From: Piscirickettsiaceae bacterium CG07_land_8_20_14_0_80_44_28 | GTDB lineage: Bacteria; Pseudomonadota; Gammaproteobacteria; Thiomicrospirales; Thiomicrospiraceae | Direction of reading: 5' to 3' | Length of the DNA: 36,672 nt | NCBI GenBank assembly: GCA_002779995.1 | Contig: PEWX01000061.1 | Location: 1-36,672, forward strand | In this document: piece after piece, positions 1 through 36,672 of the stretch | Layout: each line of letters begins with the position of its first letter | How positions within the stretch are numbered: position 1 is the first letter of the stretch | Made by a program: the position numbers and the translations under genes | The notes under the pieces: generated by a model | Database searches by the model: none | Seen by the model: only the letters and a program-made list of their open reading frames with translations | What the model was told of the DNA's origin: nothing

Positions 1-759
1 TCGAAAATGATTTTTTTCCAAGGCCAGTGCTTGTTCGGTTTGAATGCGTTCGGTAATAATATAGGCAATGCCAAATAATCCTGATAAATGACCTGCTGAG
101 TCGGTAACCTGGTATTTACGAGCGTCTAACCAAATGGTGTCATTTTCTTGTGTGAAATTCAGGAGTTTTTGGGCGGCCACTTGACCTGAATAAATGGATT
201 GTTCCAGTTGGTATTCTTGGTCAGCTAGGCTTTCCGGTAGAACGTCATAGCTGGTCAATCCCAGCAGATCAGACCAATTTAGGTTGGGGGAAGCGATTGA
301 TGCTAAGGTTTGGCTGGTGGCCGTATAAACGTGATTACAATCTTTAAAGCAAACCAAATCACCGGTGGCATTTTTCATCATCGCTTGAAAAGCTTGATGG
401 TGCGTTAAGGTGTTTTCAGGTTCAAAAAGACTTTTGACGTTTTGAAGGCGTAGTGACAGCTCGTTATGGCCTTGATGGGCACAGAGTGTGGCTTTAAAAA
501 TTTCAATGCGCTGGCTAATTCCATGACGAAGGCGCAGATGAAATGAATAAGGCGTTGTCTTTTGCGCCTTAGAGAGGTCTGCTATCAGCGACATATCATC
601 AGCATGTACTAGGTTTTGTTGCCAATTTTCCCAGGCGTCTAGTTCATCAGGACGATATCCTATAAGCGCTTGACTATCGCCGTTTAGGACTTTAATGGAT
701 AGTGATGGCGTTAGGCTGAAAATTAAAGTGAGCGAATCGCAAGGTTGATGTGTCGTCAT
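1..759 (-). CDS. PAS-domain signalling protein, N-terminal part (runs off the window)
   Basis: A reading frame on the minus strand stays open for 253 codons from an ATG at 759 to the window edge, so the C-terminus is missing. The visible part reads as two PAS-type sensor domains. The first, about residues 1-110, has IGYRPDEL at 33-40 and HADDM at 52-56, the usual PAS spacing. The second, about 122-240, has FKDCNHVYTA, GLTSYDVLP (167-175) and ends in a PAC-like ITERIQTEQAL. No signal peptide or membrane segment is visible, so it is probably a cytoplasmic sensor. PAS pairs like this usually precede GGDEF/EAL or histidine kinase domains, but the output domain lies outside the window. No strong ribosome binding site precedes the ATG, so the start is approximate. 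Confidence 0.7.
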   Translation of the reverse strand, partial: MTTHQPCDSLTLIFSLTPSLSIKVLNGDSQALIGYRPDELDAWENWQQNLVHADDMSLIADLSKAQKTTPYSFHLRLRHGISQRIEIFKATLCAHQGHNELSLRLQNVKSLFEPENTLTHHQAFQAMMKNATGDLVCFKDCNHVYTATSQTLASIASPNLNWSDLLGLTSYDVLPESLADQEYQLEQSIYSGQVAAQKLLNFTQENDTIWLDARKYQVTDSAGHLSGLFGIAYIITERIQTEQALALEKNHFR

Positions 760-891
760 GGTGTGATCTTGTTGGTAAATAAGGACTGTCTATCATACTG
801 AAATTTCCTTCAAAATGATTAAAAAACTGAGCCTGAATCCCACGTTGCTGCAATTGAATTTCATTTTTTTGTCATTTTTACTTCATCAGTT

Positions 892-900
892 TGTTATATA
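892..900 (+). promoter_or_regulatory. Possible extended -10 promoter of the lipoprotein gene
   Basis: TGTTATATA (TG, one base, then TATATA at 895-900) lies about 58 bases before the lipoprotein start, in an AT-rich gap. A -35-like TTGTCA at 869-874 sits 20 bases upstream, which is too far for a standard spacer. If the promoter is real, the extended -10 carries it. This is only a pattern match. Confidence 0.3.
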
Positions 901-957
901 AGGCGCATATGATTGGTAGCGTTTCATCCTTTAGCTTAACGATTAAGAGAGTATTTT

Positions 958-1542
958 ATGAAAAAATTAATTATCGCACTATCGGTTGCTTCTTTGGCAA
1001 GTGGTTGTGCAACTTCACCCGTAGGTGGCTCTAAGGCTGCTCAAGAACCTGTCGCCAAAACAGCAAAAGTTGCTGATGCGGTCGCTTTAAATAATGATGA
1101 TCTGTACGTTGCTTATGTTGATGGTCGAGAAAATATCTTTTACGATTTACATGAATATAAATCTTTTTTAGAAGTTGGTGAAAGCACCTTTCGTAAAACT
1201 TATATCGGTGCGGGAACCAATGGTATGACACGTTCTTATGCTTTAACAAAAGCGGATAAGAAAAAGCCAACCAATCCGGCAGAGCAAATGTTGAAAGGTG
1301 AAATGGCACCTGCTGCGGATTTTTATGGTGAAGTCTATAATGAAGAAAAAAATCGTTTTTATGTGTTTGGTAACTGGAAAGATTTTACCGATTACTTGGC
1401 AACCGGGGTAGATACCTATCATTACAGTGAAATCGGTGCTGGCCCGAAAGGTGCAACAGTGGTTTATGTGCTGAATAAAAGCAATAACAAGAAAAAGCCA
1501 GAAGCGACTGTGCAACGCTTTAAAGCCAATCATGCTAATTAA
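958..1542 (+). CDS. Lipoprotein with two tandem copies of a ~55-residue domain
   Basis: The 194-residue product begins with a lipoprotein signal: KK, a hydrophobic run, then LASGC with the acylated cysteine at 17. It is therefore probably an outer-membrane or periplasm-anchored lipoprotein. The mature part contains an internal duplication. Residues 49-104 and 122-181 share the order aromatic-rich strand, FYDLHEYKSFLE versus FYVFGNWKDFTD, then IGAGTNG versus IGAGPKG, an aromatic strand, and a lysine-rich end (DKKKP versus NKKKP). A low-complexity linker with many Ala, Lys and Val residues (about 18-47) follows the signal. I do not recognise the family and assign no function. The ATG is preceded by AAGAGAG. 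The gene stands alone and ends at a strong terminator shared with the convergent superoxide dismutase gene. Confidence 0.85.
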   Translation: MKKLIIALSVASLASGCATSPVGGSKAAQEPVAKTAKVADAVALNNDDLYVAYVDGRENIFYDLHEYKSFLEVGESTFRKTYIGAGTNGMTRSYALTKADKKKPTNPAEQMLKGEMAPAADFYGEVYNEEKNRFYVFGNWKDFTDYLATGVDTYHYSEIGAGPKGATVVYVLNKSNNKKKPEATVQRFKANHAN

Positions 1543-1567
1543 TGCGTTTTATATAACGTGTGTATAA

Positions 1568-1595
1568 AAAATCCCGCGAAAGCGGGATTTTTTTT
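1568..1595. terminator. Bidirectional intrinsic terminator (lipoprotein / sod)
   Basis: A 7-bp stem, ATCCCGC (1571-1577) with GCGGGAT (1582-1588), closes a GAAA tetraloop. It is flanked by an A run on the left and a run of Ts on the right, so it can terminate both convergent genes. Confidence 0.9.
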
Positions 1596-1620
1596 GGTTG
1601 TCGTCGGTCGAACCGTTCGG

Positions 1621-2232
1621 TTATGCCTTCGCTGCTGTATAGAGTTCCGAAACTTTGTTCCAATTCACAACATCCCACCAAGCTTGCATATAGGCAGGTC
1701 GAAGGTTTTGGTAACGTAAGTAGTAAGCATGTTCCCAAACATCAAGCCCTAGGATAGGCGTGCCTTTAACATCGGCAACATCCATTAAAGGGTTATCTTG
1801 GTTAGGGGTTGATGAAATTTCCAACTTGCCTTCAGCTGAAATGGTCAACCACGCCCAACCAGAACCAAATCGAGTTGCGCCGGCGGTGTTGAACTGCTCT
1901 TTCATTGCCTCTAGGCTACCAAAGGTCGCATTGATATCGTCCGCCAGTGCACCGGTGGGGGTTCCCATGCTATCTCCGGTCATGACTTCCCAAAAGAAAG
2001 AATGGTTCCAATGACCGCCGCCATTGTTGCGGATTGCCGGAGATAATTGTCCGGCATTGGTAATCAACTCACTGAGTGATTTGTCCGCATTCGGCGTATC
2101 TGCTACTGCATTATTTAGGTTGGTGATGTAGGTGTTATGATGTTTTGTATGGTGAATTTCCATTGTTCGAGCATCAATGGATACTTCTAAAGCGTCATAA
2201 TCATAGGGAAGATCAGGAAGTGTAAATGCCAT
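1621..2232 (-). CDS. sodA: Superoxide dismutase, Mn/Fe family (Mn-type signatures)
   Basis: This cytoplasmic enzyme converts superoxide to oxygen and hydrogen peroxide. The 203-residue length is normal for the family. Metal ligands are recognisable as H27 (in MEIHHTKHH), H77 ([11 protein letters not shown]), D164 and H168 (LDVWEHAYY). The glycines before HWNH and the Gln at 145 (NQDNPL) are the pattern known for manganese enzymes. Iron enzymes usually carry the active-site Gln near the second His and an Ala or Gly in the NQD segment. The metal preference is inferred and could be cambialistic. An AAGGA ribosome site precedes the ATG. A TTTGAG-T-CTCAAA inverted repeat abuts that site (2246-2258). 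The gene appears to be transcribed alone. Confidence 0.95.
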
Positions 2233-2245
2233 AATATTAATCCTT

Positions 2246-2258
2246 TTTGAGTCTCAAA
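2246..2258. promoter_or_regulatory. Inverted repeat next to the sod ribosome binding site
   Basis: TTTGAG (2246-2251) and CTCAAA (2253-2258) form a perfect 6-bp inverted repeat around one base. It lies immediately upstream of the AAGGA site of the sod gene on the minus strand. It could be an operator or a small leader hairpin; nothing further supports either role. Confidence 0.25.
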
Positions 2259-2337
2259 TGTCATCTGTTTACGGGAAAACAGTGAAGAATTTGTTTGTTA
2301 AAAACGCCTCTATTCTAACGAAGTTGAGCGATTTATC

Positions 2338-2364
2338 AATACCCGACTGAAATAATCGGGTATT
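2338..2364 (-). terminator. Hairpin downstream of the ycgL-like gene
   Basis: A 9-bp perfect stem, AATACCCGA (2338-2346) with TCGGGTATT (2356-2364), has a 9-base loop. It lies between the stop of the YcgL-like gene and the superoxide dismutase promoter region, both on the minus strand. The following T tract on the minus strand is short, so termination is probable but not certain. Confidence 0.5.
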
Positions 2365-2395
2365 TAATTTTAAATAGCGTTAACCGAGGTGTCCT

Positions 2396-2701
2396 TTAGA
2401 AAATATTATCGAGATGAGGGGGCGGTGGCGGCATATCCCCCATCTTCTCAATTTCAGAAGGCGGCATCTGTAAGAAGTAGCCTTTGGTACAAAGGGCGGT
2501 ATTGAGTTCTTGAGTGTCAGTACGAGGCAGTTTTCGACCAGGGTGTAGTTCGAAATCAATAACATGCTCTGGCTCTCCAAACATAACTAATAGCTCGTTG
2601 GGTAGTTTTTCCAGTCCATCTTTTTGAGGAACAAATAAAAATAATTCTGCCTTTTTGGGGCTTTTAAAAGTTGAAACCTTTAGGGATTGAAAGGTCGCCA
2701 T
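2396..2701 (-). CDS. YcgL domain-containing protein
   Basis: The 101-residue protein matches the small YcgL family (formerly DUF709) of gammaproteobacteria. It has an N-terminal KSPKKAELFLFVPQKDGLEKLP segment, a central FGEPEHVIDFEL, and a typical GYFLQMPP near the C-terminus. The family has a known fold but no settled biochemical function, and I propose none. It has no signal peptide, so it is probably cytoplasmic. A good AAGGA ribosome site lies 7 bases before the ATG. The C-terminus carries five consecutive prolines (MPPPPPHLD), unusual for so short a protein. The gene is divergent from the NAD-binding protein gene at 2831. Confidence 0.85.
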   Translation of the reverse strand: MATFQSLKVSTFKSPKKAELFLFVPQKDGLEKLPNELLVMFGEPEHVIDFELHPGRKLPRTDTQELNTALCTKGYFLQMPPSEIEKMGDMPPPPPHLDNIF

Positions 2702-2830
2702 AGTTAAATTCCTTGTATATGAATGGTGCTTATTTTAGCAAATAGTGCAACACTGGGGGTGTCATTTGCTTGACCTCAGTAACAAACTTCATTATTCTTA
2801 GCGGTTAGTCAATCAATTTGGAAAGTGAGT

Positions 2831-3802
2831 ATGGTCAGCAATAAAGTAGTGGTTCTTGGCGGAACCGGTTTTATCGGTCGTGCCGTGGTGAATGCGTTAT
2901 CTAAGCATGGGTATGAAATCAGCGTTGTGGTGCGCCGTCCAGAGCGTTTTAGAGATTATTTATTGTTTCCAAAAACTAAGCTGGTTCAGATGGATAGCTT
3001 GCTATCATCAGAAGCGCTGGTAAGGGTGTTTAAGCATGCCGGCTTGATCGTAAATTGTTTAGCCGATTTAACGCTAAAAACGGAAGCGGTTGAAGAGAAT
3101 GACTATGTTGCAGTGCATCAACAGATAAAAAAAGCGATTGAAACCGCACAGGTTAAACGTGTTATTTCTGTTTCACAAATTGGCGCAAATGCCGGAAATG
3201 CCACGCATTCTTGGCTTTATCACCTTGGCGAAGCGGATGCGATAATGCATTCCATTGCCAATGCACAAACCACGATTTTGCGTTCCGGCATTTTATTGGG
3301 TGCAAAAGATGAGGTGGCTTCTTGCTTTAAGCGTCAACTTAATTTGATGCCCGTTTTACCGGTCGCGAATGCCTCTAAACAGGTTCAGCCTTTAGCGGTG
3401 CAAGATTTTGCCAAGGCTTTGGTTGCCAGTATCCAAAACAGATCTCTGTTTTGGAAAAAGGTAGAAGTGGTGGGTGAAGAGCGTATGACGATGAAAGCCC
3501 TGGCAAATCGAGTCAAAGAGATGATGGAAAAAGAGGATGCAGTCGTTTTTTCAATGTGTCGATTAAATGCGCGTTTTATGAGTTTTTTAGGTGCATTGGC
3601 GCCGATTAAATCGGTTTCAGCGGTACAGATGGTATTGCTAGAGGCTGATTTGATTTCCGATACCGATTTTTCAACGCAGTTTGGCTTTGAGCCAATGAGT
3701 GTCGAGCAGGCTTTGGCCGCTTATGTATTAACAACACACCAGCGAGAAAGGTATAATGCCTTTCGTCAGGCAGCGGGTCGAAATCTGGAAGAGTTGGCCT
3801 GA
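2831..3802 (+). CDS. NAD(P)-binding Rossmann protein, NDUFA9/atypical SDR-like
   Basis: The N-terminus VVVLGGTGFIG is a classic GxxGxxG nucleotide-binding loop for NAD(P). It is followed by an RRPERF segment and an ISVSQIGANA strand where extended SDR enzymes carry the catalytic Ser. The Tyr-x-x-x-Lys pair expected of active SDRs is not obvious. This fits the atypical 'complex I NDUFA9 subunit family' group, whose bacterial members are thought to act in quinone or redox-linked roles. A precise substrate cannot be read from the sequence. A GTG at 2825 is in frame, but GGAAAG (2820-2825) is properly spaced only for the ATG at 2831, which I chose (323 residues). It is followed by a strong terminator, so it appears monocistronic. 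Confidence 0.8.
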   Translation: MVSNKVVVLGGTGFIGRAVVNALSKHGYEISVVVRRPERFRDYLLFPKTKLVQMDSLLSSEALVRVFKHAGLIVNCLADLTLKTEAVEENDYVAVHQQIKKAIETAQVKRVISVSQIGANAGNATHSWLYHLGEADAIMHSIANAQTTILRSGILLGAKDEVASCFKRQLNLMPVLPVANASKQVQPLAVQDFAKALVASIQNRSLFWKKVEVVGEERMTMKALANRVKEMMEKEDAVVFSMCRLNARFMSFLGALAPIKSVSAVQMVLLEADLISDTDFSTQFGFEPMSVEQALAAYVLTTHQRERYNAFRQAAGRNLEELA

Positions 3803-3833
3803 AAAGGGACAAAAAACGCTTAATGTTGTTACC

Positions 3834-3860
3834 AAAGCCGTCTTATTAGACGGCTTTTTG
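3834..3860 (+). terminator. Intrinsic terminator after the NAD-binding protein gene
   Basis: A 9-bp perfect stem, AAAGCCGTC (3834-3842) with GACGGCTTT (3849-3857), has a 6-base loop and Ts at the end. Confidence 0.8.
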
Positions 3861-3897
3861 GTTTATGATGATATTGAATTGAGGCCTTTTTACTAGC

Positions 3898-3960
3898 GCG
3901 ACGCGAAAGAAAAATTTTAACCATTTTTATTCGTGTCGCCCGTTCGTGCAAAGGTCTCGA
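3898..3960 (+). repeat. Dispersed repeat B, copy 1, with hairpin
   Basis: The stretch TTTTTATTCGTGT, then GCC, then TTCGTGCAAAGGTCTC (about 3924-3958) recurs near 6308 and 18428. In this copy its left part forms a long hairpin. GCGACGCGAA (3898-3907) pairs with TTCGTGTCGC (3930-3939) with one G-U pair, and AAAAAT/ATTTTT pairs inside the loop. It ends about 38 bases before the cca start. Confidence 0.7.
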
Positions 3961-3997
3961 ATGATAGCGCAACTGCAGAAAATACAAAGGGGCTATT

Positions 3998-5242
3998 ATG
4001 AAAACCTATTTGGTTGGCGGCGCAGTTCGAGATAAATTGTTAGGCGTGGCCGTTTATGATCGTGATTGGGTGGTGGTCGGTGCTAAGCCTGAACAATTGC
4101 TGGCGCAAGGTTTTCGTCAGGTCGGTAATGATTTTCCTGTTTTTTTGCACCCTGATACCCAAGAAGAATATGCACTCGCCCGAACAGAGCGCAAATCGGG
4201 CGTGGGCTATCATGGGTTTGATGTGCAGTTTGACCCGTCTATTACCTTGGAATCGGATTTATCACGTCGAGACTTGACCATTAATGCAATGGCGGAAGAT
4301 GCGCAGGGTAATCTTGTTGACCCTTATGGCGGTCAGCAAGATTTGGCTGCAAAAAAGTTGCGACATGTTTCAGATGCGTTTAGTGAAGATCCATTAAGAG
4401 TGTTACGCGTTTGTCGATTTGCGGCGAAGTTGGCGCCTTTTGATTTTGTGATTGCGCCTGAAACCCATCAGTTAATGTGTGACATGGTTAACTCAGGTGA
4501 ATTGTCGGCACTCACCCCGGAGCGAGTCTGGCAAGAAGTGGTTAAAGCCCTGAAAACCGAAATGCCGAGCCGGTTTTTTGTGCAGTTAGATTCAGTCGGT
4601 GCTTTGGCGGTGCTATTTCCGGAATTGGCCGCTTTAAAAGGGGTTGAACAACCTCTTAAGCACCATCCGGAAGGCGATGTTTGGGTTCACAGTATGATGG
4701 TGTTGGATGCGGCCGCTAAACTCTCGGATAAGGGTATGGTGCGATGGGCTGCGTTAATGCATGATTTAGGGAAAGGGCTGACGCCCAAAACGCGTTGGCC
4801 AAAACATTCGGGTCACGAACAAGTCGGCGTTCCGCTGGTATCGGCTTTATCTGAACGTTATCGTATTCCAAAAAAGTGGCAGTCACTTGCAGAGCAGGTA
4901 ACGGCTTACCACGGTTTAATTCATCAAGCATTCAATTCAGCGGGTCAGCCTCATCTCAAGGCCGGCACGCTGCTTAAAGTCTTGAAAGCATGTTATGCAT
5001 TGAAGGATCGAAAGCGCTTTGAGTTATTATTGATTGCCTGTGAGGCGGATGCAAAGGGACGATTAGGATTTGAGAATAGGCCTTATCCCCAAAAAGACTT
5101 CTGGTTGGCGGTGACTGACATTGCCAATAACGTCGATCGAAAAGCGGTTTTGGCGGAAGGTTTTTCCGGACCGGCCATTGGCGAAGCGATAGAGCGAGCC
5201 CGCTTGCAATTGGTTAAGCAATTTTTACAGACATATCGATAA
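3998..5242 (+). CDS. cca: CCA-adding tRNA nucleotidyltransferase with HD domain
   Basis: This enzyme adds or repairs the 3'-CCA end of tRNAs using CTP and ATP. The N-terminal head has the class II nucleotidyltransferase motif [12 protein letters not shown] (residues 5-16) followed by catalytic D21 and D23 in YDRDWVVVG. The [10 protein letters not shown] and [14 protein letters not shown] motifs of the head and neck follow. A C-terminal HD phosphohydrolase domain ([11 protein letters not shown]) is present, as in the E. coli type enzyme. The length of 414 residues matches that form. An AAAGGGG ribosome site precedes the ATG. The tRNA genes in this window already encode CCA, so its role here would be repair. 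Palindrome A copy 1 lies just after the stop, before fieF. Confidence 0.97.
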
Positions 5243-5257
5243 ATATAATTAAAATGA

Positions 5258-5267
5258 CCAGGCCTGG
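5258..5267. repeat. Palindrome A (CCAGGCCTGG), copy 1
   Basis: A perfect 10-bp palindrome lies in the 45-base gap between cca and fieF. Its context AAAATGA-site-GCGTTTTT is shared closely with copies 3 and 6. It sits 20 bases before the fieF start codon. Confidence 0.85.
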
Positions 5268-5287
5268 GCGTTTTTATAAGGATTAGC

Positions 5288-6211
5288 ATGGTACAGACGA
5301 TGAAACTAACCCGCTGGGCAACCTATGTATCCGTATCGGTAGCGGTCATATTGTTGGTCATCAAGTCTTATGCCTGGTGGGAGACCGGTTCGGTGGGTGT
5401 GATGGCTTCTATGCTGGATTCTGCTGTGGATGTGGTCGCTTCGGTGATGATTTTAATGGCGGTGCGCATTGCGCAAATTCCTGCGGATACTGAGCATCGA
5501 TTAGGACACGGCAAGGCAGAGCCGTTGGCTTCTTTGGCGCAGAGTGTCTTTATCGCAGGGTCGGCATTTTATTTGATTGTGCATGCTTTAGAGCGGCTGT
5601 TCTATCCGGTGGCGATGACTGAACCTGGAATAGGGGTGGCCGTTATGTTGATGTCAATGGCCTTGACGGTGATGTTGGTGGTTTTTCAGCGATATATTAT
5701 TCGCAAAACAGGATCCACTGCGATACAAGCCGATTCGTTGCATTATTTATCGGATTTGGGCGCAAACTTTGCCATTGTCATTGGCTTGTTGTTGGCCGCT
5801 TTTGTTTGGTTGGATGCCCTTTTGGGGATGGTGATTGGTGCTTGGGTTGGCTGGGAAGCCCTGAAATTGGCAAAGGTGTCCGCAAATCAGTTATTAGACC
5901 GTGAGCTGCCTGATGACATTCGAGAAGAGATTGCTGCCCGAGTCTTGGCGCATCCAAAGGTATCCGGGTTTAATGATTTGAGAACCTTTCAATCCGGCCC
6001 AACGATTTTTATTCAACTGGATTTGGAGTTGGATGATGATTTTAGTTTGCTGGAGTCGCATGCCATTTCAGAAGAAGTGACCGAGTCTTTGTTGCAAGGC
6101 TTTCCTCATGCAGATATTTTAATTCATCAAGAACCCGTTAGTTTACAAGGTGACCCGGATCATCATCAGTGGGGTGCTGAAATCAAGTCAGTTGAACAGA
6201 ATGAAAGATAA
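5288..6211 (+). CDS. fieF: Cation diffusion facilitator, FieF-like metal efflux transporter
   Basis: This inner-membrane antiporter of the CDF family exports divalent metals such as zinc or ferrous iron in exchange for protons. The 307-residue protein has the expected hydrophobic segments in its first two thirds and a cytoplasmic C-terminal domain. Metal site A ligands line up almost exactly with E. coli FieF: D44 and D48 (LDSAVD), H152 and D156 (LHYLSD). HRLGHGKAEPLASL is the conserved loop after TM2. The AAGGA site fits the ATG at 5288; an in-frame ATG at 5300 is also possible. It follows cca by 45 bases and may be co-transcribed. Exact metal preference cannot be read from sequence. Confidence 0.92.
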   Translation: MVQTMKLTRWATYVSVSVAVILLVIKSYAWWETGSVGVMASMLDSAVDVVASVMILMAVRIAQIPADTEHRLGHGKAEPLASLAQSVFIAGSAFYLIVHALERLFYPVAMTEPGIGVAVMLMSMALTVMLVVFQRYIIRKTGSTAIQADSLHYLSDLGANFAIVIGLLLAAFVWLDALLGMVIGAWVGWEALKLAKVSANQLLDRELPDDIREEIAARVLAHPKVSGFNDLRTFQSGPTIFIQLDLELDDDFSLLESHAISEEVTESLLQGFPHADILIHQEPVSLQGDPDHHQWGAEIKSVEQNER

Positions 6212-6307
6212 CAATTGGTTGGCCTGTTAAATTCGTTTTTTCGTCACACTTTTAAAGGGAAAAAGTGCTTTAATTGAGTGCAATTTTGACAGGCTGCTAG
6301 CGTGTAC

Positions 6308-6344
6308 ATTTTTATTCGTGTAGCTATCTCATGTGCAAAGGTCT
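6308..6344 (+). repeat. Dispersed repeat B, copy 2
   Basis: CATTTTTATTCGTGTAGC followed by TATCTCATGTGCAAAGGTCT matches the repeat at 3924 and 18428, with a two-base insertion before GTGCAAAGGTCT. It ends 23 bases before the start of the efflux adaptor gene, so it belongs to that gene's leader. CTAGCG just upstream is also shared with copy 1. Confidence 0.7.
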
Positions 6345-6367
6345 TTTTGTAAAGGTTAAATTTTAGA

Positions 6368-7603
6368 ATGATATCTCCACAAGTTTTAAAAAAATGGTTG
6401 TATCCGCTGTTGATTATCATCGGTGCCGTAGGCGTGTTTATGTTTTTAAAGTCTACCAAACCCTCGCAACCGCCAGTTGAGCTTAAACAGAAAAGTTGGG
6501 CTGTGCAGGCACAAGTCTTGCAACCGCAAACGCTGGCACCCATGCATACACTTTATGGCAAGATTGAGTCCACGAAAATGGTTGCAGTGGCTGCACCCGT
6601 ATCGGGGGTGGTAGAAAAGTTACCATTAAAATCGGGTGCGTTTTTTGAAGCGGGTGATTTGATGGTTGCGATGGCTGATGCGGATTTATCTCTTCCCGTC
6701 AAGATTGCGCAGGCTGATGTGGAGGACATTGAACAGCAGATTCATTTGCAGAAATTAACCTATGAAAACAATGTTAAGCGGTTGGTTTTTGAACAGAGGC
6801 TGTTGTCCTTAAACCAAAATGAAGTGGCGCGTAATCAAGAGTTGTTAAAGAAAGATTTAGCTTCTCAAGCCGCTTTGGATCAAGCAAAAGCGTTATTAAT
6901 TCGTCAAGAGCAAGTGGTTGCCGGTGCAGAGTTGATGGTGGCAGAGCATCAAGTCAAGCTCTCTCAGTTGCAGGCGCGTTTAGCCAAAGCAAAAGCCAAC
7001 CTACAGCAACGACTTGTGAATAAGGCGCGTGGCAGATTGAAAGCAGCATTTACCGGGCGAGTGGCTGAAGTGTTGGTTTCAGAGGGCAGTAATGTTGCAC
7101 AAGGCGCGCCTTTGTTACGTTTTTACCCATTAGACAGTTTGGAATTGAGAGCAAAATTGCCAGCCAATCAGTTACCGTCGGTTTATCAGAGCTTGCAGTC
7201 TAATCGCCCTATGTTTTCAGCATTTCAGTTAGATAACAAAGTCTTTCAATTGCCGTTAAATCGTTTGGCAGGGGAATCTGAAACCAGTGGTGTCGATGCA
7301 TTTTTTACCTTGCCTGAGCGGTTGGGGGTTTTGCGTCCCGGTGATTTAATGAAGGTGCAGTTCTATCAGGCGCCTGTCGAGGGTGTGTTCGCGGTGCCTT
7401 TAAGTTCCGTTTATGGTATGGAACGCATTTATGTGATTGAACAAGGGCGCTTGCATAGGCGTCAAGTTCAGGTGGTCGGAGAAACCTTATTGTCCGGGAA
7501 AATGCATTATTTATTAAAAGGGGATTTGCATGCCGGTGAGCAATTGCTGATTACCCATCTGCCTAATGCCATGAGCGGCTTAAGTGTGACGGTGATGGAA
7601 TAA
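6368..7603 (+). CDS. RND efflux periplasmic adaptor (membrane fusion protein)
   Basis: This is the adaptor that links an inner-membrane RND pump to an outer-membrane channel. A hydrophobic N-terminal anchor (about residues 7-27) precedes the first half of a lipoyl-like domain, VAVAAPVSGVVEKLPLKSG. A long helical hairpin of about 100 residues, rich in Gln, Leu, Lys and Ala, follows. The second lipoyl half is FTGRVAEVLVSEGSNVAQG. Beta-barrel and membrane-proximal regions (LRPGDLMKVQF) complete the usual order. Its length of 411 residues is typical. The stop codon overlaps the start of the pump gene (TAATG), a sign of translational coupling. No outer-membrane TolC-type gene is adjacent. Substrate is unknown. 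Confidence 0.92.
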   Translation: MISPQVLKKWLYPLLIIIGAVGVFMFLKSTKPSQPPVELKQKSWAVQAQVLQPQTLAPMHTLYGKIESTKMVAVAAPVSGVVEKLPLKSGAFFEAGDLMVAMADADLSLPVKIAQADVEDIEQQIHLQKLTYENNVKRLVFEQRLLSLNQNEVARNQELLKKDLASQAALDQAKALLIRQEQVVAGAELMVAEHQVKLSQLQARLAKAKANLQQRLVNKARGRLKAAFTGRVAEVLVSEGSNVAQGAPLLRFYPLDSLELRAKLPANQLPSVYQSLQSNRPMFSAFQLDNKVFQLPLNRLAGESETSGVDAFFTLPERLGVLRPGDLMKVQFYQAPVEGVFAVPLSSVYGMERIYVIEQGRLHRRQVQVVGETLLSGKMHYLLKGDLHAGEQLLITHLPNAMSGLSVTVME

Positions 7604-10600
7604 TGGCGCAACAAGACAATTTAGAGCATCAAAGTTTATTGCGCCCTGAATCTCATCAGGCGGATTTTCCGGGTTATCACCCACAGCATGAGGCGTTTCA
7701 GTCTCGTGGTTTTATTGGGTTGTTTGCTCGACATAAGGTGGCCGCTAATCTGCTTATGCTCATTATGATATTGGCAGGGGTGATCGCATTACTCAAGCTG
7801 AACGTACAGTTTTTCCCAAATTTTGAATTGGACTACGCTACGGTGAGAGTGGTTTGGCCGGCAGCCAGTGCTGAAGATGTTGAGGCTTCGATTACCGAGC
7901 CGGTCGAACGGGTGTTGCGTAATCTTGATAATTTAGATGAAATGACGTCAACTTCGTCTTTAGGGGTGTCGGTGGTATCGCTGAAGTTTAACGAGGGCAC
8001 CAATATGATTGAGGCCTTGGATCAAATTAGTCAGCGGGTGGGTGAACTTCGTAATTTGCCCCAAGATGCCGAAAAACCGATGGTTGAGCGAATTGTTCGT
8101 TATGAACCCATTGCACGGGTATTGCTGATCGGTGAGCAGGCAACGTTGGATGAGTTACGTCCTTTAGCAAGGCGTTTTGAAAGAGAGTTGTTGGATGCGG
8201 GCATTGATAAAGTTGATCTTAAAGGGTTGCCGCTAGAAGAGATGGCTGTTGAGGTGTCGCAAAATCAGTTGGAATCCTTAGGCTTGTCGTTTGACGAGAT
8301 CGGAAATAAGTTGGCCAACATGAGTCGAGATTTGCCAATGGGAACGGTGGGTGATGCTGAAAACTCGCAAGATATGCGTAGTATTCAGCAGGGACGGAAT
8401 GAACAGGATTTTGCCAATCTAACCATTAAAGTCACTGAAACGGAAAAGGTTTCCTTAGCCGATATGGCTCATATCGAACGACGTGCCAAAAAAGATGCAC
8501 CCAAGTTATATGTTGATGGACATCCGACCATTGAAATGCAACTGATGCGATCTGAAGCTGGTGATACCCTAAAGTCATCGGAAATTATGCAAAACTGGTT
8601 AGCAAAAACACAGCCGGAGCTGCCTGGGGGGGTCAGGTTTCAGGTCTATAATGAAACCTGGTCTTTGGTGAATCAACGTATTATGTTGTTGATCAATAAC
8701 GGCATCAGTGGCTTGATTTTGGTGGTGTTGATTTTGTATCTTTTTATGCATGGTCGAGTGGCTTTTTGGGTTGCCGTCGGGATTCCGGTTTCTTTTATGG
8801 CAACGTTGATGATTATGTATTTGGCCGGGGGTAGCATCAATATGATCAGCCTGTTTGGTTTGATTATGGCATTAGGGATTATTGTCGATGATGCAATTGT
8901 GGTTGGGGAAGATACTTTGGCTCACCATGAAATGGGAGAACCGGCTTTGCAGGCGGCAGAAGGGGGGGCGCACCGAATGTTGGCGCCGGTCACCGCCTCG
9001 TCAATCACAACGATTGGTGCTTTTTTGCCCTTGATGATGATTGGTAATGAAATGGGCAATATTTTATTTGCGATCCCTTTGGTGATTATTTCGGTTATTT
9101 TTGCATCGCTGATTGAGAGTTTTGTGATTTTACCCGGTCATTTACGAATTGCACTGAAAACGGTAAAGCCTGTTGAACCGGGTTCTTTGCGCTACCGTCT
9201 TGATAAAGTGATTGATCATTGGCGTCATGTTCAGTTTCGGGGTGCCGTTCGTTGGGTGCTGGCACATCGAGCGATTGCCATTAGCAGTACAGTCGCCGCG
9301 ATGATTGTCGCAATCGGTTTATTGGCGGGGGGGCGTTTAGCTTTTGTGTTTTTTCCTTCTCCAGAGTCTACTCGGTTGCTTGCAGAAGCGAGGTTCGTTG
9401 CCGGAACGCCTTCAGAGGTCTCGTCTCGTTATGTGAATCATTTATATCAAGCCATGCGGGAGACTGAGCAGGCTTTAGAACCGGGTATTGTTGAGGTCGC
9501 CGTTGTGCATTACAACGAGGGCACACGCGAACAGGGCGCTAGTTTTAGTAGTATTAATATTGAATTGGCTGAACCGGATGAACGTGAAACGCGCAATGAA
9601 GCGTTTATTCGGATGTGGCATGAAAAGGCAGGTCAAGTCCCGGGTTTGGATGTTTTGACCATCGAGGCGCCCCGTATGGGACCACCGGGTAGTGATATTG
9701 ATGTACGAATTTGGGGTGCCGAGCCAAGGGCTTTAAAAGAGGCCGCTTTGGCATTGCAAGAAGTTTTAATGCAGGTTCCGGGGGTGTCCGGGGTTCGGGA
9801 TGATTTACCTTTTGGACGAGACCAGTTGATTTATGAATTAACCCCAGAAGGGGAGGTGCTTGGGTTTACTTATACCGCTTTGGCGCGACAGTTGTCGGAT
9901 GCTTATTCTGGTCGTTTGGTGCAAATCTTTACCGACAAGGAAGATGAAGTTGAGGTGCGATTACAGTTGCCGCGATCTGAGCAGGCAACCTTGGCCAGTT
10001 TAAGTCGAATGCAGGTCGTTTCCCCTTCAGGGGTTAGGGTTCCGTTAAGTTCTGTTGCCAAATGGGAGTCACAACGCGGGTTTGATATTATGCGCCATGT
10101 GGATGGTCGCTTGGCCGTGACTGTAATCGGTGAAGTGGATAAGAGTGTGAATAATGCCAATCGCATTCTTGACCAGCTCAAAGCAACGACCTTAAAGTCT
10201 TTAGTCGAGCAATATGGTATTCAATACAGTTTGGAGGGTCAAAATGCTCGGCAAGTCGATACGTTAGCAGATATGAAAATTGGTCTGTTTATTGGCTTGT
10301 CAATTATTTATATTGTTTTGGCTTGGGTGTTTGCTTCTTATTCGTGGCCATTGGTGGTGATGATGGCCATTCCGTTTGGCTTGGTTGGTGCGTTGATGGG
10401 ACACTGGGTATTGAATATTGATATGACCATTCTATCTCTGTTTGGTTTTTTTGGATTGGCAGGGATCGTGGTGAATGATTCAATTATTTTAGTAAGTTTT
10501 TATAAGCGCTTACGAGAGGAAGGGATGGCGGTGAATCAAGCGCTGGAAGAGGCTTCTGTGCAGAGGGTTCGTGCGGTGTTACTCACATCATTGACCACCA

Positions 10601-10785
10601 TTGCTGGGCTTTTGCCATTATTATTTGAAACCTCATTGCAAGCCCAGTTCTTAATTCCCATGGCGGTGTCGATTGCGTTTGGATTGGCATTTTCAACAGT
10701 GCTTATTTTGTTGGTAATTCCTGCTGTTTTATCCGTTTATGAAATTTGGCGACATGGGGAGGCTGAAACGGTCGAGTCTAAGTAA
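7603..10785 (+). CDS. RND family efflux pump permease (AcrB-like)
   Basis: This is a 1060-residue proton-driven inner-membrane exporter with the duplicated RND architecture. An N-terminal TM1 (KVAANLLMLIMILAGVIALL) precedes a large periplasmic loop. A TM2-TM6 block follows, then TM7, a second loop and TM8-TM12. The TM4 proton-relay pair is present as D429-D430 in GIIVDDAIVV. The TM10 segment reads GIVVNDSIILV with N958 and D959, where AcrB has its relay lysine, so the relay differs from AcrB. A cytoplasmic N-terminal extension of about 40 residues precedes TM1. It is coupled to the adaptor gene by a TAATG overlap. The subgroup (drug versus other hydrophobic substrates) cannot be fixed; heavy-metal CzcA-type seems unlikely from the motifs. 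Confidence 0.93.
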   Translation: MAQQDNLEHQSLLRPESHQADFPGYHPQHEAFQSRGFIGLFARHKVAANLLMLIMILAGVIALLKLNVQFFPNFELDYATVRVVWPAASAEDVEASITEPVERVLRNLDNLDEMTSTSSLGVSVVSLKFNEGTNMIEALDQISQRVGELRNLPQDAEKPMVERIVRYEPIARVLLIGEQATLDELRPLARRFERELLDAGIDKVDLKGLPLEEMAVEVSQNQLESLGLSFDEIGNKLANMSRDLPMGTVGDAENSQDMRSIQQGRNEQDFANLTIKVTETEKVSLADMAHIERRAKKDAPKLYVDGHPTIEMQLMRSEAGDTLKSSEIMQNWLAKTQPELPGGVRFQVYNETWSLVNQRIMLLINNGISGLILVVLILYLFMHGRVAFWVAVGIPVSFMATLMIMYLAGGSINMISLFGLIMALGIIVDDAIVVGEDTLAHHEMGEPALQAAEGGAHRMLAPVTASSITTIGAFLPLMMIGNEMGNILFAIPLVIISVIFASLIESFVILPGHLRIALKTVKPVEPGSLRYRLDKVIDHWRHVQFRGAVRWVLAHRAIAISSTVAAMIVAIGLLAGGRLAFVFFPSPESTRLLAEARFVAGTPSEVSSRYVNHLYQAMRETEQALEPGIVEVAVVHYNEGTREQGASFSSINIELAEPDERETRNEAFIRMWHEKAGQVPGLDVLTIEAPRMGPPGSDIDVRIWGAEPRALKEAALALQEVLMQVPGVSGVRDDLPFGRDQLIYELTPEGEVLGFTYTALARQLSDAYSGRLVQIFTDKEDEVEVRLQLPRSEQATLASLSRMQVVSPSGVRVPLSSVAKWESQRGFDIMRHVDGRLAVTVIGEVDKSVNNANRILDQLKATTLKSLVEQYGIQYSLEGQNARQVDTLADMKIGLFIGLSIIYIVLAWVFASYSWPLVVMMAIPFGLVGALMGHWVLNIDMTILSLFGFFGLAGIVVNDSIILVSFYKRLREEGMAVNQALEEASVQRVRAVLLTSLTTIAGLLPLLFETSLQAQFLIPMAVSIAFGLAFSTVLILLVIPAVLSVYEIWRHGEAETVESK

Positions 10786-11121
10786 TCGCCGTTTTAGGTG
10801 TTTCACTAGGAGTCGATGGGCTTAAGTCCAACAGGCTGTTAGAGGGTACTAAAGCGAAAAATGATGATTAATCGTTTCATAAAATGGTCACATAGCTTCG
10901 CTAAAGTGGTGACAAGCGCATTATGACAGGCTTTAAGTCGATAAAACCAGTTTGTAAAGTGGCAGTCTCGATGATGAATGAATAAGAAAACTTGATGAAT
11001 GGATGAATATAAGAGAGAATAAGCGTCCAAAATAAACCTTTTCGCGTTTTTTCTAAAAGACAAAAGTGCCTAAAAGCGTGAGAAAATAACCGAATTTTTT
11101 ATAACTTGAGGGAAGTTGCTA
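10786..11121. other. Intergenic region before tkt, no gene seen
   Basis: No convincing reading frame is present in these 336 bases. A hairpin candidate, GTCAC (10887-10891) with GTGAC (10909-10913), encloses AGCTTCGCT, a small UUCG-type stem. Three GATGAAT direct repeats lie between about 10972 and 11008, ahead of a TATAAG. The tkt promoter must lie here, but I cannot pick a -35/-10 pair with good spacing. No clear terminator for the efflux genes is visible. Confidence 0.5.
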
Positions 11122-13110
11122 ATGACAACTCGTAGAGAACTTGCAAATGCGATTCGTGCTTTAAGCATGGATGCAGTCCAAAAAGCTAAATCTGGTCATC
11201 CGGGTGCGCCGATGGGGATGGCGGATATTGCCGAAGTCTTGTGGAATGACCACATGAAATATAACCCAACCAATGCAAAATGGGCTGATCGTGACCGTTT
11301 TGTATTGTCAAACGGGCATGGTTCAATGCTGCTTTATTCATTATTGCACTTGACCGGTTTTGAGCTCAGTATCGATGATATTAAGAATTTTCGTCAACTG
11401 CATGCCAAAACAGCAGGCCATCCGGAATATGGTTATGCTGATGGGATCGAAACCACGACTGGGCCTTTAGGGCAAGGTTTGACCAATGCCGTGGGGATGG
11501 CCATCGCTGAACGGACTTTGGCAGCACAATTTAATAAGCAAAATCATGACATCGTCAATCACTACACCTACGTCTTTATGGGGGATGGTTGTTTAATGGA
11601 AGGTTTGTCTCATGAAGCGGCTGCAATGGCTGGAACGCTTGGTCTTGGTAAGCTAATTGCCTTCTGGGATGATAATGATATTTCGATTGATGGTCATATT
11701 GGTGATTGGATGGAACGTGATGTTGCCGGTCGTTTCGAATCTTATGATTGGCAGGTGATTCGAGATGTTGACGGCCATGATGCAGAAGCAGTTGATAAAG
11801 CGATTCGTGAAGCAAAATCGGTCAATGATAAGCCAACCTTGATCTGTACCCGCACAACGATTGGGTTTGGTTCACCGAATTTGTGCGGTACGCACGATTG
11901 TCACGGCGCGCCTTTAGGCGATGAAGAAATTAAGCTGACGCGTGAAAATCTTGGTTGGAACCATGAGCCGTTTGTTGTGCCAGAAGAAATATACAACGGG
12001 TGGGATCATAAAGCTAAAGGCGCTGAAGAAGAGTCAGATTGGAATGCAAAATTTGAAGCCTATCGTGCAGAATACCCTGCTGAAGCCGCAGAGTTTGAAC
12101 GTCGTATGGCGGGTGAATTGCCCGCTAACTTTGAAGTTGAAATGGATCAGTTTATTGCCAAAACGCAAGCGGATATGCCAAATATTGCTTCTCGTAAAGC
12201 CTCACAAAATGCGATTGAAGCAATGGGACCTTTGTTACCAGAAATGTTCGGTGGGTCAGCTGACTTGACGGGTTCAAACTTAACCAATTGGTCTGGTACG
12301 GTTAAAGTAACTCCTGATAATGCGGCAGGAAACTATTTGTCATGGGGTGTTCGTGAGTTCGGTATGGCGCACATGATGAACGGCATGGTGTTGCATGGCG
12401 GTTTCAAAGTGTATGGTGCCACCTTCTTTATGTTTATGGAATTCATGCGAAATGCGTTACGGATGTCCGCATTGATGAAGATCGGAACCATTTATGTTTA
12501 TACGCATGATTCAATCGGTTTGGGTGAAGATGGCCCAACACATCAGCCGGTTGAGCAGTTGGCTACCATGCGTGTGATTCCAAATTTTCAAACTTGGCGT
12601 GGTTGTGATGCAATCGAATCTGCGGTTTCTTGGAAAGTTGCCATGATGCGTGGTAATGCACCGACCGCATTGGTTTTCTCTCGCCAAGCCCTAACACCAA
12701 TGGAGCGTACTGCTGAACAAGTTAAGAATATTGAAAAAGGCGGTTATGTTCTGAAAGATTGTGAAGGAACGCCTGACATTATCTTTATTGCGACGGGTTC
12801 AGAAGTTGGTTTGGCGGTTGATGCTGCTGAAGCAATGAATGAAAAAGTTCGTGTTGTTTCTATGCCGTCTACGTGCGCATTTGATACGCAAGATCAAGCT
12901 TATAAAGACTCGGTATTAATTCCAGGTGTGAAACGTGTGGCTATTGAAGCCGGTGTGGCACAATCTTGGTACAAGTACATCGGTTTGGATGGCGGTCTTG
13001 TTTGTATGTCCTCCTTTGGTGAATCTGCACCAGCAGGCGAGCTATTCAAAGAGTTTGGCTTTACGGTAGAGAACGTGGTTGCAACTGCAAACAAGGTACT
13101 CGGGAAATAA
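11122..13110 (+). CDS. tkt: Transketolase
   Basis: This thiamine-diphosphate enzyme moves two-carbon ketol units between sugar phosphates. It serves both the Calvin cycle and the non-oxidative pentose phosphate pathway. The 662-residue length matches E. coli TktA (663). Recognisable features are SGHPGAPMG (H26), [11 protein letters not shown], the TPP/Mg motif beginning MGDGCLMEG (G154-D155-G156) and ending near [11 protein letters not shown], and the pyrimidine-domain segment [16 protein letters not shown]. The TTG at 11116 is in frame, but GAGGGAAG (11108-11115) is spaced for the ATG at 11122. It is the first gene of a run with gap, pgk, pyk and fba, which points to a carbon-fixation role. 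Confidence 0.97.
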
Positions 13111-13126
13111 TTAATTTTTATGGATT

Positions 13127-13165
13127 ACCAGGCCTGGTTGTTTTAGGGCTGGTTTTTATTTTTTT
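13127..13165 (+). terminator. Terminator/attenuator-like hairpin between tkt and gap
   Basis: ACCAG-G-CC (13127-13134), which includes the left part of palindrome A, can pair with GG-G-CTGGT (13146-13153) around one mismatch. It is followed by TTTTTATTTTTTT. The T tract runs directly into the gap ribosome site (AGGAG), leaving no room for a promoter. Partial termination or attenuation is more likely than a full stop. Confidence 0.45.
13128..13137. repeat. Palindrome A (CCAGGCCTGG), copy 2
   Basis: A perfect copy lies in the 69-base gap between tkt and gap, with its last base 42 bases before the gap start. Its right flank TTGTTTT resembles the GTTTTT flank of other copies. Confidence 0.85.
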
Positions 13166-13167
13166 AG

Positions 13168-14178
<1,011 letters not shown>

Positions 14179-14191
14179 GCTTCTGTGATAT

Positions 14192-14233
14192 GGCTGACGG
14201 GGCAGGATGGGCTCGTCAGCCTTCAATTTTCTT
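14192..14233 (+). terminator. Probable terminator after gap
   Basis: An 8-bp perfect stem, GGCTGACG (14192-14199) with CGTCAGCC (14214-14221), has a 14-base loop and is followed by TTCAATTTTCTT. The loop is large and the T tract interrupted, so strength is uncertain. Confidence 0.5.
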
Positions 14234-14337
14234 ATCAGTATTTATCTGCAATTGAAAAGTACCGAAAAGAAAGTTGTCATTAAATTATTCTGTTATGCGC
14301 TTGAGAGGGCGTTTTTAAACTTTAAAAGGAACTCAAT

Positions 14338-15519
14338 ATGTCAGTAATTAAAATGTCAGATTTAGACTTGGCCGGCAAACGTGTGCTTATTCGTGAAGAT
14401 TTAAATGTACCGGTCAAAGAAGGGAAAGTTACTTCGGATGCGCGTATTCGTGCTTCGTTACCGACCATTAAAATGGCTGCTGAAGCAGGCGCTAAGGTGA
14501 TGTTAATGTCACATTTGGGACGTCCAACCGAAGGAAACTACGAAGAAGCCTTTTCCCTTGCTCCGGTTGCCGCGAATTTAAGTGAAAAGCTCGGCAAGGA
14601 AGTTCGTGTTATTAAAGATTACTTAGAGGGTGATTTTGAAGTAGCGGAAGGTGAAATCGTTTTATTGGAAAATGTTCGCTTTAATGTCGGCGAAAAGAAA
14701 AACGATGACACCTTGTCAAAACAGTATGCCGCGCTTTGTGATGTTTATGTCATGGATGCTTTCGGAACCGCTCACCGTGCACAGGCTTCTACACACGGTG
14801 CGGGCGCTTTTGCAGATACGGCTTGTGCCGGCCCTCTGTTGGCAGCCGAGTTAGAGGCGTTAGGCAAGGCTTTGAATAATCCTGCACGTCCAATGGTCGC
14901 CATTGTCGGTGGCTCCAAGGTTTCTACAAAGTTAACCGTACTTGAGTCGTTGTCTGAAAAGGTTGATCAATTGGTTGTTGGTGGTGGTATTGCCAATACC
15001 TTTATTGAAGCAGCAGGATACAATGTCGGTAAGTCTTTATCAGAATCTGATTTGGTTTCAACTTGTAAGAAGTTAAATGGCATTATGGAAGCGCGTGGTG
15101 CTGCCATTCCTTTAGCATCAGATGTGGTTTGCGGTAAAGAATTTTCTGAATCCGCAGTCGCTGAAACCAAGAATGTTTCTGAAGTTGCGGATGACGATAT
15201 GATTTTTGATATTGGTCCTGATTCAGCAGCAGAATTGGCAGAAATCATTAAGCATGCGGGAACAGTAGTTTGGAATGGTCCCGTTGGTGTCTTTGAGTTT
15301 GATCAGTTTGGCGCTGGAACCAAGGCCATTTCTATGGCGATTGCTGAATCAAAAGCATTTTCTATTGCTGGCGGTGGAGATACGTTAGCGGCAATTGATA
15401 AGTATAATATTGCCGATAAGGTTTCTTATATTTCAACGGGTGGTGGTGCTTTCTTAGAGTTTTTAGAGGGTAAAAAATTACCGGCGGTTGAAATGTTGGA
15501 AAAAGCTGCTGCAAAATAA
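14338..15519 (+). CDS. pgk: Phosphoglycerate kinase
   Basis: This kinase phosphorylates 3-phosphoglycerate with ATP in the Calvin cycle, and runs the reverse in glycolysis. The 393-residue protein shows [16 protein letters not shown] at the N-terminus, where the common sequence is [47 protein letters not shown] and the C-terminal GGGDTLAAI nucleotide-binding loop follow. The length is normal. AAAGGA lies 9 bases before the ATG. The gene has 159 bases upstream and a terminator downstream. It is probably expressed with gap through read-through or from its own promoter, which I could not identify. Confidence 0.97.
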
Positions 15520-15528
15520 ACAATCGAT

Positions 15529-15562
15529 AAGGTCAGACAGAAATCGTCTGGCCTTTTATTTT
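15529..15562 (+). terminator. Intrinsic terminator after pgk
   Basis: A 10-bp stem, AAGGTCAGAC (15529-15538) with GTCTGGCCTT (15546-15555), has one G-U pair and a 7-base loop. It is followed by TTATTTT. Confidence 0.75.
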
Positions 15563-15705
15563 CACTATGCGATTTGGGTGTATCAGAAGGAAGGAAAAGG
15601 ATACCTCGGTAAATGAATTTTGTGTCCTATGGAACAGGAATTTATTTTGCGAGATGTCTTGCTTTCTAACGTCATCGTTAAAACTTAAAAGGTCAAAAAA
15701 ATAAC

Positions 15706-17148
15706 ATGCCATCAGGTTTAAGAAGAACAAAAATTGTTGCTACTTTAGGTCCCGCTACAGACAGAGATGGGGAGCTGGAAAAAATGATAGAAGCCGGCGT
15801 TGATGTTGTGCGTATTAATATGTCCCATGGTAATCCGCAAGAGCATGTCGGCAGAGCCAGTAAAGTCAGAGAGATAGCTGCCAAGCTAGATAGAGAAGTA
15901 GGGGTTCTGGTTGATTTACAAGGTCCTAAAATTCGGATAGCGCGTTTTACAGACGATAGCATTTTTCTGGTTGCCGGTGATACCTTTGCCTTAGATAATA
16001 ATGTTGATCCATTAGCCGGTAATCAAAAAGAAGTCGGTCTGACCTATAAAAGCTTGCCTTATGACGTTAAGCCAGGGAATCGGTTGTTGCTGGATGACGG
16101 TCGTGTGGTATTGGATGTTGATAAGGTCGAAGGTGAACGCGTTATTTGTACCGTTGTTGTGGGCGGAAAGCTTTCTAACAATAAAGGGATTAATTTACAG
16201 GGCGGTGGTTTGTCAGCGGCAGCCTTAACGGAAAAAGATAAAGAAGATATTTTAACAGCCGCTGAAATCCAGTGTGATTACCTAGCGCTATCTTTTCCAA
16301 GAAGTGCTGAAGATGTTGAATATTGTCGTTCTTTGGCTGAGAAGGCCGGTTTAAATTGTAGTATTGTGTCAAAAATAGAACGTGCAGAAGCGGTCAATGA
16401 TGATTTTACATTAGACAGTATTATTTTGGCTTCAGATGTGATCATGATCGCCCGTGGTGATCTCGGTGTCGAAGTGGGTGATGCACAATTACCGGCGTTG
16501 CAAAAGAAAATGATTAAACGCGCTCGTCAACTTAATCGGATTACCATTACCGCAACGCAAATGATGGAAACCATGATCGAGAATGCGATTCCGACTCGTG
16601 CTGAAGTCTTTGACGTTGCCAATGCGGTCATGGATGGTACCGATGCGGTCATGTTGTCCGGTGAAACGGCAACGGGACATTCACCAAGCTTGGTTATTCA
16701 GACCATGGCTGAAATTGCGAGAGAAGCCGAAAAATCAAGAAGTACACGTGAATCAACACATCGTATTGATGAGTCATTTACTGCGGTAGATGAAACTATC
16801 GCGATGGCGGCAATGTATGCTGCAAACCATTTTGGTGTGACCTGTATTGCGGCTTTAACCGAATCTGGCAATACCCCTTTGTTAATGTCAAGAATCAGCT
16901 CGGGTATCCCCATTATTGCACTAACACCGCATATCGATACGCGTCGAAAAGTAACGCTTTATCGCGGTGTTTACCCAACAACGGTTGATTATACCGGGCT
17001 CTCTGATGAGGAAGTTCAGGATAAAATACTCTTAGAGTTAAAAGCAAAAGGCGTGACCAAAGCCGGTGATTTGGTGGTGGTTACCCGTGGACAATCTCGT
17101 GGTCTGATGGGGGGTACCAACCAGATGGAAATTGTTAAGGTTCCTTAA
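15706..17148 (+). CDS. pyk: Pyruvate kinase
   Basis: This enzyme transfers phosphate from phosphoenolpyruvate to ADP, giving pyruvate and ATP. The 480-residue sequence contains RRTKIVATLGPA and VRINMSHG at the N-terminus. The B-domain start VDLQGPKIR, the catalytic SKIERAEAV and IARGDLGVEVG follow. The signature TATQMMETM...PTRAEVFDVANAV...DAVMLSGETA is complete. A C-terminal domain with LTESGNTPLLMSR completes it. Length and signatures fit the non-fructose-bisphosphate type (PykA-like), though allostery cannot be read. The start ATG has AAAAGG 10 bases upstream. Its position between pgk and fba is notable, since it links fixed triose directly to pyruvate synthesis. Confidence 0.96.
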   Translation: MPSGLRRTKIVATLGPATDRDGELEKMIEAGVDVVRINMSHGNPQEHVGRASKVREIAAKLDREVGVLVDLQGPKIRIARFTDDSIFLVAGDTFALDNNVDPLAGNQKEVGLTYKSLPYDVKPGNRLLLDDGRVVLDVDKVEGERVICTVVVGGKLSNNKGINLQGGGLSAAALTEKDKEDILTAAEIQCDYLALSFPRSAEDVEYCRSLAEKAGLNCSIVSKIERAEAVNDDFTLDSIILASDVIMIARGDLGVEVGDAQLPALQKKMIKRARQLNRITITATQMMETMIENAIPTRAEVFDVANAVMDGTDAVMLSGETATGHSPSLVIQTMAEIAREAEKSRSTRESTHRIDESFTAVDETIAMAAMYAANHFGVTCIAALTESGNTPLLMSRISSGIPIIALTPHIDTRRKVTLYRGVYPTTVDYTGLSDEEVQDKILLELKAKGVTKAGDLVVVTRGQSRGLMGGTNQMEIVKVP

Positions 17149-17220
17149 TAATTTAGAAAGACTTTAAAGGAAAGCTGAGATACAGTTACTTTTTATAGGA
17201 TGTGAAAAATTTAAAATGGT

Positions 17221-17235
17221 TTAACAGGTGGTTAA
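17221..17235. promoter_or_regulatory. Possible LysR-type (CbbR-like) operator before fba
   Basis: TTAAC, five bases, then GTTAA form a perfect 5-bp inverted repeat with the T-N11-A layout typical of LysR-type regulator sites. It sits 53 bases before the fba start codon. CbbR, the LysR regulator of carbon-fixation genes, uses such sites, but the motif is short and this assignment is a guess. Confidence 0.3.
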
Positions 17236-17287
17236 GCTGTTTAATATGAAATGATTTTATTTTTAAACTAATAGAGGAGTCACGCAA

Positions 17288-18352
17288 ATGGCGATGATTA
17301 CACTACGTGAATTAATGGACTACGCAGCAGAAAATAATTTTGGGATGCCTGCGTTTAATGTAAACAATATGGAGCAGGTTCGCGCCATTATGCGTGCTGC
17401 TGCAGAAGTTGATTCTCCAGTTATTCTTCAGGGGTCTGCGGGTGCACGGAAATATGCTGGTGAACCAATGCTTCGTCACATGATCGCTGCAGCTGTTGAA
17501 ATGTTCCCGAATGTTCCTGTCGTTATGCATCAGGATCACGGTTCTGATGTGGGTGTGTGCCTACGCGCCATTCAGTCAGGTTTTACGTCTGTTATGATGG
17601 ATGGATCTTTGCAAGCAGATATGAAAACTCCTGCGTCTTATGAGTACAATGCTGGAATCACTGGTGAAGTCGTTAAGATTGCTCATGCGGGTGGTGTTTC
17701 GGTAGAAGGTGAGCTTGGATGTTTAGGCTCTTTAGAAACCGGTAAAATGGGTGAAGAAGATGGTCATGGTTCTGATGATGTTCTTGATCACTCTTCATTG
17801 CTAACGGATCCGGAAGAAGCAGCACAGTTTGTTAAAGATACCAATGTTGATTGTTTGGCCGTTGCTGTGGGGACTTCTCATGGTGCTTATAAGTTTACTT
17901 CTAAGCCGTCAGATGACGTGTTGAAAATCGATCAAATTCGTAAGATTCATGAACGTATTCCTACCACGCATCTCGTTATGCACGGTTCTTCTTCTGTTCC
18001 GGAAGAATGGCTTGAAATCATCAATAATTATGGTGGTGATATGGGGCAAACTTATGGCGTTCCTGTTGAAGCGATTGTTGAAGGGATTAAGTATGGTGTT
18101 CGTAAAGTGAATATCGATACCGATCTACGGATGGCTTCAACGGGTGCCATTCGTAAGCACCTAGCAGAAAACACAGCGAACTTCGATCCTCGTAAGTTTT
18201 ACAACGCAGCTGAAAATGCCATGATGGAAATTTGTAAATCTCGTTTTGAAGCCTTTGGGTGTGCAGGGCATGCTTCAAAAATTAAAGCATTAGGTTTAGA
18301 AGAGATGCAAGCACGTTATGCTTCAGGCGCATTGGATCAAAAAGTTAATTAA
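17288..18352 (+). CDS. fba: Fructose-bisphosphate aldolase, class II, Calvin-cycle subtype
   Basis: This zinc-dependent aldolase joins dihydroxyacetone phosphate to glyceraldehyde-3-phosphate, or to erythrose-4-phosphate in the Calvin cycle. The active-site segment VMHQDHGSD gives catalytic D83 and zinc ligand H84. [12 protein letters not shown] carries the next conserved acidic and Gly-rich loop, and later MHGSSSVP and [11 protein letters not shown] bind phosphate. At 354 residues, with a long insertion ([24 protein letters not shown]), it matches the class II subtype found in autotrophs (often called cbbA) better than the glycolytic FbaA. GAGGAG sits 9 bases before the ATG. A strong terminator follows, closing the carbon-metabolism run. 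Confidence 0.95.
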
Positions 18353-18372
18353 TTTTTGTATGGTCTGAATCG

Positions 18373-18402
18373 AAAAACCCGAGCTTTGTCTCGGGTTTTT
18401 TT
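18373..18402 (+). terminator. Intrinsic terminator after fba
   Basis: An 11-bp stem, AAAAACCCGAG (18373-18383) with CTCGGGTTTTT (18390-18400), has a CTTTGT loop and continues into Ts. It may also serve the convergent bioD. Confidence 0.9.
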
Positions 18403-18427
18403 ATGTCCCAAAAAACTCAGAGAGCCC

Positions 18428-18464
18428 TTTTTGTTGGTGTAGCCATCTCGTGCAAAGGTCTCTC
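18428..18464 (+). repeat. Dispersed repeat B, copy 3
   Basis: TTTTTGTTGGTGTAGCCA followed by TCTCGTGCAAAGGTCTC matches copies 1 and 2. TCGTGCAAAGGTCTC is identical to copy 1 over 15 bases. It lies between the fba terminator and the bioD stop codon, which it touches. It is therefore not in a leader as copies 1 and 2 are. Confidence 0.7.
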
Positions 18465-19149
18465 AGATTGGCTGAAAGGGAATTTCACTAATGGGATAAG
18501 GGGTTAAGTTTTGTAAATCCATTACGGTATTACCATCGCCGTTTTTTGATAGATTGTTCACGAAAATATGCGCTAATGGTAAGCCGGCTTTTTCAATCGC
18601 ACCCACCGTTAGTAAAGCATGGTTGAGACAACCGAGTCGATTACCAACCACCAAGATAAGGGGATATTGCAATTCCATCGCCAAGTCAATGTTTAGACCG
18701 TCAATGGCTAAAGGAGAGTAAATGCCGCCAGCACCCTCTACTAATGCAAAATGATGATCAGGTACTTGACAAGCAATCGCCAGATCTTTAATTGTAATAG
18801 GTTTTCCCCCTTGCTCTGAGGCTTGTTTAATCGCGCGAGCCGGTGAAATGGCGGCTTCGAACAAATAGGGGCAAATGGTCGGCAAGGATTCTATGTGATC
18901 TGTCGCTTGTTGGAGTTGTATGGCATCATCTGAATATAAAAGATTGTCTGTATTCCGTATGGCGCCAGAGGCGATGGGTTTTCGAGCAGAAATGGCCAGG
19001 CCTGGCCGTTTTTCTTGTAAAAAGCGGCCAAGCTGGCAGGCGACAAAGGTTTTGCCAATATCGGTATCGGTTCCTGTTATAAAAAAACCACCTGTTGGGG
19101 TGGTTTTGAGCCAATCTAGTAAGGGTGTATAAGCTGTCGACATTGCCAT
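18463..19149 (-). CDS. bioD: Dethiobiotin synthetase
   Basis: This enzyme closes the ureido ring of dethiobiotin from diaminopelargonic acid, CO2 and ATP, the penultimate step of biotin synthesis. The P-loop FITGTDTDIGKT (residues 23-34) and the substrate/ATP Lys in ARKPIASG (K57) are clear. VEGAGGIYSPL and the C-terminal FVNN nucleotide-base segment follow. The 228-residue length is typical, with a slightly long N-terminus; an in-frame ATG at 19143 is also possible. It follows purC by only 2 bases and should share its transcript. Palindrome A copy 3 is embedded in the coding sequence and encodes part of RPGLA (48-52), just before K57. bioA is 15 kb away. Confidence 0.95.
   Translation of the reverse strand: MAMSTAYTPLLDWLKTTPTGGFFITGTDTDIGKTFVACQLGRFLQEKRPGLAISARKPIASGAIRNTDNLLYSDDAIQLQQATDHIESLPTICPYLFEAAISPARAIKQASEQGGKPITIKDLAIACQVPDHHFALVEGAGGIYSPLAIDGLNIDLAMELQYPLILVVGNRLGCLNHALLTVGAIEKAGLPLAHIFVNNLSKNGDGNTVMDLQNLTPYPISEIPFQPI
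18996..19005. repeat. Palindrome A (CCAGGCCTGG), copy 3, inside bioD
   Basis: This is a perfect copy inside bioD. The flanks AAATGG and CCGTTTTT extend the symmetry to 11-bp arms with a single T-G pair. Read on the coding (minus) strand the frame is CCA GGC CTG G, giving PGLA. Confidence 0.85.
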
Positions 19150-19151
19150 CT

Positions 19152-20039
19152 TTAGGGGTTGTCCATCAGTCTTGATTGGGCTTCTTGATATTTTTGGAAA
19201 GTCATTTCCACAACGTCTTCAGGCAATTCAGGGCCAGGTGCTGTTTTATCCCAGTCTAAGGTTTCTAGGTAGTCACGGATAAATTGTTTATCAAAGCTTT
19301 CAGGGTTTTTGCCAACCTGATAGCTGTTGACTGGCCAAAAACGAGAACTATCCGGTGTTAAGGCTTCATCAATTAAATGGATAGTGCCATTTTCATCTTC
19401 ACCAAATTCAAATTTGGTATCTGCAATAATAATGCCGCGTTCAATCGCAAAGTCAGCAGCCATTTTGTATAGTGCTAAGCTGTAATCCCGTATCTTCTCT
19501 GCTTTTTCTTTGCCAATGCGTGCGACGACTTCATCAAAAGAGATATTTTCATCGTGCTGTCCTAATTCAGCCTTAGTGGATGGGGTGAATAGGGGCTGTG
19601 GAAGTTTTTCGGCTTTTTTTAACCCTTTTGGAAGGGCAATGCCGCAAACGGTTTGTTTCTTTTTGTATTCCTTCCAACCAGAGCCAACGAGATAGCCTCT
19701 CACGATAGCTTCTACAGGAAGGGGTCGGAGTTTGCGAACAATCATGGCGCGTCCGTCTAGTTGTAGCAATTCTTCAGGCGTTAGGATGTCAGCAAATTTA
19801 AGATCATCTGACAGTTGATTTGGCAGTATCGACTGAGCCTTATGCATCCAAAATTGTGCAGTCTCAGTGAGGATACGCCCTTTTCCCGGTATCGGTGTTG
19901 GCAAAACGACATCAAAAGCTGAAATTCGGTCGGTGGTGACAATTAATAGATGCTGGTCATCAATATCGTAAAGGTCTCGTACTTTACCCTTGTTGATTAG
20001 AGGCAAGCTGGTGAGAGAAGACTCAAAAAGAGGACGCAT
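19152..20039 (-). CDS. purC: SAICAR synthetase (purine biosynthesis)
   Basis: PurC joins aspartate to carboxyaminoimidazole ribotide using ATP in purine synthesis. The 295-residue protein begins with the ATP-binding KGKVRDLYDIDD and VTTDRISAFDVVL. PVEAIVRGYLVGSGWKEY, the Gly-rich substrate segment, and LIDEALTPDSSRFWP, which carries the acidic metal ligands, follow. The length matches the longer bacterial/yeast type rather than the ~237-residue E. coli form. It is the first gene of a two-gene operon with bioD. A 241-base divergent gap separates it from rpe and must hold both promoters. Confidence 0.96.
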   Translation of the reverse strand: MRPLFESSLTSLPLINKGKVRDLYDIDDQHLLIVTTDRISAFDVVLPTPIPGKGRILTETAQFWMHKAQSILPNQLSDDLKFADILTPEELLQLDGRAMIVRKLRPLPVEAIVRGYLVGSGWKEYKKKQTVCGIALPKGLKKAEKLPQPLFTPSTKAELGQHDENISFDEVVARIGKEKAEKIRDYSLALYKMAADFAIERGIIIADTKFEFGEDENGTIHLIDEALTPDSSRFWPVNSYQVGKNPESFDKQFIRDYLETLDWDKTAPGPELPEDVVEMTFQKYQEAQSRLMDNP

Positions 20040-20073
20040 AAAATACCCTAAGTTATGTTAGTTGGTGACAGGC

Positions 20074-20085
20074 CACTTTAAAGTG
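20074..20085. promoter_or_regulatory. 12-bp palindrome in the purC/rpe divergent region
   Basis: CACTTTAAAGTG is a perfect palindrome 35 bases before the purC start codon. It could be an operator for purC-bioD. It does not resemble the E. coli PurR box, and no regulator can be named. Confidence 0.3.
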
Positions 20086-20230
20086 AAGATCTCATAGCGA
20101 ATCGGCTAAAACACTATTGAGAATAAGACGATTTTAGCGCATCTTTGGATGGGGTAGGTGAGTTTTATTGGAACTTTATTGGCAATCCTGGCAATCGCGG
20201 AATGTTTTCTTTTTAAAAAAGGGGGAAGCC

Positions 20231-20239
20231 TGTTAAAAT
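20231..20239 (+). promoter_or_regulatory. Possible extended -10 of rpe
   Basis: TGTTAAAAT reads as an extended -10 (TG, one base, TAAAAT at 20234-20239). It lies 41 bases before the rpe ATG. No good -35 box is seen at normal spacing. Confidence 0.35.
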
Positions 20240-20280
20240 AGTTTAAATTTATTTTTGATATTAAAGAAAGGGTTTTGAAC

Positions 20281-20985
20281 ATGGCGAAAAAAGAAAATTG
20301 GATTGCACCATCAATTTTATCTGCAGACTTTGCACAACTTGGAAAGGATGTGAAAGATGTGATTGCAGCAGGTGCTGATGTAGTGCATTTTGATGTGATG
20401 GACAATCATTATGTCCCTAATTTAACCATTGGCCCTTTGGTCTGTGAGTCGCTAAAAAACTTTATGGATCGGGAGGGGGTTAAAGCGCCGATTGATGTGC
20501 ATTTGATGGTGAAGCCGGTTGATCGTATTATCCCTGACTTTGCATCAGCGGGTGCGGACTATATTACTTTTCATCCAGAAGCCTCTGAGCATGTTGACCG
20601 CTCATTGCAGTTAATCAAAGGTGAAGGTTGTAAAGCCGGGCTAGTCTTTAACCCTGCGACGTCTTTGAGTTATTTAGAGCACGTTATGGATAAGATTGAT
20701 ATGATTTTAATTATGTCGGTCAACCCCGGATTTGGTGGTCAAGCTTTTATTCCCCAAGCGTTAGAAAAATTAAAAGCCGTTCGACAAATGATTGATGCTT
20801 CCGGGCGTGATATTCGTTTAGAAATTGACGGTGGCGTGAAAGTGGAAAATATTGCAGAAGTTGCTGCGGCCGGGTGTGACACCTTTGTCTCTGGTTCTGG
20901 TATTTTTGGCAAGGCCAATGCGTCTGATGCTAATCGATACGATACCGTTATTCAGCAGATGCGAGAAGCGTTGGCTAACGCTTAA
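20281..20985 (+). CDS. rpe: Ribulose-phosphate 3-epimerase
   Basis: This enzyme interconverts ribulose-5-phosphate and xylulose-5-phosphate, the step before phosphoribulokinase in the Calvin cycle and part of the pentose phosphate pathway. The TIM-barrel landmarks are [10 protein letters not shown] (S11), the metal-binding [17 protein letters not shown] (H36, D38), HLMV and [15 protein letters not shown] and the phosphate-binding SGSGIFG complete the set. The GAAAGG site at 20266-20271 fits the ATG at 20281 (234 residues); an upstream in-frame TTG at 20275 is too close to it. It is followed by gph and the trp genes, a common gammaproteobacterial order. Confidence 0.96.
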
Positions 20986-21012
20986 GCCGTAAAGACTTGC
21001 GATTGAAGCCAT

Positions 21013-21037
21013 AAACGCCAGTCCAAACTGGCGTTTT
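21013..21037 (+). terminator. Hairpin between rpe and gph
   Basis: A perfect 10-bp stem, AAACGCCAGT (21013-21022) with ACTGGCGTTT (21027-21036), closes a CCAA tetraloop. The T tract is short (TTTT within and after the stem), so it may be a weak terminator or an mRNA-stabilising hairpin. Confidence 0.5.
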
Positions 21038-21092
21038 GCGTTCTAATCCCAACACCTTAATGGGCTTGGCCGCCAATAAAATGGAAAAAAAT

Positions 21093-21782
21093 ATGACACA
21101 ACAAAAAATTAAGCCCGAGTTCATTTTGATTGATTTAGATGGCACTCTTATTGATAGTGTGCCTGATTTAGCCTATTGCGTGGATGAAATGATGAAACAA
21201 CTCAATTTACCGACCCGCGGTGAAGCGGCTGTGCGTGACTGGGTTGGCAATGGGGTTCAGCGTTTAGTGGAAAGAGCGCTGGTCAATTCGGTAGAGGGGA
21301 TGCCGGAAGCATCATTGATGGATCAAGCTTATCCTATTTTCCTTGATTTATACCAAGTTAATACGTCTCAAAGAAGCCGTGTCTATGATGGCGTAGTAGA
21401 AGGTATCGAATGGATGAAGGCTCAAGGGTATGGCGTGTCTTGTGTCACCAATAAAGCAGAAGCTTTTACGGTGCCGTTGTTGAAAGATAAAGGTTTGTAT
21501 GATTATTTTGAAGTGGTGGTTTCTGGTGATACCTGTGCTGAGAAAAAGCCTCATCCGATGCCACTGCTTTATGCCGCCGAAAAGTTGGGGATTGCACCTG
21601 AAAACGCACTGATGATTGGAGATTCTCAATCTGATGTTAAGGCTGCACGTGCCGCCGGCTTTGATATTTTTTGTATGACTTATGGCTATAACCATGGTGA
21701 AGATATTCGCAACTATCAACCCGATGCGGTGATGGATTCTTTTATGGAATTGCCAGACTACTTAGCTGCAAAGTCATTCTGA
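21093..21782 (+). CDS. gph: Phosphoglycolate phosphatase, HAD family
   Basis: This enzyme dephosphorylates 2-phosphoglycolate, the toxic product of RuBisCO oxygenation and of DNA repair. The HAD motifs are complete. DLDGTLIDS has nucleophile D14 and acid D16. TNKAEAF carries motif II Thr, KKPHPMPL motif III Lys, and MIGDSQSDVKAA the acidic motif IV. An alpha-helical cap lies between motifs I and II. Four in-frame starts exist (TTG 21036, ATG 21060, 21081, 21093). The TTG is inside a hairpin, and only the last ATG has an A/G-rich site (GGAAAA) at suitable spacing, so I chose 229 residues. The annotation relies on family, the rpe neighbour and the likely autotrophic lifestyle; related HAD phosphatases differ in substrate. 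Confidence 0.88.
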   Translation: MTQQKIKPEFILIDLDGTLIDSVPDLAYCVDEMMKQLNLPTRGEAAVRDWVGNGVQRLVERALVNSVEGMPEASLMDQAYPIFLDLYQVNTSQRSRVYDGVVEGIEWMKAQGYGVSCVTNKAEAFTVPLLKDKGLYDYFEVVVSGDTCAEKKPHPMPLLYAAEKLGIAPENALMIGDSQSDVKAARAAGFDIFCMTYGYNHGEDIRNYQPDAVMDSFMELPDYLAAKSF

Positions 21783-21801
21783 AGCCAAGGGAGTGACCTG
21801 A

Positions 21802-21939
21802 ATGAAATCGTTTTTAAAAGCCTTTTTAATCCTATTGACGAAGCCTTTTTGGTGCTCTATGACAGGTCTTTATCAAACGATTCAGTTAAGAAAGTTTGTT
21901 CGGAAATCTGCGCTAACGCCAGCAAAAGAAGGGGGGTAA
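21802..21939 (+). CDS. Possible 45-residue small protein between gph and trpE
   Basis: An ATG at 21802 is preceded by AAGGGAG at 7-8 bases and opens 45 codons ending in TAA at 21939, two bases before the trpE start. The product [20 protein letters not shown]... is hydrophobic at residues 4-20 and then basic ([13 protein letters not shown]), like a small single-pass membrane peptide. Its last codons (GAA GGG GGG) form the trpE ribosome binding site, so its translation would be coupled to trpE. It contains a single Trp (residue 17), unlike a classic trp leader with tandem Trp codons. I do not recognise a family. Conservation alone can decide whether it is made. Confidence 0.5.
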
Positions 21940-21941
21940 AA

Positions 21942-23447
21942 ATGACTGATGCGCATTTTGCCGACTTGTTTATGCAGGGGTATAAAACCGCACCAGTGAT
22001 GCGAACCATCTTGTCGGATTATGATACCCCTTTAAGTGTTTATCATAAGGTCGCAAATCAACCCAATAGTTATTTATTTGAGTCGGTTCAGGGCGGAGAT
22101 AAATGGGGTCGTTACTCCATTATTGGCTTGCCTTGTGCCAAGCGATTGGAAATTATCGGCAATCAAGTGTCTTTATTTGATGGCGATCAATTGATCGAAC
22201 AACAAATGTCAGATGATCCTTTGGCTTGGGTGGCGGCTTTTCAGTCTCGTTTTAACGTTTATGAGCCAGCAGGATTGCCTGTCTTTACCGGTGGGTTGGT
22301 TGGGTATTTCGGTTATGACACCGTTCGTTATATTGAACCCCGTCTACGTCATTCTCAGCCTGAAAAGGATGATATTGAAGCGGCCGATATTCAGCTGTTG
22401 GTATCGGAAGAAATCGTGGTTTTCGATAATTTAAGTGGTCAGGTTCATGTCATTGTGCATGCCGACTTGGCGCAACAAAATGCTTATTCAAAAGCAGAAT
22501 CGCGTGTCGTTGAAATTGCCAAGATGATTAGTCAACCGATGATGATGCCAAATGATCTGCCTCAAGCAGAGGCGTTAACGGAACAAGATTTTGTGTCCAG
22601 CTTTGGCGAGCAAGCGTTTAAAGAAGCGGTTGGCAAGATTAAAGACTATATCCTTGCCGGCGATGCTATGCAGGTTGTGATTTCACAGCAAATGTCAGTT
22701 GATTTTGATGCAGCACCAATCGATTTATATCGGGCATTACGCTATCTCAACCCTTCTCCTTATATGTTTTTTGTAGATTTAGGGCATTTGCAAATCGTCG
22801 GTTCATCCCCTGAAATTTTGGTGCGACTGGAAGATAACACCGTTACCGTTAGGCCGATTGCCGGAACACGGCGTCGTGGATTGACCCCGGAAAAGGATCA
22901 CGCATTAGAAGTGGATTTGCTATCCGATCCAAAAGAGTTGGCGGAACATTTAATGTTGATTGATTTGGGGCGAAATGATGTTGGACGTATTGCCCAAGTC
23001 GGTTCGGTTGAGTTGACTGAAAAAATGATTGTAGAACGCTATTCACATGTCATGCATATTGTTTCAAATGTGAATGGGCAAGCCAAGCCCGGTATGTCTT
23101 CTTTGGATGTGTTGAGGGCAACATTTCCCGCCGGAACGGTTTCTGGCGCGCCGAAAATTCGAGCCATGGAAATCATTGATGAGCTAGAGCCGGTAAAACG
23201 TGGCGTTTATGCTGGAGCAGTCGGCTATTTAGGGTGGCATGGCAATATGGATACGGCCATTGCGATTCGCACAGCGGTGATTAAAGATGGCCGTTTGTTT
23301 GTACAAGCCGGTGCAGGGGTGGTCGCTGACTCAGTTCCTCAGTCAGAATGGGATGAAACCTTAAATAAAGGGCGAGCTATCTTTAAAGCGGCAGAGTTTG
23401 TTACAAAAGGTTTAAAAACCGATAATCCTGATGTTGGACATCGTTGA
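21942..23447 (+). CDS. trpE: Anthranilate synthase component I
   Basis: TrpE converts chorismate and ammonia to anthranilate, the first step of tryptophan synthesis, with TrpG supplying ammonia. The frame is open from 21849, but GGGGGG just before the ATG at 21942 gives a good site, and [10 protein letters not shown] is a normal N-terminus, so 501 residues are likely. The N-terminal [10 protein letters not shown] corresponds to the tryptophan feedback-binding LLES region. The chorismate-binding domain shows [25 protein letters not shown] and [18 protein letters not shown]. Tryptophan inhibition is inferred from family. It is 23 bases upstream of trpG in a trpE-trpG-trpD-trpC order. Confidence 0.96.
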
Positions 23448-23470
23448 TAGGCAAAGGAAGATAAAACAGC

Positions 23471-24061
23471 ATGTTATTAATGATTGATAATTACGATTCT
23501 TTTACCTATAACCTAGTGCAGTATTTTGGTGAATTAGGGCAAGATGTACACGTCCACCGCAATGATCAGATTGATATTGAAAGTATTGAAACTCTTGCAC
23601 CTGATTATTTGGTGATCTCTCCGGGTCCTTGCACCCCAAGTGAAGCAGGTATTTCGATTGCGGCCATTCAACATTTTGCGGGTAAGATACCCATTTTAGG
23701 TGTTTGTTTGGGGCACCAAAGTATTGGCCAAGCGTTTGGTGGGCGGATTGTCCGCGCGAAACAGGTCATGCATGGTAAAACCTCGCCCGTTTATCATCAT
23801 AACCTTGGGGTGTTTCAAGGGTTGCCAAATCCGGTGGAGACGACGCGATATCATTCACTGGTTATTGAGCAACAAAGCTTGCCGGACTGTTTGGAAGTTA
23901 CCGCTTGGACGCAATTGCCTAATGGGGATAGAGACGAAATTATGGGTGTTCGGCATAAAACCTTGGCGATTGAAGGAGTGCAATTTCATCCAGAATCCAT
24001 TTTGACCGAACAAGGCCACGCCATGTTAAAAAATTTTTTAGCGCAAAAAGACGCGCAATAA
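23471..24061 (+). CDS. trpG: Anthranilate synthase component II (glutamine amidotransferase)
   Basis: This class I glutamine amidotransferase releases ammonia from glutamine for TrpE. In many bacteria the same protein also serves PabB. The catalytic triad is visible: C79 in GVCLGHQ, then H173 and E175 in VQFHPES. The N-terminal [16 protein letters not shown] and the oxyanion loop [11 protein letters not shown] are the conserved family marks. At 196 residues it is a free-standing subunit, not fused to TrpE or TrpD. It lies 23 bases after trpE and 19 bases before trpD, consistent with one transcript. Confidence 0.96.
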
Positions 24062-24080
24062 GCAACTGTTAGGACTTGCC

Positions 24081-25115
24081 ATGCAATTAAGAGATGCACT
24101 TGAACAATTATTAAAGGGTGAAGATTTAACCACGCAACAGATGCGTGATGTGATGCAAATGTTAATGTCTGGAATCGCAACCCCTGCACAGATAGCGGCC
24201 ATTTTAATTGCCCTTCGCGCCAAGGGGGAGACGGTAATAGAAATAACGGCTGCGGCATCGGTTATGCGATCACTGGCAACCCCGGTACATATCACCCAAC
24301 GCACCCATTTAGTCGATACTTGTGGGACTGGGGGCGATGGCGCAAACACCTTTAATATCTCAACCGCTTCCGCTTTTGTGGCGGCGGCTGCAGGTGCTAA
24401 GGTTGCAAAACATGGCAGTCGTTCAGTGTCCAGTCAATCTGGCAGCGCGGACTTGTTGGAGCAAGCGGGCGTGAATTTGGAACTGGCACCGGAACAGGTG
24501 GCAGAGTGTGTGGAGACCTTAGGGGTCGGTTTTATGTATGCACCCGCCCATCATAGCGCGATGAAACATGTCATCGGTGTCCGTCGAGAAATCGGTGTTA
24601 GAACCGTCTTTAATTTATTAGGTCCTTTAACCAATCCGGCACAAGCGCCCGCTCAAGTATTGGGTGTATACGATGTGAAATTATTAGTGCCGTTTGCCGA
24701 AGTCCTTAAAAAATTAGGCTCCCAGCATGTGATGATCGTGCATGCTCAGGATGGCTTGGATGAGATTAGTATTGCCGGTATAACCGATGTTGCAGAGCTT
24801 AAAGATGGCGTGATCCGTCAATGGCAAATTAACCCTGCTGATTTTGGCGTTCATCATCAAGATTTGAGCGAGCTGAAAATTGAGTCTGCGGCAGACAGTC
24901 TTCAGATTATTGAAGCGGTTTTTGCAAATAATCATCCTGCGGCAGTTGATATCGTCTGTTTAAATGCCGGTGCTTCTATTTATGTTTCCGGTATAGCCAA
25001 CCAATATTCACAAGGGATTCAGATGGCCAGAGATGTCATTGCCAATGGTCAGGCACAGACTTTGTTTCATCGTTTTATAGAAGAAACAAACCAATTACCC
25101 CCTTCTAACCCTTAA
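24081..25115 (+). CDS. trpD: Anthranilate phosphoribosyltransferase
   Basis: TrpD transfers phosphoribose from PRPP to anthranilate, the second dedicated step of tryptophan synthesis. The PRPP-binding loop DTCGTGGDGANTFNIST is complete, followed by KHGSRSVSSQSGSADLLE and the anthranilate-side HHSAMKHV. GVRTVFNLLGPLTNPA is the next conserved block. The acidic metal-binding GLDEIS follows. The length of 344 residues is normal. It is preceded by trpG and followed after 69 bases by trpC; palindrome A copy 4 fills the middle of that gap. Confidence 0.97.
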   Translation: MQLRDALEQLLKGEDLTTQQMRDVMQMLMSGIATPAQIAAILIALRAKGETVIEITAAASVMRSLATPVHITQRTHLVDTCGTGGDGANTFNISTASAFVAAAAGAKVAKHGSRSVSSQSGSADLLEQAGVNLELAPEQVAECVETLGVGFMYAPAHHSAMKHVIGVRREIGVRTVFNLLGPLTNPAQAPAQVLGVYDVKLLVPFAEVLKKLGSQHVMIVHAQDGLDEISIAGITDVAELKDGVIRQWQINPADFGVHHQDLSELKIESAADSLQIIEAVFANNHPAAVDIVCLNAGASIYVSGIANQYSQGIQMARDVIANGQAQTLFHRFIEETNQLPPSNP

Positions 25116-25126
25116 AAATAACCGAA

Positions 25127-25148
25127 AAATACCCAGGCCTGGGTATTT
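25127..25148. repeat. Palindrome A copy 4, extended to a 22-bp perfect palindrome
   Basis: The CCAGGCCTGG core (25133-25142) is extended on both sides, AAATAC on the left and GTATTT on the right, into 11-bp perfect arms. It lies between trpD and trpC, and the core ends 42 bases before the trpC start. No long T tract follows, so it is not a normal terminator. Confidence 0.85.
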
Positions 25149-25184
25149 ATATCGACCATGAGCCTATTGATTAGAGAAAAAACC

Positions 25185-25991
25185 ATGACGCAAACACCTG
25201 ACATTCTAAAGAAAATCATTTTCCGTAAGCTAGAAGAAATACAAGCAGGTTGCGAACGCATTCCGTTAAGAGAGATGAAACAAAAAGCATTGATGATGGC
25301 AACCTCTCCCACGCGAGGGTTTGCCGATGCCATGCAAGCAAAGTTGGAAGCTGGGCAATCGGCGGTGATTGCGGAAATCAAAAAAGCCTCGCCGAGCAAA
25401 GGGGTGTTACGCGACCCGTTTGACCCGGTTGAGATTGCCAAAAGTTATGAAGCACATGGCGCTGCTTGTTTATCGGTGTTAACCGACCAAGATTTCTTTC
25501 AAGGTTCGAATACATATTTGCAACAGGTTCATGACGCCGTAGGCTTGCCGATTATTCGTAAAGATTTTATCGTCGATGACTATCAAGTGTATGAAGCACG
25601 CGTGATCGGTGCGGATTGTATTTTATTGATTGCGGCAGCCATTGGCGATGCTCAGATGTCAGAACTCACAGAAACGGCATTACATTTGGGGATGGATGTT
25701 CTCATTGAAGTGCATAATGAAGAAGAGATGGAACGCGCATTACGCTTGCCTTTGCCGATGATTGGCATCAATAACCGCGATTTGCATACATTTGATGTGT
25801 CATTGGAGACCACCATTCGCATGCTGGAGATGATTGAGGATGATCGAATCGTGGTGACAGAAAGTGGTATTTTAACGCCAGAAGATGTGATGATAATGCG
25901 TCAACATCAGGTCAATAGTTTCTTGGTGGGAGAGGCTTTTATGCGCGCAGATAATCCCGGTGAGAAGTTGGCTGAACTCTTTAGTTTGTAA
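25185..25991 (+). CDS. trpC: Indole-3-glycerol phosphate synthase
   Basis: TrpC closes the indole ring, making indole-3-glycerol phosphate from CdRP. Conserved elements are [51 protein letters not shown] and [11 protein letters not shown]. The upstream in-frame ATG (25158) lacks a ribosome site; the ATG at 25185, preceded by GAGAAAAAA, is preferred and gives 268 residues. It is a single-function enzyme, without the PRA isomerase fusion seen in enterobacteria. trpF, trpB and trpA are not in this window. Confidence 0.96.
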
Positions 25992-26088
25992 TTTGATCCT
26001 GTTCTTTAAACTATATTATTTATGTCTTTGATTTCTCAAATCTATCAGGTATTCTAGATGACGGACTAACCAAAAAAGGAGTCTGGAA

Positions 26089-26463
26089 ATGAGAAAGACA
26101 ATTGCAATGAGTGTATTACTATCACTGATGAGTATTTTTATGCTACCCGTTCAGGCAGCAATGTTGAATACACAACAATTAGTTGAAAAACAGTCAATGG
26201 ATTCAGAGCGGGTTACTTTGAGCGCGATGATGCAACGTGCTGATGTGCAGGCACAGATGATTGAGATGGGCGTGACGCCTGCAGATGTTCAACAGCGTAT
26301 GGCCGCTTTAACGGATGCAGAAGTCGCACAATTGGATCATCAGATGGGGCAAATCCCCGCTGGTGCCGATGCGCTTGGGATTCTGTTATTGCTATTTATT
26401 GTATTTATCGTGACCGATGCGGTGGGTGCGACGGATATCTTTGACTTTGTTGATCCCATTTAA
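26089..26463 (+). CDS. PA2779-family small secreted/membrane protein
   Basis: The 124-residue protein has an N-terminal signal peptide ending near PVQAAM (about residue 24). An amphipathic helical middle follows, with MIEMGVTPADVQQRMAALTDAEVAQLDHQMGQIPAG. A hydrophobic C-terminal segment, ALGILLLLFIVFIVTDAVGATDIFDFV, ends it. This is the layout of the PA2779 family of Pseudomonas and relatives, which has no established function. AAGGAG lies 7 bases before the ATG. The next gene encodes the partner PA2778-type peptidase-like lipoprotein, as in Pseudomonas, which supports the call. A terminator-like hairpin follows its stop and overlaps the start of that partner. Confidence 0.85.
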   Translation: MRKTIAMSVLLSLMSIFMLPVQAAMLNTQQLVEKQSMDSERVTLSAMMQRADVQAQMIEMGVTPADVQQRMAALTDAEVAQLDHQMGQIPAGADALGILLLLFIVFIVTDAVGATDIFDFVDPI

Positions 26464-26478
26464 TGCGTCGCACATAAA

Positions 26479-27489
26479 GTGTATTTACATTTCCAAATAA
26501 ACACCCGACTTTGTTCGGGTGTTTTACTTTTATTCCTTTATTTAAGCGTGTCTGGCTGCGCGACCGCGCCACAAACCAAAGCGTTGTTTGAACGAAACTC
26601 AATGCCGGTTAAACCATCGGTTGAACTTTCGGCAGTGCCGTTCTTCCCTCAAGAAAAATATCAATGTGGTCCCGCTGCACTGGCCACCGTTCTGAATTAT
26701 CAACAGATCAAGGTGTTACCTGAAACATTGGTTTCCGCCATTTATGTGCCCGAGCGCCAAGGGAGTTTCCAGTTAGAAATCATGGCTGCCGCACGACAAT
26801 ATGGGCAGGTTGCTTATATTCTTCAGCCTGATTTAGAAAGTTTGCTAAAAGAAGTTGAGGCGGGGAACCCTGTTTTGGTACTACAGAATATCGGCTTAGA
26901 TAGTTATCCGCTATGGCATTTTTCAGTGGTGGTAGGCTATGATTTGAACTCGTCACAAATCACCTTGCGCTCGGGAACGACTCGTCGCTGGCAAACGTCC
27001 CTTGCAAATTTTGAACAAACCTGGCTGCGTTCAAGCTATTGGGGGTTAGTGGTCACCGCACCCACCCATTTACCCGCGACTGCAACGCTTTCAAGATGGT
27101 TGCAAGCTGCTTATGACTTAGAAACTGTTCGGCAATTCGATGCAGCGGAAAAAGCCTATCAGACTGCGACTCAAAAGTGGCCTGAACAACAAAATACCTG
27201 GTTGGCGTTGACCAATTTGTATTATCAGCAAAAACGGACAGCTGAAGCATTAATCCGCTTTAATTCAATTATGCCGCGTTTTTCATCGGTCACGGAAATG
27301 TGGAATAATTATGCTTATGTTTTACAGGCGGAAAAGTGTCATGCAGCAGCGGTTAAAGCCGCACAATGTGGTTTACAACTTGAACCCAATAACCTAAATT
27401 TACAAGCGACGCTGGCTGAAATGCAGTCAAGCTCGCCTCAAATGACTGCCCAATTACATTGTCCTGCCCCTGATTGCAAGCCAAAATAA
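26479..27489 (+). CDS. PA2778-family C39-like peptidase lipoprotein with TPR region
   Basis: The 336-residue product has a lipoprotein signal with basic start, hydrophobic run and lipobox SVSGC (C27). A papain-like C39-type domain follows, with putative catalytic C63 in YQCGPAALATV and H147 in WHFSVVVGYD. TPR-like helices (about residues 210-320) complete it: YDLETVRQFDAAEKAYQTA, WLALTNLYYQQ and MWNNYAYVLQAEKCHAAAVKAA. The family is known from PA2778; proteolytic activity is inferred only. The GTG start at 26479 has no clear ribosome site. A four-codon ATG-TAA minicistron overlaps the previous stop and ends one base before this GTG, so coupled initiation is possible. The signal-peptide codons overlap an intrinsic-terminator hairpin. 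Confidence 0.82.
   Translation: MYLHFQINTRLCSGVLLLFLYLSVSGCATAPQTKALFERNSMPVKPSVELSAVPFFPQEKYQCGPAALATVLNYQQIKVLPETLVSAIYVPERQGSFQLEIMAAARQYGQVAYILQPDLESLLKEVEAGNPVLVLQNIGLDSYPLWHFSVVVGYDLNSSQITLRSGTTRRWQTSLANFEQTWLRSSYWGLVVTAPTHLPATATLSRWLQAAYDLETVRQFDAAEKAYQTATQKWPEQQNTWLALTNLYYQQKRTAEALIRFNSIMPRFSSVTEMWNNYAYVLQAEKCHAAAVKAAQCGLQLEPNNLNLQATLAEMQSSSPQMTAQLHCPAPDCKPK
26500..26533 (+). terminator. Intrinsic terminator-like hairpin inside the start of the C39-like gene
   Basis: A 9-bp stem, AACACCCGA (26500-26508) with TCGGGTGTT (26515-26523), has a 6-base loop and continues TTACTTTTATT. It would terminate the PA2779-type gene, yet it lies within codons 8-15 of the next gene. Confidence 0.65.
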
Positions 27490-27806
27490 TGTATTAGGAT
27501 AGGGTAAAGAAGGGACGTATTACAAAATTTTAAGTATTTGAAACCTATTGTTTTTTTTGTTGTGGTGACTCAGACTTAAAAAATATGAAAATATCAAAAA
27601 AGTGCTTGCAAACAATGAAAAAAGGAGAATAATACGCTGTCCTTTTTTCCAAAAGAAAAATGGTTATATCCTCACTTGCGATCTTGGCATTATTGAGATA
27701 TCAAGTGGTTGGGGTTCATCAAACTATGCCTTTGTTTGTGGACTTTTATTAATCATTCATCCGTATGCATTTCTTTTCTGCGGGTGTTTTATAAGGTATT
27801 CCTTAG
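27490..27806 (+). other. Intergenic region and probable leader of speD
   Basis: No convincing gene lies in these 317 bases; a 79-codon frame from 27602 overlaps speD out of frame. A candidate promoter (27606-27635) would leave a transcript leader of about 165 bases before speD. A perfect inverted repeat, GAAAAAAGGA (27617-27626) with TCCTTTTTTC (27640-27649), straddles the -10. No known riboswitch was recognised. Confidence 0.5.
27606..27635 (+). promoter_or_regulatory. Possible promoter of the speD-speE-speC genes
   Basis: TTGCAA (27606-27611), an 18-base spacer and TAATAC (27630-27635) resemble a sigma-70 promoter. The -10 lies in the loop of a 10-bp inverted repeat, which could be an operator. 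Confidence 0.4.
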
Positions 27807-28310
27807 ATGTCAAATTCAGAAAACGTCCTGGTCACGGCTAACGACCATTTTGAAGTTGTTGAAAAAACCACCGTAATCGATGATAGCTGGCCAACACATA
27901 ACCAGGCGATTGAAGACCAAATTTTAGATCACTTTATTTGTAGAGATGGGAAAACCTTTGCAGGCACTCATTTGATTGCCGATTTTTGGGGTGCCTCCCA
28001 TTTAGATGATTTGTCGCGTATGGAAAAGGCCTTACGTGAAGCAGTGGAAAAAGCCAAGGCAACGTTATTACATATTCATTTGCACCACTTTACACCCAAT
28101 GGCGGCATTTCAGGTGTGGCGGTATTGGCTGAGTCCCATATCAGTGTGCACAGTTGGCCTGAGCGTAACTATGCGGCGTTTGATGTGTTTATGTGTGGTG
28201 ACTCCGAGCCAGCCAAAGCGATTGAAGTATTAGAAGCAGCTTTTACGCCCTCTAAAGTTGGCGTAGAGAATATTCTGCGCGGGGAAGTTATTAATGACAA
28301 ACAAGGTTAA
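27807..28310 (+). CDS. speD: S-adenosylmethionine decarboxylase proenzyme
   Basis: This pyruvoyl-dependent enzyme makes decarboxylated SAM, the aminopropyl donor for spermidine. Residues 52-135 match the small bacterial/archaeal type: GTHLIADFWGAS, then the self-cleavage site LAESHISVHSWPE. Cleavage would fall between E109 and S110, with S110 becoming the pyruvoyl group. AFDVFMCG carries the conserved C130. At 167 residues it has an extra ~50 residues before the usual N-terminus, with no known domain. It overlaps speE by 17 bases, so the two are translationally coupled. An AAGG about 9 bases upstream supports the ATG at 27807. Confidence 0.93.
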   Translation: MSNSENVLVTANDHFEVVEKTTVIDDSWPTHNQAIEDQILDHFICRDGKTFAGTHLIADFWGASHLDDLSRMEKALREAVEKAKATLLHIHLHHFTPNGGISGVAVLAESHISVHSWPERNYAAFDVFMCGDSEPAKAIEVLEAAFTPSKVGVENILRGEVINDKQG

Positions 28311-29163
28311 TCAGCAAAAAGCCTATCTGGAAACGCTTTATCCAAGCTGGGGACAGCAGTTTGTCATGAATGAAGTGCTGTTTGAAGTGGATACAGGGCA
28401 CCAGCACTTGGTTATTTTTAAAAATGACCAATGGGGAACGGTCATGGCGTTGGATGGGGTGATTCAAACCACCGAAAAAGATGAGTTTATCTATCATGAA
28501 ATGATGACGCATGTACCGATGTTGGCACATGGTGATGCCAAAAAGGTGTTGATTATTGGTGGGGGGGATGGCGGCATTTTGAGAGAAGTGTTAAAGCACG
28601 CAACGGTAGACTCAGTCACTCAAGTTGAAATCGATCAGCAGGTGATAGATATGTGTGTGCGTTATTTACCGAATCATTCTGCGGGGGCTTTTGATCATCC
28701 AAAAGCAAATATTGTTATCGCTGATGGTGTCGATTTTGTCAATGACACGACGGAAAAATTTGATGTGATTATTTCTGACTCAACCGATCCGATTGGGCCT
28801 GGAGAAGTTTTGTTTACGTCGCGTTTTTATCAAGGCATTCAAGCTTGCTTAAATGATGGGGGTGTTTTTGTCGCTCAGAATGGCGTTAGTTTTATGCAGA
28901 CGCACGAAGTCACCACGACGTTTAAACGACTAACCCCGTTGTTTAAAGAGACCAGTTTTTATTCAGCAGCGGTGCCAACTTATGTCGGTGGGATTATGAC
29001 GTTTGCTTGGGCTACGGATGACCTGAATTTAAAACAACATTCCGTTGATAAGATTCGATCACGTTATGATGCATCAGCCATTGAAACGCGTTTTTATACG
29101 CCAGAACTTCATATCGGCGCATTTGCGTTACCCAAGTATGTACAACAAGCAATACAACCCTAA
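28294..29163 (+). CDS. speE: Spermidine synthase (polyamine aminopropyltransferase)
   Basis: SpeE transfers the aminopropyl group from decarboxylated SAM to putrescine, giving spermidine. The 289-residue protein has LDGVIQTTEKDEFIYHEM, where the family binds substrate, and the nucleotide loop VLIIGGGDGGILREV. VTQVEIDQQVI, SDSTDPIGPGEVLF and a C-terminal PTYVGGIMTFAWA follow. All match the bacterial SpeE family. The start lies inside the end of speD, with GGGGAAG as ribosome site. A gene for a putrescine-forming decarboxylase follows, completing the route from ornithine. Confidence 0.95.
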   Translation: MTNKVNQQKAYLETLYPSWGQQFVMNEVLFEVDTGHQHLVIFKNDQWGTVMALDGVIQTTEKDEFIYHEMMTHVPMLAHGDAKKVLIIGGGDGGILREVLKHATVDSVTQVEIDQQVIDMCVRYLPNHSAGAFDHPKANIVIADGVDFVNDTTEKFDVIISDSTDPIGPGEVLFTSRFYQGIQACLNDGGVFVAQNGVSFMQTHEVTTTFKRLTPLFKETSFYSAAVPTYVGGIMTFAWATDDLNLKQHSVDKIRSRYDASAIETRFYTPELHIGAFALPKYVQQAIQP

Positions 29164-29210
29164 GTGAGACCTTAATTTACAGGCATTAGCCTTTTGGAGA
29201 ATAACATAAA

Positions 29211-30407
29211 TTGAACACAGCAGAACTTGTTCAGCATTTTGCCGAACAGACACATCCAGATGAGCTTGAGCAATTCGATCGCTCAACCTTAAGGGACTTA
29301 TTGAAGCAACATGAGACCCCGTTTTTGGTTTTGGACTTACAGGAAGTGGAATATCAGTACCATGCGCTGAAAAATGCTTTGCCGGGCGTTGAGTTGTTTT
29401 ACGCCATTAAGTCACTTGCGCACCCAGCCGTGATTCGGAGACTTAAAAAGTTGGGTGGCAGTTTTGATTTGGCAACGGCTGGCGAGGTCGATTTGGTGAA
29501 AGGGCTGGGTGTTGAAGGGCACCAGTGTATTCATACGCACCCGATTAAAAAAGACCGGGAAATTCGTCATGCGTTGGATTTTGGTTGCACGCGTTTTGTG
29601 GTCGATAATCCGGATGAAGTGCTGAAGTTTATTCCCTATAAAGATGAAGTGGAGCTGATGATTCGAGTCAGCTTCCGCAGCCAAGATGCTGTTGTCGATT
29701 TATCGCGTAAATTTGGTTCTGCCTTGGAAGAATTACCAGGCCTGGTCAATTTGGCCGTGGAAAATGGCATAATGGTATCTGGTTTATCCTTTCATGTTGG
29801 TTCGCAGTCCCTATCTCCTTTTGCGCAAGTTAATGCTGTGCAGGCTTCAATTTCGGCCATGAAGGAAATGGATCATGTGCATTGGAAGTGGTTGGATATC
29901 GGCGGGAGTTTTCCGGTATCTTATCAAGGTCCGGTAATGCCGATTGAGGATTTCTGTGCGACGATTGTCGAGGCTTTAGCAGAGTTGCCCGCATCGGTTA
30001 AAGTGTTTGCTGAGCCAGGTCGTTTCATATCGGCACCTTCTATGATTGAACTCATTCGGGTGGTGGGTAAAGCCAAACGAGGCGCACGGACTTGGTATTA
30101 TTTAGATGATGGCGTCTATGGTGCTTTAAGTGGTCAAATGTATGACCATGCAAAATATCCGATTTCTCCTTTAAAGCCGGTCGATCCGACCGGCGATTTT
30201 TATCCGAGCGTCTTGGCTGGGCCAACCTGTGATAGTGTGGATGTGGTGGATGAGGATATTGAGTTGCCCGATTTGACTGTGGGTGATATCTTAATTGCCA
30301 AGCAAATGGGCGCTTATACCATTGCATCGGCTTCGGAATTTAACTATTATCCTAAACCGAAGGTGGTGGTGGTTGAAGATTTGATTGACCATTCAGCGGA
30401 TGAATAA
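29211..30407 (+). CDS. speC: Ornithine decarboxylase, alanine racemase-fold type (possibly lysine/ornithine)
   Basis: This PLP enzyme decarboxylates ornithine to putrescine. The 398-residue protein is of the eukaryote-like fold III group, not the large E. coli SpeC type. The PLP lysine is K67 in FYAIKS. GLSFHVGSQS, the PLP-phosphate-binding WLDIGGSFP and AEPGRF follow. The active-site GPTCDSVDV has catalytic C340 and D341. Some relatives also accept lysine, and sequence alone does not exclude that. The start is a TTG, with GGAGA 11 bases upstream, a rather long gap; no better start exists. Palindrome A copy 5 lies in codons for LPGLV (175-179). It follows speE by 47 bases. Confidence 0.9.
   Translation: MNTAELVQHFAEQTHPDELEQFDRSTLRDLLKQHETPFLVLDLQEVEYQYHALKNALPGVELFYAIKSLAHPAVIRRLKKLGGSFDLATAGEVDLVKGLGVEGHQCIHTHPIKKDREIRHALDFGCTRFVVDNPDEVLKFIPYKDEVELMIRVSFRSQDAVVDLSRKFGSALEELPGLVNLAVENGIMVSGLSFHVGSQSLSPFAQVNAVQASISAMKEMDHVHWKWLDIGGSFPVSYQGPVMPIEDFCATIVEALAELPASVKVFAEPGRFISAPSMIELIRVVGKAKRGARTWYYLDDGVYGALSGQMYDHAKYPISPLKPVDPTGDFYPSVLAGPTCDSVDVVDEDIELPDLTVGDILIAKQMGAYTIASASEFNYYPKPKVVVVEDLIDHSADE
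29736..29745. repeat. Palindrome A (CCAGGCCTGG), copy 5, inside speC
   Basis: This is a perfect copy inside the decarboxylase gene, read in frame as CCA GGC CTG G (PGLV). Its flanks, ATTA on the left and TCAATTT on the right, are the least similar to the other copies. Confidence 0.8.
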
Positions 30408-30420
30408 AGGATAGGAATCG

Positions 30421-30837
30421 ATGACAATAAATATAAAGTGGCAAGGTGGAATGGCATTTGAGGGCACGACAGAAAGTGGTCATTCGGTATTGATGGATGC
30501 GGCGCCTGAAGTCGGAGGGGAAAATAAAGGGGCACGTCCGATGGAAATGGTGCTACTTGGCCTGGGGGGTTGCACGAGTATTGATGTGATAATGATGTTG
30601 CAAAAGGCCAAACAGGCTGTTGAGGATTGCCAGGTTGAAATTCGCTCTGAACGTTCCGACAGTATCCCCAAAGTATTTACTAAAATTCATGTACATTTTA
30701 AAATTACCGGGCAGGATTTAAACCCTAAAAAAGTCGAAAGAGCGGTTAATCTTTCAGCAGAAAAGTATTGTTCGGTTTCAAAAATGCTAGAAGCATCGGT
30801 TGAAATGTCTCACGATTTCGAAATCATCACCCCTTAA
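30421..30837 (+). CDS. OsmC/YhfA-like thiol peroxidase family protein
   Basis: The 138-residue protein matches the OsmC superfamily, with the two conserved cysteines C51 (LLGLGGCTSIDV) and C117 (AEKYCSVSKML). In OsmC and Ohr these cysteines reduce organic hydroperoxides. The EMVLLGLGGCTSIDVI segment and short N-terminus resemble the YhfA branch, whose substrate is less certain. It has no signal peptide, so it is cytoplasmic. The start ATG is 13 bases after speC, preceded by AAAGGA, so it may share that transcript. zntB follows closely. Confidence 0.87.
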   Translation: MTINIKWQGGMAFEGTTESGHSVLMDAAPEVGGENKGARPMEMVLLGLGGCTSIDVIMMLQKAKQAVEDCQVEIRSERSDSIPKVFTKIHVHFKITGQDLNPKKVERAVNLSAEKYCSVSKMLEASVEMSHDFEIITP

Positions 30838-30859
30838 CTTTTTCAAATAAGGAGGCGCT

Positions 30860-31825
30860 ATGAAAGGATTAATCCATGCGCTATTACTGGATGGGCAAGG
30901 TGGCGCCAAATCCTTAGATTGGCAGGCTGTTCAAAACTGGAATCCTGCTGATGGAGAGCTTTGGCTGCATTTTGATTATACGGTTGCTGAAGTTCGGGTT
31001 TGGTTTGAAACATCCAGCCAGTTGGATGAGGCGATAGTTGAGACGCTACTCAGCGGCGGTTCGCGCCCTAGATTCAGTCCGCAAGAAAATGGGGTGTTAA
31101 TCGCTTGGCGCGGGGTGAACTTAAATTCGCAGTCAGATCCGGATGATATGGTTGCATTGCGCTTATGGCGTGATGATCATCGATTGATTTCAACAAGAAG
31201 ACGAAATTTGGTTGCGGTTAACGAGGTAGTATCGGCTTTTACAAGAGGTAAGGGGCCTTGTTCTACTGCTGAGTTGTTGGTTGAGCTGGCTTCCAGTATG
31301 ACGCGCAAGATTGGTCGGGTATTGGACGATTTTGATGAGCAGATGGCGCAGTTGGAGGAGTCTGTTATCGAGTCGCATCAAGCGACTTTGCGATCTGAAT
31401 TAAGTGAGTTTCGACGTCAAGTCATTGCGTTGCGTCGTTATATTGCACCGCAAAAGGATGCGTTGCTGGGGTTTTCGTTGGAAAAGCTCGCGTGGCTGAA
31501 TCAGTCTGAGCGAACCTATCTTCGCGAGGTGGTGGATCGTATTACCCGACACTTAGAAGACTTAGAAGCTTTGCGTGAAAGAGCGGTGGTCGCTCAGGAG
31601 GAATTGCAAAATCGGATTTCTGAGGAATTAAACAGTCGGTTATATGTGCTGTCGATGATAACGGCCATCTTTTTGCCATTAGGGTTTTTCACCGGGTTAT
31701 TCGGTATCAATGTTGGCGGGATGCCGGGTGTCGAAAATACCAATGCTTTTTGGTATTTGACCTTTGTGATGGGAATATTGGTTATTTTACAGATATTCTA
31801 TTTCCGGTGGAAACGCTGGCTATAA
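30860..31825 (+). CDS. zntB: CorA-family zinc transporter, ZntB-like
   Basis: This inner-membrane CorA-superfamily transporter moves zinc. A soluble N-terminal domain (about residues 1-255), including a long helical region that ends in AQEELQNRISEELNSRLYVLSM, leads to two C-terminal membrane segments. Between them lies GINVGGMPG (282-290), the ZntB form of the CorA GMN motif. The length of 321 residues is near that of E. coli ZntB. A very strong AAGGAGG site lies before the ATG. Its last bases overlap the stop of the convergent peptidase gene, with no terminator visible between them. Transport direction cannot be read from sequence. Confidence 0.9.
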   Translation: MKGLIHALLLDGQGGAKSLDWQAVQNWNPADGELWLHFDYTVAEVRVWFETSSQLDEAIVETLLSGGSRPRFSPQENGVLIAWRGVNLNSQSDPDDMVALRLWRDDHRLISTRRRNLVAVNEVVSAFTRGKGPCSTAELLVELASSMTRKIGRVLDDFDEQMAQLEESVIESHQATLRSELSEFRRQVIALRRYIAPQKDALLGFSLEKLAWLNQSERTYLREVVDRITRHLEDLEALRERAVVAQEELQNRISEELNSRLYVLSMITAIFLPLGFFTGLFGINVGGMPGVENTNAFWYLTFVMGILVILQIFYFRWKRWL

Positions 31826-32872
31826 ATTGCCGAGCTGACAAATCAACTGTAAAAATGCCTTTACCGAAGTGATGGATGCCGTCTCATTCATGGTGTGATA
31901 ACCCGTTGTGGGTATCTGCAATGTGGTGCCATGAACCAGTCCATTTGAATTAGCGGTAATGCGACCTAATTCTGTGCGCCCAATACCCATTTTAGGTTGG
32001 CCAGTGCCTAATGTCTGTTGATTGAGACGTTCAATATATTGATCTTTAAAGCTAAATGGAATGTCTAGGTCTGCACAGAGTCGGGCAAGGTTTTGGGTCG
32101 TCTCAGGATGAAATTCCGCATGTTCATCTTTATTGCGAAGGACTACCAGTTGTTTATCCGCTTCTTCACGGTTTCGATAAGGACTGGTGTCGAGTACATA
32201 GAGGTTGTTGGTGGATTCGCCAAAGCGACGGTACCATTCCAGCAAGTAACGCCAACTGCCGCCTGACTCTTCTTCAGCGGTAAAAAAGGCGGTGCCTTGA
32301 AACCCTAAACTAAACAGGTGTACCAGCATTGCTGCGGTTAAGACGTTGTCTAGTTGCCCGGACAGGAAGTCTTGGTCAGTACGAAGTTTGTCCAAAAACC
32401 CAACGGGTGTTCCGGCGACAAGATGTTCTAGGCCGTCCACTTCAAAAATTAGGTTTTGACGAAATTCACAAATATAAGCGTTATTAATAATGCCGGAACC
32501 TCGGTATGCCCCAGACCAAGGTTCATAGGCCAGTACGGGGGTGTTTTCAAAACGGTTCATTAGTGTCAGCTTAAGTTCATTACCGACATCATTCCCCAGT
32601 AAGGTGGTTTTCTTTCCTGCAATGAAGGCGGCAAATTGAAATTCATTTGGGCCTGTGCACATCAGCCCATGACGGTCGATATGGCTGGAAAAGTGACAGC
32701 GATCCGGCTGTTCACCTTGTGCGACCAGCAGGCCTTCGTACCAAGTAACTTTTGCACCCCGCTCTTCTAGTTCTCGTTGCAAGACTCTAAAAAAGGCATG
32801 TTCAGCGCCTACAACACTCGGTTGTCGGATTAAAGATTTTAGTAGGTCTAGAAACTCGTTAAAATTGTCCAT
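31820..32872 (-). CDS. Zinc metallopeptidase of the M20/M42 type
   Basis: The 350-residue protein carries the metal-ligand order of di-zinc aminopeptidases. H64 and D66 fall in FSSHIDRHG, D175 in LDNVLTAAML and E200-E202 in TAEEESGG. D228 lies in YVLDTS and H326 in GYHTMNE. This is known for M20 and M42 exopeptidases that remove residues from peptides. The exact subfamily and substrate cannot be fixed, and M42-like is my preference because of the DNVL and EEESGG contexts. No signal peptide is seen, so it is probably cytoplasmic. It is convergent with and overlaps zntB by 6 bases. A TCAAGGAAATCACC leader gives AAGGAAA as ribosome site. Confidence 0.82.
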   Translation of the reverse strand: MDNFNEFLDLLKSLIRQPSVVGAEHAFFRVLQRELEERGAKVTWYEGLLVAQGEQPDRCHFSSHIDRHGLMCTGPNEFQFAAFIAGKKTTLLGNDVGNELKLTLMNRFENTPVLAYEPWSGAYRGSGIINNAYICEFRQNLIFEVDGLEHLVAGTPVGFLDKLRTDQDFLSGQLDNVLTAAMLVHLFSLGFQGTAFFTAEEESGGSWRYLLEWYRRFGESTNNLYVLDTSPYRNREEADKQLVVLRNKDEHAEFHPETTQNLARLCADLDIPFSFKDQYIERLNQQTLGTGQPKMGIGRTELGRITANSNGLVHGTTLQIPTTGYHTMNETASITSVKAFLQLICQLGNL

Positions 32873-33088
32873 GGTGATTTCCTTGAGGCACGAGATGATT
32901 GTTTAATTCTACCGTAAATGCTTGCCATAAAAGGATTGTTTAGCGCTTTATTGTTCGGGTGGTGTGGCGCGATTGAGCATCAATTGTGAATTTAGCTGAA
33001 AGGGTAAGATTCTTTGGATTAGCTTAGATTAAAATAGCCGTCATAATTTAATATTTGCAAAGCGTGTAGGGCTTTTGAGGGAAAAAGA

Positions 33089-33838
33089 ATGCATTATCAT
33101 TTTAAATATTTGTGGTTTAGAGACCCAACAGAAAAAATCGTGTTTATTAATCATCATGCGGTGCGGTTGCGTGCGGGTTTATTGTTGTTGCTACCCGTGT
33201 ATATGGTAACGGTGTTGCTGACGACGGTATTTGCGCCGACTTGGACGGTGTTACCGAGTGGGTTGACCGAAGAAACCTTCGATTTAACAGATGATTTACG
33301 TGTTATTTTTACGGTTCAGGCTTATAAAACGGCATTTGATTATACCGTGCCGACTTGGGTGTTGTTTTATGGTTTGTTTGAAATGTTGGCGGGGATGTTT
33401 GTTAAAACCGCTTATTTTTCGCCAACCATTCATTTAGCGACGTTTTTTACGCGAAATATTCCGCCGACATGGGAGCCGCTGAAACCCAAACGGTTTGCTT
33501 GGATGATCGGTGCTGCACTGATTTCCGGATGTCTGTTGTTTTTCAACCCTGACAGTTTTGCCCGTTTTGTGAATAATGTGTTTGCGACAACCTTATTGCC
33601 GACCAACGCTAACTGGATGCCGTCTTTTATTCCGTTACTCGTGTGGGTGTGCTTTGGGTTGATGTGGTTGGAGGCGGTGTTTGGTTTTTGTTTGGGTTGT
33701 AAATTGCACTGGATTCTTGCTAAGTTGGGTATTTTTAAAACCCATTGTTATGAGTGCATGAATGTCGATTTTGCAAAAAAAACCTGGATAGAAGAACGTA
33801 AACGGCTTGAGTTAGCGTTAAAGCAATCTAAATCCTAG
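33089..33838 (+). CDS. DUF4395-like integral membrane protein
   Basis: The 249-residue protein has about four hydrophobic segments (near residues 25-47, 88-110, 135-155 and 178-205). Family-like landmarks are HAVRLRAGLLLLL at the N-terminal side, KPKRFAWMIGAALISG, and LEAVFGFCLGCKLHW with the CLGC pair. These resemble DUF4395, a family without known function whose Cys pair hints at redox or metal links. A second pair of cysteines (HCYECMN) follows near the C-terminus. A basic, helical C-terminal tail suggests a cytoplasmic end. It has its own 216-base divergent upstream region; TTTGAGGGAAA gives the ribosome site. I assign no function. Confidence 0.75.
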   Translation: MHYHFKYLWFRDPTEKIVFINHHAVRLRAGLLLLLPVYMVTVLLTTVFAPTWTVLPSGLTEETFDLTDDLRVIFTVQAYKTAFDYTVPTWVLFYGLFEMLAGMFVKTAYFSPTIHLATFFTRNIPPTWEPLKPKRFAWMIGAALISGCLLFFNPDSFARFVNNVFATTLLPTNANWMPSFIPLLVWVCFGLMWLEAVFGFCLGCKLHWILAKLGIFKTHCYECMNVDFAKKTWIEERKRLELALKQSKS

Positions 33839-33843
33839 TTGCA

Positions 33844-33878
33844 AACCAGCCTCAGAAAAGTATGGGCTGGTTGTTCTC
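33844..33878. terminator. Weak hairpin between DUF4395-like gene and bioA
   Basis: AACCAGCC (33844-33851) pairs perfectly with GGCTGGTT (33865-33872) around a 13-base loop, followed by GTTCT. It sits between two convergent genes, but the loop is large and the T tract poor. Confidence 0.4.
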
Positions 33879-33887
33879 ACCAAGGTG

Positions 33888-35189
33888 TTATTGGGCAGAT
33901 AAACACAGTGCTTGCGTCACCGCAAAGCAGATGCCATCTGTTAGTTGGTTGAGTTGTTGTGTCGGAATATTGTATGCGGGCATGGTGTAAATGAGTTTGC
34001 CAAAAGGGCGAATCCAGACATTTTGCGACACGGCGAGCTTTTGGATGGTTTCGCCAAGATCGGCACTTTCCAGCTCGATGACTCCGATGGCGCCCAGAAC
34101 ACGAGTATCTTTTACGCCGTCCAGGCGTTTAAGCGGTAAAAGGGTTTGTTGTAAATGTTGTTCTATACGGGCAACATTGTCTTGCCATGGCGAGTCGAGC
34201 AGTACATCAATATTAGCCGTTGCCGCTCTACAAGCAAGGGGATTGGCCATATAGGTCGGGCCATGCATGAGCAGTCCGGGGGTGCCGTGACTAATGGTCT
34301 CACTGATTTTTTCAGTGGTTAAGGTTGCGGCTAAGGTGATATGTCCTCCCGTAAGCGTTTTCCCCAGCGCCATGATGTCAGGGCAGATGTTTGCCCATTC
34401 GCAGGCGAATAGTTTTCCTGTTCTCCCGAACCCTGTTGCGATTTCATCAGCGATTAACAGCGTATCAAATTGATCACATAATGCCCTGACTTGTTTTAAG
34501 TAGTCAGGGCGATAAAACCGCATGCCGCCGGCACCTTGGACAATGGGTTCTAACGTCACAGCAGCAATTTCAGTATGATGTCGTTCAAGTAGGGTTTTTA
34601 GGGCATAAATATCTTCATTGTTGGAAGCTTTATCAAATCCCATCTGCGGTGCGGGAGCGAAAAAATGGGGGGTGAGCATGTCAGAAAATAGCGTGTGCAT
34701 ACCGTTGTCTGGATCACAAATGGCCATGGTGGCAAAGGTGTCACCGTGATAACCCTTCTTGAGAGTCAGTAAGCGATTTTTTCGAGGTTGGTTTAAACTG
34801 ATCCAATATTGCAGTGCCATTTTAATGGCGACTTCCATCGCCACTGAGCCTGAGTCAGAAAAAAATACTTTTTGCAATGAAGTTGGGGTGAGTTGAACCA
34901 GGCGCTGTGCTAAATCAATAGCGGGTTCGTGTGTTAGACCGCCAAACATGATGTGGGGCATGGTTTTGATTTGCTCAATCATGGCTTTTTGAATGTGTGG
35001 ATGGTTGTAGCCATGTAATGCTGCCCACCAAGAACTCATGCCATCTACGAGCGTTTGTCCTGTATTAAGGGTGATGATAGAACCTTGGGTTTGGGTGACC
35101 GCTAAAGGAGGCGTGTGATTGGGTATCTTAGCGTAGGGATGCCAGATATGGGTCTGGTCAAAATGAAGTTTTTCTGTCCAATTAGTCAT
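33888..35189 (-). CDS. bioA: Adenosylmethionine-8-amino-7-oxononanoate aminotransferase
   Basis: BioA uses SAM as amino donor to make 7,8-diaminopelargonic acid, the substrate of BioD. The 433-residue protein is a class III aminotransferase. HPYAKIP and VDGMSSWWAALHGYNHP at the N-terminus are typical of BioA. KGYHGDT (145-151), the PLP-binding DEIATGFGRTG (248-258) and the PLP lysine K277 (ALGKTLTGG) follow. AAGGAA lies before the ATG. A TATAAT-like -10 (35215-35220, minus strand) overlaps an inverted repeat of possible operator type. bioD is in another operon 15 kb upstream; no bioB, bioF, bioC or bioH gene is in this window. Confidence 0.95.
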   Translation of the reverse strand: MTNWTEKLHFDQTHIWHPYAKIPNHTPPLAVTQTQGSIITLNTGQTLVDGMSSWWAALHGYNHPHIQKAMIEQIKTMPHIMFGGLTHEPAIDLAQRLVQLTPTSLQKVFFSDSGSVAMEVAIKMALQYWISLNQPRKNRLLTLKKGYHGDTFATMAICDPDNGMHTLFSDMLTPHFFAPAPQMGFDKASNNEDIYALKTLLERHHTEIAAVTLEPIVQGAGGMRFYRPDYLKQVRALCDQFDTLLIADEIATGFGRTGKLFACEWANICPDIMALGKTLTGGHITLAATLTTEKISETISHGTPGLLMHGPTYMANPLACRAATANIDVLLDSPWQDNVARIEQHLQQTLLPLKRLDGVKDTRVLGAIGVIELESADLGETIQKLAVSQNVWIRPFGKLIYTMPAYNIPTQQLNQLTDGICFAVTQALCLSAQ

Positions 35190-35206
35190 AGTATTCCTTT
35201 GATTCT

Positions 35207-35225
35207 GTTTGACTATTATACAAAC
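35207..35225 (-). promoter_or_regulatory. Possible bioA -10 box within an inverted repeat
   Basis: GTTTG (35207-35211) and CAAAC (35221-35225) form an inverted repeat. The minus-strand TATAAT (35215-35220) lies between them, about 26 bases before the bioA start. It does not match the usual BirA operator sequence. No good -35 was found. Confidence 0.35.
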
Positions 35226-35234
35226 TCGAAGTTT

Positions 35235-36011
35235 TTAATTAGGGTCGCAGTGAGAAATGGCCAGGCCTGGGTGTTTTTGGCGCCAATTGAGAGTGCTCAA
35301 GGTGGTTTTAAAGGTTGTTTCTAATGTTGCAGTTAACTGCATGGGGCTTTGAGTGGTTGGGTGGGTGAAGTGCAATTCCGTCGCAGCTAAGTATAGTCGG
35401 TGATGCCCAAACCATTCATCAAAAAAGTGGTTATGATGGCGATCACCGTATTGGACATCCCCAATAATCGGATGGCTGGTATGATTTAAATGGCGGCGCA
35501 ATTGGTATTTTCTGCCGGTCTTTGGCGTCAGTTTTACAAGGCTATAGCGTTGTGTTGGATAAGACCCCATGGCGTGATTGACTTCACTGTGTGCAAGGCA
35601 TTGATACTCTGTAATAGCGGTTTGTGGCGGTTTGGTTTTTCGATCTCGTTCGGCAATGGGGTCGTTTTTATATTGCAAAGGGTGGTCGATTTTTCCGGAA
35701 TCGTCAATCCATCCTCGACAAATAGCTAAATAGTGTTTGTCGATTTGATGGGTGCTAAATTGTTTGCTGAGATGTCGAGCAGGTGTTGAACTCAATGCAA
35801 ATAATAGTATTCCGGATGTGGCTTTGTCTAGGCGGTGAACAGGATAGACTTTTTGGTTGATTGAATCCTCGGTAAGATTAACCGCGAATTGGGTTTCGTC
35901 CCGATCCAGTTTGGTGGGGTGCGTCAGTAAGCCTGCAGGCTTATGGATGGCCACAATGGCGTCATCTTGATAGAGGCAATAAAATTGATTGAGGTGACAA
36001 AGGGTTTGCAT
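35235..36011 (-). CDS. truC: RluA-family tRNA pseudouridine synthase, TruC-like
   Basis: This enzyme isomerises uridine to pseudouridine, in TruC at position 65 of tRNA. The nucleophile is D62 in PVHRLDKATSGILLFAL. LYQDDAIVAIHKPAGLLTHPTKLDRDE at the N-terminus, HQIDKHYLAICRGW, TPKTGRKYQLRRHLNHTSHPIIGD and FGHHRLYLAA follow in TruC order. The frame continues upstream to an ATG at 36098, but the family begins near LYQDD, so I chose the ATG at 36011 (258 residues). No clear ribosome site supports either. The C-terminus includes PGLAIS encoded by palindrome A copy 6. Confidence 0.85.
   Translation of the reverse strand: MQTLCHLNQFYCLYQDDAIVAIHKPAGLLTHPTKLDRDETQFAVNLTEDSINQKVYPVHRLDKATSGILLFALSSTPARHLSKQFSTHQIDKHYLAICRGWIDDSGKIDHPLQYKNDPIAERDRKTKPPQTAITEYQCLAHSEVNHAMGSYPTQRYSLVKLTPKTGRKYQLRRHLNHTSHPIIGDVQYGDRHHNHFFDEWFGHHRLYLAATELHFTHPTTQSPMQLTATLETTFKTTLSTLNWRQKHPGLAISHCDPN
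35261..35270. repeat. Palindrome A (CCAGGCCTGG), copy 6, inside truC
   Basis: This is a perfect copy near the 3' end of truC. The flanks GAGAAATGG and GTGTTTTT match copy 3 closely. The minus-strand frame is CCA GGC CTG G (PGLA), so HPGLAIS here mirrors RPGLAIS in bioD. Confidence 0.85.
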
Positions 36012-36162
36012 ACAGTGTACTAAGTTGAAGTAAAGGCTTATTTTAAAGCAAAAGAAGCAATGCTTCGAGTCTGTTATAGCAAAGGCGGATTGTTTCATTG
36101 TTTTGAATCGCTCGAAGCAGCAAAATGTATGTCATGCCAAGGCAGAAAAAACGGAATTTTGC

Positions 36163-36190
36163 TTGACACTAAAGGATTTTCAATTAAAAT
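36163..36190 (+). promoter_or_regulatory. Promoter of the tRNA-tuf operon
   Basis: TTGACA (36163-36168) is a perfect -35, followed by a 16-base spacer and TAAAAT (36185-36190). A GC-rich ACGCCC follows the -10, the kind of discriminator known for stringently controlled stable-RNA promoters. Confidence 0.8.
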
Positions 36191-36209
36191 ACGCCCATCA
36201 ATTTGATTG

Positions 36210-36294
36210 GGAGGGTTTCCCGAGCGGCCAAAGGGGGCAGACTGTAAATCTGCTGGCAACGCCTTCAGTAGTTCGAATCTACTACCCTCCACCA
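36210..36294 (+). tRNA. tRNA-Tyr (anticodon GTA)
   Basis: The 85-base gene has an acceptor stem GGAGGGT paired with ACCCTCC, discriminator A and encoded CCA. The anticodon loop ACTGTAAATCT region reads GTA. A long variable arm and a T loop GTTCGAATC fit a class II tRNA-Tyr. It is the first gene of the Tyr-Gly-Thr-tuf block. Confidence 0.95.
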
Positions 36295-36312
36295 TTCAGT
36301 TGTTTACATTAT

Positions 36313-36387
36313 GCGGGTATCGTATATTGGCTATTACCTCGGCCTTCCAAGCCGATGAGGGGGGTTCAATTCCCCCTACCCGCTCCA
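36313..36387 (+). tRNA. tRNA-Gly (anticodon TCC)
   Basis: The 75-base gene has an acceptor GCGGGTA paired with TACCCGC, discriminator T and encoded CCA. The anticodon stem is TCGGC/GCCGA around CTTCCAA, giving TCC. The T arm reads GGGGGTTCAATTCCCCC. Confidence 0.95.
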
Positions 36388-36451
36388 ATTTCAGGCTCTC
36401 TTTATTATTTTGTTTTAGAACAAATTAGTGGTGAGGGCCTTTTTAATATTT

Positions 36452-36527
36452 GCTCTCATAGCTCAGTAGGTAGAGCGCATCCATGGTAAGGATGAGGTCA
36501 TCGGTTCGATTCCGATTGAGAGCTCCA
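36452..36527 (+). tRNA. tRNA-Thr (anticodon GGT)
   Basis: The 76-base gene has an acceptor GCTCTCA paired with TGAGAGC, discriminator T and encoded CCA. The anticodon stem is CATCC/GGATG around ATGGTAA, giving GGT. The D arm AGCTCAGTAGGTAGAGC is standard. Confidence 0.95.
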
Positions 36528-36554
36528 TTTTTCATCATAGGCGGGCGTGGCTAA

Positions 36555-36672
<118 letters not shown>

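Follow-up and report, generated by a model that had tools for sequence, protein, structure and literature searches.

Between gph and trpE in the genome of Piscirickettsiaceae bacterium CG07_land_8_20_14_0_80_44_28 lies an open reading frame (ORF) of 45 codons, raising the question of whether so short a frame is a gene and, if it is, whether it acts through its protein product or through the translation of trpE. The stretch of DNA analysed, here called the window, is the 36,672 bp contig PEWX01000061.1, part of a draft assembly of 2.28 Mb. An initial annotation of its letters had described the ORF, the ribosome site in front of it, and a second ribosome site, that of trpE, formed by its last codons; all three are present (Table 1), the last of them within the final codons GAA GGG GGG. 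The ORF occupies most of the 159-base gap between gph and trpE, with its ATG 19 bases 3' of the gph stop and the trpE ATG two bases past its own stop. An ATG ORF of 45 codons in such a gap arose in 0.4% of 5,000 first-order Markov resamplings, in which a ribosome site was not required. The gene series in the window is rpe-gph-small gene-trpE-trpG-trpD-trpC, where the three genes 3' of trpE are presumably trpG, trpD and trpC, judging by position and translation. A search of the window against Rfam returned two tRNAs only, and the same search of 12 loci (that of the window's genome and 11 others) gave two matches, neither of which reached the gathering score or lay at the small gene.

Table 1. 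Coordinates of the small gene, its signals and other features of the window
Feature	Position	Strand	Evidence and remarks
rpe (ribulose-phosphate 3-epimerase)	20275-20985	+	TIGR01163 above cut-off; listed from first TTG
gph (phosphoglycolate phosphatase)	21093-21782	+	TIGR01449 and NF009695 above cut-off; ATG start picked by eye (ORF listing has TTG at 21036)
Ribosome site of small gene, AAGGGAG	21787-21793	+	Sequence; 8 nt 5' of ATG
Small-protein gene	21802-21939	+	ATG at 21802, 45 codons and TAA (21937-21939); homologues, selection
Core PFWCSMTG, codons 15-22 of small gene	21844-21867	+	P15, C18 and G22 invariant in 39/39 homologues
Ribosome site of trpE, AAGGGGGG, within final codons of small gene	21929-21936	+	Sequence
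trpE (anthranilate synthase component I)	21942-23447	+	TIGR00564 above cut-off; start agrees with relatives
tRNA gene	36313-36384		Rfam
tRNA gene	36452-36524		Rfam

Distribution among relatives and selection on the frame

Of the 62 genomes of the order, all but G045 yielded a trpE gene, and the DNA upstream of it was read in all 61. An intact homologue of the small gene lies directly 5' of trpE in 39 of these: nine of the 11 genomes of its own genus, Hydrogenovibrio (g1), and 30 of the 31 of a second genus (g5). It was found in none of the 19 genomes of g2, g3, g4, g6 and g7, whose gph-trpE gaps measure -1 to 28 bases. The window protein as sole query recovered homologues at E values of 1.8e-6 or lower in nine of 11 genus genomes, the window's own included, and g5 was reached by profile search; five g5 members (G029, G037, G039, G043 and G044) were missed by the first motif and were added through their N-termini. 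Every profile match with an E value of 0.002 or lower across the 62 genomes adjoins trpE, weaker matches away from trpE (E of 0.01 or higher) being treated as chance, and the small gene also adjoins gph in all 38 readable cases, the contig of G034 stopping short of that flank.

Frame breaks in relatives had been named in the initial annotation as the evidence to look for against a gene. The frame is kept in 39 genomes; the two own-genus members without it, G002 and G005, have gph-trpE gaps of merely 43 and 34 bases, and one g5 member (G038, locus L086) carries in its 193-base gap a remnant that by eye is recognisable but broken. The gene is therefore dispensable over evolution, and since some lineages lack it, it is not needed for TrpE. 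On a TrpE+Gph tree its distribution requires five presence changes, at least three of them on well-supported branches, and carriers cluster on the tree, none of 500 shuffles giving as low a count; a single gain with several losses, the one scenario considered, fits this tree. A wider sample of the class gave matches in three of 369 genomes, namely the window's genome, a known g5 carrier, and G362; the last match (E 6.7e-4) crosses an ORF of 915 codons, which we take to be secA, in a different frame and was set aside as chance. When named genome contigs were searched with a peptide pattern, 10 stretches matched and three were confirmed, all from Hydrogenovibrio, and plasmids and phages gave no match.

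The comparison of substitution rates that had been proposed for the ORF points to purifying selection in its own frame only: between the window and G001, dN/dS was 0.16 in frame, whereas the two alternative frames gave 0.86 and 1.50. The in-frame value was 0.24 over the nine Hydrogenovibrio members and ranged from 0.02 to 0.28 over nine overlapping sets, which together take in 31 of the 39 genomes and omit eight; the lowest value belongs to G028, G030 and G040, which differ little from one another. With stops left out, the other two frames of these sets gave 0.57-1.61 and 1.12-2.79. Among 19 pairs with a trpE pS below 0.62, 15 were computable, all between 0 and 0.53, and four were saturated; single dN/dS values are rough, because many synonymous distances are near saturation. 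From P15 onwards, in-frame dN/dS was low where computable (0.13-0.33). The family alignment shows a conserved core, whereas the ends vary: the invariant P is preceded by a K or R in all 39 members, F4 is kept in 37, and the core retains C and G in members without W. As purifying selection acts at the protein level, the ORF is judged a real protein-coding gene. It offers a clean example of a 45-codon ORF being settled as a gene by its relatives rather than by a database.

The small protein

Members of the family are 36-56 residues long, and the 45-residue protein of the window has a net charge of +7. The N-terminal half, described in the initial annotation as hydrophobic, is indeed so, but it is also amphipathic, with a best 19-residue Kyte-Doolittle mean of 1.18 and a helical moment of 0.46. 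The usual threshold for a membrane span on this scale is 1.6; over the family, the best 19-residue value ranges from 0.79 to 2.18. AlphaFold modelled the window protein as one bare helix (residues 2-38, mean pLDDT 79), a prediction that says little about the fold because its pTM is 0.38. The helix would be amphipathic and basic. Some members may span a membrane, which is doubtful for the window protein, and the suggestion of a small membrane protein has so far found no support, the hydropathy being borderline and the model showing a helix and nothing more. No Pfam or NCBIfam family matched the window protein above cut-off, and 26 members searched against the families gave isolated stray matches, none of them stronger than E 0.015. 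The PDB yielded no credible match by sequence (best E 0.2) and none at all by fold. None of the titles and abstract openings listed, from a body of literature that takes in few subscription papers, describes the small gene.

Since it is the amino-acid sequence that selection preserves, the gene most likely acts through its protein product. The explanation that we regard as probable is that the gene encodes an orphan small protein, acting as a protein and made together with TrpE. The product would be an amphipathic, basic and probably single helix of 36-56 residues with an invariant PxxCxxxG core. Ribosomes completing the small gene may start trpE directly, the arrangement of the two genes being observed and their coupling inferred, and the small protein would be made alongside TrpE. 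Anthranilate synthase and the membrane surface are two possible sites of its action, the choice of partner being a guess.

A variant of this explanation, to which we give rather little weight, holds that the product is a small membrane protein whose task has nothing to do with tryptophan and whose gene is simply carried along in the operon. The hydrophobic, amphipathic N-terminal half, the basic C-terminal half and the family's hydropathy range would suit such a role, and one study reports linkage of trpE to cbbE and cbbZ, homologues of rpe and gph, in obligate autotrophs (PMC2942843). The modest hydropathy of the window protein, the universal K or R before the invariant proline, and the restriction of all the better profile matches to the side of trpE argue against it.

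A predicted hairpin in the second genus and the relation to trpE

The distance from the stop of the small gene to the start of trpE is -8, -4, -1 or 2 nt in 26 of the 39 genomes and 15 to 107 nt in the other 13. At its other end, the gene begins no more than 36 bases past the gph stop in 18 of 38 readable genomes, all nine own-genus members included. With the trpE ribosome site located in the final codons of the small gene, terminating ribosomes could start trpE directly. In 26 of 39 genomes the stop overlaps the trpE start or is no more than 2 nt away from it, so that translational coupling, judged from gene arrangement, is plausible though not obligatory. The arrangement that the initial annotation had read as coupling is confirmed as one that permits it; its further proposal, a leader ORF controlling trpE, has so far gained no support, given spacings from -8 to +107 nt and the accessibility of the trpE start. 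Compared with 40 synonymous recodings per genome, this accessibility was not reduced (mean z +0.34 over 39 genomes), with G042 (-3.4) and G051 (-3.5) less accessible and G044 (+3.7) more accessible than their recodings. The idea that RNA of the small gene hides the trpE start was rejected on this mean.

Within one g5 clade of 10 genomes, synonymous differences were found in 118 of 583 same-residue codons of the N-terminal region of the small gene. For trpE the figure was 2531 of 5371 overall and 666 of 1369 when its first 40 codons were taken alone, and for the first 40 codons of gph it was 88 of 308. Low synonymous change is not a feature of the whole family, since other groups were mixed (17 of 43 in G023, G046 and G047; 30 of 64 in G037, G039, G043 and G044). 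A 20-pair stem, in which the leader pairs with the LLLEIF codons across the start codon, may account for the low change in this clade, and part of the N-terminal conservation in g5 may come from the RNA hairpin and not from the protein. The stem extends from about 34 bases 5' of the ATG into the early codons (loci L062, L063, L067, L070, L073 and others), with two mismatched positions kept in most.

By an arm-specific test, designed after the pairing had been noticed, 15 of 30 g5 genomes and 0 of nine g1 genomes paired better than their synonymous recodings (5% or fewer as good); the stem is present in 17 g5 genomes, of which G023 (32%) and G035 (8%) fail this test. In an alignment of the 17 genomes (A2), 87.4% of cells pair, against 42.5-52.7% when the arms are slid. 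Both sides change in six pairs (a count reached by 4 of 500 shuffles), and 10 such cells were counted, compared with 4.0 in shuffles (0 of 500). This test retains G020 and G047, although the alignment of their 5' arms is visibly wrong, and it showed no rise in further pair types, for which 176 of 500 shuffles scored at least as well. In an earlier test, with 309 of 357 paired where shuffling gave 296.8 on average, the 5' arm of each genome was chosen for best pairing, which favours native pairs; the A2 test is the fairer one. Whole-fold energies over the 30 g5 and nine g1 genomes showed no general structure (mean z -0.37 and -0.90, the latter driven by G009 and G007). A covariance model, with 150 candidates scored per genome, matched at E below 1e-4 in one place each in 13 of 20 genomes searched, always at the small gene and including six genomes outside its training set, one of which, G042, had failed the recoding-based pairing test. 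This result is weaker than it appears, because the model includes coding sequence and homologues can match it by sequence. Matches at E of 0.3 or higher were treated as chance, though that of G003 falls at its small gene, and among the 150 candidates scored in the window's genome nothing was found. In g5, though not in the genome of the window, covariation supports a predicted hairpin around the start of the small gene.

Upstream of the small gene, terminator-like sites were found in 11 of 39 genomes, all of them g5, and a recurrent palindrome, ACCAGGCCTGGT, was seen by eye in g5 loci such as L071, L069 and L063. Together these suggest a separate transcript of the small gene and trpE in that genus.

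It could be held instead that the small gene is an upstream ORF acting in cis, whose peptide matters little and whose translation gates or feeds trpE by termination and reinitiation, tuned by the hairpin in g5. The frequent overlap or abutment of stop and start and the covarying hairpin are in line with this, and reinitiation at short leader genes has precedent (PMC4833913). We nevertheless judge it unlikely, as amino-acid selection continues beyond P15, outside the hairpin, spacing to trpE reaches 107 nt, the trpE start is on average no less accessible than in synonymous recodings, with G042 and G051 as exceptions, and no member of the window's genus shows the pairing.

Leader peptides and other known systems

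Leader peptides of the trpL/peTrpL type are encoded by a short ORF before trpE, and the position of the small gene would suit a leader at whose Trp codons ribosomes stall, with a transcription attenuator ahead of trpE. The window gene has one Trp codon (21850-21852), and its homologues have 0 in 10 genomes, 1 in 16, 2 in six, 3 in three, 6 in one and 7 in three, so that conserved regulatory Trp codons are not a property of the family; those with three are own-genus members, and those with six or seven are four g5 members. A terminator-like site between codon 11 and trpE was predicted by script in one of the 39 genomes (G041, inside the ORF), or in two when G009 is added by eye. In the window, no terminator on the + strand precedes trpE, the single predicted site being on the - strand inside trpE, and the stop of the small gene leaves two bases before the trpE start. 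With 10 of 39 members lacking Trp and terminator-like sites in just two, attenuation of this kind was rejected as the function of the family, in agreement with the initial annotation, which had denied a classical trpL from the lone Trp codon; despite the Trp-rich members and the sites in G009 and G041, we consider it highly improbable.

In those Trp-rich members, G026, G030, G028 and G040 (loci L074, L079, L089 and L091), 6-7 of the 40-56 residues are Trp; Trp sensing could be imagined there, but the script detected no terminator in them. In G009 (L020, reverse strand), a stem AACTTTGC/GCAAAGTT with a long loop, followed by five T, lies between the small gene and trpE and is a possible attenuator in that one genome.

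That the ORF is a product of chance, as its shortness and want of a database family might suggest, is scarcely credible in view of its conserved frame and in-frame purifying selection.

No Trp repressor family matched above cut-off in any of the 62 genomes of the order; weaker matches occur in four of them, that of the window's genome scoring 24 bits against a cut-off of 27 in a 331-residue frame. The small gene is thus an orphan addition, with a conserved protein sequence, to what is known of a textbook operon, in an order without a Trp repressor above cut-off. To the probable explanation of a small protein made with TrpE may be added a tentative and rather doubtful extension, in which this lineage-specific protein, coupled to TrpE, tunes anthranilate synthase in such an order, and in g5 its own translation and that of trpE would be gated by the hairpin.

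Among known systems, the small gene resembles trpL and peTrpL in being a short ORF 5' of trpE, and differs from them in having no conserved Trp codons, no attenuator in the window and purifying selection across the whole ORF. PMC4833913 describes leader genes that are thought to boost the next gene through ribosome reinitiation, that usually encode no stable protein, and whose spacing to the structural gene peaks at 10-13 bp. The small gene is like these in ending beside the start of a structural gene (2 nt away in the window), but it is conserved as a protein where a leader peptide would be free of selection, and its common spacings of -8 and -4 are overlaps. TrpM of Streptomyces coelicolor is reported to modulate tryptophan biosynthesis (PMC5036795) and, like the product of the small gene, is a small protein whose gene lies within a trp operon; trpM belongs to a trpCXBA locus in another phylum, whereas the small gene of the window lies 5' of trpE.
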